64,000 bases of DNA, taken from Modicisalibacter coralii. GTDB lineage: Bacteria > Pseudomonadota > Gammaproteobacteria > Pseudomonadales > Halomonadaceae. A model generated the notes under the pieces. That model worked only from the letters and a program-made list of their open reading frames with translations, searched no databases and was not told the DNA's origin. Numbering within the stretch: the first letter of the stretch is position 1; each line of letters opens with the position of its first letter. The position numbers and the translations under genes are program-made. Shown one piece after another: positions 1 to 64,000 of this stretch. The DNA is taken from assembly GCF_004117855.1 (NCBI RefSeq), contig NZ_QWBW01000006.1:62001-126000 (forward strand). Direction: 5' to 3'.

Positions 1-712
1 TCACCGTGAAGCCCAGCCCGCGGGCCACGGCGTCGAGCACCATGGCGACCTCGTTGGTGAAACCCTGGCGGGGAAAATGGCTCATCGAGCGGAATTCGCC
101 GGCGAAGTTGGCGCGCAGCAACTGACCGGCGTGATTGAGCCCATCCGAATAGTTGATGAAGCCCAGCGCCATCAATTCCTGCAACGAGGTCCCGGTGAAG
201 TCGGCCGGGACCACCAGGCACAGCGGCTCCTGATGCCACGGCTCGAAGTGCAGCTCGGGATGCCGCACCCGCTCGGTGACGATGCCCAGGTCGTGTCGCC
301 CGGCCAGCACGCCCTGCACGATCTCGTGGTTGAAGGCGAAGCTGTAATTCACCGTCAGCCCCGGGTGCATCTGCTGATAGCCGAGAATGAACGGGTAGAA
401 CATCAGCCCGATGCTGCCCGGCGAGGCGACACGGCACTCCCCGGAGTGCGGGGACTCGTTGTCCAGCGAGTGGCGAAAATGCTCGTGCTCGGCGAACAGT
501 CGAATGGCGTAGTCGTAGGCACGTCGCCCCGCCTCGGTGAGCGTGAAGCGTCGTCCATGGCGGTTGAGCAGCGGCTTGCCGAGATACTTTTCCAGCTTGC
601 GGATGTGCTGACTGACCCCCGGCTGGGTCATGTCCAGACGGCGTGCAGTGTGCGTGAAGCTGCCGGTCTCTACCAGCGTGATGAAGGTACGAAAGTACTG
701 GGCGTTGAACAT
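1..712 (-). CDS. LysR-family transcriptional regulator (3' end outside window)
   Basis: The minus strand from 712 down to the window edge reads as an open LysR-type regulator of at least 237 residues. It begins MFNAQYFRTF and has a winged helix-turn-helix in residues 1-60 (TGSFTHTARRLDMTQPGVSQ). The LysR substrate-binding domain starts at about residue 90. The C-terminus lies beyond position 1. It is divergent from ppnN across a 283-bp gap, so it may control that gene or an unseen neighbour, as LysR regulators often do. The effector cannot be told from sequence. Confidence 0.9.
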   Translation of the reverse strand, partial: MFNAQYFRTFITLVETGSFTHTARRLDMTQPGVSQHIRKLEKYLGKPLLNRHGRRFTLTEAGRRAYDYAIRLFAEHEHFRHSLDNESPHSGECRVASPGSIGLMFYPFILGYQQMHPGLTVNYSFAFNHEIVQGVLAGRHDLGIVTERVRHPELHFEPWHQEPLCLVVPADFTGTSLQELMALGFINYSDGLNHAGQLLRANFAGEFRSMSHFPRQGFTNEVAMVLDAVARGLGFTV

Positions 713-995
713 GGATCGAGGGGTCCACTCGCTGGAAGTCATTGGTGGCGCGGCACAAGCGACGCCCCCGGGTCGGCGACACGGCTGGCCATGCCCAGGC
801 CGATCAGGACACCGCCACAAGCTTAACAAAAATGCCCGCGCCCCGCAGCGCTGCGGGGACGAGAGCGGCGTGTTAGCATCGACGAAGACACTTCCCCGGA
901 CCCGACAGATCACTGTCGGCGAGTGGCAGAATCGGCCTGACGAACGCTTGCCAGGGATTCGCCCTCGCCGGGGGCGGCATGACAAGGAACCCTAG

Positions 996-2360
996 ATGCC
1001 CGAAACGATATCCACGACGATTTCCCCGGAAGGCAGCCTCGAGGTCCTCTCCCAGCAGGAGGTCAACCGCCTGCGAGACACCTCGGCCAACGGCCTTCAC
1101 GACCTGCTGCGGCGTTGCGCGCTGGCGGTCCTCAATTGCGGCTCGCCCACCGACGACGGCCTGGCCGTGATGGAAGCCTTCCACGACTTCGACATCGAGG
1201 TGCTGCAGCAGGACCGCGGCATTCGCCTCAAGCTCACCAACGCCCCGGACGAAGCCTTCGTCGACGGGCACATGATCCGCGGCATTCGCGAGCACCTGTC
1301 GGCGGTGCTGCGCGACATCGTCTACGTCTTCAACGAAATCCAGCAGCAGCCGCGCTTCGACCTCTCCACCGGCGAGGGCACCACCAATGCGGTGTTCCAT
1401 ATCCTGCGCAACGCCGGCACCCTGAAATCCTCGCGCGAACCCAGCCTGGTGGTCTGCTGGGGCGGTCACTCGATCACCCGCGAGGAGTACGACTACACCA
1501 AGGACGTCGGCTACCATCTGGGCCTGCGCGACATGGACATCTGCACCGGCTGTGGCCCGGGCGCCATGAAGGGGCCGATGAAGGGCGCCAACGTCGCCCA
1601 CGCCAAGCAGCGTCGCAAGCACGGGCGCTATCTGGGCATTTCGGAGCCCGGCATCATCGCCGCCGAGTCACCCAACCCGATCGTCAACGAGCTGGTGGTG
1701 ATGCCCGACATCGAGAAGCGCCTCGAGGCGTTCATCCGGGTCGGTCACGGGATCATCGTCTTTCCCGGCGGCGTGGGCACCGCGGAAGAGATCCTCTACC
1801 TGCTGGGCATCCTGCTGCACCCGTCGAATGCCGACACGCCCTTCCCGGTGATCCTCACCGGGCCGTCGAGCGCCGCCGAGTACTTCAAGCGCATCGATGA
1901 ATTCCTCGCCTATACCCTCGGCGAGTCGGTACGCCAGCGCTACCGCATCATCATCGACGACCCGATCGGCGTGGCCCGCGCCATGCGCGAGGGGATCGAC
2001 GAAGTCGCCGAATTCCGGCGCGCTCACAACGATGCCTTCTACTTCAACTGGCGCCTCAACGTGCAGCCGGCCTTCCAGCAGCCCTTCGAGCCCACCCACG
2101 AGGCGATGGCCGGGCTCGAGCTGCATCGTGAGCTGCCGGTCCACGAACTGGCCGCCAACCTGCGGCGTGCCTTTTCCGGCATCGTCGCCGGCAACGTCAA
2201 GGAACCCGGCATCCGCGCGATCGAGGCCCGCGGCCCCTTCCGCCTGCATGCCGAAGCCGAACTGATGGAACGCCTCGACGCCCTGCTCGGCTCCTTCGTC
2301 ACCCAGGGCCGCATGAAGCTGCCGGGACGCGAGTACGTGCCCTGCTACACCTTGAAATGA
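996..2360 (+). CDS. ppnN: Pyrimidine/purine nucleotide 5'-monophosphate nucleosidase PpnN (YgdH)
   Basis: 454 residues, the same length as E. coli PpnN, and alike throughout. Family knowledge: it cleaves nucleoside 5'-monophosphates to base and ribose-5-phosphate in the cytosol and is regulated by (p)ppGpp. The LOG-fold signature PGGVGTAEE is at residues 257-265. It sits in the central Rossmann-like domain, preceded by the N-terminal extension (about 1-140) and followed by the C-terminal cap typical of the long LOG class. It is monocistronic. A hairpin without a clear U-tract follows at 2365-2386. Its place far from other nucleotide genes is unremarkable. Confidence 0.95.
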   Translation: MPETISTTISPEGSLEVLSQQEVNRLRDTSANGLHDLLRRCALAVLNCGSPTDDGLAVMEAFHDFDIEVLQQDRGIRLKLTNAPDEAFVDGHMIRGIREHLSAVLRDIVYVFNEIQQQPRFDLSTGEGTTNAVFHILRNAGTLKSSREPSLVVCWGGHSITREEYDYTKDVGYHLGLRDMDICTGCGPGAMKGPMKGANVAHAKQRRKHGRYLGISEPGIIAAESPNPIVNELVVMPDIEKRLEAFIRVGHGIIVFPGGVGTAEEILYLLGILLHPSNADTPFPVILTGPSSAAEYFKRIDEFLAYTLGESVRQRYRIIIDDPIGVARAMREGIDEVAEFRRAHNDAFYFNWRLNVQPAFQQPFEPTHEAMAGLELHRELPVHELAANLRRAFSGIVAGNVKEPGIRAIEARGPFRLHAEAELMERLDALLGSFVTQGRMKLPGREYVPCYTLK

Positions 2361-2364
2361 ATCA

Positions 2365-2386
2365 CGGCCCGGAATGCTCCGGGCCG
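2365..2386 (+). terminator. Hairpin after ppnN
   Basis: A perfect 9-bp stem (2365-2373 with 2378-2386) and ATGC loop lie 4 nt after the ppnN stop. A second GC-rich hairpin (GCCCCGG/CCGGGGC) follows at about 2395-2416. Neither has a U-tract, so the pair may act as a 3'-end stabiliser or a weak bidirectional terminator between convergent genes. Confidence 0.45.
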
Positions 2387-2436
2387 CCATGCATCGCCCC
2401 GGTCGCTCGGCCGGGGCGGCGTCGAGGGGCTTGCCG

Positions 2437-2808
2437 TCAGGCGCCGCGGCGCCGCCACCCCACCAGCAGGGCATGCCCCAGCAGACCCAGGGCCGTGCCG
2501 TGGGAAAGCACCATCAGGCGATCGACCCCGCCCTGGCTCCACTGCCAGATCGCCACCAGCGCCAGGCCCAGCACCAGCCTGAGCGCCAGACTGGTCAACA
2601 GCCCCGGCAGGCGACGTCTTGCCGGCGCCTCGAGCACTCGCCACGAGAGCAGTGCCCCGACGAGCACCACGACCAGCGCCCCCGTCAGCAGCCACAGGCG
2701 ATCCGACTGGCCGGCGGCGTGCAGATAGCGCGGCAGGGTCGCCAGCAGGGCGATCGCCACGCCCACCATCACGCTGACCCGCTCGGGCGTCATCAGGTTG
2801 GGTTTCAC
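2437..2808 (-). CDS. Small membrane protein of unknown function
   Basis: 123 residues with about four hydrophobic segments (near 12-30, 40-60, 75-95 and 100-118) and an Arg-rich C-terminal end (WRRRGA), so an inner-membrane protein. I chose the GTG at 2808 because AAGGAGGTGA lies just upstream, overlapping the end of the flavodoxin gene; ATG 2793 is too far from that site. It starts 14 bp after the flavodoxin stop and is surely co-transcribed with it. I do not recognise a family. A role tied to the flavodoxin is only suggested by the operon. Confidence 0.75.
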   Translation of the reverse strand: MKPNLMTPERVSVMVGVAIALLATLPRYLHAAGQSDRLWLLTGALVVVLVGALLSWRVLEAPARRRLPGLLTSLALRLVLGLALVAIWQWSQGGVDRLMVLSHGTALGLLGHALLVGWRRRGA

Positions 2809-2821
2809 CACGTCACCTCCT

Positions 2822-3286
2822 TCAGGCCTGACGAAGCTGCTGCTCGGCGATCCAGCGCTCCGCCCAGGGAACGGCCTCGTCGTCGGCCATGAAGGTTTCC
2901 ATGGCATCGATCTCGAGGCGTTCGCCGAGCCGTTGTGCCCCGAGATCCTCGAGCAGGGCGTCGAGACTGCGCCCTCCGCCGCAGAAGCTATCGACATAGG
3001 AGCTGTCGCCCAGCGCGATCAGCCCGTAGCGCAGCGCTGTCAGGGTCGGCGGGCGTTCCTTGAGCGCCCGCACGAACGGCGTCAGATTGCCGGGCACGTC
3101 GCCGCTGCCGGTGGTCGAGGTGCAGAACAGCGCCAGATCGGGCAACGGATCGACGAGGTCCTCGAGGGTGGGCTGCTCGAGGATGTCGACCTCGTAGCCG
3201 GCCTCTTCGAACAGCGGCTTGACCTGCTCGGCGACATCCAGGGCACCGCCGTAGACGGTACCGACGAAGATCTTCAAGGTAGGCAT
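2822..3286 (-). CDS. MioC-like short flavodoxin
   Basis: 154 residues covering one flavodoxin domain. The FMN phosphate loop is at the N-terminus (FVGTVYGGA, residues 7-15) and the isoalloxazine-contacting loops are at about 55-62 (STTGSGD) and 92-100 (ALGDSSYVD). Family knowledge: MioC/YqcA-type flavodoxins carry electrons for radical or biotin-synthase-type reactions. It is first in a two-gene unit with the small membrane protein downstream and is divergent from the DUF2788 gene. MioC rather than YqcA is a guess, so I give no symbol. Confidence 0.85.
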   Translation of the reverse strand: MPTLKIFVGTVYGGALDVAEQVKPLFEEAGYEVDILEQPTLEDLVDPLPDLALFCTSTTGSGDVPGNLTPFVRALKERPPTLTALRYGLIALGDSSYVDSFCGGGRSLDALLEDLGAQRLGERLEIDAMETFMADDEAVPWAERWIAEQQLRQA

Positions 3287-3331
3287 GTATCGGACTTGCT
3301 TGAGGAATTTGCTCGGATATTACCACGGAAA

Positions 3332-3372
3332 CGCCACCGAGGCAGCGCCGCAGGCGGGCTGCCTCGGTGGCG
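3332..3372. promoter_or_regulatory. 15-bp perfect palindrome in a divergent promoter region
   Basis: Arms 3332-3346 and 3358-3372 are perfect inverted repeats of 15 bp separated by 11 nt. They lie between the divergent starts at 3286 and 3415. The right arm covers the expected -35 region of a promoter whose -10 would be TATACT at 3382-3387. It could be an operator or a cruciform. A terminator is less likely because no gene ends here. Confidence 0.5.
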
Positions 3373-3414
3373 CAGGCCGGCTATACTCGTCGCTTTGCCG
3401 GGGGCACGCAGCGC

Positions 3415-3624
3415 ATGGATCAGACCTTCGAGACCTGGGCCACGCCGCTGATGATCGGCGGACTGATCCTGTTCATGGGCTTCATCATCTGGGACCTGGC
3501 GCGCCAGTCGCGCGCGGGCCGTTTCGGTAGCGTGATGCTGTTCATGGTGCTGGGCGCCGGCCTGCTCGCCTTCGTGATCAAGGTGGTGATCACGTATTTG
3601 ATGGAGAGCGGCGGCGGTCTCTAG
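3415..3624 (+). CDS. DUF2788-family small membrane protein
   Basis: 69 residues (MDQTFETWATPLM...) with two membrane helices at about 10-28 and 40-62, joined by a short cytoplasmic loop (DLARQSRAGRFG). This matches the DUF2788 family known from Pseudomonas and Halomonas, whose function is unknown. The internal ATG at 3415 is preferred over an upstream in-frame ATG because the shorter product matches the family length and start. A TATACT box lies 28 nt upstream. It ends 24 bp before the convergent prpE stop. Confidence 0.8.
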   Translation: MDQTFETWATPLMIGGLILFMGFIIWDLARQSRAGRFGSVMLFMVLGAGLLAFVIKVVITYLMESGGGL

Positions 3625-3648
3625 GGCCAGGGCCGCCGCCGCTGTACG

Positions 3649-5562
3649 TCACTCCGCCGGCCGGGCCTGCCCGGCGGCACCGATTCGGCGTTCGATCATG
3701 CTCTCGTGGACGTCCTGCAGGCTGGCCGGGTCGTCGATGGTCGACGGCATGCCATACGCCTCGCCGTCGGCGATATTGCGCAGCAGCTTGCGCAGGATCT
3801 TGCCCGAGCGGGTCTTGGGCAGGCGCGGCACCACCAGCACCTGGTGGAGGCAGGCGATGCCGCCGATGCGTTCGCGCACCAGGGCGACCAGGGCGCGCTC
3901 GAGCGCCTCGTCATCGCCGTCGAAGCCGTCCTTGGGAATCACCAGCGCGATCGGCACCTGCCCTTTCAGCGCGTCCTGAATGCCGATCACCGCGCACTCG
4001 GCCACCGCCGGATGCGCGCCCACGACCTCTTCCATCTCGCCCGTGGACAGCCGGTGCCCCGCCACGTTGATCACGTCGTCGGTGCGCCCCATGACGAACA
4101 GATACCCGTCCTCGTCGAAATAGCCACCGTCGCCGGTCAGGTAATAGCCCGGATAGGCGGCCAGATAGGCGCGCTGGAAACGCGCCGGATCGCGCCAGAT
4201 GCCGGCCAGGCAGCCCGGCGGCAGGGGTTCGCGAATCACCACACTGCCCTGGGTGCCGGGCGCGGCCCTGTCGCCGTGCGGGTCGAGCACCTCGACGGCG
4301 TACCCCGGCACCGGCATGGTGGCCGAACCGGCCTTGGTCGGCATGGGCTCCAGGCCCTGCAGGTTGGCGGCGATCGGCCAGCCGGTCTCGGTCTGCCACC
4401 AGTGGTCGATCACCGGAATCTTCAGCAGGTCCTCGAGCCAGTAGAACGTCGGCGGATCGAGCCGCTCGCCGGCCAGGAACAGGGTGCGCAGACAGCCGAT
4501 GTCGTGCTTCTCCAGCCAGTGGCCGTCGGGATCCTCCTTCTTGATCGCCCGGAACGCCGTGGGGGCGGTGAAGAAGGCGCGAACCCGGTATTCCTCGATG
4601 AGCCGCCAGAACGCCCCGGCATTCGGCGTGCGCACGGGCTTGCCCTCGTAGACCAGCGTGGTGCAGCCGTAGATCAAGGGTGCATAGACGATATAGGAAT
4701 GCCCCACCACCCAGCCCACGTCGGAGGCCGAGAAGAACACCTCGCCGGGCGACATGCCGTAGACACGCTCCATGGAATAGTGCAGTGCCACGGCATGGCC
4801 GCCATGGTCGCGGACCACCCCCTTCGGCTTGCCGGTGGTCCCCGACGTGTAAAGAATGTAGAGCGGGTCGGTCGCCGCCACCGGGACGCACGCCGCCGGC
4901 TCGGCCGTCTCGATCACCGTGCGCCAGTCATGATCGCGATCGCCGAGTTCGGCCGTCAGCGCTTCCCGCTGCAGGATCACGCAGACCTCGGGGCGGTGGG
5001 TACTCTGCGCCAGCGCGGCGTCGAGAATCGGCTTGTAGGGAATCACCCGGTCGACCTCGACACCGCAGGAGGCGGCGATCACCACCCGCGGTTCGGCGTC
5101 GTCGATGCGTACCGCCAGTTCGTGCGCCGCGAAACCGCCGAACACCACCGAGTGCACGGCACCCAGTCGGGCACAGGCGTACATCGCGACCAGCGCCTCG
5201 GGGACCATCGACATGTAGATGACCACCCGGTCGCCCTTGGTCACGCCCAGTTCCCGCAACGCACCGGCGAATCGCGCCACCTCGTCGCGCAGTTGCCGAT
5301 AGCTCAGGGTCCGCTTGCTCCGGGTGACCGGCGAGTCCCAATGAATGGCCGGCTGATCGCCGCGCCCGGTCTCGACGTGATGGTCGAGCGCCACGTGGCA
5401 GGTATTCAGCACGCCGTCGCCGTACCAGCGCGCATGACCCTGTTCGTCATACGCGAGAATGGTCCCGGGTGGACTGAACCAGGGGATGCGCTCAGCCTGC
5501 TCCGCCCAGAAGGCAGCGGGTTCCTGGATCGCGAGTCGGTATTCGGTCTGATAGGCGCTCAT
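3649..5562 (-). CDS. prpE: Propionyl-CoA synthetase PrpE
   Basis: 637 residues, usual for PrpE (about 630). It is an acyl-AMP-forming enzyme that makes propionyl-CoA from propionate, ATP and CoA in the cytosol. Visible motifs: the ATP-binding P-loop YTSGTTGKPKGV (about 240-251), the adenylation motif WWQTETGW (about 390) and the acetylatable lysine motif PKTRSGKILRK near the C-terminus, the site through which this class is controlled by acetylation. The start at 5562 has AGGA 5-6 nt upstream. No prpBCD genes are next to it, so propionate oxidation is encoded elsewhere. Acetate as an alternative substrate cannot be excluded. Confidence 0.93.
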   Translation of the reverse strand: MSAYQTEYRLAIQEPAAFWAEQAERIPWFSPPGTILAYDEQGHARWYGDGVLNTCHVALDHHVETGRGDQPAIHWDSPVTRSKRTLSYRQLRDEVARFAGALRELGVTKGDRVVIYMSMVPEALVAMYACARLGAVHSVVFGGFAAHELAVRIDDAEPRVVIAASCGVEVDRVIPYKPILDAALAQSTHRPEVCVILQREALTAELGDRDHDWRTVIETAEPAACVPVAATDPLYILYTSGTTGKPKGVVRDHGGHAVALHYSMERVYGMSPGEVFFSASDVGWVVGHSYIVYAPLIYGCTTLVYEGKPVRTPNAGAFWRLIEEYRVRAFFTAPTAFRAIKKEDPDGHWLEKHDIGCLRTLFLAGERLDPPTFYWLEDLLKIPVIDHWWQTETGWPIAANLQGLEPMPTKAGSATMPVPGYAVEVLDPHGDRAAPGTQGSVVIREPLPPGCLAGIWRDPARFQRAYLAAYPGYYLTGDGGYFDEDGYLFVMGRTDDVINVAGHRLSTGEMEEVVGAHPAVAECAVIGIQDALKGQVPIALVIPKDGFDGDDEALERALVALVRERIGGIACLHQVLVVPRLPKTRSGKILRKLLRNIADGEAYGMPSTIDDPASLQDVHESMIERRIGAAGQARPAE

Positions 5563-6004
5563 GGAAATCCTGACCTTTGATGATGGTTGTTGTCAGCCGT
5601 GTGGTCGACGCCGCCACAACGATTGTTGACACTCTAGGTCAGGGGCGAACTTTTGCCTTCATACCATGGCCTAAAACCGGCACAGCGAGCGAGTCTTCGT
5701 GATCTGCGACAAGCCGCGTGACAAAATTGTCGACAAAGAGACGCAAGGACCGTCATGACGGCAAACGCTACGCTGATTTATCGTGAAATCCACCCCAGCG
5801 CCCCGATTGCGCGGTGAATGAAGTTTCACTAAATCAGTAATGAAGGCAGACCCGATAGGCTCAGAATCACGATCAGCGAGTCGCCTAACGGTTTCCGGCG
5901 CCAGGGCCGCAGGCCCTCGCGCGATCACCGCGTACGAGACACGACAAGAACACCGACGCGGCACCGGCCCCTCTCCCGCTGGGCCGTCACCCCAGGAGGC
6001 GCCA
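5563..6004. other. Intergenic region between prpE and the ArsR-type gene
   Basis: 442 bp without a convincing gene. It must hold both divergent promoters. A perfect 12-bp palindrome, CCGTCATGACGG, lies at 5750-5761 and is a possible operator. AGTTTCACTAAATCAG-like AT-rich DNA follows near 5822. I see no RNA gene or terminator. Confidence 0.5.
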
Positions 6005-6325
6005 ATGACTACCCGCCAGCCCACCGCGACCCTGCTCGAAGGAAGCGGTACGGCGATCAACCAAGCCACCAACCTGCTCAAGGCCATGGCCAACGAGAAC
6101 CGTCTGCGCATCCTCTGCCTGCTCGACGATGGCGAACTGTCGGTTTCCGAGCTCAATGCCCGCCTGGCACTGAGTCAGTCGGCCCTCTCGCAACATCTGG
6201 CGATCCTGCGCCGGGAAGGACTGGTCACCACCCGGCGTGCCTCGCAGACGATCTACTACTCGCTGCAGGGCGACCAGGCGCGCACCCTGGTCGACACCCT
6301 CGCCGGTCTCTACAACAGCGGCTGA
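6005..6325 (+). CDS. ArsR/SmtB-family transcriptional regulator
   Basis: 106 residues. The winged helix-turn-helix spans about 25-90 (LKAMANENRLRILCLL ... SQSALSQHLAILRREGL ... TIYYSLQG). An ideal AGGAGG site ends 7 nt before the ATG at 6005, so I reject a longer in-frame start at 5840. Only one cysteine is present (in RILCLL), so neither the paired-cysteine sulfide sensor of BigR/YgaV nor a classical ELCVCDL metal site is evident. The inducer is therefore unknown. It is divergent from prpE and convergent with sohB. Confidence 0.85.
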   Translation: MTTRQPTATLLEGSGTAINQATNLLKAMANENRLRILCLLDDGELSVSELNARLALSQSALSQHLAILRREGLVTTRRASQTIYYSLQGDQARTLVDTLAGLYNSG

Positions 6326-6334
6326 CCGCAGGCG

Positions 6335-7366
6335 TCAGCGCCGCTGCCAGCCACTGGCCTCCAGGGTCTCGTAGAGCCGCCGGAGGCTTCGCTCGACGCC
6401 GACCGAGGCCGCCAGGCCGACCCGTTCGGCCATCCCGCGGCGCTTCTCCAGGGCGACACTCAGCACCCGGGCACGGGCCATCCGCTCGAGCAGATAGGCT
6501 TCGCTGGTTCCCACGGCATCGATCAACCCCTTTTCCACGGCCTCGCTGCCGTACCAGGTCTCGCCGGTGGCGATGGCCTCGATGTCGAGCCCCGGTCGCC
6601 GCTCGCCGACGAAACGCTTGAACAGCGCGTGGGTGTTCTCGAGCTCATCGACGAACTTCTCGCGTCCCTCCTCGGTGTTTTCGCCGAAGACCGTCAGGGT
6701 CCGCTTGTAGCGTCCCGCGGTCAGCAGTTCGACATCGACGTCGTGACGCTTGAGCAGCCGATGCAGGTTGGGCAGCTGCGCGACCACCCCGATCGACCCG
6801 AGTACCGCGAACGGCGCGGCCTGCACGCGATCGGCGCAGCAGGCCATCATGTAACCGCCACTGGCCGCCACCTTGTCGACGCACACCGTGGTCGAGACCC
6901 CGGCCTGACGCAGTCGGTCAAGTTGCGCCGCCGCCAGGCCATAGGCGTGGACCAGCCCGCCCGCCGATTCGAGCCGCACCACCACCTCGTCGCCCGGTTC
7001 GGAGGCCTCGATCAGCAACGAGACCTCCTCCGCCAGGCGGGCGGTCCCGGACGCCTTGATGTCGCCATGGAAATCGATGACCCAGACCGTGGCACGGCGC
7101 TCGCCGCCCGGCTGGCGATCGCTGTGCTTGTCGTCGCGCTTGAAGGCCTTCTGCGCGAGCTTGCGTCGCTTCTTGTCCAGCGTGGCGAGTTTCAGGCGCC
7201 GCTGCCTGGCCCGGTAGCGGCCATTGAGTTCCTCGATTCTCAGGCGGCTGCGCGCCTGACCGCTACCTCGCCCCTTCGCGGCGACGGCGATCACCGCGAC
7301 CGCCACCACCGTCAGGGTCACCGCTTCCGCGAGGAACAGCCCATAGTCCGACAACCATTCGTTCAC
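6335..7366 (-). CDS. sohB: Inner-membrane serine protease SohB
   Basis: 343 residues from GTG 7366 (AAGGAG 6 nt upstream), close to the 349 of E. coli SohB. One N-terminal membrane helix (about 9-30) is followed by a basic linker and the peptidase S49 domain. Catalytic dyad of the family: Ser near residue 169 in VAASGGYMM and Lys near 221 in AGRYKRTLT. Family knowledge: it is a signal-peptide-peptidase-like protease facing the periplasm. The stop lies 9 bp from the convergent ArsR gene end. Confidence 0.92.
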   Translation of the reverse strand: MNEWLSDYGLFLAEAVTLTVVAVAVIAVAAKGRGSGQARSRLRIEELNGRYRARQRRLKLATLDKKRRKLAQKAFKRDDKHSDRQPGGERRATVWVIDFHGDIKASGTARLAEEVSLLIEASEPGDEVVVRLESAGGLVHAYGLAAAQLDRLRQAGVSTTVCVDKVAASGGYMMACCADRVQAAPFAVLGSIGVVAQLPNLHRLLKRHDVDVELLTAGRYKRTLTVFGENTEEGREKFVDELENTHALFKRFVGERRPGLDIEAIATGETWYGSEAVEKGLIDAVGTSEAYLLERMARARVLSVALEKRRGMAERVGLAASVGVERSLRRLYETLEASGWQRR

Positions 7367-7506
7367 GCTCGACTCCTTGTTCCGGCTACGCGTTGCGAAT
7401 ACTCTCGCTCGAGGCAACGACAAGGGCCTCTACCGGCGCCCCACTTGCTTCAAACGAGTGTCTTAAATATGCTCCCCGATACCATCGCCCATAGCAGGAA
7501 GCCGCA

Positions 7507-7818
7507 ATGAGCAACACCCCCAGCGTCATCGACACCCTCAAGGCACGTTTCGATCCCCAGGCCGCCAAGGGCATGAACGAGACCTTCCAGTTCCTGATCA
7601 GTGACGCCGACGACTATTATCTCCAGATCGAGGATGGCACGCTGGACATCCAGCAAGGCGAACACGACGATCCCTCGGTCACGCTGAGCACCGACAGCGC
7701 CACGCTCAAGGGTGTCCTCAAGGGCGAATTGAACGGCATGCAGGCCTTCATGTCGGGGCGCCTCAAGGCCAGCGGCAACGTCATGCTGGCGACCAAGCTG
7801 TCACAGCTGTTTCCCTGA
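7507..7818 (+). CDS. SCP2 sterol-binding-domain protein
   Basis: 103 residues that form a single SCP2 domain (ETFQFLISDADDYYLQIEDG ... TLKGVLKGELNGMQAFMSGRLKASGNVMLATKL). Family knowledge: the fold has a hydrophobic tunnel that binds lipids or fatty acyl-CoA; bacterial single-domain members are poorly understood. It is monocistronic, divergent from sohB, and followed by a strong hairpin. No signal peptide is seen, so it is cytosolic. Confidence 0.85.
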   Translation: MSNTPSVIDTLKARFDPQAAKGMNETFQFLISDADDYYLQIEDGTLDIQQGEHDDPSVTLSTDSATLKGVLKGELNGMQAFMSGRLKASGNVMLATKLSQLFP

Positions 7819-7839
7819 CCCCTGCTCCCGCTTCCCGCA

Positions 7840-7878
7840 ACGACGAGGGCCCCGCCGATTTGGCGGGGCCCTCGTCGT
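7840..7878. terminator. 17-bp stem-loop between convergent SCP2 and ihfA genes
   Basis: Perfect 17-bp arms (7840-7856 and 7862-7878) with a GATTT loop lie between the convergent stops at 7818 and 7900. The U-tract is poor on both strands, but the position and stem strength fit a bidirectional terminator ending the translation operon. Confidence 0.75.
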
Positions 7879-7899
7879 CATGCGTGCGGAAGCCTGGCA

Positions 7900-8202
7900 T
7901 CAGGGGTGCTGACCGTCGTAATCCTCGACCCGGGCCTTGAGCTTCTGGCCGGGGCGGAAGGTCACGACGCGACGCGCCGAAATCGGAATCTCCTCACCGG
8001 TCTTGGGGTTGCGTCCCGGCCGTTCGCGCTTGTCGCGAAGATCGAAGTTGCCGAATCCGGACAGCTTCACCTGTTCGTTCTCGCGCAGACAGCCGCGAAT
8101 CTCCTCGAAGAACGCTTCCACCATCGACTTGGCTTCGCGCTTGGATACGCCCAGCTCGGTATGCAGATGTTCGGCCAGCTCCGCTTTGGTCAACGCACCC
8201 AT
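7900..8202 (-). CDS. ihfA: Integration host factor subunit alpha
   Basis: 100 residues, standard for IhfA. It has the DNABII fold with the DNA-bending beta-arm motif ([23 protein letters not shown], about 61-83). With IhfB it bends DNA at specific sites in transcription and recombination. Start ATG 8202 ([13 protein letters not shown]) has GGAG upstream; earlier in-frame starts lie inside the pheT-ihfA gap and are not family-like. It is last in the thrS-infC-rpmI-rplT-pheS-pheT-ihfA operon, the classical gammaproteobacterial order. Confidence 0.96.
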
Positions 8203-8230
8203 GATCACTCCCTCGTGCTGGATGACGGCA

Positions 8231-10621
8231 TCAGCCTCGCAACTCGGCGCCGAAACGACGCTTGGACTCGGCAACGATAGCATCGACTAACTGATTGATT
8301 TCCTCATCATTCAGCGTGCGCGAAGGATGCTGCCAGGTCAAGCCCAGCGCAAGGCTCTTGTAGCCCTCGGCGACCCCCGCCCCCTGGTAGACGTCGAACA
8401 GGGCCAGATCGGCCAGCCATTCGCCGGCCTGCTCGCGCAGCGTGTCCAGCAGCGCCTGGACCGGCACGTCCTCGGCCACCACCAGCGCCAGGTCACGGCG
8501 CACTTCCGGGTAGCGGGAAAGCGGCACGAAACGCGGCAGTTGCCCTGCGACCAGCGCCTCCTGCTCGACCTCGAAGACGAAGGCATCGACCTTCAGCCCC
8601 AGCTCGCTGCGCACCGCCGGGTGCAGCGCACCGATCCAGCCGACCGGCACGCCGTCGCGCAGGACCCGCGCCGACTGCCCGGGATGCAGCGCCGGGTGGG
8701 GCTGTGCCTCGAAGCGCCACTGCCCCCCTTGCCCGCTCATCGCCAGGATGCTTTCCAGGTCGCCCTTGAGATCGAAGAAGTCGACCGTATCGCGTCCCGC
8801 CGTCCAGCCTTCGGGATCGCGCGACCCGCAGACTAGGGCGCCGACCATGGCGGTCTGCTCCAGGGCATCGAGTTCGCCGCGGAACACCAGGCCGGTCTCG
8901 AACAGTCGCACCCGGTTCTGCTGACGATTGAGGTTGTGCATCAGCGCCTTCACCAGCCCGGGAAACAGGCTGGCCCGCATCACCGACATGTCGCTGGAGA
9001 TGGGGTTGGCCAGGCGCGGCGCGACCGCATCGGGGGCCAACAGCGCCTGCAGGTCCGGCGCGACGAAGCTGTAGCTGATCGCCTCCTGGTAGCCGCGAGC
9101 CACGAACTGGCGACGTAGCTGCGCCAGGGGGCGACGCGCCTCGTCATCGGCGCTCAACGCCAGGCGGGCCGCGGGGCGACGCACCGGAAGCCGGTTGTAA
9201 CCGTAGATGCGCGCCAGTTCCTCGATCAGGTCCTCCTCGATCGCCACGTCGAAGCGCCAGCTGGGCACCTCGACCTGCCAGACGCCGGCGTCAGCGTCAG
9301 CGTCCACGACCCGCATGCCCAGCCGCTCGAGGATATCGACCATGTCCGCGTCGGGAATCGCCATGTCCAGACACTGCTGGACTCGCGCGGCCCGGAGGGT
9401 CACCCGACGCGCCGCGGGTAGATGATCGGGGCTCACCGTCTCGCTGATCGGCCCGGCCTCGCCGCCGGCGATCGCCAGCAGCAGCGCCGTGGCGCGCTCG
9501 ATCGCCGGCAGGGTCAGGTCGGGGTCGACGCCGCGCTCGAAACGGTGCGAGGCGTCGGTGTGCAGGCCGTAGGTCCGCGCCTGGCCGGCCACCGCCAGCG
9601 GCGCGAAGAACGCTGATTCGAGGAAGACGTCACGGGTGGCGTCGCTGACCCCGGAGTGCTCGCCGCCCATCACGCCGGCGATCGCCAGCGGCTTCTCGGC
9701 ATCGGCGATCAGCAGGGTGTCAGCGCGCAGGGTCACTTCCTGACCATCGAGCAGTACCAGGGTTTCGCCGTCACGGGCATGGCGCACGTCGATGGCCTGC
9801 GCGAGGTTGGCCAGGTCGAAGGCATGCATCGGCTGGCCGAGTTCGAGCATCACGTAGTTGGTGATGTCGACGACGGCATTGATCGGGCGCACGCCGCTGC
9901 GGCGCAGGCGTTCGACCATCCATAACGGCGTCTCGGCGCTGACGTCGATGCCGCGCACCACCCGCCCCACGTAACGTGGGCAGGCCTCGGGCGCACTGAC
10001 CGCGACCGGAAAGACGACCTCGTGGGTCGCCGGCTGCTCGACCAGCTCGGGCGGGCGAACGGTCAGGCGATTGAGTGCCCCCACTTCGCGGGCCATGCCC
10101 TTGACGCTCAGGCAGTCGCCACGGTTGGGCGTCAGGTCGACCTCGATGGTCCGGTCGTCGAGGCCCATCCAGCCGCGGAAGTCCTCGCCCACCGGCGCAC
10201 TGGCCGGCAATTCGAGAATGCCCGGCGAGGTCTCCTCTTCCAGCCCCAGCTCGGAGGCCGAGCAGATCATGCCCCGCGACTCCGCGCCGCGCAGCTTGGC
10301 CTTCTTGATCGTGAAGTCACCGGGCAGCACGGCACCGACCCGGGCGAAGGCCACCTTCTGGCCGGCGGCGACGTTGGGCGCGCCGCACACCACCTGGACC
10401 GGCTCGCCGGAGCCGTCGTCGACCCGGCACAGGCTGAGCTTGTCGGCGTCGGGGTGCGCCTCGCGACTGATCACCTCGGCGACGACCACGCCGGAGAACT
10501 CGGCCGCCACGTCGGCCACGGCGTCGACCTCCAGGCCCGCCATGGTGATCTGATCGGCCAGGGCCTGCGTCGACAGGCTCGGCGAGACCCACTCACGCAG
10601 CCATTGTTCGGAAAATTTCAT
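8231..10621 (-). CDS. pheT: Phenylalanyl-tRNA synthetase beta subunit
   Basis: 796 residues, the normal length. Domains in order: tRNA-binding OB-fold (about 40-150), B3/B4 editing region, B5 domain, the core catalytic-like domain, and a C-terminal ferredoxin-fold anticodon-binding domain (about 700-796, beginning [16 protein letters not shown]). It forms the alpha2beta2 enzyme with PheS that charges tRNA-Phe. It lies 26 bp downstream of pheS and 28 bp upstream of ihfA. Confidence 0.97.
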
Positions 10622-10647
10622 CTTGAGATCCCGTCTCCTTGAGTCGC

Positions 10648-11670
<1,023 letters not shown>

Positions 11671-11775
11671 TTACGCTCCGATTCTGGGTCGTGGGGCCCG
11701 AAGGCCCCAAAAAAAACAGGGGAAGAGCGGCTGCTCTTCCCCTGCGACGTTCACGATGAACCATCGGCAAGCCAT
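11671..11775 (-). CDS. Possible pheST leader peptide
   Basis: A 34-codon frame starts at ATG 11775 with GAGG upstream (MACRWFIVNV...) and runs through the terminator hairpin upstream of pheS. It has one Phe codon before the hairpin and three within or after it. In E. coli, pheST is attenuated through the Phe-rich PheM leader. This frame sits in the right place but is not PheM-like in sequence and may not be translated. Confidence 0.2.
   Translation of the reverse strand: MACRWFIVNVAGEEQPLFPCFFWGLRAPRPRIGA
11693..11743 (-). terminator. Intrinsic terminator and second hairpin between rplT and pheS
   Basis: On the minus strand an 11-bp perfect stem (arms 11743-11733 and 11728-11718, 4-nt loop) is followed by TG and then eight T (11716-11709), a textbook intrinsic terminator. 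Directly after it comes a second hairpin, GGGGCC-UUCG-GGCCCC (11708-11693), closed as a stable UUCG tetraloop. The site corresponds to the E. coli pheM-pheST attenuator. The second hairpin is unexplained. Confidence 0.85.
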
Positions 11776-11798
11776 GGCGGCCTCGCCGGTGTCATCAT

Positions 11799-12152
11799 TT
11801 ACTGGGCAGCCTTGGCCTTCTCGACGATAGCGGCAAAGGCAGCCTTTTCGTGAACCGCGAGATCGGCCAGGACCTTGCGGTCGATCTCGATACCGGACTT
11901 CTTGAGGCCGGCGATGAAGCGGCTGTAGGACAGGCCGTTCTGACGGGCCGCCGCGTTGATGCGCGAGATCCACAGGGCGCGGAACTGACGCTTGCGCTGA
12001 CGACGGTCGCGGTAGGCATACTGGCCCGCCTTGATGACCGCCTGCTTGGCGACACGGAACACGCGAGACCGGGCACCGTAGTAACCCTTGGCCTGCTTCA
12101 TGATTTTCTTGTGACGGCGGCGTGCGACCACACCACGCTTGACGCGAGTCAT
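11799..12152 (-). CDS. rplT: 50S ribosomal protein L20
   Basis: 117 residues, typical L20, with a basic N-terminal tail ([22 protein letters not shown]...) that threads into 23S rRNA and a globular C-terminal domain. L20 is needed early in large-subunit assembly and, in E. coli, represses rpmI-rplT translation. It lies 37 bp after rpmI. A terminator follows at 11743-11709. Confidence 0.98.
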
Positions 12153-12189
12153 GGCAATCTCCTGACGTTAGATGAATTCGACCAAGGCG

Positions 12190-12384
12190 TTACAGGTTGG
12201 GCAGCATGCGACGGATCAACGGCTTGTCGGCGTCGTGGATCTGTTTCATGCCGCGCAGCTGACGCTTACGCTTGGTGGATTTCTTGGTCAGGATGTGACT
12301 GCGAAACGACTGCTTGTGCTTGAAGCCGTTGGCCGTCTTCTTGAAGCGCTTGGCAGCGCCGCTGTTACTCTTGATTTTCGGCAT
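12190..12384 (-). CDS. rpmI: 50S ribosomal protein L35
   Basis: 64 residues, the standard length ([20 protein letters not shown]...), very basic. It lies between infC and rplT, as in most bacteria. The 84-nt infC-rpmI gap holds a hairpin where the L20 autorepression site lies in E. coli. Confidence 0.98.
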
Positions 12385-12426
12385 GGAGAGAGTCTCCGCT
12401 CGGGTTTCTTTAGAAAATCCGTGGCC

Positions 12427-12450
12427 GATAGCCGCCCGCTGGCGGCTATC
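12427..12450 (-). promoter_or_regulatory. Hairpin in infC-rpmI gap, candidate L20 control element
   Basis: Perfect 10-bp arms (12427-12436 and 12441-12450) with a 4-nt loop, about 43 nt before the rpmI start, with no U-tract after it. In E. coli, L20 binds structures in this region to repress rpmI-rplT. The role here is inferred from position only. Confidence 0.4.
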
Positions 12451-12468
12451 CGTTCGACTGCCGTCGGA

Positions 12469-13008
12469 TCACTTCTTCTTGGGGGCAAGGATCATGACCA
12501 TCTGGCGCCCTTCCATCTTGGGGAAGGATTCCACATTGGCCAGTTCCTCGAGATCGGCGGCGATCCGTTCCATCAGCTTGCGGCCGATGTCCTGGTGCGC
12601 CATTTCACGACCTCTGAAACGCAGCGTGACCTTGCCCTTGTCACCACCTTCGAGGAAGCGCGTCAGGTTCTTGAGCTTGACCTGATAGTCCCCCTCGTCG
12701 GTGCCAGGCCGGAACTTGACTTCCTTGACCTGGATCTGCTTGGTCTTCTTCTTCTGAGCCGCTTTCTGCTTCTTCTGCTCGAAGAGGAATTTACCGTAAT
12801 CCATGATCTTGCAGACGATGGGGTCGGCGTTGGAGATCTGCACGAGATCCATTCCCGCCGCCTCGGCCCGCTCCAGCGCTTCGCTGGTGGGCACGACGCC
12901 GACCTGTTCACCGTCGCTGTCGATCAACCGCACCTCGTCTTCACGGATGCGGTCGTTCATGGGAGGGCGCTTGTCCTGAGGACGTCCGCGCTGAGTATTA
13001 CGCTTGAT
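12469..13008 (-). CDS. infC: Translation initiation factor IF-3, AUC start
   Basis: 179 residues if started at ATC 13008 ([20 protein letters not shown]...). Both IF-3 domains and the linker are intact ([40 protein letters not shown]; ending ILAPKKK). The first ATG (12960) would drop 16 conserved basic N-terminal residues and has no Shine-Dalgarno site, whereas GGAG (13020-13017) lies 8 nt before the ATC. Non-AUG starts on infC are known and let IF-3 repress its own synthesis. It starts 33 nt after the thrS stop. Confidence 0.9.
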
Positions 13009-13041
13009 CGTTACGTCTCCGTTCTGGTTAACGTTGTCGTG

Positions 13042-14940
13042 TCAGCCCCGCTCAGCCTCGAGGCGGGCGATCAGGTCATCGACCGTGATGGTGCCCAAAT
13101 CCTCGCCACTCCGGGTACGAACGGCGACTGAATCCGCTTCGACTTCCTTGTCCCCTACCACCAACAGGTACGGGACCTTCTGCAACGTATGTTCACGGAT
13201 TTTAAAGCCGATCTTCTCGTTCCTCAAGTCCGCCTTGACGCGCAGGCCGATTTTCTGCAGGCGTTGCTCGACGGCCAGGGCGTAATCGCGCTGGGCATCG
13301 GTGATGGTCAGCACCACCGCCTGCTGAGGCGACAGCCAGAGCGGCATGGCGCCGGCGTAGTGCTCGATCAGGATACCGATGAAGCGCTCCATCGACCCGA
13401 CGATGGCCCGGTGCAGCATGACCGGCGTGCGCCGCGCACCGTCCTCGGCGACGTACTGGGCGCCCAGACGCTCGGGCATCATGAAGTCGACCTGCATGGT
13501 ACCGACCTGCCACTGGCGACCCAGGCAGTCCTTCATGTGGTATTCGATCTTGGGTCCGTAGAAGGCGCCCTCGCCGGGCAGCTCCTGCCACTCGACCTCG
13601 CAGGCCGACAGCGCCGAACGCAGGGCGGACTCGGCGCGATCCCAGACGGCGTCATCGCCGATCCGCTTGTCGGGACGCAGGGCGATCTTGACGGCGATGT
13701 CATCGAAACCGAAATCGCGATACACCTTCAGCGCCTGGCGGTGGAAGGCCGTGACCTCGGCTTCGACCTGCTCCTCGGTGCAGAACACGTGACCGTCGTC
13801 CTGGGTGAACGCCCGCACGCGCATGATGCCGTGCAGCGCACCCGAGGGTTCGTTGCGGTGACAGCCGCCGAACTCGCCGTAGCGCACCGGCAGTTCCCGA
13901 TAGCTGCGCAGTCCCGAATTGAAGACCTGAACGTGCCCCGGGCAGTTCATCGGCTTGAGCGCGTACTCGCGCTTCTCCGACTCGGTGAAGAACATGTTCT
14001 CGGCGTAGTTGTCCCAGTGGCCGGACTTCTTCCACAGCGACACGTCCATGATCTGCGGGCAGCGCACTTCCTGGTAACCGCTCTCGCGATAGACGTTGCG
14101 CATGTATTGCTCGACCACCTGCCACAGCGTCCAGCCCCGCGGGTGCCAGAAGATCATGCCCGGCGCCTCTTCCTGCATGTGGAAGAGGTCGAGCTTGCGC
14201 GCCAGCTTGCGGTGGTCGCGCTTCTCCGCCTCCTCGAGCCGCTTGAGATAGGCCTTGAGCTGCTTCTTGTCGCCCCAGGCGGTGCCGTAGATGCGCGTCA
14301 GCATCGGTTTCTCGGCGTCGCCGCGCCAGTAGGCACCGGCCAGCTTGGTGAGCTTGAAGGCCTTGAGGTGGCTGGTGTTGGGCACGTGCGGACCGCGGCA
14401 CATGTCCGTGTATTCTTCGTGATGATAGAGGCGGATGGTCTCGCCTTCGGGAATCTCGCGGACGATCTCCTGCTTGTAGGGCTCGTCGCGATGCAGGAAG
14501 GTCAACATCGCCTGATCGCGATCGACGTACTCGCGCACCACATCGTAGCCCTTGTCGATCAGCGCCTTCATGCGCTGCTCGATGGCCTCGAGGTCCTCGG
14601 GGGTCACCGAACGGCCGAAGTCGATGTCGTAGTAGAAGCCGTCCTCGATCACCGGGCCGATCGCCATCTTGGCATCGGGGTACAGCTGCTTGACCGCGTG
14701 CCCGATCAGGTGGGCGCAGGAGTGACGAATGATCTCGAGGCCTTCCGGGTCACGCGCGGTGATGATGGCCACCTCGGCATCATGGTCGATGACATCGGCG
14801 GCATCGACCGGCACGCCGTCGATCTTGCCGGCTACGCAGGCCTTGGCCAGACCGGGGCCGATCGATTCGGCGAGTTGCATGATACTGAGCGGGGCATCGA
14901 ACGTGCGCTGACTGCCGTCCGGGAGAGTCACGATGGGCAT
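13042..14940 (-). CDS. thrS: Threonyl-tRNA synthetase
   Basis: 632 residues. Domains in order: TGS domain (about 1-60), editing domain with the HxxxH motif (HLIGH in [13 protein letters not shown]), class II catalytic core with the zinc-site MNCPGH, and the C-terminal anticodon-binding domain. Start ATG 14940 ([10 protein letters not shown]) has GAGGA upstream, so longer in-frame starts are rejected. The leader contains a tRNA-Thr anticodon-arm mimic at 14961-14981. It is first in the translation operon. Confidence 0.96.
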
Positions 14941-14960
14941 GGGTATCCTCGTGCGCAGTG

Positions 14961-14981
14961 GTGATCCATACCAGGGATCAC
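14961..14981 (-). promoter_or_regulatory. thrS translational operator: tRNA-Thr anticodon-arm mimic
   Basis: In the mRNA, 20 nt before the thrS ATG, GUGAUCC and GGAUCAC form a perfect 7-bp stem with the 7-nt loop CUGGUAU. The loop has U at position 33 and GGU at 34-36, that is, the anticodon of tRNA-Thr(GGU), with A at 37. In E. coli, ThrRS represses its own translation by binding such a mimic next to the ribosome site. Here GAGGA lies between the hairpin and the AUG, as expected for competition with the ribosome. Confidence 0.7.
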
Positions 14982-15165
14982 ATGTCGCGGAATCAGGGTG
15001 TATGGCTGGGGCGAGGCGAGCATCGTCATCCGGCCAACACACCCACCGCTCGGCGTCGGACCGTGCAGCGGCGTGAGACGGTGGCGGACGTCGGCGCTCG
15101 CGAGAGGTCAGACATTAGCAGTTGCCGGGGCGCGACGTCCAGCAGCACCGGCCCGGCGCACCCAT

Positions 15166-15191
15166 GAAAAAGGGGCGCCGCTGGCGCCCCT
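15166..15191 (-). terminator. Intrinsic terminator of the OmpA-like lipoprotein gene
   Basis: Minus-strand stem AGGGGCGCC/GGCGCCCCT (9 bp, loop AGC) followed by a run of T (15171-15166), 48 nt after the lipoprotein stop. Confidence 0.85.
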
Positions 15192-15238
15192 CTTCGCAAC
15201 CGACGACCGGACTGGCCGGCCGTCGTCTCGCCGATGTC

Positions 15239-16123
15239 TTACTGAGTCCACTCACCCAGTTCGACACGACGGTTCTGAGCACGACCTGCAGCCGTCTCGT
15301 TGGTGGCGATCGGATCGCTCTCGCCGTAACCGATGGCCTTCATGCGATCAGAGGCGATGCCCTGAGCGTTCAGGTAGTCCTTGACGGACTCGGCGCGACG
15401 CTGAGACAGGTCCTTGTTGTAGGCTTCGGTACCGATGGAGTCGGTATAGCCTTCAACACGGACGCGGACCTGACCGTTGGCTGACAGCTTGTCGGCCACG
15501 CCGTCGAGGATGCTCTCGGCCTGAGAGGTCAGCTTGGCGGAGTCGAACTCGAAGTTGACGTCGTGCAGGACCACGTCGGCTTCACAGCCCAGCGCGTTGA
15601 CCTCGGCACCGGCCGGGGTGTCCGGGCACTGGTCCATGTAGTCGGGTACGCCGTCACCGTCGGAGTCCAGCGGGCAACCGGAGGCGTTCACCTCGACACC
15701 GGCCGGGGTTCCCGGGCACTCGTCCATGTAATCGGGTACGCCGTCACCGTCGGTGTCCAGCGGGCAGCCGTCGGCATCCACCGCGACACCCGCCGGGGTG
15801 TTCGGGCACTGGTCACGATCGTCCGGGACGCCGTCACCGTCGCTGTCGCCCACCTTGCTGCCGTAGTCGGCGCACAGCAGGGCACCCGCCGTCGCACCCG
15901 CCACGCTACCGATGGCTGCGCCATCGTCCTCGTCGGCATCGCCGCTCGAGGCATAGCCGATGCCGCCGCCGATCAGGCCGCCGGCCAGACCGCAGACGAA
16001 GGGTGACTGGTACCAAGCATCCTGCTGGGTATCGCCCATGGACTGAGTGCCGGAGCTGGCACAGCCCGACAGGCCAATCACGAAAGCGGAACCAAGCAGC
16101 AAGCCAGTCGTTGATTTCTTCAT
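15239..16123 (-). CDS. OmpA-family lipoprotein with three TSP3-type calcium-binding repeats
   Basis: 294 residues. The lipoprotein signal ends at LSG-C21, with S22-S23 after the cysteine, which favours outer-membrane sorting. A glycine-rich hydrophobic segment resembling glycine-zipper domains spans 44-82. Three 30-residue thrombospondin type-3-like repeats follow (93-122, 123-152, 153-182), each DxDGDGVPDxxDxCPxTPAG, then an OmpA C-terminal peptidoglycan-binding domain (185-294: VNFEFDSAKL, GYTDSIGTEAYN, LSQRRAESVKDYL). It likely tethers the outer membrane to peptidoglycan. The Asp-rich repeats would bind Ca2+. Monocistronic. Confidence 0.9.
   Translation of the reverse strand: MKKSTTGLLLGSAFVIGLSGCASSGTQSMGDTQQDAWYQSPFVCGLAGGLIGGGIGYASSGDADEDDGAAIGSVAGATAGALLCADYGSKVGDSDGDGVPDDRDQCPNTPAGVAVDADGCPLDTDGDGVPDYMDECPGTPAGVEVNASGCPLDSDGDGVPDYMDQCPDTPAGAEVNALGCEADVVLHDVNFEFDSAKLTSQAESILDGVADKLSANGQVRVRVEGYTDSIGTEAYNKDLSQRRAESVKDYLNAQGIASDRMKAIGYGESDPIATNETAAGRAQNRRVELGEWTQ
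15578..15847 (-). repeat. Three tandem 90-bp repeats in the OmpA-like gene
   Basis: Three in-frame copies encode the 30-residue TSP3-type units. The second and third copies are the closest (DGDGVPDYMD shared). The strong DNA similarity could allow copy-number change by recombination. Confidence 0.85.
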
Positions 16124-16392
16124 GTAAGACTCCTTCTTAACACAGCGCTCGTCGTAACGTGTCGTTACTCAGCGGGTTCAAAACAGCCTAGAACCCAATA
16201 ATTCGGGGGCGATGAGTCCTCTCATACACTCCCCGGAAAAGAAAGCACATCCGACGCCCGTCGGCCAGTGCTCTCCATCCTTCTTTGCCGCGGTCATCAA
16301 CGACAATCGCATTACATCATAGCAGTTACAATCGTGACGCAATGCATGAAACGATGCAAATGACGCTTACTGTACCAGTCTTGTACAACACT

Positions 16393-17550
16393 TCAGGCGC
16401 TCGCTCGTCCCAGATGATGCTCGACGAGCCCGTGAAACAGGTCCACGGCCCGTTCGAGCAGTTCGTCGGGAAAATCGTAGGCCGGATGATGCAAGGGACG
16501 GCACTGCTCGCCACTGCCGAGGGTGAACATCGCCCCTTCGCCGCAAGCCAGCAATACCCCGAAATCCTCGGACCAGCGATGCGCCTCGTCCAGCCGGTGC
16601 ACGGGCATGTCGAGCGAGCCGGCGACGCTTTCGATGACCTCGACGGCCGCCGGGGCATTGACGGTCGCCGAGAAGACGTCGCTCCAGTCGATCTCGACCC
16701 CCAGTTGCTCCTCCTCGGCCTCGGCACGCACCAGCGATACCGAGGCCTCGGCCAGGGCCCGCATCATGTCGTCGCTGGCCGTGCGCAGGGTGGCCATGAC
16801 CTCGGCCTGGCCCGGCGAGGTGCCGAATGCCACCTCACCCAGCCGGGCGTGAATCAGGGTGATCATCACCAGCCCCAGGTCGTCCGGCAACTGCTGGGGA
16901 AGACGCTTCAGCCCCTGGAGAATGCGGCACATCGCCATCGCCGGACTGCGTCCCTGCTCGGGATGCGCGGCGTGCGCGCACAGCCCGTTGAGGCGCACGG
17001 TGAGGCCGCGGGATGCACAGCTGAACGCCCCGGGGCGCACCGAGACCTCGCCCAGCGGCCGTCCGGGCAGGTTGTGCATGGCGTAGACGAAATCGGGACG
17101 AATCTCGGCAAAGGCCGCCGCATCGACGATCCGCCCGGCGCCGTCGCCGGTTTCCTCGGCCGGCTGGAACAGCAGCACCACTTCGCCGCTCCGGGGACGC
17201 TGCCGCGCCAGACGCTGAGCAACGCCCAGCAGGGCGCTCATGTGGCCATCGTGGCCACAGCTGTGGGCAACGGCGTCGTGACGCGAGCGCCAGGCCGTGC
17301 CGGCCGCCTCGCGGATCGGCAGGCCGTCGAGCTCGGCGCGCAGCATCACCCGGGGGCCGGGCTCGGCGCCGCGAAAGACACCGGCCACGCCGTGCCCCCC
17401 CAGCCCCCGCAGGACACGGTCGGCACCGGCCTGCTCGAGCCAGTCGGCCACCCGCGTGGCGGTTCGCGACTCGTCGCCGGAGAGCTCCGGAGCGGCATGC
17501 AGCGCATGGCGAATCTCGGCGAGGGGGGTGTCCAGCAACGACAACGACAT
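16393..17550 (-). CDS. M20-family amidohydrolase (hippurate/N-acyl-amino-acid hydrolase type)
   Basis: 385 residues from ATG 17550 (GGGAG 7 nt upstream). Metal-site motifs of the M20D group: HAAPELSGDE near residue 20, HSCGHDGHMSALLG near 100 and YAMHNLPGRPLGEV near 165, followed by the inserted dimerisation domain. Family knowledge: these dinuclear-metal hydrolases release amino acids from N-acyl, N-acetyl or N-benzoyl conjugates. The substrate cannot be fixed. It lies 23 bp after the DUF2489 gene stop on the same strand and is likely co-transcribed with it. Confidence 0.88.
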   Translation of the reverse strand: MSLSLLDTPLAEIRHALHAAPELSGDESRTATRVADWLEQAGADRVLRGLGGHGVAGVFRGAEPGPRVMLRAELDGLPIREAAGTAWRSRHDAVAHSCGHDGHMSALLGVAQRLARQRPRSGEVVLLFQPAEETGDGAGRIVDAAAFAEIRPDFVYAMHNLPGRPLGEVSVRPGAFSCASRGLTVRLNGLCAHAAHPEQGRSPAMAMCRILQGLKRLPQQLPDDLGLVMITLIHARLGEVAFGTSPGQAEVMATLRTASDDMMRALAEASVSLVRAEAEEEQLGVEIDWSDVFSATVNAPAAVEVIESVAGSLDMPVHRLDEAHRWSEDFGVLLACGEGAMFTLGSGEQCRPLHHPAYDFPDELLERAVDLFHGLVEHHLGRASA

Positions 17551-17572
17551 CACGAGGCTCCCGAACGGACGA

Positions 17573-18040
17573 TCAATGGAGGCTGGCCGGCCAGCGCTGC
17601 TTGAAATCGAGTACCGCCTGAGCCGCGGCAAGCACCTCGCGACGCAGGTCCGACTCGACCGCCAGACGCTCGCGATCCTCGCCCATCCGCTCGCGCGGGG
17701 TCAGCGCCGCGCGCGCGGCGTGCGTATGCAGATGCGAGGTGCGCCGATGGACCTCGGCAAAGACCCGAAAGGCGTCGCGTTCGACCAGCCCGGGGTCGAT
17801 GATCTCGAGAAGCACCTTGCAGCGCAGGGAGCCTTCGGTCAGGTCGACCTGTTCGGCCAGCATCGCCCGGGCGAGGCCATCGAGGCTCTCCAGACAGTTG
17901 TGGTTGGCGCGCTGGACCTCTTCCTCGCGGAAGCGCTTGCGGCGGCCGACCTCCCGCCACAGCGAATAGGCATAGCCGGCGAGCCCGGCGATCAGGATCA
18001 GGCCGACCAGCAGCAGCAGCCAGGCCGTCGTTTCTGTCAT
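17573..18040 (-). CDS. DUF2489-family protein
   Basis: 155 residues: one N-terminal membrane helix (about 6-27), then a charged helical cytoplasmic domain with the family-like stretch QVDLTEGSLRCKVLLEIIDP and a helical C-terminus. It matches DUF2489 proteins of Pseudomonas and relatives, of unknown function. It is first in a two-gene unit with the M20 hydrolase; the link may be only positional. Confidence 0.75.
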   Translation of the reverse strand: MTETTAWLLLLVGLILIAGLAGYAYSLWREVGRRKRFREEEVQRANHNCLESLDGLARAMLAEQVDLTEGSLRCKVLLEIIDPGLVERDAFRVFAEVHRRTSHLHTHAARAALTPRERMGEDRERLAVESDLRREVLAAAQAVLDFKQRWPASLH

Positions 18041-18326
18041 GCGCGCCTCATGCGGTTCACTTGCGAGTGCGCGCAGTATACGCGGGCACCGTCATGGACC
18101 CAAGCGTCGCGATCGGGCGACGAATGCAGCGTAGCGAAGCGCTTGACTCGGCTCTTAGCGCGTTGATTGGCTATCCTCTAGGCTCGGCACGAAAACTGCC
18201 TGCGCTCGTCGGCTTTTCGGACAAATCCTCGGGGGCCCGACCATGCCCGATGGCGGGCCCGGCAGGACAGGAATGCGGCGGATTCGACGCCCGCCAGCGA
18301 TGACGGAACATGCAAGGAGGCACCTC

Positions 18327-19781
18327 ATGGCGAACGATAACGACACCCGGCAACAAGCGGCGCCGCCCTCGCTCGCCGCACGTATCGGCTTCTGGCTGGG
18401 CCCTGCCTGGGTCGTCATGGTCCTGCTCGTTCCGGCACCGGCGGGGATGTCGCCCGCGGCCTGGCACTGTGCGGGCATGGCCCTGCTGATGGCGACCTGG
18501 TGGTCGACGGAAGCGATTCCCATCCCGGCCACCGCCCTGCTCCCCCTGGTGCTGGTACCGGCCCTGGGAATCGGCGACATCGATCCCACGGCCGCCAGCT
18601 ACGCCGACCCGATCGTCTTCCTGTTCCTGGGCGGCTTCCTGCTGGGGCTCGGCATGCAGCGCTGGGATCTGCACCGGCGCATCGCCCTCAAGGTCCTGCA
18701 GATCGTCGGTCATCAACCGCGTCGCCAGATCGCCGGCTTCATGATCGCCACCGGCTTCCTCAGCATGTGGGTCTCCAATACCGCCACCAGCATCATGATG
18801 CTGCCGATCGGCATGTCGGTGATCAGTCTGCTCGACGACCGTGACCCGCAGGAACTCAACCGCTACGCCACGTCGCTGCTGCTGGCGATCGCCTATGCCG
18901 CCAGCATCGGCGGGATCGCGACACTGATCGGCACACCGCCCAACGCGCTGCTCGCCGGTTACCTCGCCAGCGACCGGGGCATCGAGATCGGCTTTGCACA
19001 ATGGATGATCGTGGGCATCCCGGTCAGCGTGATCATGATGGTCGCCGCCTGGCTGTGGCTGACCCGCGGCGGCTTCTCGCTGGGTTCCGGCGAGGACAGC
19101 GCGCAGTTGGTGCGCGACCAGCTGGCCGAGCTGGGCGCCCTGTCGACGGCGGAGCGCCGCGTCGGGGCGATCTTCCTGCTCGCCGCCTTGGCCTGGGTCA
19201 CGAGACCGTTGATCAACGATGCCGGCCTCGGGTGGGTGTCGGATACCGGTATCGCCATCGCCGCCGGTCTGCTGCTGTTCATTCTGCCCAGCGGCCAGCG
19301 GGGCCACCGGCTGCTGAGCTGGGAACAGGCGCGTGACCTGCCCTGGGGCGTGCTGTTGCTGTTCGGCGGCGGCCTGGCGCTGGCGGGGGTCATCAAGCGT
19401 TCCGGTCTCGCGGAGTGGATCGCCAACCACCTGTCGGTGTTCGGCGCCCTGCCGCTGATCGGCCTGGTGGGCATGGTGGTGCTGGTGATCATCTTCCTCA
19501 CCGAAGTGACCTCCAACACTGCCACCTCGGCCGCCTTCCTGCCGCTGCTCGGAGCACTGGCGCTGTCGCTCGACGTCTCGCCGATCCTGATCACCGTGCC
19601 CGCCGCCATCGCCGCCAGTTGCGCCTTCATGATGCCGGTGGCGACACCGCCCAACGCCATCGTCTTCGCCACCGGCCACATGCGAATCCAGTCGATGATC
19701 CAGGCGGGCTTCGTGCTCAACCTGATCGGCACCCTGGTGGTTACCGGCGTGGTCTACTTCCTGCTCACGACGTTCTGGTGA
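18327..19781 (+). CDS. DASS (SLC13)-family sodium:dicarboxylate/anion transporter
   Basis: 484 residues with about 11 membrane segments. The two SNT substrate/sodium motifs of the family are present: NTATSIMMLPIG (about 153-164) and TSNTATSAAFLPLL (about 396-409). Re-entrant segments ATLIGTPPNAL and VATPPNAIVFATGH are also clear. Start ATG 18327 has AAGGAGG 6-7 nt upstream; earlier in-frame starts lack a site. Likely substrates are succinate, malate, citrate or sulfate, not resolvable here. Monocistronic. Confidence 0.9.
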   Translation: MANDNDTRQQAAPPSLAARIGFWLGPAWVVMVLLVPAPAGMSPAAWHCAGMALLMATWWSTEAIPIPATALLPLVLVPALGIGDIDPTAASYADPIVFLFLGGFLLGLGMQRWDLHRRIALKVLQIVGHQPRRQIAGFMIATGFLSMWVSNTATSIMMLPIGMSVISLLDDRDPQELNRYATSLLLAIAYAASIGGIATLIGTPPNALLAGYLASDRGIEIGFAQWMIVGIPVSVIMMVAAWLWLTRGGFSLGSGEDSAQLVRDQLAELGALSTAERRVGAIFLLAALAWVTRPLINDAGLGWVSDTGIAIAAGLLLFILPSGQRGHRLLSWEQARDLPWGVLLLFGGGLALAGVIKRSGLAEWIANHLSVFGALPLIGLVGMVVLVIIFLTEVTSNTATSAAFLPLLGALALSLDVSPILITVPAAIAASCAFMMPVATPPNAIVFATGHMRIQSMIQAGFVLNLIGTLVVTGVVYFLLTTFW

Positions 19782-19885
19782 GCCATGACCTCGATCAGCA
19801 TTCCGGCACATGACGTCAGAACGCCGAGGCACACCCTGCGGCAACGCCTATACTCAACCCACGCTCGACGCGACGGGAGGTTCGT

Positions 19886-20254
19886 ATGGCAACGCGCAAG
19901 TCCAGAACCGGCAACGACGCTTTGGCCTCTCTGCTGAACGGCGACTCGCTGCCCAGCTGGTGGATGCAGCAGTGGCTGGAGTCCACGGCGCCGATCACGC
20001 GGATGCAACTGGCCTGGCTGCAGACCATGAGCGAGGCCATGCAGCACGAAGCCGAGTTTCTCAAGGTCGTCGCCACGTCCAGTGAAAAGCTCGCCCGCTG
20101 CGCCTGGGATCCCGAGGCGCTGCGCGATCCCTCGGCGCTCTCCTCCTGCTACCAGCAGGCCGCCTCCGAGGTGGCCAATGCCGCGGCCCGGCGTTTCAGC
20201 AAGGTCAGCGAACTCAGCCACGACCTTCGCGAGCGTATCTGGGACGAGATCTGA
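19886..20254 (+). CDS. Small helical protein, phasin-like
   Basis: 122 residues, mostly amphipathic helix (QLAWLQTMSEAMQHEAEFLKVV ... YQQAASEVANAAARRFSKVSELSHDL). The layout resembles phasin-domain proteins that coat polyhydroxyalkanoate granules, but I do not see a decisive motif and no pha genes are near. GGGAGG lies 9-10 nt before the ATG. The TGA stop overlaps the first base of the 143-bp palindromic repeat at 20254. Confidence 0.65.
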   Translation: MATRKSRTGNDALASLLNGDSLPSWWMQQWLESTAPITRMQLAWLQTMSEAMQHEAEFLKVVATSSEKLARCAWDPEALRDPSALSSCYQQAASEVANAAARRFSKVSELSHDLRERIWDEI

Positions 20255-20396
20255 GAGGGTGTTTACAAAGTCGGCGAGCGAAGGCAAGACAAGGCAAAAT
20301 CGGCCGAAAAAACGGAGTTTACACGGAGTAAATGAGTATTTTGAGGCCGATTTTAACGCCGTATTGTCGAGCGCAGGCATTTTGTAAACACCCTCT
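20254..20396. repeat. 143-bp MITE-like palindromic repeat, copy 1
   Basis: Bounded by inverted termini AGAGGGTGTTTACAAA / TTTGTAAACACCCTCT, with further internal complementarity (AAAATCGGCC near 20296 and GGCCGATTTT near 20345), so the whole unit can fold as one long imperfect hairpin. It differs from copy 2 (28906-29048) at 6 of 143 positions. It lies between the convergent ends of the phasin-like gene and lrgB, where it could act as a terminator. No transposase is present and no clear target duplication is seen. Confidence 0.9.
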
Positions 20397-20405
20397 GACG
20401 CCGGC

Positions 20406-21134
20406 TCACACTCCGAACAGCGCGACGATCGCCGGCAGCACGAAGGCGGTGAGCATGCCGGTGAGCCCCATGGCCAGTCCCGCGAAGGCGCCCGCCATCG
20501 CCCCGACCGAGGCGAAGCAGTACGCGGTGCCGAAGCCATGAGCGGCCAGCCCCATGGTGAACCCCTTGACGCTGGGGTCCTCGATGCGCAGCCAGCGAAA
20601 GATCCACGGACCCAGCGTGCAACCGATCGACCCGGTGAGCAGGACCAGCGCCGCCGCCAGCGAGGGGATGCCACCGATCTGCTCGGCGATGCCCATGGCG
20701 ATCGGCGAGGTGACCGAGCGAGGCGCCAGCGACAGTAGCACTTCGGGCTGCGCCCCCATCAGCAGGGCAATGCCCAGTGTCGAACTCACCGCCGTGACGA
20801 TACCCGCGAGACAGGCAACCAGGATCGGCACCAGCATGCGGCGCACCCGCTCGCGATGGTCGAACAGCGGAATCGCCAGCGCCACCGTGGCCGGCCCCAA
20901 CAGAAAGTGGATGAACTGCGCGCCCTCGAAATAGCTCGCGTAGTCGATGCCGGTCAGCAACAGGAAGCCGATCAACAGGGCGATGGCCACCAGAACCGGA
21001 TGCGCGAAGGTGGAATGCCCCGCCAGGCGATGGAGGTGCGTGGCCAGATAGAAGGCCACCAGCGTCGCCAGCAGCGATACCAGGGGGTTGCCGGACAGGT
21101 AGACCCAGAGCTGATCGAGCCCCGTCAGATTCAT
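20406..21134 (-). CDS. LrgB/CidB-family membrane protein
   Basis: 242 residues with seven or more membrane segments and the LrgB signature region (SVTSPIAMGIAEQIGGIPSLAA, about 140-161; AAHGFGTAYCF, about 204-214). Family knowledge: these partner holin-like LrgA/CidA proteins in murein-hydrolase control or in glycolate/pyruvate export, as in YohK and PLGG1. The ATG overlaps the lrgA stop by 4 bp (ATGA), so the two are translationally coupled. Confidence 0.88.
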   Translation of the reverse strand: MNLTGLDQLWVYLSGNPLVSLLATLVAFYLATHLHRLAGHSTFAHPVLVAIALLIGFLLLTGIDYASYFEGAQFIHFLLGPATVALAIPLFDHRERVRRMLVPILVACLAGIVTAVSSTLGIALLMGAQPEVLLSLAPRSVTSPIAMGIAEQIGGIPSLAAALVLLTGSIGCTLGPWIFRWLRIEDPSVKGFTMGLAAHGFGTAYCFASVGAMAGAFAGLAMGLTGMLTAFVLPAIVALFGV

Positions 21135-21493
21135 GAGTCACCCCCGCCCCAACGCCGCTTCGCCAGCACGTCGAGCACCTTGGCGGTCACCGCCAGGGTC
21201 AGTCCGGTGGATACCACCAGGGTCACGGCGAGTATGCCCAGATCCTCGCCGATCAACCCGAAATGCGACATGATCCCCACCCCGGCGGGCACGAACAGCA
21301 GGGTCAGATAACGCAGCAAGCCCTCGCCGGCCGTTCGCAGGGCGCTGGGCACCCGACCGTTGACCATCAGGGCCACCAGCAGCACGACCATCCCCATCAC
21401 CGGCCCGGGCACCGGCAGCGACAACGCCCTGACCAGCAACTCACCGATGAACTGACAACCCAGCAGTACGCTCATACCGACGATCAACGGCAT
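21131..21493 (-). CDS. LrgA/CidA-family holin-like membrane protein
   Basis: 120 residues with four membrane helices. The family motif LPVPGPVMGMVVLLVAL (about 26-42) and the conserved loop YLTLLFVPAGVGIMSH (about 62-77) are clear. GGAGAGAG precedes the ATG. It is first gene of an lrgAB-type pair. Proposed roles in the family are pore formation linked to autolysis and export of small organic acids; the sequence does not decide between them. Confidence 0.9.
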   Translation of the reverse strand: MPLIVGMSVLLGCQFIGELLVRALSLPVPGPVMGMVVLLVALMVNGRVPSALRTAGEGLLRYLTLLFVPAGVGIMSHFGLIGEDLGILAVTLVVSTGLTLAVTAKVLDVLAKRRWGGGDS

Positions 21494-21702
21494 CTCTCTC
21501 CCCTTCTGGCAACGCTTGCGACCAGCATGATACTACGAAAGTCGCACATCTCGAGCCGAGGCCGACCCTCTGCCACGTCCATCAGCGACAAGCGATTGAA
21601 TGCCAAGCGTAATTTCCACTTGCATTTGATCGAGGAATCGTTAGTATATGCCTCGTCCTGCGGCGAACACTTCAGCGAATGCTGATGAAGTCGCGACATT
21701 GT

Positions 21703-21779
21703 CGGAGCGTGGCGCAGCTTGGTAGCGCGCTGCAATGGGGTTGCAGAGGTCGCTGGTTCGAATCCAGTCGCTCCGACCA
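21703..21779 (+). tRNA. tRNA-Pro (anticodon GGG)
   Basis: 77 nt with a 7-bp acceptor stem (CGGAGCG/CGCTCCG), D-arm GCGCAGCTTGGTAGCGC, anticodon stem CTGCA/TGCAG with loop ATGGGGT (anticodon GGG at 34-36), TΨC arm GCTGGTTCGAATCCAGT and an encoded CCA end. It reads CCC and CCU codons. The sequence resembles E. coli tRNA-Pro throughout. Confidence 0.97.
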
Positions 21780-21791
21780 AAAGGATTAACG

Positions 21792-21829
21792 AAAACCGCC
21801 GCTCACGGGTCAACCGAAGCGGCGGTTTT
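21792..21829 (+). terminator. Terminator of tRNA-Pro
   Basis: Perfect 12-bp stem AAAACCGCCGCT/AGCGGCGGTTTT (21792-21803, 21818-21829) with a 14-nt loop, ending in a T-run (21826-21830), 13 nt after the tRNA CCA. Confidence 0.9.
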
Positions 21830-21860
21830 TCGTTGCCGTCAAGATTTTGTCAAAAAATTG

Positions 21861-22139
21861 TCAAAACGCTATGGGGTTGACCTGTTTCCAGAGGGCGTCA
21901 TCTCCTGCCGGGATGACTCCGGCGCCCTCTTGCCTGCCGGAAAGCCATCCTCGATTCCCGCCGGTGACGAAACCTGCCAGGGTGCTGAAGGCCTCCATCA
22001 CCTGGCCGAGCTCCTCCATCTGGACGATGGTCGCGTCGACGCGCATCGCCCGGACGTACAGGTTGCCGTCCCGGTCGGCGTCTCGGTCTTCAGCAGAGAG
22101 ATGGCGATAGCGGTGACTCATGGCAACACCGTACCTCAT
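21861..22139 (-). CDS. Unrecognised small ORF downstream of tRNA-Pro
   Basis: 92 codons (or 86 from ATG 22121, MSHRYRHLSAEDRD...). The composition is protein-like, with a plausible helix VDATIVQMEELGQVMEAFSTLAGF. I recognise no family, and the ribosome site is weak. It sits in gene-poor DNA right after a tRNA, so it may be a remnant of an integrated element. Its stop is followed by three TTGAC-like boxes (21835-21868 region) on the same strand. Confidence 0.3.
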   Translation of the reverse strand: MRYGVAMSHRYRHLSAEDRDADRDGNLYVRAMRVDATIVQMEELGQVMEAFSTLAGFVTGGNRGWLSGRQEGAGVIPAGDDALWKQVNPIAF

Positions 22140-22301
22140 GGGTCACATGTTGCGCTTGATCATTGAGACCAACCACCCTAGCTACCCGCAAGGACCCGAA
22201 GACTGGCAAAACGCAACACGCACGCCAGTTTGGCCTGAAAGCATGGCCTATCCTGGTCCCGACCGGGCAGCTTAATCTGGACATTTAACCTAGGTAGATA
22301 G

Positions 22302-22327
22302 GAAAGGGGCCTTTCGAGGCCCCTTTC
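22302..22327. terminator. Hairpin, terminator-like
   Basis: Perfect 10-bp stem GAAAGGGGCC/GGCCCCTTTC with a 6-nt loop, followed on the plus strand by TCTATATTAG. No gene is confidently upstream on either strand within 150 bp, so what it ends is unclear. Confidence 0.5.
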
Positions 22328-22651
22328 TCTATATTAGTAAGAATTGATACAACAGAAAGAGCTATGACTGACCCCGACCGTGTTGAAGATCGGCTACGAG
22401 CTGACCAAGAAGTTGCTCCGTCCGGTGACTGGGTTGAGAGAGCGACGCGCAAGGTGCGGCATCACCAATGCTGTCAGCGTCATCAGTCGTGTCAGCGACA
22501 GGCGGGATTTGCGCCAGAGCATCACTCCTCTGGCCTTGGCCGAACTTCGCCCGATCCATTGGTTCAACAGGATCCAGGCTGGACAGAGGCGCCGAAAACA
22601 GATGGCGATTTGCAGTGACACCGGCAGGCATAGCGAGCTCTCCTTGCTGCT

Positions 22652-23149
22652 TCAGTAATAGGACTGGACCACTTCGTTCCGACAAATCTTCACCCAATGA
22701 TAAGGGCGGTGCCATCGAAGGATAGTACAGGTGCCGTCCCGACCGGAGCGATCAGGCCTGCCGTAAATCAGTCGTGCATCCCCTTCCGTCATCCCGGGGA
22801 TCACCACGCCCTGCGCCCGGGCCTGGTCATACTTTGATTCCTCAGTCTGGCTGTGCAGATCGCGGACCCTGGCACGTTCACGGGCGAGATCGGCCTTGAG
22901 GCGCTGTTGCTCCTCGCGCTTACGGCGTTGCTCGGCCAGATCGAAGCGAGGTTCGGGGGAGCCGACCGTGGAGAGGTTACTGCCGACCTCGACGGACTGG
23001 CGCTCATCGCCACAAGGGTAGTCCTGAAACGTTGCCGTGCCGTCGATCGTACAGCGATAGATGTCAGCAGCCTGGGCGGACACCACGGCCGACAGAGCCG
23101 CCGTTGCGATCACACCCGCCAATGCCTTTGCAATGAGCCACTTACGCAT
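22652..23149 (-). CDS. DUF4124-domain secreted protein
   Basis: 165 residues. A Sec signal peptide (1-27, ending AQA-A) is followed by the DUF4124 motif IYRCTIDGTATFQDYPCGDE (29-48), a charged helical segment (70-108, EQRRKREEQQRLKADLARERARVRDL) and a C-terminal region with GMTEGDARLIYGRPD, like the SmpA/OmlA-type fold. Four cysteines remain after the signal. Periplasmic, function unknown. It is the first confident gene after the tRNA-Pro region. Confidence 0.75.
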   Translation of the reverse strand: MRKWLIAKALAGVIATAALSAVVSAQAADIYRCTIDGTATFQDYPCGDERQSVEVGSNLSTVGSPEPRFDLAEQRRKREEQQRLKADLARERARVRDLHSQTEESKYDQARAQGVVIPGMTEGDARLIYGRPDRSGRDGTCTILRWHRPYHWVKICRNEVVQSYY

Positions 23150-23452
23150 AACCGACTCCGGTTAGATTCAAGAGTGGCATCCCTGCCCAAGGGCACCGCC
23201 CCTTATCGCTATCCATGAAACGCTTGAATACTGTACCCGGGTTTAACGGTGTGTCCACTGCTGCTGGGCAAGATCACTCGCCGATCAGCATCAGGTCGCC
23301 GTGCTGCACCAGCAAGGCATCATCGGTGATCAGCACGTCCTCCTCGAGGCTGGTGCGGCAAGGGCGATTCAGTCCTTCGCCGAGCTCACAGAGCAGAGAA
23401 TTGGCAATCGCCGCCAAAACATCATGCCGTTGCGATGATAACGCGACCGTTC
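23150..23452. other. Gap between DUF4124 gene and dctM, with a possible gene fragment
   Basis: 303 bp. On the minus strand, about 48 codons ending at the TGA at 23278-23280 read ANSLLCELGEGLNRPC ... ITDDALLVQHGDLMLIGE. They look protein-like but lack an ATG or GTG and a ribosome site in frame. This may be the tail of a lost gene or chance. Nothing else is seen. Confidence 0.3.
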
Positions 23453-24754
23453 CTAGAACATCTTCCCGGGCAACCACAGGGTCAGCGCGGGAAGCGCCGC
23501 CAGCAGTACCAGACGCACCACATCCGCCAGGATGAACGGCAGGATTCCGCGGATCACCGTTCGCTGGGTCAGATGAGGCTGAGTGGCCTGGACCACGAAC
23601 AGGTTCATGCCGATGGGCGGGGTGATCAGGCCGATCTCGGCCACCGTCACCACGAGCACGCCGAACCACACCATGTCGAAATCCAGCGAGGCCGCGACCG
23701 GCGCCAGGAACGGCACGGTCAGCAGGATCATCGACATGGCATCCATGAAGCAGCCCAGGATGATGTAGAACAGCATGATCAGCACCAGCACCATGGCCGG
23801 CGACAGGCCGCTGGCCTCGATACCGTCGATCAGCGCGCTGGGCAGCCCGGTGGTTTCCAGGAAATAGTTGAACAACGACGCGCCGATCAGGATGAAGAAG
23901 ATCATCCCGGTCAGGCCCGCGGTCTCCCGCACCGCCCCCCACAGCGCCCGGCGATCGAGCTCCCCGGAAATCAGCGCCAGGCCGAAGGCACCAACGGCCC
24001 CCACCGCGGCGGCTTCGGTGGGCGAGAACCAGCCCATATAGATGCCCCCGATCACCAGCGCGAAGAGCAATAGCACGCCCCAGACCCGACGCAGGGTAGC
24101 CAGCCGTGTGCCCCACCCCGCCCGGGGCGTGGAAGGCGCCAGATGCGGGGCCATGCGTACCCGCACGATGATCGCCAGCCCATAGAGCACCGCCCCGATG
24201 ATCCCGGGCAGGATGGCGCCAATGAACAGCTGGCCGATCGAGGTCTGGGTGAGGATGCCGTAGATCACCAGCAGGATGGAGGGCGGGATCAACACACCCA
24301 GCGTACCGCCCGCGGCGATGGAGGCGGATGACAGCGAGCCATCATAGCCGCGCTTCTCCATCTCCGGGATCGCCACGCGCCCCATGGTCGCGACCGTGGC
24401 CAGGGACGACCCGCAGATGGCACCGAAGATGGCGCAGGCGCCGACCCCGGTGACGGCGAGCCCGCCTCGGACATGACCCAGGAAGCTGTTGACCATGTCG
24501 AACAGCGAGCGCGACAGCCCGGCGCGCGCGGCAAAGACCCCCATCATCACGAACAGCGGCACGACACTCAGCGAGTACGGGAAGATCGCCTCGAAGGGTG
24601 ACGAGCCGAGAATGAACCCGGCCCCCATGAGCCCGTTCAGCCACCAGAAGCCGCCGACCCCCACCAGCGCCATGGCCACCGCGACCGGGAAGCCGAAGGC
24701 GATCAACGCCAGTGTCAGGCCGAAACCGGCCAGACCGAGCATCGCACCACTCAT
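23453..24754 (-). CDS. TRAP transporter large permease (DctM family)
   Basis: 433 residues with about 12 membrane segments, the normal length for DctM. Family signatures: NSFLGHVRGGLAVTGVGACAIFGAICGSS (about 89-117) and GRVAIPEMEKRGYD. This is the ion-coupled membrane domain for uptake of the ligand delivered by the DctP-like protein. It overlaps the small permease gene by 4 bp. It is last in a four-gene unit P450-dctP-dctQ-dctM. Confidence 0.93.
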   Translation of the reverse strand: MSGAMLGLAGFGLTLALIAFGFPVAVAMALVGVGGFWWLNGLMGAGFILGSSPFEAIFPYSLSVVPLFVMMGVFAARAGLSRSLFDMVNSFLGHVRGGLAVTGVGACAIFGAICGSSLATVATMGRVAIPEMEKRGYDGSLSSASIAAGGTLGVLIPPSILLVIYGILTQTSIGQLFIGAILPGIIGAVLYGLAIIVRVRMAPHLAPSTPRAGWGTRLATLRRVWGVLLLFALVIGGIYMGWFSPTEAAAVGAVGAFGLALISGELDRRALWGAVRETAGLTGMIFFILIGASLFNYFLETTGLPSALIDGIEASGLSPAMVLVLIMLFYIILGCFMDAMSMILLTVPFLAPVAASLDFDMVWFGVLVVTVAEIGLITPPIGMNLFVVQATQPHLTQRTVIRGILPFILADVVRLVLLAALPALTLWLPGKMF

Positions 24755-25248
24755 GAGGCGACCTTCGAGGCTGTGGCCGGCCGAGAGGACGGCAGCAGGC
24801 CGAGTCCGGTCCCGACGATGGAGAGACCGACGCCAAACAGCAGCGGCATCCAGTAATAGAAGATCGGAATGCCCAGTTGCTGCGAACGATCGCCGAACAT
24901 GACCTGCTGCTGGAAGGTGGCGTAACAGAAATAGAGCATTACACCCAGCAACGTCATGGCGGCCAGCCCGGCGACGCCCCGCAACACGCTCGTCAACTGA
25001 CGAGGCAGGGACTCGACGAGCAGATCCACGCCCACATGGGCCCCGGTCATGAAGGCGTAGGGAATGACCAGCCAGGCCCCGCCCAGCACGAACAGCTGGA
25101 CCAGGTCGACCACGCCGGGTACGGGGTGGTCGACCTGGCGACCGATGATGTCGGCCACCGTCAGCAGCGCGGCCGCCGCATAGGCCGCGACGCCGATCAC
25201 GGCGGTCAGCGTGACCAGGGATCGCAAGGCGGTTATCACGTAGCGCAT
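24751..25248 (-). CDS. TRAP transporter small permease (DctQ family)
   Basis: 165 residues from ATG 25248, with four membrane helices and the DctQ pattern (VADIIGRQVDHPVPGVVDLVQLFVLGGAWLVIPYAF). A GTG four codons upstream (25260) is a possible alternative; the ATG has AGGGTGA 8 nt before it. It partners DctM in the inner membrane. Confidence 0.9.
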   Translation of the reverse strand: MRYVITALRSLVTLTAVIGVAAYAAAALLTVADIIGRQVDHPVPGVVDLVQLFVLGGAWLVIPYAFMTGAHVGVDLLVESLPRQLTSVLRGVAGLAAMTLLGVMLYFCYATFQQQVMFGDRSQQLGIPIFYYWMPLLFGVGLSIVGTGLGLLPSSRPATASKVAS

Positions 25249-25311
25249 AAACAGGGTCACCCTAAAGACGGCGGGCCGTCACCCTGACGGGCGCCGCCCA
25301 CGCGAGGAGGC

Positions 25312-26346
25312 TCAGGAGGCGTCGTCTTGCTGCTTCTCGGCGAGCAGCTCGCGCATGCGTTCGTAGATCTCCCGCGCGTTGTCGACCCCGTGATCGGCGG
25401 TCTCCTGGATATACGCCTCGGTGGTGGGCTGCAGCGCCTCGCGCCAGCGCTCACGCTCGGCGTCCGTCAGGTGGGTGATGACATCCCCGGAGGCCACGGC
25501 CTCCTCGCGGCCGGCGGCATCCCACTTGTCCCACCAGTCTCCGAACTTGGCCACCAGCGAGTCCCCCGACGCCTCGTCGATGCACGCCTGGACGTTCCCG
25601 GGCAACGAGTCGTACTTGCGCTGATTCATCACGAAGAAAAACGGGACCGTATAGGCGCCGGCGTCCAGGTGATAATGCAGCACCTCGTTCAGGCCGAACG
25701 ACTTCACCGGGTCCCAGGGGAAGACGGTTCCGTCAATCACGTGCTTCTGGATGTTCTCGTAGACCTCGCCCGGCGGCAGACCCTGCGGGGTGGCCCCCAG
25801 CGCCGTAAGCATCTGCGAGACGGCAGGGCTGGGAGTCCGCAGGCGCAGCCCCTGCATGTCCTCCATGGTTTCCACCTTCTTGTCCGCCGTGTGGACGAGC
25901 CCACCGTTGTGGGCATGCAAGGCGAGCACCTTGAGGCCGCGATATTCGGGTGCCAGGTACTCGGGATACATCGCCCACAGCGTCTCGCTGGCGGCCCCGG
26001 CGTCACGAGTCATGAACGGCAACTCGATCAACGAGGTGCGCGGAAAGCGCCCGCGGGGGATGCCCTGAAGGCCGTGCGCGATATCCACGACCCCGGCCAG
26101 CACCTGCTCCTGCTGCTTGGCGACGTTGCCCAGCTGCGTGCCGCCCGGATAGATCTTGAACTGGACCTCGCCGTTGGTGCACTGGGTGACCTGCTCGGTC
26201 CAGGGCACGATGAAATCGGTATGGATGCCATGCACGGGAGGCAGGTAATGGCTGACCTTGAGCGTGGTCTGGGCGGAGGCGGCTTGCGACATCAGCAGCG
26301 TCGCGCCGGCGACTAGCGTGGCCAGGGTGAGTGTCTTGTTGTTCAC
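25312..26346 (-). CDS. TRAP transporter periplasmic substrate-binding protein (DctP family)
   Basis: 344 residues from GTG 26346 (AGGAG 6 nt upstream). Sec signal peptide 1-25 (...MSQAASA-Q) and a mature DctP domain. The conserved ligand-carboxylate region MQGLRLRTPSPAVSQMLTALGATPQGLP (about 153-180) holds the arginine that normally salt-bridges an organic acid. A short P450-dctP gap of 90 nt supports co-transcription. The ligand is probably an organic acid that the P450, or enzymes elsewhere, then processes. Confidence 0.92.
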   Translation of the reverse strand: MNNKTLTLATLVAGATLLMSQAASAQTTLKVSHYLPPVHGIHTDFIVPWTEQVTQCTNGEVQFKIYPGGTQLGNVAKQQEQVLAGVVDIAHGLQGIPRGRFPRTSLIELPFMTRDAGAASETLWAMYPEYLAPEYRGLKVLALHAHNGGLVHTADKKVETMEDMQGLRLRTPSPAVSQMLTALGATPQGLPPGEVYENIQKHVIDGTVFPWDPVKSFGLNEVLHYHLDAGAYTVPFFFVMNQRKYDSLPGNVQACIDEASGDSLVAKFGDWWDKWDAAGREEAVASGDVITHLTDAERERWREALQPTTEAYIQETADHGVDNAREIYERMRELLAEKQQDDAS

Positions 26347-26436
26347 GGGGAACTCCTGATTGCTCCGCAGGCGCGGAGGTGGGGTTGGTCTTGTTGTTCG
26401 GCCGTCAGGGGCCAGGAGGAAGTCGTTATCGATCAA

Positions 26437-28785
26437 CTAGAGCCCCAGCACGAGCTTGCCGCACTTCGCGCGGGAACAGCAGGTCATCATGCGCCGGTTG
26501 GCGGTTCGCTCGTCGGCGGTCAGGACCTTGTCGCGGTGGTCAACCTCGCCCGCCATGACGGCCACCTCGCAGGTACCGCACAGCCCTTCTTCACAGTCGC
26601 TGGGCACGTCGACACCGACCGCGCGCAGCGCCTGCAGCACGGTCTGGTCGGCGGCCACGGGCACGGTCAGTTCGGAGTCCGTCAGCTCCACCTCGAAGGC
26701 TTGCTCCTGGCGAGGATCGAGGATCGCCTGACCCGCGCTGAAGTGTTCAACATGGATGGCATCCGCGTCGTCCCGGGTGAGTTCCGCCAGCGCACCGAGC
26801 AGACGTTCCGGGCCACAGGCATAGACCGGGGCCTCGCCGCGTCCGGCCAGGACGGCGGGAAGGTCGAGGCGCCGTCCGGCGTCCGCGGGATACAGGTGCA
26901 GACACTCACCATGATCCCGTGTCAGACGCGCCAGCAGCGGCATGGCGGCTCGGGAACAGCCGCCGTAGTGGATGGTATAACGCTTGCCGAGCCGCTTGAG
27001 GCGATCCGCCATGGCGATGATCGGAGTAATGCCGATGCCTCCGGCGATCAACAGGTAGTCGTCGGTGGTCTCGTCCAGCCGGAAATGGTTGCGCGGGCCA
27101 CGCAGACGCACCCGGGCCTGTGGCTCGACCGTGTCATGGATGTAGCGGGAGCCGCCCCGCCCCGGTGCTTCCCGGCGGATGGCGATTTCCAGGCGATGTT
27201 CGTCGTCCGGGTCACCGCACAGGGAATACTTGCGCGTGACGTCGCCTACGGTCAGATCGATGTGGGACCCCGGCGTCCAGCGCGGCAGCGGTCGCCCGCG
27301 CGGATCTTCCAGCACCAGACGGATGACATCGGGCGTCTCGCGGATGACCCGAGTCACCACCGCCTCCCGCTCGGCATCTCGCCGGGAGGGCGCGCCCAGC
27401 GGGAAGTCGCGCCCCTGCTCACGGATCGAGCCATCGCGACGTTCGGGGTTCTGGGTCGGGTCCCAGCGCACCCACAAGTGCTCCGGGCCACGGAACGAGG
27501 TATTGGGCACGAAGCTGAACGTCTGCTCGGGAACCAGGGCCATGTGCGGCAGGCGACGCGTGAATTCTTCGAGGAAGATACGCATCTCCAGGCGGGCGAG
27601 GTTCTTGCCCATGCACTGGTGGCTGCCGTAGCCGAAGGTCAGGTGATCGGTGGTGTTGTCCCGGTAGATGTCCAGCTCGTCGGGATTCTCGAAGTGCCGG
27701 CCGTCGTGGTTGGCCGAGGCACTGACGATCAACAGCTTCGCCCCCTCGGGGATCGTCACGTCGCCGACCCGTGTATCGGTCGTGGCGATACGCCGCCAGG
27801 CGGCCACCGACCCCGACAGACGCAGGCACTCTTCGACGGCATTGGGGATCAACGACGGGTTGGCGCAGAGATCTTCCCAGACCGCGCGATTTTCCAGCAG
27901 CAGGCGCAACATGTTGGCGGTGGCATGCGCCGTGGTCTCGTGGGCGGCGACGATGCCGGCCATCATCATCGAATGCAGGTAGGAGTCGGTGACCACCTCC
28001 GGCAGCTCCTGCTGGCGGCGAATGGCGTACTTCATCCAGCCGTGGCCGGAAGGGTCCTGTCGCATCTTCTCCAGGACCTGGCCGGCATATTGCCAGAACT
28101 TGCCCACCGCCTCGGCGACGGCCACCTGCTCGTCCGGCGAGGGGCGTCCCCAGGTATTCACCGTGTGGGCAATGGAGTACTCGCGCAGCGTGTCCATGTC
28201 CTCCTCGGGCACACCGAGAAAGTGCAGCGCCACGGTCAGAGGGATTTCCCAGAGCATTTCATCGACCAGGTCCGCCTCGCCCTTGTCGACCAGCCGATCC
28301 AGATAGTCACGCGTCAGGTGCCGCACCATGGGTTCGTGATGGGCCAGCTCGTCCAGTTCGAAGGACGTCATCAGGGCGCGGCGGCGCTCCATGTGGGCCG
28401 GTTCGTCCTCGTTGACCAGGGTGCGGTTCATGGCATAGCCGTAGCGCTTGAGCGTGTCCTGTGCGGCCTGGGTGACGGGCGTGATCTTCTCCAGGGCAAT
28501 GGACGGCGAGAACGTCCGGTTGTCGCGGAAGATAGCCTTCACATCGGCGTAACGGCTGACCACCCAGTAGCCGAGCCTGGGACTGTAGAAGACCGGTTCC
28601 TGATCGCGGGACCAGCGCAGCGCCTCCGCCGGGTCCAGTTGATAGTCGCGTTCGAAGGGGTCGAACGCTGCCGCCTGCGGCGATACCGGACAGCCGTTCG
28701 GCGCGACATCGAAGGCATGAGAGGCGGAGGCGTGAAAAGGACAACGTCCCTCGTCGGCGCGCGGTGAGGTCCGGGGCGTGGGCAT
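26437..28785 (-). CDS. Self-sufficient cytochrome P450 (CYP116B-like, P450-reductase-ferredoxin fusion)
   Basis: 782 residues, about the length of P450RhF. The heme domain (about 20-445) has the I-helix acid-alcohol pair AAHETT (280-285), ExxR at 319-322 and the heme ligand Cys391 in FGYGSHQCMG. A phthalate-dioxygenase-reductase-like module follows: flavin site RKYSLCGDP (518-526), NADH site GGIGITP (582-588) and a plant-type 2Fe-2S domain with Cys731, 736, 739 and 769 (CX4CX2CX29C). It can therefore take electrons straight from NAD(P)H. Cytosolic. Clustered with a TRAP importer and a divergent IclR regulator. The substrate is unknown. Confidence 0.93.
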   Translation of the reverse strand: MPTPRTSPRADEGRCPFHASASHAFDVAPNGCPVSPQAAAFDPFERDYQLDPAEALRWSRDQEPVFYSPRLGYWVVSRYADVKAIFRDNRTFSPSIALEKITPVTQAAQDTLKRYGYAMNRTLVNEDEPAHMERRRALMTSFELDELAHHEPMVRHLTRDYLDRLVDKGEADLVDEMLWEIPLTVALHFLGVPEEDMDTLREYSIAHTVNTWGRPSPDEQVAVAEAVGKFWQYAGQVLEKMRQDPSGHGWMKYAIRRQQELPEVVTDSYLHSMMMAGIVAAHETTAHATANMLRLLLENRAVWEDLCANPSLIPNAVEECLRLSGSVAAWRRIATTDTRVGDVTIPEGAKLLIVSASANHDGRHFENPDELDIYRDNTTDHLTFGYGSHQCMGKNLARLEMRIFLEEFTRRLPHMALVPEQTFSFVPNTSFRGPEHLWVRWDPTQNPERRDGSIREQGRDFPLGAPSRRDAEREAVVTRVIRETPDVIRLVLEDPRGRPLPRWTPGSHIDLTVGDVTRKYSLCGDPDDEHRLEIAIRREAPGRGGSRYIHDTVEPQARVRLRGPRNHFRLDETTDDYLLIAGGIGITPIIAMADRLKRLGKRYTIHYGGCSRAAMPLLARLTRDHGECLHLYPADAGRRLDLPAVLAGRGEAPVYACGPERLLGALAELTRDDADAIHVEHFSAGQAILDPRQEQAFEVELTDSELTVPVAADQTVLQALRAVGVDVPSDCEEGLCGTCEVAVMAGEVDHRDKVLTADERTANRRMMTCCSRAKCGKLVLGL

Positions 28786-28820
28786 GGCGAGTCTCGTTAT
28801 TTACTTTTATTGAAAAGACT

Positions 28821-28837
28821 TGTTCTGTGAACGAACA
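28821..28837. promoter_or_regulatory. Candidate IclR operator upstream of the P450 gene
   Basis: TGTTCTGTGAACGAACA has 5-bp inverted ends (TGTTC/GAACA) and lies 36 nt before the P450 start, in AT-rich DNA between the divergent P450 and iclR-type genes. GTTC/GAAC half-sites occur in several IclR-family operators. Assignment is by position. Confidence 0.4.
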
Positions 28838-28905
28838 TAGGTAAGCCCTCGACCGGGGTCAAGGGGCGGACAGCTGAGACCCCGGGCTTTCTAGCCCAAA
28901 GTCTA

Positions 28906-29048
28906 AGAGGGTGTTTACAAATCAGGCGAGCGAAGGCAAGACAAGGCAAAATCGGCCGAAAAAGCGGAGTTTACACGGGGTAAATGAGCATTTTGAGGCC
29001 GATTTTAACGCCGTATTGTCGAGCGCAGGCATTTTGTAAACACCCTCT
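28906..29048. repeat. 143-bp MITE-like palindromic repeat, copy 2
   Basis: The same termini and fold as copy 1 (20254-20396), 137 of 143 positions identical. It ends 32 bp before the IclR start, so the iclR promoter must lie in or behind the element. If transcribed, the RNA would form a long hairpin in the iclR leader. Confidence 0.9.
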
Positions 29049-29080
29049 AAGCAGTGATTTCTGAACGGCGAGCCTGCACG

Positions 29081-29752
29081 ATGAGTCAGTTGCAAACCCT
29101 CGATCGGGGTCTCCAGGCCCTGAAGATCATCGCCCGCCACCCGGGCGGCCTGAGCATTGCCGAGCTGGCGGAAGCGCTGGGGATCAACCGGGCGATCGTC
29201 TACCGCATCGTCGCGACACTGGAGGCTAACGCCCTCGTCTATCGCCGCAAGGACGGGGCCATCTGCCTGGGCGGGGGGATTCTCGGCCTCGCCGCGCAAT
29301 TCGAGCCGCAGTTACGCAGCGTGGCCGAACCCTTGCTGCGCCGCCTGGCCCGCGAGACGAACGCCACCGCCTACCTGTCCGCCGCCCAAGGCGACGAGTG
29401 CGTAGCCTTGATGGTGGCCGAACCCGAAGAGGCATTGCTCCGGGTCGGCTACCGGGTGGGGAGCCGACACCCCCTGACCATCGGCGCCGCCGGCATTGCC
29501 ATCCTCTCGGCGCGCCCCGAGTCCGAATCGGACAGCGACGCGGTACGCGACGCTCGCCGCCAGGGCTACAGCATTACCCGCGGGCAACTTCAGCGTGGCG
29601 CCGTAGGCGTGGCCTGTCCGCTGTGCGATCCGGCATCCCGCTCGGGCTTCGAAGGCAGCGTCGGCGTCGTGGCACTGGACGACCTGGATGCCGACGCGGC
29701 GGCAAGTGCCATTCAGGCCTGTGTGGCACGACTCAACGATCTGATGGCGTGA
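29081..29752 (+). CDS. IclR-family transcriptional regulator
   Basis: 223 residues. The N-terminal winged HTH (about 5-60: LSIAELAEALGINRAIVYRIVATLEANALV) and the C-terminal IclR effector domain (about 75-220: ETNATAYLSAAQGDECVALMV, RVGSRHPLTIGAAGIAIL) are both present. I chose ATG 29081 (MSQLQTLDRGLQAL); an in-frame upstream start would enter the repeat. It is divergent from the P450-TRAP unit and is the obvious candidate for its control, with an aromatic or other organic acid as effector. Confidence 0.9.
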   Translation: MSQLQTLDRGLQALKIIARHPGGLSIAELAEALGINRAIVYRIVATLEANALVYRRKDGAICLGGGILGLAAQFEPQLRSVAEPLLRRLARETNATAYLSAAQGDECVALMVAEPEEALLRVGYRVGSRHPLTIGAAGIAILSARPESESDSDAVRDARRQGYSITRGQLQRGAVGVACPLCDPASRSGFEGSVGVVALDDLDADAAASAIQACVARLNDLMA

Positions 29753-30036
29753 CCTCATGATGCGAGAAGATCCTGGGTGGTCGGACAGTGCCGGAACGCC
29801 GGGAACCGGGACGGAGATCCTCCGCGTTACGGGAAAGCTCCAAACCGTCTCTGGGGAAACGGGGCCGGCTTGGTACGTGATGACAGCACCGCAGGCCGTT
29901 ACGTCTCGCTCGTCATCATCGGAATGGCTGAACGACTCCCCACCAAGGGCGACATCGCGGAAATCTCAGCTTGCATGCGGGTCGGTTTTGGGGAGGTCTT
30001 CGTGGCTTGAAGCGCTCAGCACACAACTCAGCACAC
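29753..30036. other. Gap after iclR-type gene
   Basis: 284 bp between the iclR stop and the terminator of the CsrB/Rsm-like RNA. Frames are open on the plus strand (29757-30095, 29777-30010) but lack family features. I see no gene here. Confidence 0.4.
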
Positions 30037-30067
30037 AAAGAGAAGGCCCACCCTCGCGGGCAGGCCT
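30036..30067 (-). terminator. Terminator of the CsrB/Rsm-like RNA
   Basis: 10-bp stem AGGCCTGCCC/GGGTGGGCCT (two wobble pairs) with a GCGA (GNRA) tetraloop, followed by TCTCTTTG on the minus strand. Confidence 0.8.
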
Positions 30068-30205
30068 CCAAGCGCTGCGTCTCCTTGCTGGCTGACCACG
30101 AACGTCCTGTTCGTGCCTCCTTGGCCTGTCGAGCCTTCCTGGCTCGTTCTTCCCTGTCAGCGATTCCTTCGCTGTACTCAGCGTAGGCCGCTAACGGGCT
30201 GCCTA
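30037..30205 (-). ncRNA. CsrB/RsmZ-type CsrA-sequestering small RNA
   Basis: About 169 nt. Three short hairpins display GGA in 5-nt loops: CAGCGA-AGGAA-TCGCTG (30174-30158), CGAGCC-AGGAA-GGCTCG (30146-30130) and CACGAAC-AGGAC-GTTCGTG (30115-30097). Four more GGA motifs lie in the single-stranded linkers (CAGGGAAG, CAAGGAGG, CAAGGAGA, TTGGAGG). A 5' hairpin GTAGGC/GCCTAC starts the RNA and an intrinsic terminator ends it. This is the architecture of CsrB, RsmY and RsmZ, which titrate the translational regulator CsrA/RsmA. No protein frame competes. Confidence 0.82.
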
Positions 30206-30233
30206 CATATAACCCAAGTTAACCATTGCGCAA
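30206..30233 (-). promoter_or_regulatory. Putative promoter of the CsrB/Rsm-like RNA
   Basis: TTGCGC (30233-30228), 16-nt spacer and TATATG (30211-30206) on the minus strand, in a locally AT-rich patch. TGTAA occurs just upstream (30240-30236), but no full GacA box (TGTAAG...CTTACA) is visible. Confidence 0.45.
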
Positions 30234-30540
30234 ATTTACAGAAAATAACCAACATAGGTTTGCCACACCCACGGCGCATCGCAGCCGGGACTGTTCGTCG
30301 CCGGCGCTTGCGGCCGGCAAAGCGTCCGCGCCGGTACGTCAGAAGCCAGTAATTGGCAGCTTTCGACACCAGGCGCGCTCTGCCTAGATCATTTCCCGTC
30401 TCTCACCCCTGCTCGCCAGGTCTTCCGGGCGACTCACGCCGGATTGCGAACAGCGTTTGAAAACCCAAATTCTCTGCTACGCTGAAGAAGCGATGCGAGA
30501 AATCGCCATCGCTGATCGTGATGTCAGGAGGTAGCATGTG
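30206..30540. other. Gap between the small RNA and the next gene
   Basis: 335 bp holding the presumed RNA promoter and upstream control DNA (AT-rich at 30206-30260), then GC-rich DNA with a GCCGGC inverted repeat near 30299. A ribosome site AGGAGGT (30526-30532) belongs to the gene at 30541. No other gene is seen. Confidence 0.5.
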
Positions 30541-30864
30541 ATGAGCAACAAGACAGGCATCGACTACTTCGTCGATCTCGACCACCGCCAGACCTACTTG
30601 CTGGCGGCAACGAATGAGGGGCCCGACCGCGCCAGCGGCGTGGAGATCTGGTTGATCGAGGATCATCTGGGCCCCGTGCCCGATTGCCTCATCGGCAGCG
30701 ACGACCAGCGGCTGATCTATCGTGGCGTCACGGACGAAACCGAGGTGCGTCGGGAGTTCTATCGCATGAAACGGGCCCACCAGCCCGGTCGGACGCCGCT
30801 CCACCGGGAAGAGGTGCGGGGTCGCTGGCGCTACTTGTCGTCGTCTCCCTACCCGGCCCGCTAG
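30541..30864 (+). CDS. Small protein of unknown function
   Basis: 107 residues (MSNKTGIDYFVDLDHRQTYLL...), no signal or membrane helix, acidic N-terminal half and basic C-terminal tail. AGGAGGT lies 8 nt before ATG 30541; the GTG at 30538 is a weaker choice. I recognise no family. It follows the divergent CsrB/Rsm-like RNA, and two hairpins (30893-30936 and 30939-30956) separate it from the convergent carbonic-anhydrase-like gene. Confidence 0.65.
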   Translation: MSNKTGIDYFVDLDHRQTYLLAATNEGPDRASGVEIWLIEDHLGPVPDCLIGSDDQRLIYRGVTDETEVRREFYRMKRAHQPGRTPLHREEVRGRWRYLSSSPYPAR

Positions 30865-30892
30865 CTATCGCATCACCGTTACGGACACAGCG

Positions 30893-30956
30893 AGGGAAGC
30901 CGAGCGAGGTGGACGCACGACCGAGCCGGCTTCCCTTGCGTTCGGGCATCCGAACG
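30893..30956. terminator. Two hairpins between convergent genes
   Basis: Hairpin one pairs 30893-30902 with 30927-30936 (10 bp, long loop). Hairpin two pairs 30939-30945 with 30950-30956 (7 bp, GCAT loop). They lie between stops at 30864 and 30970, without U-tracts. Confidence 0.45.
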
Positions 30957-30969
30957 CCACGCTGCCGGG

Positions 30970-31503
30970 CTATCGACGCTCGTCGACCGCGCGAAGCTGC
31001 GTCTGATAACGGGTCTTGCGCTCGACATACCCGCTACTGCTCTCGGCCAGGCCGGCGACTTCCTCGTCGCTCAGTTCCCGTACGACCTTCGCCGGCGAGC
31101 CCAGGATCAAAGAGCGCGGCGGGAATGTCTTGTTGGACGTGACCACCGAACCGGCCCCTATCAGGCACTGCGCACCGATCTGCGCCCCATTGAGGATCGT
31201 CGAATGCATCCCCACCAGGGTGCCGTCGCCAATGGTGCAGCCATGCAGCATGACCAGATGGCCGACCGTGACGCCCTCTCCGATCCGCATCGCGAAACCC
31301 GGATCGGTATGCAGCACACAGTTCTCCTGAATATTGGTGCCGTCACCGATGACGATGCTGTCGTTGTCGCCACGGATCACGGCGCCGAACCATATGCTGA
31401 CATCCTTGCCGAGGGTCACATCGCCGATCACGGCGGCATTCGGCGCGACAAAGACCGTCGCATCGCGCCGCGGCGCCTTGTTGTCGAGTGCGTAGAGAGT
31501 CAT
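30970..31503 (-). CDS. Gamma-carbonic-anhydrase-like hexapeptide-repeat protein
   Basis: 177 residues from ATG 31503, a left-handed beta-helix of hexapeptide repeats (AAVIGDVTLGKDVSIWFGAVIRGDNDSIVIGDGTNIQ...). Metal-site histidines of the gamma-CA/YrdA/PaaY group are visible in NCVLHTD, VTVGHLVMLHGC. Family knowledge: members bind Zn or Fe; some hydrate CO2, some act as thioesterases (PaaY) and many are uncharacterised. Monocistronic. Confidence 0.88.
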   Translation of the reverse strand: MTLYALDNKAPRRDATVFVAPNAAVIGDVTLGKDVSIWFGAVIRGDNDSIVIGDGTNIQENCVLHTDPGFAMRIGEGVTVGHLVMLHGCTIGDGTLVGMHSTILNGAQIGAQCLIGAGSVVTSNKTFPPRSLILGSPAKVVRELSDEEVAGLAESSSGYVERKTRYQTQLRAVDERR

Positions 31504-31786
31504 CGTCGTTGCTCGCTCTTGAGGTTGTTGGCTCGCCGGTGACCGGATAACCAGGGTCGGTGCCTCGATCAACCGGACCTTCCGGGCTCGCCCGTGGGCG
31601 TTCCGCGACAGCGTCGCGATAGGGCGGGCCTGTCACGTCTCCCATCGTCGGTCATGACGAGGAAGACGCCAAGCACCTCGAGTCGTGGTCTCGTCTTGCG
31701 CTGCCGCTCCTTGAACGTAACGAAATGTGTACTATCGTGGTAATGGAGGGCACGTGACGCCCTGACCAATGCCAAGGAGAGCTCCC

Positions 31787-32005
31787 ATGAACAAGCTGCA
31801 ACAGGCGCCAGCGACGCTCGGCCCCCATATCGGCCCGGCTCAGGCCTACACTGCCGAGCACACGATTGCCACCACCCGGCGTGACGAGGACGACGGTCCG
31901 ATGAGTCTCGAGCAGGCCGCCAACGCCCGGCGGGAAGCGGAATACATCGCCCGTCGCAATGGCGTCAAGGAACCCCTGCTGCAACTCTGGAAAGTGATGC
32001 ACTGA
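31787..32005 (+). CDS. Small protein of unknown function
   Basis: 72 residues (MNKLQQAPATLGPHIGPAQAY...), with a helical C-terminal part SLEQAANARREAEYIARRNGVKEPLLQLWKVM. AAGGAG lies 7 nt before ATG 31787, a good ribosome site that supports expression. No family recognised. A 9-bp hairpin follows at 32034-32056. Confidence 0.65.
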   Translation: MNKLQQAPATLGPHIGPAQAYTAEHTIATTRRDEDDGPMSLEQAANARREAEYIARRNGVKEPLLQLWKVMH

Positions 32006-32033
32006 ACCGAAGGCAAGGCTCACGCCGAGACCC

Positions 32034-32056
32034 GCCCCGGTCGCCAGGACCGGGGC
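32034..32056. terminator. Hairpin between convergent small genes
   Basis: Perfect 9-bp stem GCCCCGGTC/GACCGGGGC with a 5-nt loop, 28 nt after the stop at 32005 and before the convergent stop at 32156. No U-tract. Confidence 0.5.
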
Positions 32057-32155
32057 CACTGGCGGATCTCAGCGCGGCGATATGGCTGCCGCTGGACGCT
32101 CCCCTTCCTTCTCGCCCCCCGCGAATGGCCTTCCCCGTGTCGGCGCACCTGGCCG

Positions 32156-32440
32156 TCATTCGACACGAAGCGACGGCGTCTTCGGCTCCTGCCGTGGCGA
32201 GTAGGCCAGCGCCCGCTTGAGCAACTGCAACTCGCAGTCCGAGTCAGGGTCGGCATAACACGCCATCACCCGAGTGATCTCGCGGCGCAACATGCCCTGG
32301 AGATAGGCGTGATAGGTCATGATGAAGGCCTGGCAATGCTGGCAATGCAACGCAGTGGCAGCAGCGGGTTCGCTCCCTTGCGGCCATGAGTTATCGGTGC
32401 GGCATACCGGGCAGACGGCTGTCCTGAAACGATTCGACAT
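32156..32440 (-). CDS. Small zinc-ribbon-like protein
   Basis: 94 residues. An N-terminal CPVC (10-13) and CQHC (33-36) pair forms a likely zinc ribbon, followed by a helical region (MLRREITRVMACYADPDSDCELQLLKRAL). The Shine-Dalgarno site is weak. I recognise no family. It could be a nucleic-acid or protein-binding adaptor. Confidence 0.55.
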   Translation of the reverse strand: MSNRFRTAVCPVCRTDNSWPQGSEPAAATALHCQHCQAFIMTYHAYLQGMLRREITRVMACYADPDSDCELQLLKRALAYSPRQEPKTPSLRVE

Positions 32441-32803
32441 GGGGTGTCCCGCCTTCCTTCCATGGATGGGTGAAGCCCGACGGTACCACGCTTCGTATGA
32501 CCGGTTGTTGACTCCCGACCGATCGCTTGCGGCAATACAGGAATTCGCCCGCAGGGCGACACGGGCTTGTCGGCAACGAGGAGACACAACAAAAAGCCGG
32601 TCCGCGAACGGACCGGCAACATGTGCTCAAACGGGACAGCAGGGAGCGTTGAACACACTCTCACGATAGGACAGCCATGGCCCGAGTACAAGGTTGGTAT
32701 AGCCAGAAACGCGTAAATTAGGCCTAAAAATACTGAGGAATACGAAAGCACCGGAAAAACTTATACAAGACCTACCCGTGACGCGAGGCCAGGCGCATTG
32801 GCC
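32441..32803. other. Gap with the gntR-type terminator
   Basis: 363 bp. It holds the terminator at 32591-32617 and AT-rich DNA at 32690-32770 that probably carries the promoter of the zinc-ribbon gene. No gene seen. Confidence 0.5.
32591..32617 (-). terminator. Intrinsic terminator downstream of the GntR gene
   Basis: Minus-strand stem GCCGGTCCG/CGGACCGGC (9 bp) with a TTCG tetraloop followed by TTTTT (32595-32591). It is about 190 nt past the GntR stop. Confidence 0.8.
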
Positions 32804-33526
32804 TCAGGCGGCACCGCCCAGAATGGCCGCCAGATCGATGCGCGACTCCTGGGGCCTGAGATCCAGCAGCGCCTCCAGGGCACTCAGATGGTCGTGCATG
32901 CGACGCCTCGCCTCGTCGGCCGGCCCGTGCTCGAGCAACGTCAGCAGGTCGGCATGATCGTGATCGAGATAGCAAGCCTCCATGCCCGAACGCTTGTAGA
33001 GGGCAATGACGATCGAGGTGCGCAGGATGAGGTCGGCGAGCATGGCGCCGAGCACGCGATTGGGTGACTGCTCGGCCAGATAATGGTGCACCGCCTGCGA
33101 GCATTCGACACGCTCCGCCTCGTCGCCACGCTGATGCGCCTCGTGCTCACGGGCGATGATCTCGGCCAGGGCCTGGCGTTGCGCCTCCTCGAGGCGGCCG
33201 GCCAGCAGTCCGGCGACCTCACCCTCGACCAGGCGGCGAGCGGCGAAGATCTCGCGGGTTTCCGCCACGTCCGGGGCCGACACACGGGCCACCTGGTTGG
33301 GTTGCTGAACGATCACGTGGTCGGAGGCCAAGCGGGTCAGCGCCTTGCGCACCACCGAACGGCTGACCCCGAAGATCTCGCCCAGGGTGACCTCGGGCAG
33401 ACGCGTCCCCGGTGGCAGGCGCTGGGTCAGCACCGCCCGACGAATCATAGCGACGATCTGCGGGTCGCTGATCCGGCCGCCGGATGGCGCATCGGCCAGC
33501 ATCGTTTCCTGCCATGGCTTGTTCAT
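32804..33526 (-). CDS. GntR-family regulator, FCD (FadR) subfamily
   Basis: 240 residues from ATG 33526 (GAGG 5 nt upstream). N-terminal GntR winged HTH (about 22-85: LPPGTRLPEVTLGEIFGVSRSVVRKALTRLASDHVI), then an FCD all-helical effector domain (about 90-220) with the metal/ligand-binding Asp/His pattern. Such regulators sense small organic acids or sugars. It lies alone, convergent with nothing and 500 bp from the RutR-like gene. Two TGTATGCAA motifs upstream may be its operators. Confidence 0.88.
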   Translation of the reverse strand: MNKPWQETMLADAPSGGRISDPQIVAMIRRAVLTQRLPPGTRLPEVTLGEIFGVSRSVVRKALTRLASDHVIVQQPNQVARVSAPDVAETREIFAARRLVEGEVAGLLAGRLEEAQRQALAEIIAREHEAHQRGDEAERVECSQAVHHYLAEQSPNRVLGAMLADLILRTSIVIALYKRSGMEACYLDHDHADLLTLLEHGPADEARRRMHDHLSALEALLDLRPQESRIDLAAILGGAA

Positions 33527-34025
33527 AGCCACCTCGCGTTGTCGTTACGAGTTCCACCTTCGCACGTTATGCCCGGCAAGGCCATGTGTATGCAATCGGA
33601 CACGATTTTTGGATCCAAGACCCCGCCAGACATTGTCACCACTCGCCTCAGGAAAAGGCATGAACAACGATGAGGGACCACGGGCAATCATGTGCGCGCT
33701 GCACAAGATCCCGCCAGAGGATCCCCACATACACGACAATCGGGAACCTTTTCGGAGCGTTTTCGAGGGTATCAGATTGCCCTCGCCGGGCGTCGCACCG
33801 TCTCGCTGGCACTTTCTGCCCCTTTTTTGCATACAAGAGGCGATCTCCAGACCAAGGTACTAAGAACAGGACCCGTCGAGCGCAACGCCTCGCTGCCACG
33901 ATTCGTGCCGCTCGCCGGGAATGCCTGTCCAGAATCGAAGTATGGCGTGACGGGCGCCGGCGCGCACACGCCGCGGGTCGTCAAGGGCCGGACGCTGCGG
34001 TACCCGTCGTGCCGGGGAGGGCCGT
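33527..34025. other. Intergenic DNA between GntR and RutR-like genes
   Basis: 499 bp with no gene I can support. It contains TGTATGCAA at 33587-33595 and its inverse TTGCATACA at 33827-33835, and the palindrome TTGGATCCAA near 33608-33617, all possible sites for the GntR-type regulator. Confidence 0.45.
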
Positions 34026-34667
34026 TCAGGACCGGCGCGATCTCACGCCACAGCCTTGCAACACGACCCGGCACAGAAAATCGGTGATCCGCCGGTAGTC
34101 GTCGGTATCGAGTGTCTCGCGACCGGTGATACCCAGCACCTGGGCCTCGAAATCCGCATAGTGCTGGGTCGCCGACCAGATCAGGAAGATCAGCCAGACC
34201 GGGTCGACCGGATCCATCAGCCCGCGTTCGGCCCACTGCTCGAAGACCCTGGCACGCTGTTGCACCCAGTCGCGCAATTCGCCGCGCAGATAGTCCTGAA
34301 GAAAGGGAGCCCCTTGAATCACCTCGGCGGCGAACAGTCGCGAGCCCTGGGGATGGGTGCGCGTCAGTTCCATCTTGCTGCGAATGAACGCCTCGAGCAC
34401 CTCGGCGGGATCGTCGTCGACGCTGATGTCGTCGAGCATGGCGTTCCAGCGGCTCATCATCCGCTCGAGAAGCGCGACATAGAGCTTGCGCTTGCTGCCG
34501 ACGTAATACAGTACATTGGACTTGGGCAGCCCGGCGGCCTCGGCGATCGCCTGCACGCTGGCCCCCCGGTAGCCGTGCCGGGCGAAGACCTCCTCGGCCG
34601 CCTCGAGAATCGCCTTCTCGTTGCGCACCCTCGCCCGCGACACCTCCGACGAAGGGGTTGTGGTCAT
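34026..34667 (-). CDS. TetR-family regulator, RutR-like
   Basis: 213 residues from ATG 34667. N-terminal TetR HTH (about 15-62: GYRGASVQAIAEAAGLPKSNVLYYVGSKRKLYVALL) and a C-terminal domain that follows E. coli RutR closely (QGSRLFAAEVIQGAPFLQDYLRGELRDWV; DPVWLIFLIWSATQHYADFEAQVLGITG). RutR senses uracil and thymine and controls pyrimidine and purine genes. It is divergent from xdhA, with a perfect RutR-type operator between them, so it very likely controls purine catabolism here. Confidence 0.88.
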   Translation of the reverse strand: MTTTPSSEVSRARVRNEKAILEAAEEVFARHGYRGASVQAIAEAAGLPKSNVLYYVGSKRKLYVALLERMMSRWNAMLDDISVDDDPAEVLEAFIRSKMELTRTHPQGSRLFAAEVIQGAPFLQDYLRGELRDWVQQRARVFEQWAERGLMDPVDPVWLIFLIWSATQHYADFEAQVLGITGRETLDTDDYRRITDFLCRVVLQGCGVRSRRS

Positions 34668-34833
34668 CGCAGCACCCCGCTGGTTCAAAGTCGCAAGCTT
34701 GCCGTACCTCGGGCCCGGACTCAATGTCGATCAAGCACTTGCCGAACCGTCGCCCCCGCGAGTCAGGATCAGCGCCATTTTTCAAACGCCCCGGCTTGCA
34801 CTCACCGGGCAAATACGCCACGCTTCACTCATC

Positions 34834-34849
34834 TTGACCAATTGGTCAA
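34834..34849. promoter_or_regulatory. RutR-type operator
   Basis: TTGACCAATTGGTCAA is a perfect 16-bp palindrome identical to the E. coli RutR consensus TTGACCANNTGGTCAA. It lies 49 nt before xdhA and 167 nt before the RutR-like start. TTGACC on each strand could serve as a -35 box, so bound regulator would block both promoters. Confidence 0.85.
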
Positions 34850-34897
34850 AACCTCCTGACCTCGACGTCGAACACCGATAACAACGAGCGACCCGTG

Positions 34898-36356
<1,459 letters not shown>

Positions 36357-36373
<17 letters not shown>

Positions 36374-38846
36374 GCTGTCCAGCACGGCGTCCGACACCCC
36401 CTCCGCCACCGGCCAGCCGGCCGAGGTCGATGCCGAGTCGGCCCGCGCCCGACACGACCAGGACGGCCGCAACAAGGGCGACGGTCCGCTGGCGCGCGAG
36501 GCCCGTGACACCCGAGCCAATGGCGCGGGCACGGCCCAGGCCCACGAGAGCGCCATCAAGCACGTCACCGGGCGTGCCGCCTACATCGACGACATCCCGG
36601 CGCCCGCCGACGCCCTGCACGTGGCGCTGGGCTTCTCGCCGGTGGCCCACGGCCGCCTGACCCGGCTCGACCTCGAGGCGGTCAAGCGCGCCCCGGGCGT
36701 GGTCGAGGTCTTCACCGTGGTCGACGTGCCCGGCCACACCGATATCGGCCCGGTCTTCCCCGGCGACCCGCTGATCGTCGACGACGAGATCAGCTATCTC
36801 GGCCAGACGCTGTTCGCGGTGGCCGCCACCAGCTACAAGGCGGCACGCCTGGCGGTCAGGGAGGCCATCGTCGAGATCGACGAACAGCCGGCGAGCCTCG
36901 ACCCGGTGGCCAGTGCCGAGCGCGGCGACGTGGTTCGCCCGACCCACGTCCAGGAGCGCGGCGACTGGCAGGCGGCGCTGGCGGGCGCCGCGTTCACCCT
37001 CGAGGGCGAACAGTTCGTCGGCGGTCAGGAGCACTTCTACCTGGAAGGCCAGGCGTGTCTGGTCACCCCCACCGAGGACGAGGGCGTCGTCGTCTACACC
37101 TCCAACCAGCACCCCAGCGAGACCCAGAAGCTGGTCGCCGAGGTACTCGACATCCCCTTCCATGCGGTGACCGTGGAGACCCGGCGCATGGGCGGCGGCT
37201 TCGGCGGCAAGGAAACCCAGGCCTCGCCCTGGGCGTGCATCGCCGCGCTCGTCGCCCGGCGTACGGGGCGCGCCGCCCGGCTGCGCCTGCCGCGTGCCGA
37301 GGACATGCGCGCCACCGGCAAGCGCCACCCGTTCCACAACCGTTACCGGCTGGGCTTCGACGCCCGGGGCGTGCTCGCCGGCGGCGACATCACCGTGATC
37401 GGCGATTGCGGCTACTCGCCGGATCTCTCCGAGGCGGTGGTCGACCGCGCCATGTTCCACGCCGACAACGCCTACTCGTTGGGCGACGCGCGGGTCACCG
37501 GCCATCGCGCCCGCACCCACACCGCTTCCAACACCGCCTTTCGCGGCTTCGGCGGCCCGCAGGGCATGATGATCATCGAGCAGGCGATGGACGACATCGC
37601 CCGCCACGTGGGCGAGGACCCGCTGACGGTGCGCAAGCGCAACCTCTACCGCGCCGAACGCGACGTGACCCATTACGGCCAGAGCGTCGACCAGCACCCG
37701 CTGATGAACGAGCTCATCGAACGCCTGGAAGCGAGCAGCGACTACTGGCAGCGGCGTGAGGCGATCACCGCGTTCAACGCCGCCAGCCCGGTCATCAGAA
37801 AGGGCCTGGCACTGACGCCGGTGAAGTTCGGCATCTCGTTCACCGCCAAGCACCTCAATCAGGCCGGCGCGCTGCTGCACGTCTACACCGACGGCAGCGT
37901 GATGATCAATCACGGCGGCACCGAGATGGGCCAGGGCCTTCACACCAAGGTCTGTCAGGTGGTGGCCCGCGAGCTGGGCCTGGATACCCTACAAGTACGC
38001 ATCACCGCCACGCGCACCGACAAGGTGCCCAATACCTCGCCCACCGCCGCCTCGAGCGGCGCCGACCTCAACGGCATGGCCGCCCGCGACGCCGCCGGTC
38101 GGCTCCGCGAGCGGCTGTTCGACTTCGCCGCCGAGCACTACCAGCTCGACCGCGAGGGCATGCGCCTGGAAGACGGCGAACTCGTCGCCTTCAACCGTCG
38201 CATCCCCTGGGGCGAGCTGATCCAGGCCGCCTACCTGGGCCGCGTGTCGCTGTCGGCCAAGGGCTTCTACTCGACGCCGTTGATCCACTACGACCGGGAG
38301 ACCGGCAAGGGGCGCCCCTTCTACTACTACGCCTACGGCGCGGCGGTTTCCGAGGTCGAGGTCGACACACTCTCCGGCGAGTACCGCCTCACCCGGGTGG
38401 ACATCCTCCACGACGTCGGCGACTCGCTGAACCCGGCCATCGACATCGGTCAGGTGGAAGGCGGTTTCATCCAGGGCATGGGCTGGCTGACCAGCGAGGA
38501 ACTCAAGTGGAACGCCGAGGGGCGACTGATCTCCGACGGGCCGGCGACCTACAAGATTCCCACCTTCGGCGACCAGCCGCCGGTGTTCAACGTCGCGCTG
38601 CTCGAGGGACACCCCAACTCCCAGGCCAGCATCTACCGCTCCAAGGCGGTGGGCGAACCGCCCTTCATGCTCGGCATGTCGGCATGGTCGGCGCTGCGCG
38701 ACGCCCTGGCCAGCCTGGTGGACTATCGCCGCTGTCCGCGGCTGGACACCCCGGCGACGCCGGAGCGGGTACTGATGGCCGCCGAGGCTCTGCGCCAAGG
38801 CGGCGCCCAGGCGGCATCGCGGGAGACCCGGCATGATCTGGCATGA
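36357..38846 (+). CDS. xdhB: Xanthine dehydrogenase large subunit XdhB (molybdopterin)
   Basis: 829 residues, longer than the usual 770-800 because of a polar, low-complexity N-terminal extension of about 55 residues before the conserved HVTGRAAYIDDIP. Molybdopterin and active-site motifs: RRMGGGFGGKETQ (about 278-290), NTAFRGFGGPQG, and the catalytic Glu in SKAVGEPPFM near 767. It overlaps xdhA by 17 nt and has GGAGGTG 7 nt before the ATG. Confidence 0.95.
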
Positions 38847-39672
38847 GGCGCTGCACCGCCTGCAGGACGCCGCCGAGCCCCACGTGCTGGCCAGCGTGGT
38901 CGGCACGGCGGGTTCCACACCCCGCGAGCCGGGCGCCAAGATGGTGATCACCGCCGATGCCGTTCATGACACCCTGGGCGGCGGCAGCTTCGAGTACCAG
39001 GTGATCGATACCGCACGTCAGGCGCTGGCCGACGCCGAACCGGGAACGCGCCTGGAGGCCTTTCCGCTCGGCGCCCGCTCGGGCCAGTGCTGTGGCGGCT
39101 ACGTCCACGTCCTGCTCGAGGTGTTTCCCGGCGCGGCGCTGACGGTCGCGCTGTTCGGCGCCGGCCATGTCGGCCAGGCCCTGGCCGGCCTGCTGGCGCC
39201 GCTGCCCTGGCGCGTGCTGTGGCACGACAGCCGCGACACCGGCTTCCCCGACTGGGCGGCGAACCAGCCGCGCCTGAGCCGCCGCCCGGCCGCGGATGCC
39301 GACGCGGCGGTGGCGGCGTTGCCCCCGGGTTGCCACGCCCTGGTGATGACCCACGACCACGACGAGGACCGCCGCCTGGTCGATGCCCTGCTCACACGCG
39401 GCGACTGCGCCTCGCTCGGCCTGATCGGCTCGACCAGCAAGTGGGCGAGCTTCCGTCGCCGGCTGAGCGATGCCGGACACCCGGACGACGCGCTGAGTCG
39501 CGTCCGCTGCCCGATCGGCATTGCCGGCGCCCACGGCAAGCTGCCTTACGAGATCGCCGTGGCGGTGGCCGCCGAACTGCTCACTCTCAAACCCCAGGCC
39601 GCCGCGTCGGATCGGCGCGGCGTCGAACCGCAGGTGCTGCGGGCGACGTTTCCCCCACGATCGGCCCCGTGA
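38833..39672 (+). CDS. xdhC: Xanthine dehydrogenase accessory protein XdhC
   Basis: 279 residues, with the XdhC/CoxI N-terminal motif (GTAGSTPREPGAKM, about 24-37; SGQCCGGYV, about 78-86) and a C-terminal Rossmann domain (LFGAGHVGQALAGLL). Family knowledge: it binds molybdenum cofactor, promotes its sulfuration and inserts it into XdhB. The gene overlaps xdhB by 14 nt. Confidence 0.95.
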   Translation: MIWHEALHRLQDAAEPHVLASVVGTAGSTPREPGAKMVITADAVHDTLGGGSFEYQVIDTARQALADAEPGTRLEAFPLGARSGQCCGGYVHVLLEVFPGAALTVALFGAGHVGQALAGLLAPLPWRVLWHDSRDTGFPDWAANQPRLSRRPAADADAAVAALPPGCHALVMTHDHDEDRRLVDALLTRGDCASLGLIGSTSKWASFRRRLSDAGHPDDALSRVRCPIGIAGAHGKLPYEIAVAVAAELLTLKPQAAASDRRGVEPQVLRATFPPRSAP

Positions 39673-39691
39673 CCGTTTCAGGAGACCGACC

Positions 39692-41050
39692 ATGACCGAT
39701 GCCCGCCTGTTGCGCGGCCCCCTGCTGAGCTTTCTGAATGATCCCGGCGAGAACGATACCCCGGAATCCGGCAGCGTCCTGCACCTCGAGGACGGCGCGC
39801 TGTGGCTGGAGGACGGCCGTATCCGCGCCATCGGCGACTACGCCGAGCTCGCCCCACACCTGCCGGCCGGGCTCGAGATCGTCGACTATCGCGACAAGCT
39901 GATCATGCCGGGGTTCATCGACACCCACGTGCACTACGTGCAGCTCGACATCATGGCCTCCTACGGTCGCCAGCTGCTCGACTGGCTCAATGAATACACC
40001 TTTCCCGAGGAGTGCCGCTTCGCCGAACGCGCCCACGCCGAGAACGTCGCCGAGGCCTTTCTCGACGAGACGCTGCGCACCGGCACCACCACCGCGCAGG
40101 TGTTCTGTACCTCGCATCCGGTCTCGGTGGACACCTTCTTCACGGCCGCCCGGCGCCGCGGCCTGCGGATGCTCGCCGGCAAGGTGCTGATGGACCGTCA
40201 CGCCCCTGACGGCCTCGTCGACACCGTCCGGGGCGGGCTCGCCGACAGCGAGCGGCTGATCGCCGACTGGCACGGCACCGACCGGCTCGGCTATACCCTG
40301 ACGCCACGCTTTGCGCCCACCTCGAGCCGCGAGCAGCTCGACGCCACCGGCGCGGTGCTGCGCAACGCCCCCGATCTCTACCTGCAGACGCACCTCTCCG
40401 AGAACCGCGGCGAGATCGACTGGGTGGCCGAGCTGTTCCCCGAGTCCCGCGACTATCTGGACGTCTACGAACGATACGGGCTGGTCGGGCCGCGCAGCAC
40501 CTTCGCCCACGGCATCCACCTGTCGCCCGACGAGCGCAAGCGGCTCGCCCAGGCCGGCGCCAACATCGCCTTCTGCCCGACCTCCAACCTGTATCTGGGC
40601 AGCGGCCTGTTCGATCGCCTGGCCTGCCGCGAGGCGGGTCTCAACGTCTCGCTGGCCAGCGACGTGGGCGCCGGCACCGACCTGTCCGGCTTCGCCACCC
40701 TCAAGGCGGCCTATCAGGTCGGCCAGTTGCTCGACCAGCCGCTCACCGCCTGGCAGGGCTTCTACCGGCTGACCCTGGGCAACGCCCGCGCCCTGCATCT
40801 GGACGCGCACATCGGCAGCCTGCGCGAGGGCGGTGAGGCCGACCTGGTGGTGCTCGATCCCCAAGCCACGCCGCTGCTCGCCCGGCGCACCGCTCGCACC
40901 CAGTGCCTGGCCGAACGGCTCTTCGCATTGATGATCCTCGGCGACGACCGGGCCGTGTACGCCACCTGGGCCCACGGCCGGCTCGTGCATCAGCGTGATG
41001 CAAGCGCCCCGCACGACGCACCACCGGATCGCATCGGCCAGCCGGCCTGA
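39692..41050 (+). CDS. guaD: Guanine deaminase
   Basis: 452 residues from ATG 39692 (AGGAGA upstream), 19 bp after xdhC. It is an amidohydrolase with metal ligands in MPGFIDTHVHYVQLDIM (about 72-88), TFAHGIHL (about 270) and the Asp in SLASDVGAGTDLSGF (about 321). It turns guanine into xanthine, the XDH substrate, so the operon takes guanine to urate. Length and motifs fit the GuaD/cytosolic guanine deaminase family. Confidence 0.95.
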   Translation: MTDARLLRGPLLSFLNDPGENDTPESGSVLHLEDGALWLEDGRIRAIGDYAELAPHLPAGLEIVDYRDKLIMPGFIDTHVHYVQLDIMASYGRQLLDWLNEYTFPEECRFAERAHAENVAEAFLDETLRTGTTTAQVFCTSHPVSVDTFFTAARRRGLRMLAGKVLMDRHAPDGLVDTVRGGLADSERLIADWHGTDRLGYTLTPRFAPTSSREQLDATGAVLRNAPDLYLQTHLSENRGEIDWVAELFPESRDYLDVYERYGLVGPRSTFAHGIHLSPDERKRLAQAGANIAFCPTSNLYLGSGLFDRLACREAGLNVSLASDVGAGTDLSGFATLKAAYQVGQLLDQPLTAWQGFYRLTLGNARALHLDAHIGSLREGGEADLVVLDPQATPLLARRTARTQCLAERLFALMILGDDRAVYATWAHGRLVHQRDASAPHDAPPDRIGQPA

Positions 41051-41140
41051 TTTCGCTGGGGCGCGACCTGCCCCGCAACACGGTCGGCAGCGTCGACCGG
41101 ACCCTGCGTATTGGCTGCCGACCCATGGCGTTCGCCCCGA

Positions 41141-42133
41141 TCAATGGGCGTCGATACGCGCCAGCAGCGCCTCGCGCCGCGGCTCCTCGATGAAGGCTGC
41201 TTCCACGGCGTTGCGAGCCAGCGTGCGGAAGGTCGCGCGGTCCCAATCGAAGGCCGCGTGGCAGGCCAGGAAATTGTCGAGCATGCCGCCGCCGAAATAG
41301 GCCGGATCGTCGGAGTTGAGGGTCAGGGTGAGACCGGCGTCGAGCATGGCCGGCAACGGATGCGCGTCCATCGTCTCGACCACCTTGAGCCGGGTGTTGG
41401 ACAGCGGGCACACGGTCAGCGGCATCCGCGCGTCGCGCAACCGCGCGACCAGCGCCGGATCCTCGAGACAGCGCACGCCATGGTCGATGCGGCAGACATC
41501 GAGGGTATCCAGCGCCTGGTGGATGTACTCGGGCGGCCCTTCCTCGCCGGCATGGGCGACCCGGGCCAGGCCCAGATCCCCGGCCCGGGCGAAGACCTCG
41601 ACGAACTTGTCCGGCGGGTGGCCCTGCTCGGCGCTGTCGAGCCCCACGGCATCGACCAGTTCCAGGTAGGAATTGGCCTGCTCGAGCACCTGCATCGCCT
41701 CGTCGGCCGGGCGGTCGCGCACGAAACTCAGGATCAGCGCGCTCGACAGGTCCAGCTCGCGGGCGGCCGCGCGCATCGCCCGGCGCAAGCCCTCGATCTG
41801 CGGGGCCAGTCCCACGCCTCGGGCCAGATGCGCCTGCGGGTCGAACATCAACTCGACATGCACCACGCCGTCGGCATGAGCCCGGCGAAAGTAGGCCATC
41901 GCCAGATCATGGAAGTCGTCGGCGGTGCGCAGGACCGCCATGCCCTGGTAGTAGAGATCGAGGAACGACTGCAGATCGTGAAAATCGTAGGCGGCGCGGA
42001 CCTCATCCACTGACGCGTAGGGCAAGGACACCTTGTTGCGCGCCGCCAGCTCGAACATCAGCTCGGGCTCCAGGGTGCCCTCGATGTGCAGGTGCAGTTC
42101 GGCCTTGGGCAGGCCCTTCAACCAGTCGTGCAT
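41141..42133 (-). CDS. Adenine deaminase of the adenosine-deaminase family
   Basis: 330 residues from ATG 42133. Zinc ligands and catalytic residues: HLHIEG (13-18), HAGEEGPPEYI (about 189-199), DHG near 228 and NSDDPAYF near 285. The N-terminus MHDWLKGLPKAELHLHIEGTL and the AGEEGPPEYI segment follow Pseudomonas PA0148, shown in the literature to be an adenine rather than adenosine deaminase. It would supply hypoxanthine to xanthine dehydrogenase. It is convergent with guaD, with a 90-bp gap. Confidence 0.85.
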   Translation of the reverse strand: MHDWLKGLPKAELHLHIEGTLEPELMFELAARNKVSLPYASVDEVRAAYDFHDLQSFLDLYYQGMAVLRTADDFHDLAMAYFRRAHADGVVHVELMFDPQAHLARGVGLAPQIEGLRRAMRAAARELDLSSALILSFVRDRPADEAMQVLEQANSYLELVDAVGLDSAEQGHPPDKFVEVFARAGDLGLARVAHAGEEGPPEYIHQALDTLDVCRIDHGVRCLEDPALVARLRDARMPLTVCPLSNTRLKVVETMDAHPLPAMLDAGLTLTLNSDDPAYFGGGMLDNFLACHAAFDWDRATFRTLARNAVEAAFIEEPRREALLARIDAH

Positions 42134-42144
42134 GGGGGTCTCCC

Positions 42145-42190
42145 GCAATATGAGTCCATGCCATATTGCCTGAGCTGACCGATCGGGCAA
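42145..42190. promoter_or_regulatory. Control region of the adenine deaminase gene
   Basis: An 8-bp inverted repeat GCAATATG/CATATTGC (42145-42152, 42162-42169, 9-nt spacer) lies just upstream of the start. Next to it, CTGACCGATCGGGCAA (42175-42190) matches the RutR consensus at 10 of 14 fixed positions. Either could be the operator. Confidence 0.35.
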
Positions 42191-42198
42191 AGTCCGCT

Positions 42199-43929
42199 TC
42201 AGAGCCGCCCTTCGCGTAACGTCAGGGTTCGCGTCACGCCGGGCAGCCAGGCGTCGTCATGGGCCAGGTAGAGCACCGTGCGCCCCTCGAGCCAGGCGTC
42301 CAGCCGCGCGGCGATACGCGCGGCGGTGGCGGCATCGACGCCGGTGAACGGCTCGTCGAGGATCACCAGCTCGGCCCGGGTCAGCAGTACCCGTGCCAAT
42401 GCCAGACGCCGCGCCTGCCCCCCGGAAAGCCGGCGTCCCGACTCGCCCACCCAGGTCTCCAGCCCCACCGGCAGCGCGGCCGCCCAGTCGGCGAGTTCGA
42501 CGATCTCCAGGGCCCGCCACAGGGCCGCCTCGTCGACCTGGGCATCGGCGAGGCGCAGGTTGTCGGCCAGGCTGGCCTGGAACAGCTCGCTGCGCTGGGT
42601 GAGATAGCCGATACGCCGGCGCAGCCGGGCCGGTGCGACCCGGTGCAGGTCGACGCCGTTGAAACGCAGCGTACCCGCGGTGGGATCGAGCTGGCGGACC
42701 AGCAACTGGCCGATGGAGGACTTGCCGGCTCCCGAAGCCCCCAGCAGCGCCAGCCGCTCACCGGGCGCGATCGTCAGCGAGACGTCATCGAGCGCCGGCA
42801 CCGGGGCGCCGGGATAACGCAGTGTGACACCCTGCAAGGCGATACCGGGCCGGCCGTCGGGCAATGGCTGTGGCGTCCCGGGAGCCGCGATGCCACCCTG
42901 CCGGGCTTCCAGCGCATTGAGCCGCCGGGCCGCCGCGCGCGTACCGCCGAGTGGCGTGAACGCCGTCGGCAGGGCACCGAACACCTCGTTCAGCGCCAGC
43001 ACCGCCAGCGGCAGCATCACCATCACGGCGCCGCCGATCCGCTGTGCCTCGTAGGCCCGGGCGCCCAGCCACAGCGCCAGCACGGCAGCGGCGCTCACGC
43101 CCAACCCCGCCAGCGCGCTACCCAGCGCCTGACGGCTGGCCAGCCGCCGCTGATCGGCATAGAGCGCCCGCGTTTCCAGGCCGAGACGCCTCCGGTAAGC
43201 GTCCAGCGCCCCGTGGCCGCGCAGCTCGGCGAGGCCCTCGAGCAGCTCGATGATCCGACTGCGCAGGCGATCCTGAGTGGCGATCCGCCGCTGACCGGGT
43301 GCCATGCCCAACCGCGCCTGACCGATCACCAACCAGGCCCACAGCGCCAGCAGCAGTAACGTCACGACAAGCGCCGCGATCGGCACGAAGATACCCAGTA
43401 GCACGCCGACGCCGAGAGCCGCCAGCAGGGCCACCAGCGGCGGTGCCAGCAACCGCAGATAGAGGCCATCCAGGGTGTCGATGTCCGCGGTCAGCCGATT
43501 GAGCCACTCCGAGGCACGCAGCCTGGCCAGCTCGCGGCCATCGAGACGGGTCAGCACCGCGAAGGCATCGCGCCGCAGGTCGGCGAGCACGCGCAGCACC
43601 GTGTCGTGGTTGTAGAGCCGCTCGGCATAGCGCGCCACGGTCCGCGATATCGCGAAGGCCCGAATGCCGCCCCCGGGCACGTAGACGTCGATCGACGCCG
43701 CGACCCCCGCGGCGATCAGCGCGCCGGTCAGCGCCGTGGCGGTGATGAACCAGCCGGAGAGCGCCAGCAGGCCGATCCCCGAGACCGCGGTCAGCAGCAT
43801 CAGACCGGCGCCCAGCCACAGGCGCCGTCGGCGACGTCCCAGGCGGTTCAGCCAGGGACGAAAATCCGCGCCCAGCGACCCGGCACCCCGCTCGCCGTTC
43901 GGAACGCGCCGCCGCTCATGCCGAGACAT
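42199..43929 (-). CDS. cydC: Heterodimeric ABC exporter subunit CydC
   Basis: 576 residues: six-helix membrane domain (about 25-310) and an ABC ATPase domain with Walker A GASGAGKSS (about 371-379), signature LSGGQARRLALARVLL and Walker B LVILDEPF. With CydD it exports cysteine/glutathione-type thiols to the periplasm, needed for bd-oxidase heme assembly. It overlaps cydD by 14 bp. Last gene of cydABDC. Confidence 0.93.
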   Translation of the reverse strand: MSRHERRRVPNGERGAGSLGADFRPWLNRLGRRRRRLWLGAGLMLLTAVSGIGLLALSGWFITATALTGALIAAGVAASIDVYVPGGGIRAFAISRTVARYAERLYNHDTVLRVLADLRRDAFAVLTRLDGRELARLRASEWLNRLTADIDTLDGLYLRLLAPPLVALLAALGVGVLLGIFVPIAALVVTLLLLALWAWLVIGQARLGMAPGQRRIATQDRLRSRIIELLEGLAELRGHGALDAYRRRLGLETRALYADQRRLASRQALGSALAGLGVSAAAVLALWLGARAYEAQRIGGAVMVMLPLAVLALNEVFGALPTAFTPLGGTRAAARRLNALEARQGGIAAPGTPQPLPDGRPGIALQGVTLRYPGAPVPALDDVSLTIAPGERLALLGASGAGKSSIGQLLVRQLDPTAGTLRFNGVDLHRVAPARLRRRIGYLTQRSELFQASLADNLRLADAQVDEAALWRALEIVELADWAAALPVGLETWVGESGRRLSGGQARRLALARVLLTRAELVILDEPFTGVDAATAARIAARLDAWLEGRTVLYLAHDDAWLPGVTRTLTLREGRL

Positions 43930-45601
43930 CGTTGGGCCTCTCCTCCGCCGTTGGCGGCCGCGCCAGATCGACGACACGATCGGCCAACGCGACCAGTGCC
44001 GGATGATGAGTGGCGATCACCAGCGTCACGCCCTGGCGACGCAACGCCTGCAAGGCCTCGACGATGGCCGCCTCGGTGATCGCATCCAGCCCGGCGGTCG
44101 GCTCGTCGAGCAGTACCAGCGGGGCCCGCGACAGGAGCACCCGCGCCAGCGCCAGCCGCTGGGCCTGGCCCCCGGAGAGGCCGAAGCCGCGCTCGCCCAG
44201 CGGGGTGGCCAGCTCGTCGGGCAACGCCGCAACGACCTCGCCGAGATGCGCCCCGGCGATCGCCGCTTCGAGGGCCGTGTCATCGGCGTCCGGCGCCACC
44301 ACCCGCAGGTTGTCGGCCAGGCTGCCCTGGATCAGCCAGGGACGCTGGTCCATCCAGGCGCTCGGCCCGCGCGGCTCGACGGCCAGGGTGCCCGCTGCCG
44401 GCTCGACGAACCCGGCCAGCGCCTGAAGCAGCGAGGACTTGCCGCTGCCCGAGGGGCCGACCAGGACCAGACATTCGCCCGGCGCGACGTCCAGATCGAG
44501 GGGGCCGAGCACCCGCCCGCGGCCGGCATGCGCGAGGGATACGCCACGCAGCGTGATACGCGGCGGGGCCGAGTCCCCCGTCGCGAACGCGGGGATGGAC
44601 GGCGCGGGCTGCTTGAGCCGTTCGATCAGGCCGTCGGCCGCCCCCAGTGCCGCGGCGCGATCGTGATAGTGCTGGGACAGGGTGCGCAGCGGCTGGAAGA
44701 ACTCCGGGGCCAGCAACAGCACGAACAGCCCGCTGAACAGCGTCAGTCCGTCGGCGGGGCCGAAACGAATGTAGCCGAGCAGGCCGAAGCCGATGTAGAT
44801 CGCCACCAGGGCGATCGCCACCGAAGCGAAGAATTCCAGCACCGCCGACGACAGGAAGGCCAGGCGCAGGGTCCTGAGGCTGCGCCTGCGGTAGTCGTCG
44901 GCGGCGGCGTACACCTCGTCGATGCTCGCGCGGGTGCGGTTGAAGAGCTGCAGGGTGCTGACCCCGCGTACCCGGTCGAGAAAATGCCCGGCGAGCCGGC
45001 TCACCGCCACGAACTGTTCGCGATTGAGCCGCTCGGCGCCCATCCCCACCAGCGCCATGAACAGCGGAATCAGCGGTGCCGAGAGCAGCAGCAACAGCGC
45101 CGCCAGCCAGTCGAGATACGCGACCACCGCGAGGATGATCGCCGGCAACAGCATGACCAGCCGCAACTGCGGCAGAAAGCGCGCGAAGTAACCGTCCAGC
45201 GCCTCGACCTGCTCGACGAGCTGCTGGCCCAGCGCCGCGCTGTGGCGATCCGCCAGGCGCACCGGGCCCAGCGCGGCGAGATGGTCGAGCAGCGACTCGC
45301 GAACCCGCTCACGGACCCGCAATCCCGCCTCGAAGGCGGCCCGCTCCTGACCCCACTGGGCGAGCCCGCGCAGGACCAGCACACCGAGCAGCGCGACGAA
45401 CACCGGCGTCAGGCTCGCCACCGACCGCGAGTCGTTGATCAGTACCGCGACCAGCCAGGCCAGCAGGCCCATCTGCACCAGGGTGCAAAGACCCGCCAGC
45501 AAGGCAGCGGCAGCGGCCAGCCCCAGCCAGTGGCGAACGCCACCGGCCAGGTCACGCAGCCAGCCCCGGGGTGTGGTGTCCACCGCCAGCGGTGGCGTCA
45601 A
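43916..45601 (-). CDS. cydD: Heterodimeric ABC exporter subunit CydD
   Basis: 561 residues: N-terminal membrane domain and ATPase domain with Walker A VGPSGSGKSSLL, signature LSGGQAQRLALARVLL and Walker B LVLLDEPTAGLD. Partner of CydC. Its ATG overlaps the cydB stop by 4 bp (45598-45601), so the oxidase and its assembly exporter are made together. Confidence 0.93.
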   Translation of the reverse strand: MTPPLAVDTTPRGWLRDLAGGVRHWLGLAAAAALLAGLCTLVQMGLLAWLVAVLINDSRSVASLTPVFVALLGVLVLRGLAQWGQERAAFEAGLRVRERVRESLLDHLAALGPVRLADRHSAALGQQLVEQVEALDGYFARFLPQLRLVMLLPAIILAVVAYLDWLAALLLLLSAPLIPLFMALVGMGAERLNREQFVAVSRLAGHFLDRVRGVSTLQLFNRTRASIDEVYAAADDYRRRSLRTLRLAFLSSAVLEFFASVAIALVAIYIGFGLLGYIRFGPADGLTLFSGLFVLLLAPEFFQPLRTLSQHYHDRAAALGAADGLIERLKQPAPSIPAFATGDSAPPRITLRGVSLAHAGRGRVLGPLDLDVAPGECLVLVGPSGSGKSSLLQALAGFVEPAAGTLAVEPRGPSAWMDQRPWLIQGSLADNLRVVAPDADDTALEAAIAGAHLGEVVAALPDELATPLGERGFGLSGGQAQRLALARVLLSRAPLVLLDEPTAGLDAITEAAIVEALQALRRQGVTLVIATHHPALVALADRVVDLARPPTAEERPNDVSA

Positions 45602-46599
45602 TGGTAGCCCTCACCCGGACGCACCTTGCCGCGGAACACCCAGTAGGCCCAGCCGGTATAGCCGAGGATGATGGGAATCACGAACAGCACCCCGACCAGC
45701 AGAAAGAGCTGCGATCCCGGTGCCGAAGCGGCGTCCCACAGGGTGTACTCGGGCGGGATCACGTAGGGCCAGCGGCTGACCAGCAGGCCCAGATAGGTGA
45801 AGACGAACATGCCCATGGTAGCCAGGAACGGCAGGATGTCGCGCTCGCGCTTCACGCCCCACCACACCAGCGCGGCACAGCCCAATGCCAGCACCGGGAG
45901 GATCCAGATCACCTGCAGGTGACTGAACCAGCGTTCCCAGACCCCGGGATCGATGTAGGGCGTCCACAGGCTGACCCCGGCAAAGACCAGCAGTACCGCG
46001 GCCAGCAGCGACGGCACCAGGCGGCGCGCCCAGCGCTGGATGTGGCCCTCGGTCTTCATCGCCACCCAGGTCGCGCCCAGCAGGGCGTAACCGGCGAGCA
46101 TGCCCAGCCCGGTGAGCACCGAGAACGGCGTCAGCCAGTCGAGGGCGCCGCCGGTGAATACCCGGTCGGCGGTCTCGAAGCCCTGGATGTACGCGCCGAC
46201 CACCGCGCCCTGGGCAAAGGTCGCCACCGCCGAACCGCCGGAGAAGGCTGCGTTCCACCATTGCCGCGAACGGCGCGCCTTGAAACGGAACTCGAAGGCG
46301 ATGCCGCGGAATATCAAGCCGGCGAGCATCAGGAACACGCCGATGTAGAGCGCTGGCAGCAGCACCGAGTAGACCAGCGGAAAGGCCCCCAGCAGCCCGG
46401 CGCCGCCGAGCACCAGCCAGGTCTCGTTGCCATCCCAGATCGGCGCCACGGAATTCATCATCACGTCGCGCGATTCCTCGTCCGGGGCGAAGGGAAACAG
46501 GATGCCCACGCCCAGGTCGAAGCCGTCCATCAGCACGTACATGATCACGCCGAAGGCGATGATCACCGCCCAGATCAGAGAAAGGTCGATAGTCGCCAT
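45598..46599 (-). CDS. cydB: Cytochrome bd ubiquinol oxidase subunit II (CydB/CioB type)
   Basis: 333 residues with about eight membrane helices; the start VLMDGFDLGVGIL (about 22-34) and PIWDGNETWLVLGGAGLLGAFP (about 53-74) are family hallmarks. At 333 residues it is of the short CioB class rather than the 379-residue E. coli CydB. It forms the oxidase with subunit I just upstream (3-bp gap). Confidence 0.93.
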   Translation of the reverse strand: MATIDLSLIWAVIIAFGVIMYVLMDGFDLGVGILFPFAPDEESRDVMMNSVAPIWDGNETWLVLGGAGLLGAFPLVYSVLLPALYIGVFLMLAGLIFRGIAFEFRFKARRSRQWWNAAFSGGSAVATFAQGAVVGAYIQGFETADRVFTGGALDWLTPFSVLTGLGMLAGYALLGATWVAMKTEGHIQRWARRLVPSLLAAVLLVFAGVSLWTPYIDPGVWERWFSHLQVIWILPVLALGCAALVWWGVKRERDILPFLATMGMFVFTYLGLLVSRWPYVIPPEYTLWDAASAPGSQLFLLVGVLFVIPIILGYTGWAYWVFRGKVRPGEGYH

Positions 46600-46602
46600 G
46601 GC

Positions 46603-48018
46603 TCAGCTCCCTGAAGTGGTATAGCCGTCGGGATAGTCGTCGTCATAGGCCACGTGCGAGGCGGACATCGGCCGCATGGCGCTCTCCACGTCGTGGACCT
46701 CGCCCTCGGTCATGCCCTGGCGGATCACCCGCGTGAGGTAGTAGACCCCGGCATAGAACACCACGGCATAGACCAGCACGTAGCCGATCAGCGTGAACAG
46801 CGCCATGCCGCCGGTCAGCGAGGGGGTCACGGCCTCGGCCTGGGTCATCATGCCGTAGACCAGCCAGGGCGCGCGGCCGGTCTCGGTGACGAACCAGCCG
46901 GCGAGCACGGCGATGAACGGCGCCACGCTCATCAATCGCAGCCCCTGCAGGAAGGCGCGATGGGTGTAGAGTCGACCGCCGCGTCGCAGCAGCAGCCCGG
47001 CGAGGGCGAAACCGATCATCGCCAGCCCCAGCGCGACCATGATCCGGAACGAGAAGAACGCGATCCAGACCGGCGGCTGTTCCGCCTTCGGCACCTCGCT
47101 GAGACCGGGGAAGGTGCCGTTCCACGAGTGGGTGAGGATCAGGCTCGCCCCGTGCGGTATGGCCACCTCGAAGTGGTTGGTCTGGGCCTGCTGATCGGGT
47201 AGCGCGAAGAGCAGCAGCGGCACGCCATCGCCCTCCTGCTGCCAGTGGCCTTCCATGGCGGCGACCTTGGCCGGCTGGTGCTCGAGGGTGTTGAGCCCGT
47301 GCATGTCGCCGACGAAGGCCTGGAGTGGCGCAGCGATCAGCAGCAGCCACATCGACATGGACAGCGCCTTGCGGTTGGCTTCGACGTCGTGACCGCGCAA
47401 CAGATACCAGGCGCTCACCCCGGAGACCACGAAGCCGCCGGTCAGGAAGGAGGCGATCACCATGTGCGCGAAGCGATACGGAAAGGACGGGTTGAAGATC
47501 GCCTCCAGCCAGGAGGTGACGTGGAAGAGCCCGTCGCGCATCTCGACCCCGGCCGGGGTCTGCATCCAGCTGTTGGTGGCGAGGATCCAGAAGGCCGAGA
47601 CGAAGGTGCCCAGCGCCACCATCAGCGCGGCGAAGAGATGGACCTTGGGCGAGACCCGCTCGCGACCGAACAGCAGCACCCCCAGGAAGCCCGCCTCGAG
47701 GAAGAAGGCGGTAATCACCTCGTAGCTGAGCATCGGGCCGATGAAGTTGGAGGCCGCCTGGGAGAAGTTGCTCCAGTTGGTGCCGAACTGGAAAGACATG
47801 ACGATCCCCGACACCACCCCCATGCCGAACACCACGGCGAACACCTTGGTCCAGAATTCGGCGAGCCGCTCCCACGCGGGGTTGCCGGTCTTCACGAACA
47901 GCCCGTAGAGCAGCGCGAGATAGGACGCCAGACCGATCGTGAAGACCGGAAAGATGGCGTGAAAGGATACGACGAACGCGAACTGCAATCGCGACAGCAG
48001 AATCGGATCAAGCTCCAT
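46603..48018 (-). CDS. cydA: Cytochrome bd ubiquinol oxidase subunit I (CydA/CioA type)
   Basis: 471 residues with about nine helices. Heme ligands: His20 in FHAIFPVFTIG and His in YRFAHMVIASF (about 185). The Q-loop is short, as in the cyanide-insensitive oxidase CioA of Pseudomonas, and the usual GRQPW motif reads GRAPW (about 376-380). It oxidises ubiquinol and reduces O2 to water without proton pumping. First gene of cydABDC; the naming follows general usage, and cioA would be equally apt. Confidence 0.93.
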   Translation of the reverse strand: MELDPILLSRLQFAFVVSFHAIFPVFTIGLASYLALLYGLFVKTGNPAWERLAEFWTKVFAVVFGMGVVSGIVMSFQFGTNWSNFSQAASNFIGPMLSYEVITAFFLEAGFLGVLLFGRERVSPKVHLFAALMVALGTFVSAFWILATNSWMQTPAGVEMRDGLFHVTSWLEAIFNPSFPYRFAHMVIASFLTGGFVVSGVSAWYLLRGHDVEANRKALSMSMWLLLIAAPLQAFVGDMHGLNTLEHQPAKVAAMEGHWQQEGDGVPLLLFALPDQQAQTNHFEVAIPHGASLILTHSWNGTFPGLSEVPKAEQPPVWIAFFSFRIMVALGLAMIGFALAGLLLRRGGRLYTHRAFLQGLRLMSVAPFIAVLAGWFVTETGRAPWLVYGMMTQAEAVTPSLTGGMALFTLIGYVLVYAVVFYAGVYYLTRVIRQGMTEGEVHDVESAMRPMSASHVAYDDDYPDGYTTSGS

Positions 48019-48340
48019 GGCGACTCCTCAACCCAGCATCGGTTGGGGCCGTCGTCGACAGGGTTTTGGTGCGCATTTCTGCTTGTTGTCGGCCCAAAAG
48101 CCGTTCTTGTCGGTCACAACGACCCAGCATCCAGCATTCGGCCAACCATCCCCGGACGCGCGGAATGACCATCGGCCAAGTACTGGCACGACCTCATGAT
48201 ACCCGTCCGGGGAGGCCCACCTTAAGACGCGCCGGTGAGGTCCGTTGACGCAGGCCGGCGACGCGTCTCACCGCGGTGTCCTGAGTGTAGTCGGCAAAAC
48301 CGCCGCCGAGACAATGCCGTCGTCGACGCCCTCTGCCCTG
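48019..48340. other. Promoter region of cydABDC and end of the antiporter gene's downstream DNA
   Basis: 322 bp. The cyd promoter must lie here. I see no ANR/FNR box (TTGATNNNNATCAA) and no gene. A GC-rich part at 48220-48340 holds no clear terminator. Confidence 0.4.
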
Positions 48341-49315
48341 TCAGGCGCCCTGCACCAGGGTGCCGATCAGATAGCCGTTGTAGCCGAGGTAGGCGAGCAG
48401 CAGCGCGCCGGCCTCGAAACGGTTGATGCGCCCCTGGCCGCGCCAGCCGATGCCGAAGATCATCAACGCCAGGGTCAGCACCGCCATCACCGGCCAGTCC
48501 CGCCAGAGCACCTCGCTGCTGACGTCGATCGGCGTGATCACTCCGGCCAGGCCCACCACCGCCAGCAGATTGAAGAGGTTGGAGCCCACCACGTTGCCCA
48601 GCACCAGGTCGTGCTCGTTCTTGCGCACCGCGGTGATCGCCGAGGCCAGTTCCGGCAGCGAGGTGCCGACCGCCACCACCGTCAGGCCGATGATCAGATC
48701 GCTCACCCCGAGCGCCTGGGCGATCCATACCGCCCCCCAGACCAGCAGCCGCGAACTGACGATCAGCAGTACCAGCCCGATCAGCGTCCAGACGATGCCC
48801 GCCCGCAGTGACATGGCATGCTCGGCCATGTTCGCCTCGGTCGTGACACCCAGCGCATCGACCGCGCCGCGCTTGGCGCGCCAGATGGTCAGGCCCATCA
48901 ACCCGACCAGCAGCACCAGCAGCACGGCGCCGTCGAGCCGCGAAATGCGGCCGTTCAGCAGCAGCGCCCCGGCGATCAGTGTCGCCACCGCCAGCAGCGG
49001 CAGTTCCTGCTTGATCACCTGGGAGTGCACGGCGAGCGGGCTGAACAGTGCCGTCACGCCGAGGATCAGGCCGATGTTGGCGATGTTCGAGCCATAGGCG
49101 TTGCCCAGCGCCAGGCCGGGATTGCCCTGGGCGGCCGCCAGCACCGAGACCATCATCTCCGGCGCCGAGGTACCGAAGCCGATCACCAGGATCCCGATCA
49201 GCAACGACGGCAAGCCGAGATGGCCCGCCGTCGCCGCGGCGCCGTCGATGAAACGGTCGGCACTCCAGACCAGCAGAATCAAACCGACAACGATGGCTGC
49301 AATCGCCAGTAGCAC
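48341..49315 (-). CDS. Calcium/sodium antiporter, YrbG family
   Basis: 324 residues with ten membrane helices arranged as two inverted halves, each with an alpha-repeat motif: GFGTSAPEMMVSVLAAAQGNPGLALGNAYGSNIANI (about 46-81) and VAVGTSLPELASAITAVRKNEHDLVLGNVVGSNLFN (about 215-250). The paired GT(S)xPE signatures are those of the CaCA superfamily. It exchanges Ca2+ for Na+ across the inner membrane. Monocistronic. Confidence 0.92.
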   Translation of the reverse strand: MLLAIAAIVVGLILLVWSADRFIDGAAATAGHLGLPSLLIGILVIGFGTSAPEMMVSVLAAAQGNPGLALGNAYGSNIANIGLILGVTALFSPLAVHSQVIKQELPLLAVATLIAGALLLNGRISRLDGAVLLVLLVGLMGLTIWRAKRGAVDALGVTTEANMAEHAMSLRAGIVWTLIGLVLLIVSSRLLVWGAVWIAQALGVSDLIIGLTVVAVGTSLPELASAITAVRKNEHDLVLGNVVGSNLFNLLAVVGLAGVITPIDVSSEVLWRDWPVMAVLTLALMIFGIGWRGQGRINRFEAGALLLAYLGYNGYLIGTLVQGA

Positions 49316-49526
49316 AAGGCCTCCCCCGCCTCAGCGGACACGCTCCATGATTTTGCCCGCATGATGCCCGAGTCGTCGCGGCACGGCCAGTTGCCAGGTC
49401 CGCTCGGGGTCCGTACCTTCATGATGGGAATTCGCGACGGATCGAGAAACGCCGTTCGCCCCCGACCGGGAAGCGGTTACACTGGAAATCTTGACCGCAT
49501 GACACCACGAATCACGGGACGACCGA

Positions 49527-50849
49527 GTGGAATCGACCACGGCTGACAGCAGGGACGCGCGCCCCCACCTGGACGCTCGGCACCCCCGGCGCACGCGCCG
49601 CCGGTTGCGGGTGTGCCACGAGTGCGACTGGCTGGTCGCCCTGCCGCCGCTGCGCGCCGGCGAGAAAGCCGACTGTCCGCGCTGCGGCCATACCCTGGCC
49701 CAGCGTCGCTCGCACCCGGCCGAACGCAACCTGGCCTTGTCGCTGGCGGCGCTGGTGGCCCTGGCGATCGCCGTCTCCTTTCCGTTCATCAGTTTCGAGT
49801 TCAGCGGTATCCATAATCGCATCGAGCTGTTCGAGACCACCACGCAACTGATCGGTTTCCATCAGCCCGTGGTGGCGGTCTGCGTGCTGCTGGGCATCGC
49901 CGTGCTGCCGGCCCTGTACCTGGCCAGCGTCGCCTGGCTGCACGTCGGCCTGCTGCGTCGCGAACCCTTGCCTTTCAGCCGCGGCATCGCGCGCTCGCTG
50001 GTCCACATGCACCCCTGGATGATGGCCGATGTGTTCATCGTCGGCACCCTGGTCAGCCTGATCAAGGTCGCCGGGCTGGCCGAGGTCAGTCTGGGCATCT
50101 CCTTCTGGGCCTTCTGCGCCTTCGCCGTGCTACTGCTGGTGACCACCCAGTCGATCGACAACGACTGGATGTGGTTCTCGCTGGCCGGCGAGCCACTGGC
50201 CCCGGCGCACAGCCGCACCGGCACCACGGCCGCCGAACAGGGGCTCGCCGGCTGCCCGACCTGCGGCCTGGTCAATACCCTCGACACGCACGGCCATGGG
50301 CGCTGCCGGCGTTGCGGCGAGCCACTCCACGCCCGCGTGCCGAACAGCCTGCAACGCACCTGGGCGCTGCTCGCCGCCTCGGCGGTGATGTACGTGCCGG
50401 CCAACCTCTATCCGATCATGACGACCACGTACCTGGGCGACGCCAGCCCGTCGACCATCATCGGCGGGGTCGTGCAGCTCTGGCAGATGGGCTCCTATCC
50501 GGTGGCCGGGGTGATCTTCGTCGCCAGCGTGCTGGTCCCGGTGGGCAAGTTGCTCGCCTTGAGCTGGCTGTGCATCGCCGCCCGCTACCGGACCGGCGAG
50601 CACCGTACCGTGCGCACCCGGTTGTACCGGGTCACCGAGCTGATCGGCCGCTGGTCGATGGTCGATGTCTTCGTGGTGGCGATCCTGGTGGCACTGATCC
50701 GCGCCGGGACGCTGATGTCGATCACCCCGGGCCCCGCGGCCCTGGCCTTCGCCGCCGTGGTGGTGCTGACCATGCTGGCGGCGATCACCTTCGACCCACG
50801 CCTGTTGTGGCAATCCCCGTCGTCCGTCAAGGAAGCCTCTCATGCCTGA
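49527..50849 (+). CDS. pqiA: PqiA: inner-membrane component of the Pqi lipid-transport system
   Basis: 440 residues from GTG 49527: two homologous PqiA domains, each led by a rubredoxin-like zinc ribbon (CHEC/CPRC at 30-33 and 49-52; CPTC/CRRC at about 240 and 258) and four membrane helices. Family knowledge: PqiABC links the inner and outer membranes through an MCE tunnel for lipid traffic. It overlaps pqiB by 8 bp. Confidence 0.93.
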   Translation: MESTTADSRDARPHLDARHPRRTRRRLRVCHECDWLVALPPLRAGEKADCPRCGHTLAQRRSHPAERNLALSLAALVALAIAVSFPFISFEFSGIHNRIELFETTTQLIGFHQPVVAVCVLLGIAVLPALYLASVAWLHVGLLRREPLPFSRGIARSLVHMHPWMMADVFIVGTLVSLIKVAGLAEVSLGISFWAFCAFAVLLLVTTQSIDNDWMWFSLAGEPLAPAHSRTGTTAAEQGLAGCPTCGLVNTLDTHGHGRCRRCGEPLHARVPNSLQRTWALLAASAVMYVPANLYPIMTTTYLGDASPSTIIGGVVQLWQMGSYPVAGVIFVASVLVPVGKLLALSWLCIAARYRTGEHRTVRTRLYRVTELIGRWSMVDVFVVAILVALIRAGTLMSITPGPAALAFAAVVVLTMLAAITFDPRLLWQSPSSVKEASHA

Positions 50850-52485
50850 AGCGCACCGCGCCCAACGCCAGGTGCAGTCCCGCATCTCGCCGATCTGGAT
50901 CGTTCCGCTGGTCGCCGTGCTGATCGGCCTGTGGCTAGTCTACGACAACGTCAGCCGGCGCGGCCCGCAGATCACCCTGGAGATGCCCAACGCCGAAGGC
51001 ATCGAGGCCGGCAAGACGCTGATCAAGACCCGCAACGTCGAGGTCGGCCGGGTCGAGAGCGTGCGCCTGTCGGACGACCTCTCGCACACCGTGGTCACCG
51101 CGCGGATGAGCGAGGACGCCGAACGCATGCTCAACGCGGGCACGCGTTTCTGGGTGGTCAAGCCGCGCATCGGCCGCGAGGGCATCAGCGGCCTGAACAC
51201 CGTGCTCTCCGGGGCCTACATCCAGCTCCAGCCCGGCCAGGACGACGAGCGCAAGTACCATTTCAAGGTCCTCGACCAGCCGCCAGTCGCCCCGCCTGGC
51301 GCCGAGGGCGTGCGCATCAACCTGGTCAGCAAGCTGGGCAGTTCGCTGCGCGTCGGCGACCCGGTCACCTATCAGGGCTTCACCGTCGGCCGCGTCGAGG
51401 ACGCCACCTTCGATCCCGACGATCGCGAGATGCACCATCGGCTGTTCATCGAATCGCCCTACGATACCCTGATCACCGAGGCCACCCGCTTCTGGTCGGC
51501 CTCGGGGATCAAGGTCGATCTCGATTCCGAGGGCGTGAGCGTGCAGATGGAATCGCTCGAGGCCCTGGTCGGCGGCGGCGTGACCTTCGGCATCCCCGAG
51601 GACATTCCACCGGGGCCCAAGGCCGAGCCGGACAGCACCTACACGCTCTATGCCGACGAGGAAAGCGCCCTGCAGGGCACCTACAACAGCAACCTGGAAT
51701 ACGTGCTGCTGGTCGACGACACCGTGCGCGGCCTCTCCAAGGGCTCGCCGGTGGAGTATCGCGGCGTGCGCGTGGGCACGGTGGTCAGCGTGCCCTGGCA
51801 CTTCACCGCGCCGCAGCCCGACTCGCGGCAACGCTTCGCGATCCCGGTGCTGATCCGTATCGAGCCACAGCGCCTGACCCTCGACAACCAGCCGATCGAT
51901 CTCGACGAGTGGCGTCAACGCTTCACGCGCATGTTCGGCTATGGCCTGCGAGCCTCGCTCAAGAACGGCAACCTGCTCACCGGAGCGCTGTTCGTCGACC
52001 TCAATTTCGACAAGGACCAGCGCGGCCAGTACCAGCCGGAAACCTTCGAGGGCAAGACGGTCTTCCCGACCACCGCGGGCGGCTTCGCGCAGATCGAGCA
52101 GAAGGTCTCGAACCTGCTCGACAAGCTCAACGAGCTGCAGGTCGAGCCGATCCTCGACAAGCTCGACAAGACCATGGCGACCTCGCAGGCGACTCTCGAG
52201 GAGGTGCGCCAGAGCGCCGAAACCCTGCGCCAGATGCTCGACGACCCGGCGACCCGCGAGATTCCTGGCAACCTCAACGCCACGCTCGAGAATCTGCAAC
52301 GCGCACTCGACGGCCTCTCGCCCGACTCGAAGGCCTATCGCAAGCTCGACGACACGCTGGAAAGCATCGAGCGCCTGGTCCGCGACCTGCAGCCGCTGGC
52401 CGAGACGCTCAGCGAGCAGCCCAATGCGCTGATCTTCGATCGCAGCGCCGGCCAGGACCCGATCCCGCGGGCCCCCAAACCATGA
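50842..52485 (+). CDS. pqiB: PqiB: MCE-domain lipid-tunnel protein
   Basis: 547 residues: one N-terminal membrane helix (about 15-37) and three MCE domains (about 45-135, 160-220, 285-390), then a long helical C-terminus (about 415-535) that forms the needle in E. coli PqiB. Between PqiA and PqiC it would span the periplasm. Confidence 0.94.
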   Translation: MPEAHRAQRQVQSRISPIWIVPLVAVLIGLWLVYDNVSRRGPQITLEMPNAEGIEAGKTLIKTRNVEVGRVESVRLSDDLSHTVVTARMSEDAERMLNAGTRFWVVKPRIGREGISGLNTVLSGAYIQLQPGQDDERKYHFKVLDQPPVAPPGAEGVRINLVSKLGSSLRVGDPVTYQGFTVGRVEDATFDPDDREMHHRLFIESPYDTLITEATRFWSASGIKVDLDSEGVSVQMESLEALVGGGVTFGIPEDIPPGPKAEPDSTYTLYADEESALQGTYNSNLEYVLLVDDTVRGLSKGSPVEYRGVRVGTVVSVPWHFTAPQPDSRQRFAIPVLIRIEPQRLTLDNQPIDLDEWRQRFTRMFGYGLRASLKNGNLLTGALFVDLNFDKDQRGQYQPETFEGKTVFPTTAGGFAQIEQKVSNLLDKLNELQVEPILDKLDKTMATSQATLEEVRQSAETLRQMLDDPATREIPGNLNATLENLQRALDGLSPDSKAYRKLDDTLESIERLVRDLQPLAETLSEQPNALIFDRSAGQDPIPRAPKP

Positions 52486-52501
52486 CACGGAGGGAATCGC
52501 C

Positions 52502-53119
52502 ATGCCGATACAAGGAGTGAAGGCCGGGCGCCGTGGCGGCTGGATCGCCGCGCTCGCGCTGCTGATCACCCTCGCCGGCTGCGCCACCGGCGGGGGTAGC
52601 GACGCCACCCCGCGCTACATGCTGCCGGGGCCCGAACCGACCGGCGAAGCGCCTCCGACACCGGCACGCGACACCCTGGTCATCGACGGGGTGACGGTCA
52701 GCCGCTATCTCGACGACCCGGGCATCGTGCTGCAGACCGACGCCATCCGCCTGCACCAGGCCAGCAATCACCAGTGGGCGGAGCCGCTGAACCGACAGCT
52801 GTGGCGGGGCTTGCGCGACCGGCTGAGTCAACGGCTGCCCGCTACCCGAGTGCTCGATGGCGGCAACCCGAGTGGCGCCTTGCATCTGAGCGTCGAGGTC
52901 GATCGATTCCAGGGGCGCTATGACGGCGTGGCGGTGACCAGCGGGCGCTGGGAATTACGCGATGCGTCGGGGGGGATCGTCGAGGTGGCACCGTTTGCGG
53001 TCACCACGCCCCTCGACGAGGATGGCTACCCGGCGCTGGTTCACGCCCTGGGGAGTAACTGGGATGACGTGGCGGCACGCATCGCCGAGGGCATCCGCCG
53101 CTATCGGTCCAACGGCTAG
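52502..53119 (+). CDS. pqiC: PqiC: outer-membrane lipoprotein of the Pqi system
   Basis: 205 residues. Lipobox LAG-C27 (TLAGCATG) after an N-terminal hydrophobic segment, then the ABC-type_aux/PqiC fold (about 37-200: YMLPGP ... VTVSRYLDDPGIVLQTDAIRLHQASNHQWAEPL). It lies 16 bp after pqiB, in the normal pqiABC order, and docks PqiB at the outer membrane. Confidence 0.92.
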   Translation: MPIQGVKAGRRGGWIAALALLITLAGCATGGGSDATPRYMLPGPEPTGEAPPTPARDTLVIDGVTVSRYLDDPGIVLQTDAIRLHQASNHQWAEPLNRQLWRGLRDRLSQRLPATRVLDGGNPSGALHLSVEVDRFQGRYDGVAVTSGRWELRDASGGIVEVAPFAVTTPLDEDGYPALVHALGSNWDDVAARIAEGIRRYRSNG

Positions 53120-53133
53120 GCGCTGTCCGAGGG

Positions 53134-53161
53134 AAAGGCCCCGGCGCCAATACGCGGGGCC
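53134..53161 (-). terminator. Hairpin between pqiC and fliA
   Basis: Stem GGCCCCG/CGGGGCC (7 bp, 11-nt loop); on the minus strand it is followed by TTTCCC. It lies between convergent stops at 53119 and 53171 and most likely ends the fliA transcript. Confidence 0.6.
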
Positions 53162-53170
53162 ACCGGCCGA

Positions 53171-53881
53171 TCAGTCCTCGGCGTCGGCCTTCAACTGAGC
53201 GCGCAGCCGTGCCACGGCCTGACTGTGGAGCTGGCAGACCCGGGATTCGCTGACGCCGAGCACGGCGCCGATCTCCTTGAGGTTGAGCTCTTCCTGGTAG
53301 TAGAGGCCCAGCAGCAGCTTCTCGCGCTCGGGCAATTGCTCGATCGCGGCGATCAGCCGCTCGCGCTGCTCGGAACCGGCCAGCGCCTCGAAGGGGGATT
53401 GTGGCGCGCCGTCACCGCCCTCGGGCTCGCCGCCCTCCTCGATCATCTCCTCGAAGCCGAGCAGATGCCCGCCGTTGGTATCGGCGAGGCGCTGGCGATA
53501 ATCGTCGAGGTCCAGCGACAGCGCCTCGGCGATCTCGCGCTCTTCCGCGGGTCGTCCGAACTGCTGCTCGAGACGACGAATGGTCTCGTCGATCTCGCGT
53601 GCATGACGACGCACGCTGCGCGGTACCCAGTCGCGGCTGCGCAGTTCGTCGATCATGGCACCGCGAATGCGCTGACTGGCGTAGGTGGTCAGGCTGGCGC
53701 CCTGCGCGGCGTTGTAACGTCCGAGCGCATCGAGCAGGCCCACCATGCCGGCCTGGATCAGGTCGTCCAGGTCGACGCTGGCGGGCAGGCGAACCTGAAG
53801 GGCCAGTGCCTGCCGACGCACCACGGGCAGATACTGGTCGAGCAAGGCCTGCTGATCGATTTTACCCTGTGCCGTGTACAT
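53171..53881 (-). CDS. fliA: Flagellar sigma factor sigma-28 (FliA)
   Basis: 236 residues with regions 2 (LDDLIQAGMVGLLDALGRYNAAQGASLTTYASQRIRGAMIDELR, about 21-64), 3 and 4 (LNLKEIGAVLGVSESRVCQLHSQAVARL, about 196-223). It directs RNA polymerase to late flagellar and chemotaxis promoters and is normally held by FlgM. It lies 131 bp after flhE on the same strand. Confidence 0.96.
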   Translation of the reverse strand: MYTAQGKIDQQALLDQYLPVVRRQALALQVRLPASVDLDDLIQAGMVGLLDALGRYNAAQGASLTTYASQRIRGAMIDELRSRDWVPRSVRRHAREIDETIRRLEQQFGRPAEEREIAEALSLDLDDYRQRLADTNGGHLLGFEEMIEEGGEPEGGDGAPQSPFEALAGSEQRERLIAAIEQLPEREKLLLGLYYQEELNLKEIGAVLGVSESRVCQLHSQAVARLRAQLKADAED

Positions 53882-54012
53882 CCGTTCGTCTCGACCCCAT
53901 TACCGGGGGCAGCGCCGAGATGGCTGCCGATGGTGGCATTATTGCCTGCATCGGCGAGGCGCCAAGCGGTAAATACCCGGCCGCTTGTCAGGTTATTTCC
54001 GCTTTTGCGGCC

Positions 54013-54414
54013 TCAGCGGTAGTCGACGATCGCCTGAAGGCCGGTGATGCGCAGCGGTCGTGTCGGTTGATGCCCCCGCACCAGCCCGAAACGGAAACGC
54101 AGCGGCGCATCGGCCGCCAGCCCCGCGAGGCCCTTGCTGCGCCCGCGCGCCGCGGAGAGCGCGAGACAACGCTGCGGATGGCACAACCAGGCCCGCAGTC
54201 CGACCACCCCGGGGGGGACCTCGAAGCGCCAGGCAACCGAGGCGATCTCGCCGCGAACGGCGGCCGGCGGCTCGATGGCCCGTGAATCGACGAGCCGCCC
54301 CGGCGTGAACACGCGGACCGCGCGGGCATCGCCGACCCAGCTTCCCGGCGCACCGGCCCAGGCCGGCAGCGCCATCAGCCATCCCACGGCCATCAGCCAG
54401 TGACGGCGCTTCAC
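54013..54414 (-). CDS. flhE: Flagellar protein FlhE
   Basis: 133 residues from GTG 54414, which overlaps the upstream stop (GTGA). Signal peptide 1-20 (LMALPAWA-G). The mature part follows E. coli FlhE (130 residues): GSWVGDARAVRVF, VRGEIASVAWRFEVP, LCHPQRCLAL, RGRSKGLAGLAADAPLRFRFGLV and the C-terminal QAIVDYR. FlhE is periplasmic and is thought to keep the flagellar export gate from leaking protons. I am confident from the conserved Cys pair and ending, although flhE is usually reported in enterics next to flhBA. Confidence 0.8.
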   Translation of the reverse strand: MKRRHWLMAVGWLMALPAWAGAPGSWVGDARAVRVFTPGRLVDSRAIEPPAAVRGEIASVAWRFEVPPGVVGLRAWLCHPQRCLALSAARGRSKGLAGLAADAPLRFRFGLVRGHQPTRPLRITGLQAIVDYR

Positions 54415-54935
54415 GCCTCGTGCCCTTGGCGGCGAGTCGCCGGCACGATCCACAACTCGAAGCCCAGAAAGCCCGCCGCCGCCTGCTGCAGATTGGCCAG
54501 CAGCCCCGAGCGGGATGCCAGCGGCGGATGCACCAGCAACAGGCGACGCGGCCCGCCATGCTCGGCAAGCTGCTTGAGCAGTCGGTAACTGCGCCGGAAG
54601 GCCTCGCCGTCACGTCCGACCCAGAGTGCCCAGTGACGCTGTTGGGCGACCAGTGCGGCAAGATGCGGGCTGTCGGCCTGGGTCGGCACCACCCGCCAGC
54701 TGAGCGGATCGCCGACCCAGCGCTGCCCCTGCGCGTGCCAGCGCTGGAGCGCCTCGACCACCGGCGCCGTCGAGGCCTGGTCACCGCCCGGCAGGCCCAC
54801 GACCATCAAGACCCGTGTCGGCGTCGACTCGACGGCGGTCAAGGTCGCGGTGTCGTCGATGGTCGCCTGCGCGGTGTACGGGGCGAGCGTTTCGGCCCAG
54901 CGGCGCAATCCGGCCGCCTGATCTCCGCCGCTCAT
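54411..54935 (-). CDS. Short FlhG-like protein without ATPase P-loop
   Basis: 174 residues (FlhG/FleN is about 270-300). The N-terminus MSGGDQAAGLRRW carries the DQAxxLR motif (5-11) through which FlhG activates the FlhF GTPase. The place of the MinD-type P-loop (GKGGVGKT) is taken by RVLMVVGLPGGDQAST (41-56), so the Walker lysines are gone. Later parts (RRSYRLLKQLAEHGGPRRLLLV; LLANLQQAAAGFLGFELWIVP) still resemble FlhG. Position right after flhF and before fliA is that of flhG. Identification as a decayed or minimal FlhG is my inference. ATG 54935 overlaps nothing; 2 bp follow flhF. Confidence 0.7.
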   Translation of the reverse strand: MSGGDQAAGLRRWAETLAPYTAQATIDDTATLTAVESTPTRVLMVVGLPGGDQASTAPVVEALQRWHAQGQRWVGDPLSWRVVPTQADSPHLAALVAQQRHWALWVGRDGEAFRRSYRLLKQLAEHGGPRRLLLVHPPLASRSGLLANLQQAAAGFLGFELWIVPATRRQGHEA

Positions 54936-54937
54936 GC

Positions 54938-57223
54938 TCAACGACTCGCCATCGGCTCGCGCGCGCCGCCGGCCAGCAGGAAGGCGTCGCGGGCGGCGAA
55001 CAGGTACCACAAGGCCTCGAGCAGTGCCGAGGCACTACGCTTGCGGTTACCGCCGAGCAGTGCCAGCAGGTGACCCCGCAGGTCCATCGCCCACTCGGCG
55101 CTCTCCTGGTCGAGACGCACCGCCAGTGCCGCCAGCGACGCCGCCAGCCAGACCCGCAATTCGCCATCGACCTCACCGGCATCCGGCTCCAGCCACTGCC
55201 AGGCCCGCCGGGCCAGCGTGGCCAGCTCGTCGTGGGCCAGGTGGGTGGCCAGCGTGGCCAGCGGCAGGTCGGGCACGGCCGAGAACCAGTAGCGCTGCCC
55301 GAGGCGACGCCCGGTGTCGGGATCGACCAGGGCGGCGAACCAGGCGGTCAGCGGCATCGCCTCATCCCCTTCCACGCTCAACCGCCGCACGCCAAGCCGC
55401 ACCGGCCGCCCCCGATGACGGATGGCGATATCCCCGACGGGTTGGGCATCGTCGGCCAGCTCCTTCAGGGTCCGACGTGACCCGTCGAACGCGACGCGAC
55501 TGTTGGCCTGGGCCTGGGCCACCCAAAGGTCCCCCGCGGCCCCCAGGTAACGACGGGCTGCCGAGGAGGGGCAGCGCGGCAGGAAGTGTCGGCGCAACGC
55601 CCCCTCCTCCGCGACCTCGACCAGCTTCTCCGTCTCGCCCGCCGACTGGCGGTGCGCCGGCCAAGGCGCCACCTGAGCGAGATCGTCACCGTTCAGGGCG
55701 ATGGCCGGCAAGCGCCAGTCGCTGCCCTTGAGCGGTGCCGTGCGCGACCAGAGCATGCCCCGGGGCGGCTCGACGAAAGCCGTCGACGACGTCGACGGCA
55801 GTGCCATCAGCCCGGCGACCCTGGCTCGCTGATGATCGAGAGGCAGGCCCAGCAGCGGCCAGGCGGTCTCCAGATTGGCAAAGCCGCCGACGCGCTCGCG
55901 CAACTGGTCGAAGACCGCCGCCAGGGTCCGCCCCTGCCCCAGCAGGCTGCGCGACAACGCGCGCCAGCGCTGGGCCGACGGGCCCGGCTGCCAGTCCAGC
56001 GGTTCGCCGACGAACGACGAGTCCTCGTCGTTCACCGCCAGCGAGCGACTGACCAGCGCCTGACGGTCGGCGAGCCGCAGATCCTCGGGGACCTGCTGGC
56101 CGTGCGACACGTAGTGCAGGCACAGCTCGTGACGGATGGCGATGTCGAGCACCGCGCCCAGCCGCGGCGCCTCGTCGACCTTGGTGAGAATCGCCCCGTA
56201 CAGCGGCGCCCCGGCGGCCCGCGAGGCACGCTGATAGGTGACCACCACGTCTTCCAGCGTCTCGCCGTGGCTGGCCGCATTGAGCAACAGCAGACGTCGC
56301 ACCGGGCGCGGCGTTCCGCCGAGCCGCGCCACCTGGTCGACCAGACGCTGGTCGCGCTGGCTCATGCCGACGGTATCGATGATCACCAGCCGCTTGTCGG
56401 CGAGCGTTTCCAGCAGCTCGCCCAGCGGCGCCTCGGCGTCGAGGGCATGGACCTCGGCCCCCAGCAAGCGCGCATAGATGCGCAACTGTTCATGGGCACC
56501 GATCCGGTAGCTGTCGGTGGTGACCAGCGCCACGCTGCCGGCCCCGTGACGCATCACGTAGCGCGCCGCCAGCTTGGCGGTGGTGGTGGTCTTGCCCACG
56601 CCGGTGGGCCCGAGCAGGGCGAAGACACCGCCCTCGTCGAGCAGGCGCCGCTCGTCGTCGAGCACCGCCAGACGCGTGGCGAGTTGCCGCTCGAGCCAGG
56701 CCAGGGCCTCGCTGCCGTCGGCGTGAATCAGTTCCACGGGCAGCGAATCGAGCAGCTCGCGGGCCAGGGCGTTGCCGTAGCCGGCGGCCTGCAGCCGCCG
56801 GTTGAGCCGCCGGCGATTGTCCTCCTGGCCGTTGCCCTGGGCCGCCGCCTGGCCGACCAGCAGCGAGCGCAGATCCTGCATCTCGCCGAGCAAGCGTTCG
56901 GTGAATGCCGAGAAATCCGCCGGCGCGCCCCCGGTGGGGGCGGCCGGCGGTTCGGGCGGCCGTGGCGCGGCGGGAGCGCGTTCCGGGGCAGCCGCGGGCG
57001 GTTCGACACCCCGGCCGGCCGGCGGTGAAGGACGCACCGCAGCCGGCGGTGCCGAGCGGGTCTCGGCCGGCGGCGTCGGCGGCATCTCCTCGGCCAGGGC
57101 CAGGATCTCGACACCTTCGTCGACCCGGCGGTTGGCCAGGATCAGGGCATCGTCGCCCAGTGCCGCGCGTACCTGACGCATGGCGTCACGGCTGTTGGCT
57201 CCGATGAATCGCTGTACGCTCAT
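54938..57223 (-). CDS. flhF: Flagellar SRP-type GTPase FlhF with long C-terminal extension
   Basis: 761 residues, against the usual 370-490. The first about 400 residues are standard FlhF: B domain (MSVQRFIGANSRDAM...), Pro/Ala-rich linker (45-100), N domain (about 105-195) and G domain with P-loop GPTGVGKTTTT (205-215), DSYRIGAHEQL (237-247), G3 IIDTVGMSQRD (281-291) and G4 TKVD (347-350). Residues from about 405 to 761 form an added region I do not recognise (for example WRLPAIALNGDDLAQV and, near the end, ASALLEALWYLFAARDAFLLAGG). FlhF places the polar flagellum. It overlaps flhA by 4 bp. Confidence 0.9.
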   Translation of the reverse strand: MSVQRFIGANSRDAMRQVRAALGDDALILANRRVDEGVEILALAEEMPPTPPAETRSAPPAAVRPSPPAGRGVEPPAAAPERAPAAPRPPEPPAAPTGGAPADFSAFTERLLGEMQDLRSLLVGQAAAQGNGQEDNRRRLNRRLQAAGYGNALARELLDSLPVELIHADGSEALAWLERQLATRLAVLDDERRLLDEGGVFALLGPTGVGKTTTTAKLAARYVMRHGAGSVALVTTDSYRIGAHEQLRIYARLLGAEVHALDAEAPLGELLETLADKRLVIIDTVGMSQRDQRLVDQVARLGGTPRPVRRLLLLNAASHGETLEDVVVTYQRASRAAGAPLYGAILTKVDEAPRLGAVLDIAIRHELCLHYVSHGQQVPEDLRLADRQALVSRSLAVNDEDSSFVGEPLDWQPGPSAQRWRALSRSLLGQGRTLAAVFDQLRERVGGFANLETAWPLLGLPLDHQRARVAGLMALPSTSSTAFVEPPRGMLWSRTAPLKGSDWRLPAIALNGDDLAQVAPWPAHRQSAGETEKLVEVAEEGALRRHFLPRCPSSAARRYLGAAGDLWVAQAQANSRVAFDGSRRTLKELADDAQPVGDIAIRHRGRPVRLGVRRLSVEGDEAMPLTAWFAALVDPDTGRRLGQRYWFSAVPDLPLATLATHLAHDELATLARRAWQWLEPDAGEVDGELRVWLAASLAALAVRLDQESAEWAMDLRGHLLALLGGNRKRSASALLEALWYLFAARDAFLLAGGAREPMASR

Positions 57224-59301
57224 TGACGGCCTCCGACCAGCGTGGTGACTCGAATCGTCCGGTCATCCGGAATCTCGGCCTGCGACATCACCACGAGATG
57301 ACGCAGACGACGGCGCAGGAATCGCGCCAGCAAGGCGCGCAAGCCGTGCGGAACGACCAGCACCGTGGGTTCGCCGAGTGCCTCCTGACGCGAGACGGCG
57401 GCTTCGGTCTGGGTCATCAGGGTATCGGCCAGCCCCGGCTCGATGGCCCCGCCGCCGTTCATCGCCTGGCTCAGCACCTGTTCGAGGTTGGCATCGAGAC
57501 CGATCACGTGCAATTCGCCCTGCCCCGGGAACCACTGCTGGGTGATCGCCCGGCCCAGCGCCGCGCGGACCACCGCGGTCAGATCGTGGGCATCGCTCTG
57601 CGGCGTGGCATGTTCCGCCAGGGTATCGAGAATGGTGCGCATGTCGCGAATCGACACCTCCTCCTCGAGCAGATTCTGCAGGATGCGTTGCAGGGTGGTC
57701 AGCGAGACCAGCTTGGGCACCACGTCCTCGACCAGCGCCTTGTTCTCCTCGCCGAGCTTGTCGAGCAGTTGCTGGACCTCGTGGCGACCCAGCATGTCGC
57801 CGGCATGGCGATGCAGCAGATGGTTGAGATGGGTGGCCGCCACGGTGCCGGCATCGACCACGGTATAACCGTAGACCTGCGCCTGTTCGCGCTGGCCGCC
57901 GTCGATCCACACCGCCGGCAGACCGAAGGCCGGGTCCTCGGTGGGCGTGCCCTCCAGGTGGCCGGAGACCTGGCCGGGATCGATCGCCAGCCATTTTCCG
58001 GGGTAGGCCTCGGCGCGACCGATCTCGACCCCCTTGAGGGTGATCACGTAGGTATTGGGGCCGAGCTCCAGATTGTCGCGAATGTGCACCACCGGCGGCA
58101 GGAAGCCGACCTCCTGGGCGAACTTCTTGCGCACGCTCTTGATTCGCCCCAACAGTTCCCCATCCTGGCGGTGATCGACCAGCGGGATCAGGCGATGGCC
58201 GACCTCGAGCCCCAGGGTATCGACCAGTTGCACGTCGTCCCAACTGGCCTCGGGCGCCTCGGGGGCCGGCGGTGGCTCGCGGTTGACCGTCTCCTCGGCG
58301 AGCTTGTTGTCGCGGTGGCGGACCATCCACCAGGCCAGCACCCCCAGCACCGAACTGAACAGCAGGAAGACCAGGTTGGGCATGCCCGGCACCAGCCCCA
58401 GCAGCCCCATCACGCAGGCGGCGAGCACCAGCACCTGGGGGTTGTTGAACAACTGGGAGATCATCTGCTGGCCGACGTCCTGGTCGGTATTGACCCGCGA
58501 CACGGTGACACCCGCCGCCGTCGAGATCACCAGCGCGGGGATCTGGGCCACCAGGCCGTCGCCGATGGTCAGCAGCGCATAGGTGCGCGCGGCGTTGCCG
58601 AAGCTCATGTCGTGCTGCAGCACGCCGATCAGCAGCCCGCCGATCAGGTTGACCACCATGATGATCAGCCCGGCCACGGCATCGCCGCGCACGAACTTGC
58701 TGGCGCCGTCCATCGAGCCGTAGAAATCGGATTCCTGGGCGATCTCGGCACGCCGCTGCTTGGCGTCCTCCTCGCCGATCAGCCCGGCGTTGAGATCGGC
58801 ATCGATGGCCATCTGCTTGCCGGGCATGGAGTCGAGGGTGAAACGGGCGCCGACCTCGGCGATACGCCCGGCGCCCTTGGTGATGACCATGAAGTTGATG
58901 ATCACCAGGATCAGGAACACCACCAGGCCCACCGCGAAGTTGCCGCCGATCAGGAACTCGCCGAACGCCTCGATCACCTTGCCCGCGGCGTCGCCGCCCT
59001 CGTCGCCGTTCATCAGCACCACACGGGTCGAGGCCACGTTCAGCGACAGTCGCAGCAAGGTAGTGAACAGCAATACCGCCGGGAAGGCCGCGAAATCCAG
59101 CGGCTTCTGGGTGAACATGCTCACCAGCAGCACCATGATCGACATGGCGATGTTGAAGGTGAAGAACATGTCGAGGGCGAACGGCGGCAACGGCAGGATC
59201 ATCATCGACAGGATCATGACGATGAGGACCGGACCGGCCAGCAACTTCATCTGGGTGTTGCCCAGCCAGCTCTGGCGCCCCAGGGTGTCCATCAGACTCA
59301 T
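57220..59301 (-). CDS. flhA: Flagellar export-gate protein FlhA
   Basis: 693 residues, the normal length. Eight membrane helices (about 1-330) with the conserved FHIPEP-type loop (GGNFAVGLVVFLILVIINFMVITKGAGRIAEVGARFTLDSMPGKQMAID, about 117-165), then a soluble C-terminal domain (about 360-693) that binds chaperone-substrate complexes. Forms the nonameric ring of the type III export gate. It overlaps flhB by 4 bp. Confidence 0.97.
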   Translation of the reverse strand: MSLMDTLGRQSWLGNTQMKLLAGPVLIVMILSMMILPLPPFALDMFFTFNIAMSIMVLLVSMFTQKPLDFAAFPAVLLFTTLLRLSLNVASTRVVLMNGDEGGDAAGKVIEAFGEFLIGGNFAVGLVVFLILVIINFMVITKGAGRIAEVGARFTLDSMPGKQMAIDADLNAGLIGEEDAKQRRAEIAQESDFYGSMDGASKFVRGDAVAGLIIMVVNLIGGLLIGVLQHDMSFGNAARTYALLTIGDGLVAQIPALVISTAAGVTVSRVNTDQDVGQQMISQLFNNPQVLVLAACVMGLLGLVPGMPNLVFLLFSSVLGVLAWWMVRHRDNKLAEETVNREPPPAPEAPEASWDDVQLVDTLGLEVGHRLIPLVDHRQDGELLGRIKSVRKKFAQEVGFLPPVVHIRDNLELGPNTYVITLKGVEIGRAEAYPGKWLAIDPGQVSGHLEGTPTEDPAFGLPAVWIDGGQREQAQVYGYTVVDAGTVAATHLNHLLHRHAGDMLGRHEVQQLLDKLGEENKALVEDVVPKLVSLTTLQRILQNLLEEEVSIRDMRTILDTLAEHATPQSDAHDLTAVVRAALGRAITQQWFPGQGELHVIGLDANLEQVLSQAMNGGGAIEPGLADTLMTQTEAAVSRQEALGEPTVLVVPHGLRALLARFLRRRLRHLVVMSQAEIPDDRTIRVTTLVGGRQ

Positions 59302-60464
59302 TGCGTTTCCTCGTGGGACGAAGCGGCATCAGGGCCGACCGCCAGATCGTCGGGAATGGGCAGATCGCGCGGCGGTACGGGCATCTCACCGCCCTCGCGA
59401 CGGACCTGATGCAGGCGGAACGCCCAGGCCATGACCTCGGCGACGGCCGTGTAAAGGGCGACCGGGATCTCCCGGTCGAGATCCACGTGACGGTACAGCG
59501 CTCGCGCCAGCGGCGGCGCCTCGAGGCGCGGGATCCGATGCTCGTCGCCGATCTCGCGGATGCGCGCGGCCACGGCATCGGCGCCCTTGGCGATCACCCG
59601 CGGCGCGCCCATCTCGCCGTCGCGGTAGCTCAGCGCCACCGCGTAATGCGTGGGGTTGGTGACGATCACGTCGGCCTCGGGCAACTTGCTCATCATGCGT
59701 CCGCGGGCCATGGCCTGCTGCTGCTGGCGGATCCGCCCCTTGATCTGCGGGTCGCCCTCGGATTCCTTGTGCTCCTTCTTGATCTCGTCCTTGGTCATGC
59801 GCAGCTGCTTGTTGTGGCTCCACAGCTGGTAGGGCACGTCGATCAACACCACCACGATCAGGGACAACACGATCAGGCCGCAACAGACCGCCGCCAGCCG
59901 CAGCGCATGGAACAGCGCCTGCTCGACGGGCTGATCCATCAGGGCCAGCAGCTCGCCTCGCTTGAGCCATAGAAACGTTGCCGCGACGCTGCCCGTGAGC
60001 ACCGACTTGGCGATCGCCTTGGCGAGTTCGGTCAGCGCCTGGGACGAGACCATGCGCTTGAGGCCCTTGCCGGGATTGAGCTTGGAGAGCTGGGGCTTGA
60101 GCGACTTGCCGGAAATCAGCCAGCCACCCAGCAATGCCGGCGACACCGCGGCCACCACGGTGAGCAGCAGAAACAGCGGCAACACGGCTTCCAGGGAATG
60201 CGTGCCCAGGGCCCACAGGTGGGCCATCATGCGCGTGGTGTCGAAGGCAATGCCGCGGTCGAAGAGGAAGGCCTGCTCCATCATCGCGCCCAGGTCGTCG
60301 TAGAGCAGCGAGCCCATCGACCACAGGCCACCGACCCCGGCGAGCAGCATCATGAAGGTGGCGAGTTCGCGCGAGCGCGCGATCTGGCCCTCTTCACGCG
60401 CCTTTTCCTGGCGTCGTGGTGTCGGGTCTTCGGTCTTTTCTTCGTCGCTGCTATCGTCGGCCAT
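59298..60464 (-). CDS. flhB: Flagellar export-gate and specificity-switch protein FlhB
   Basis: 388 residues from ATG 60464 (MADDSSDEEKTEDPTPRRQEKAREEGQIARS). Four membrane helices and a C-terminal cytoplasmic domain with the autocleavage motif NPTHYAVAL (about 270). Cleavage after N switches export from rod/hook to filament proteins. First gene of flhB-flhA-flhF-flhG-like-flhE, after a terminator that separates it from cheZ. Confidence 0.96.
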   Translation of the reverse strand: MADDSSDEEKTEDPTPRRQEKAREEGQIARSRELATFMMLLAGVGGLWSMGSLLYDDLGAMMEQAFLFDRGIAFDTTRMMAHLWALGTHSLEAVLPLFLLLTVVAAVSPALLGGWLISGKSLKPQLSKLNPGKGLKRMVSSQALTELAKAIAKSVLTGSVAATFLWLKRGELLALMDQPVEQALFHALRLAAVCCGLIVLSLIVVVLIDVPYQLWSHNKQLRMTKDEIKKEHKESEGDPQIKGRIRQQQQAMARGRMMSKLPEADVIVTNPTHYAVALSYRDGEMGAPRVIAKGADAVAARIREIGDEHRIPRLEAPPLARALYRHVDLDREIPVALYTAVAEVMAWAFRLHQVRREGGEMPVPPRDLPIPDDLAVGPDAASSHEETQ

Positions 60465-60538
60465 GATCTCCACGCCGTGCATCGGCCACACATCGGTCGA
60501 GGCTTATTCTGCGCGGGGGGCGTTGTCGACGAACAGCG

Positions 60539-60580
60539 AAAAAGCGCGACGAATCGGACGTTAATCCACGATTGTCGCGC
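60539..60580 (-). terminator. Intrinsic terminator between cheZ and flhB
   Basis: Minus-strand stem GCGCGACAATCG/CGATTCGTCGCGC (12 bp plus one bulge) with a 12-nt loop, followed by TTTTT (60543-60539). It ends transcription about 110 nt past cheZ, so flhB should have its own promoter. Confidence 0.75.
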
Positions 60581-60689
60581 ACACGGAGGGGAGCGCAAAG
60601 GGGGCACAAACCGGCAGGAACCGACGCGCCCCTACCGGTACGCGGGCCGGGTCGCCCTGACCGGGCACCCCGCCAGCGACGCGGAAACC

Positions 60690-61352
60690 CTAGAACCCTA
60701 GCGAATCCAGCAGGTCGTCCACCTGATCCTGACTGTTGACCACGTCCTCGCCCTCGGGCTTGATCTGCGGGCCGTTGAGCAACGACTGGCTGCGCTCGTT
60801 TTCCATGGACCGGCGCAGCTCCTGACGATCCTGGCTGTCGGGAACGCTGTCGAGCAGGACCTGGACCAGTTGATGCTCGATCTCGCGGACCATGTCCATC
60901 ATGCGCTTGATCACCTGGCCGGTCAGGTCCTGGAAATCCTGGGCCATCATGATCTCGAACAGTTCGGCGTTGGTCGCCTTGGTCTGTGCCGGGACATCGC
61001 TGAGGTAGTTGCGCGTGTCCTGAACCAGCGCCTTGGCCTCGTCGAGCTCCTTGGGCTCGGCGAACCACTCCGCCCAGCGGGCATCGAGTTCGGTCGCCCG
61101 GGCCTCGAGCGCTTCCTGCAGCGGCTGGGCGCGGTCGATGGCGTTGAGCGCCCGCTCGGCGGCCTGCTCGGTCATCGAGGCGACATAGCTGAGACGATCG
61201 CGGGCATCGGGAATCGCTTCCGCGGCCTTTTCGATCTCCTTGTCGAGACCCAGTTCGCGCATGCTGTCACGCAGCATGCGAGTCAGTTGACCGATTCGCT
61301 GGACCAGATCGTCGCCGCCCTGCGTTCCGGTGTGCTGTGCTTCAGCACTCAT
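60690..61352 (-). CDS. cheZ: CheY-P phosphatase CheZ
   Basis: 220 residues, nearly all helical as in CheZ. The catalytic region is the conserved [16 protein letters not shown] (about 131-146), with the Gln that drives dephosphorylation of CheY. The C-terminal helix [12 protein letters not shown] is the CheY-docking peptide. It lies 25 bp after cheY. Confidence 0.95.
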
Positions 61353-61377
61353 GGCTCACCCTCCTTCACAATTATGC

Positions 61378-61767
61378 TTATTTGCCCAGTTTCTCGAAGA
61401 TCTTGTTGAGCTTTTCTTCCAGGGTGGCCGCCGTGAACGGCTTGACGACGTAACCATTGGCGCCGGCCTGCGCGGCGGCGATGATGTTCTCCTTCTTGGC
61501 TTCGGCGGTGACCATCAGTACCGGCAGCGATTTCAGCGCGTCATCGGCCCGGATCTGCTTGAGCATCTCGAGGCCGTCGAGATTGGGCATGTTCCAGTCG
61601 GACACCACGAATTCGAAACCGCCGCCGCGCAACTTGCCCAGCGCGTCCTGGCCGTCTTCGGCCTCCTCGACATTGTTGTAACCCAGTTCCTTGAGCAGGC
61701 TGCGCACGATACGCCGCATGGTGGGAAAGTCATCGACCACCAGAATGCTCATGTTCTTGTCGGACAT
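61378..61767 (-). CDS. cheY: Chemotaxis response regulator CheY
   Basis: 129 residues, a single receiver domain. Acidic pocket DDFPTMRR (11-18), phosphoacceptor Asp near 57 in [13 protein letters not shown], Thr near 87 ([10 protein letters not shown]) and Lys near 109 in VKPFTAATL. Phosphorylated by CheA, it binds the flagellar motor switch. It lies 45 bp after the chemoreceptor gene. Confidence 0.97.
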
Positions 61768-61812
61768 CGTCGTTCCTCGTCTTTCGTCGTCAATCGGATA
61801 TATCGGGTTGTG

Positions 61813-63510
61813 TCAGAATTCTTCCCAGTCGTTCTCGGCGGATACCGCGGAACGTGAGTCGATTCGTGGGGTGGCCGTCTGAGCGGTTTCGCTCGTCGCC
61901 GACGAACGCGGCAACGCGGCGGACTGCGCGACGCCGGCCGGCGTCGGGCCGGCGTTGGCCAGACGGAACAGTGCAACGGCCTGTTCGAGGCGGGTGGCCT
62001 GCTCCTCCAGCGAAGCGGCGGCCGCCGAGGCCTGCTGAACCAGCGCCGAATTCTGCTGGGTGACCTCGTCCATCTGCGTCACTGCCTGGCTGACCTGGTC
62101 GATGCCGTCGCTCTGCTCCTGCGAGGCGGCGGATATCTCGTCCATGATGTCGGTGACACGCTTCACCGAGGCGACCACCTCGCGCATCGTGTCGCCGGCC
62201 TCCTCGACCAGCGTCGACCCCTGCTCGACCTGGGCGACGGAGTTGTCGATCAGTTCCCGGATCTCCTTGGCGGCGGTGGCGCTGCGGCTGGCCAGGTTGC
62301 GTACCTCGCCGGCGACCACCGCGAAGCCGCGGCCCTGCTCGCCGGCCCGTGCCGCCTCCACCGACGCATTGAGCGCCAGGATGTTGGTCTGGAAGGCGAT
62401 CGAGTCGATCACGCCGGTGATGTCGGCGATCTGGCGCGAACTCGTCGAGATACCCTGCATGGTGTCGATCACCCGATCGACCACCTCGCCGCCATGTCCC
62501 GCGGTCGTCGAGGCATCGTTGGCGAGGGTGCTGGCCTGGCGGGCGTTGTCGGCGTTCTGCTTCACCGTGGCGGTCAGTTCTTCCATGCTGGCGGCGGTTT
62601 CCGCGATCGAAGCCGCCTGCTGTTCGGTACGCGACGACAGATCGGCATTGCCGCCGGCGATCTCGCGGGTGCCGGTATGAATGGAGCCGCTGCCCTCGCG
62701 CACCGTGCGAACGGTCGTCGCCAGCCCCTGCTGCATCTCGCGCATGGCGGCGAACAGCTGGCCGATCTCGTTGTTGCTCGACACCCGGATGTCACGGGAC
62801 AGATCGGCATTGGCGATCGCCTGGAAGTGCTCGACCGCCGCCTCGAGCGGACGCACGACCATCCGCGACAGACCGAAGCGCACCGCGACCAGCATCAGCA
62901 GGGCGAGAACCACGATGACCACGCCGATGATCTCGAACAGACGCACCTGATCATGGTAGGCGGTCATCAAGTCCTCACCGCGCACGTTGGCATAATGCAC
63001 GAAGTCGGTCATCGCCGTGTTGAGCGGCGTATCGTAGGTGTCGAGGCGTGTCTTGAGGTCGCGATAGGTCGTCACGTCACCGTCGGCGAGTGCCTGACGC
63101 TGCTTGTCCAGAATATCCAGGACGCTGCCGAAGTTGTCGACGACGGCCGCGCTGAGTTCACGCCCCTGCTCTGTCTTGGGCTGGGCCTTGAACGTCTCGA
63201 AACGAACGCGGGAACGCTCGAGCAGATCGCCGGCCTTGGCCACCTGAGTGGCGGCGCGCTCCGTCTTGCCCAGATACAGGGCGTTCGACGCGCCTTCCAG
63301 GGCGAGGTTGGCTCGCAGCTTGAGCACGTCGGCGCGGGAGATTTCACTCAGTTGCTTGACGTTGATCCGGTTGACGGTATCGATCGATGCCTCGGCACTG
63401 CGGTTGGCGGTATACGACAGCCCTTCCAGGATGAGGAAGAAGAGCCCGACACACACCAACACCGACGTCAGCAAGGCACTGATGGAAATATTGCCCAGTA
63501 GGCGCTTCAC
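61813..63510 (-). CDS. Methyl-accepting chemotaxis protein, Tar-like, with C-terminal pentapeptide
   Basis: 565 residues. First membrane helix 9-30, a periplasmic four-helix-bundle domain (about 35-185, Tar/Tsr type), second helix about 190-212, HAMP domain (about 213-265) and a signalling domain with the hairpin tip [38 protein letters not shown]. The last residues, DWEEF, correspond to the NWETF tether that docks CheR and CheB. The adjacent cheB and cheYZ fit an adaptation-competent receptor. Confidence 0.94.
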
Positions 63511-63547
63511 AATGCGGTCTCCCTGCTTTACTTGGAATAATGGCGGT

Positions 63548-64000
<453 letters not shown>

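Follow-up and report, generated by a model that had tools for sequence, protein, structure and literature searches.

The described RNAs closest to the element reported here are CsrB and CsrC of Escherichia coli (RF00018), in which many GGA motifs likewise lie in loops and linkers together with an intrinsic terminator and whose host likewise has csrA and BarA/UvrY relatives, and the RsmX, RsmY (RF00195) and RsmZ sponges of Pseudomonas, which resemble it in size and hairpin design and have an upstream GacA-box-like site also seen in many copies of the family described below. Sibling sponge genes are a trait that this family has in common with several published sets. According to the excerpted report on Vibrio tasmaniensis, csrB1-4 form a four-member set, in which one copy derives from a duplication and another, functional copy does not depend on the GacA homologue (PMC6262261), and a 2020 review, as excerpted, gives nine sponges for Azotobacter vinelandii (RsmZ1-7 and RsmY1-2) and seven for P. 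syringae (RsmX1-5, RsmY, and RsmZ) (PMC7366521). No CsrB/Rsm-type RNA was found described in the excerpts of the open-licence literature on Halomonas, Chromohalobacter, Modicisalibacter, and Halomonadaceae. A table in the excerpted part of the same review lists the CsrA-antagonising RNA of the Halomonas anticariensis Gac system as unknown (PMC7366521), and an excerpted study that modelled CsrA of Halomonas hydrothermalis names sponge RNAs as future work (PMC12889724). The main text of PMC5568370 names neither Halomonas nor Chromohalobacter, and Halomonas is mentioned for an engineered PrrF1 scaffold in the excerpt of PMC13414033.

The window, a stretch of 64,000 nucleotides from the genome of Modicisalibacter coralii (G000:C6:62001-126000), carries at 30205-30037 on the minus strand an element that, judged from its sequence, very probably encodes a sponge RNA of the CsrB type. 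The whole explanation that we favor, to which we assign a probability of about 0.88, is that of a CsrA-titrating sponge belonging to a multiplied Halomonadaceae family; the kind of RNA is known, and its family lies below the Rfam cut-offs in the stretches tried. A preliminary description of this region had proposed three consecutive minus-strand hairpins with AGGA in five-nucleotide loops, four further GGA motifs, and a GNRA-capped intrinsic terminator, and all of these sequences were recovered at the expected places. Hairpin 1 (CAGCGA-AGGAA-TCGCTG) lies at 30158..30174, hairpin 2 (CGAGCC-AGGAA-GGCTCG) at 30130..30146 and hairpin 3 (CACGAAC-AGGAC-GTTCGTG) at 30097..30115, all on the minus strand. 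The linkers on the same strand contain CAGGGA (30151..30156), whose columns are nearly invariant in the alignment of family members introduced below (A1), CCAAGGA (30118..30124), of which the CA and GGA columns are invariant in that alignment, and GCAAGGA (30082..30088), which recurs in many of the 23 family transcripts; the fourth GGA outside the hairpins is the minus-strand TTGGAG at the foot of the terminator. The terminator itself, recognized by a terminator scan, occupies 30037..30069 on the minus strand, with a 12-bp stem, a GCGA loop (stem-loop 30069-30042), and a U tail. In total the RNA holds seven GGA motifs, six of them outside the terminator.

Folding of the 169 nucleotides yielded a minimum free energy (MFE) of -78.3 kcal/mol (z -4.84), a value reached by none of 200 shuffled sequences. 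The MFE structure displays three GGA motifs in hairpin loops, which only 3 of 400 dinucleotide shuffles equaled. Hairpins 2 and 3 are both present in it, and to this extent the hairpins proposed earlier also stand as folded structures; hairpin 1, on the other hand, is exchanged for a competing neighboring stem, and the third looped GGA is instead provided by the CCAAGGA linker, which is able to form the 3-bp hairpin GCC-AAGGA-GGC. Hairpin 1 is nonetheless supported by the comparison of family members, even though the MFE does not contain it. When AGGA and AGGGA were counted over the 64 kb on both strands in 5-nt steps, their density peaked at this RNA with six per 135 nt, the next highest value elsewhere being four. 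The count of GGA alone is unexceptional, since six in the 135-nt core compare with a shuffle mean of 3.9 and 144 of 1000 dinucleotide shuffles were as high.

The Rfam Csr-clan models, which the preliminary description had suggested running, all stayed below their gathering scores, both on the window and on 20 stretches that contain family loci; consequently, the family could be added to Rfam. The best Csr-clan model on the window was RsmY, with 13.5 bits against a cut-off of 57 (E 1). Among the stretches of 14 family loci, the CsrB model RF00018 matched one, L139 (G010:C27), with 35.2 bits and an E-value of 2.5e-6 (cut-off 71), and RsmY gave weak matches to L178 (25.3 bits, E 0.022) and L114 (20.4 bits, E 0.51). 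Weak matches to models outside the clan, such as FTX_5, mir-557, Ms_AS-8, sR23, anti-hemB, SorX, and others, were taken as chance. In the opposite direction, a covariance model built from Halomonadaceae sequences only (R1) was run on the window together with 23 kb from E. coli K-12, and besides the window RNA its sole matches with E below 1 were two inside the annotated csrB gene and on the same strand (15.5 bits, E 0.015; 11.1 bits, E 0.24). Together with the covariation reported below, this match and that of RF00018 to L139 support the earlier proposal of a CsrA-titrating design. The host is equipped accordingly, as the M. coralii genome encodes one csrA (93.5 bits), a relative of UvrY/GacA with 53% identity (C7:229191), and a relative of BarA with 35% identity over query residues 181-905 (approximately 725 residues; C9:99303).

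The window RNA, at approximately 165 nt and with seven GGA motifs, is considerably smaller than E. coli CsrB, which has 22 GGA motifs in 369 nt. This difference lends some weight to the idea that the RNA binds CsrA and yet acts mainly as an ordinary regulated or base-pairing small RNA rather than as a sponge, because the few sites (six GGA motifs outside the terminator) imply a modest titration capacity. RsmX/Y/Z-type sponges are, however, of similar size, and the invariant columns of A1, which comprises 23 sequences, fall mostly within the GGA motifs and the stem of hairpin 3; we thus regard the ordinary small RNA as improbable and retain the sponge.

To trace the family, 58 genomes were searched by DNA similarity, which returned 25 places in 10 genomes including that of M. 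coralii, where a second copy (G000:C21) is 81% identical over approximately 124 bases. A MAFFT alignment (A1) was prepared from 23 of the 25 similarity loci after dropping L010 and L024, which by eye looked like chance matches outside such RNAs; conservation in the 3' half of A1 is partly a product of selection, because the 3' half of the window RNA had served as the query by which these loci were found. In A1, 99.4% of the hairpin 3 cells are paired, with two-sided changes in four of the seven pairs, and the covariation score of the whole structure exceeded 500 of 500 shuffles as well as all slid controls; one of the five covariation measures, that of further pair types, was not clearly above the shuffles (42 and 28 of 500). 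The R1 model matched at least 105 places in at least 18 of the 58 genomes at E up to 0.01, these counts being lower bounds given that the best 76 candidates per genome were scored. In a second alignment fitted to the model (A2, 95 model matches), 86.6% of the cells are paired and two-sided changes occur in 18 of 18 pairs. It is here that hairpin 1 finds its comparative backing, with 77.7% of its helix paired and two-sided changes in five of five pairs in A2, against 48-54% paired in A1. The retention of folds with looped GGA motifs in relatives, on whose failure the sponge reading was to fall according to the preliminary description, is accordingly well documented by hairpin 3 and by A2. The window RNA scored 85.2 bits with R1 and 82.1 bits with a wider model (R2), values that are not independent as its sequence is part of both models.

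The family has been seen, among the genomes searched, in Halomonadaceae only. Among the matches listed, R1 had none in the 21 genomes that belong to other families of the order. R2, for which the best 16 candidates per genome were scored so that its counts are again lower bounds, matched at least 136 of 275 Halomonadaceae genomes at E up to 0.001 and, under strict filters and among the matches listed, none in the other 139. In a collection covering 84,980 species, an exact pattern for hairpin 3 occurred in 56 stretches, all 56 from Halomonas, Modicisalibacter, Vreelandella, Billgrantia, Litchfieldella, Chromohalobacter, or a bacterium labeled as Halomonadaceae; NCBI places Modicisalibacter, Vreelandella, Billgrantia, Litchfieldella, and Chromohalobacter in that family. 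Within the genus Modicisalibacter itself, five genomes (G004, G006, G008, G011, and G012) possess csrA and a UvrY relative and gave no model match under strict filters with the best 76 candidates per genome, and their sponge RNAs, if any, must either differ or have escaped the filters. After neighbors were merged, 101 of the 105 R1 matches constituted 96 loci, the remaining four (22.5-24.4 bits) being left out. By a strict rule, 71 of these 96 loci have an intrinsic terminator, compared with 4.7% of stretches drawn at random from the window; a relaxed version of the test was discarded for its background of 43%.

The window RNA is intergenic, and no open reading frame (ORF) with a Pfam match covers it, in agreement with the earlier statement that no protein gene explains the stretch. 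On one side lie an IclR regulator gene (29054-29752, plus strand), a P450-reductase fusion gene (26437-28785, minus strand), and a neighboring gene for a DctP protein (minus strand), all assigned by Pfam matches, and on the opposite side a 108-aa ORF without a Pfam match. A 112-aa plus-strand ORF (29757-30095) overlaps the 3' end of the RNA and thereby offers a role as an antisense transcript; the leader or attenuator of a downstream mRNA is a further reading of the element. We consider both highly improbable: the RNA closes with an intrinsic terminator, the next Pfam-matching minus-strand gene, that of the P450 fusion, follows only approximately 1.25 kb on, past the plus-strand IclR gene, no Pfam family matched the overlapping ORF, and, in the seven loci with ORFs listed, copies of the family adjoin different genes, apart from orthologous groups. 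Between the IclR and P450 genes, at 28903-29052, there is a dispersed palindromic repeat of approximately 150 bp, bounded by 16-bp terminal inverted repeats (AGAGGGTGTTTACAAA) and with a fold z of -9.1, which, with seven candidates scored, recurs with 93-99% identity at at least six other places of the M. coralii genome and with approximately 80-95% identity in many Halomonadaceae genomes, and which looks like a miniature inverted-repeat element.

The preliminary description had also pointed to TTGCGC-N16-TATATG as promoter-like. Although this sequence does exist at 30233-30206, it was not listed by a sigma-70 consensus scan and is not what the copies share, and we replaced it by TAACNNNNGTTA followed by TTATAT, which is preferred because it is common to the copies. 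In the window, this promoter consists of the palindrome TAACTTGGGTTA at 30210..30221 and a -10-like TTATAT at 30212-30207, both on the minus strand, and the 5' end of the RNA would lie at approximately 30200. Palindromes resembling TAACNNNNGTTA were found 42-50 nt upstream of the model start in 43 of the 96 merged loci, compared with 0.1% of random places; the invariance of their AAC and GTT columns is a consequence of selection, the 43 copies having been chosen for the palindrome. Among these 43, the core promoter of the window copy ranked seventh by leave-one-out score (21.2; maximum 22.0). The promoter core passed the 1% background threshold in 77 of the 96 loci (16 of 18 in M. luteus and three of five in M. 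coralii), and since the matrix was trained on the 43 palindrome loci, the 34 passes among the other 53 may be read separately. The palindrome alone carries no genome-wide signal in M. coralii, with 14 sites per strand and the same number for the control, and is for this reason informative only in combination with the box or the RNA.

Such a box was sought with a consensus that we take to be that of the GacA box, which the family box resembles; binding of GacA to the latter would be expected from this resemblance. Placements of 21-34 nt were scanned, and 25 of the 43 palindrome loci have a box with at least 8 of 12 matches, which in 24 of the 25 precedes the palindrome by exactly 26 nt, counted from the start of the box. 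Across the 58 genomes, the combined pattern of box and palindrome, with up to three mismatches, occurred at 47 sites against eight for the reversed pattern, and for 36 of the 47 (11 of 13 in M. luteus) a model locus on the same strand follows 30-39 nt downstream. The element TAACNNNNGTTA between box and start may distinguish the family from RsmX/Y/Z, and the promoter palindrome, along with the high locus numbers of some Halomonadaceae genomes, sets it apart from CsrB/CsrC. In the window copy the box is displaced: its GacA-box-like site TGTTGGTTATTTTCTGTA (30237..30254, minus strand) lies 33 nt upstream of the palindrome rather than 26, a shift of 7 bp. This site scored 11.3 as the best of approximately 73 placements, in relation to which it should be considered that the random 99th percentile of 0.8 applies to one placement and that the window copy is among the 43 training sequences; the usual 26-nt position scored -0.7. 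The C21 copy and the copies similar to it in G002 (C41) and G003 (3168044) have no good box either, with 5 of 12 matches each.

Two additional settings of this promoter are worth recording. In L118 (1096-2101; M. coralii C18:284495), the palindrome TAACCTGGGTTA stands approximately 150 bp before a protein ORF that starts at 1252 and reaches the locus end without closing (MALQGFDKDYYLNAK...), with a leader containing GGGA and AGGA hairpins and AAAGGAGCAGGA ahead of the start codon; this ORF may be a target of CsrA under a promoter like that of the family. Box and palindrome promoters are also found before ORFs that by eye resemble membrane proteins, near sponge loci (G005:C4:47180, G001:C11:989947, and G010:C25:52100), and these are possibly protein members of the same regulon.

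The displaced box leads to the question of how old and how active the window copy is. The adjacent IclR gene is 90-91% identical in G002 and G003, where, among the seven candidates scored per genome, similarity stops at the end of the IclR gene, and R1 had no family copy at this locus among the matches listed; the window copy is therefore not conserved by position. Its closest sibling is the C21 copy of the same genome, and it looks young. The same observations are compatible with a decaying duplicate, that is, a family member by origin devoid of useful transcription because its activator site is displaced (33 against 26 nt, the usual placement scoring -0.7) and relatives do not retain the copy at this place. 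Decay nevertheless sits poorly with a core promoter ranking seventh of 43, with intact stem-loops and terminator, and with the position of this copy as the top model match in its own genome, albeit for a sequence contained in both models, and the excerpted Vibrio report offers the precedent of a functional csrB copy independent of the GacA homologue (PMC6262261). We consequently judge decay to be unlikely, if the likeliest of the competing accounts, and hold to an active sponge.

The mechanism that we envisage for this sponge is as follows. An untranslated RNA of approximately 165 nt would be made from the minus strand, with its 5' end near 30200 and its 3' end at 30042-30037, and its AGGA loops and linker GGA motifs would bind CsrA dimers. 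When abundant, the RNA would draw CsrA off mRNA leaders and thereby release CsrA-repressed genes. Copies with a well-placed box would be expected to be switched on by GacS/GacA, whereas control of the window copy is probably weak or different because its box is displaced. The family as a whole would represent sponges duplicated many times.

This amplification would be the surprising part of the system. The model loci number at least 18 in M. luteus (G005), at least 14 in G001, at least 12 in G010, at least 11 in Litchfieldella xinjiangensis (G027), at least eight in G035, at least seven in G009, at least six in G003, at least five in each of G002 and M. coralii, at least three in G007, at least two in G023, and at least one in each of five others. 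In most other Halomonadaceae genomes the loci are fewer, often one to four, as counted by R2 with the best 16 candidates per genome. The four highest counts exceed the published sets found, at least in their excerpted descriptions (four, nine, and seven members in Vibrio, Azotobacter, and P. syringae, hence up to nine), so that the question of why bacteria keep many sibling sponges becomes testable in one genus, whose sibling copies vary in their promoters, their lengths, and their counts of predicted binding sites. Furthermore, as Halomonas anticariensis is now named under Litchfieldella, the loci of its congener L. xinjiangensis make the gap in the review table directly testable.

Growth can also be followed within single loci and clusters. 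Four family loci lie within 3 kb in G010. On contig C35 of M. coralii (L114, 2993-3290), a 68-bp GGA-hairpin unit is repeated 4.4 times at 94%, and a second GGA-hairpin stretch follows the tandem array ahead of the final terminator; the resulting RNA would carry 31 GGA motifs in approximately 394 nt, compared with 22 in 369 nt in E. coli csrB. L150 of G003, which ends in the same terminator as the C35 locus, has one unit by eye, and the C35 copy appears to have grown in place through tandem repeats. In the M. coralii genome, R2 pointed to weaker extra places, among them one at C29:95224 (E 7e-4) and a pair on contig C28 (E 0.02 and 0.5), which by eye look like GGA-hairpin RNAs with terminators.

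Sponge copies also adjoin genes of the Csr system itself. One csrA gene was found in 32 of the 37 family genomes examined, three in each of G001 and G005, and two in G010, and in these last three genomes one or two of the csrA genes stand divergently beside a model locus, the nearer csrA being 159-165 bp away. These csrA-sponge loci have flanking genes in common and thus point to one event or a few rather than three. In G009, a family copy lies 396 bp from the UvrY relative. The copy number of csrA correlated with that of the sponges (Spearman 0.46, p 0.004, 37 family genomes; counts of merged loci, with raw R1 match counts for G013, G014, G016, and G031), a relationship to be taken with caution because the genomes share ancestry and G034, with two csrA genes, gave no model match. 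For nine genomes with 5 to 18 loci each (G000-G003, G005, G009, G010, G027, and G035), most of whose loci carry their own promoter core and terminator, it may be, at even odds in our estimate, that the Csr system in this part of the Halomonadaceae constitutes a distributed, dosage-tuned sponge array; as copies keep, shift, or lose the GacA box, many inputs would then feed one RNA-binding protein. In the surroundings of the csrA-sponge loci L240, L241, and L242 we observed genes resembling by eye those of ring-hydroxylating oxygenases and DctP, accompanied in L240 and L241 by genes resembling an RsbQ-type hydrolase and a regulator. Separately, the stretch L115 from C21 of M. coralii contains at 4529-4703 a yybP-ykoY manganese riboswitch (47.4 bits; cut-off 45).
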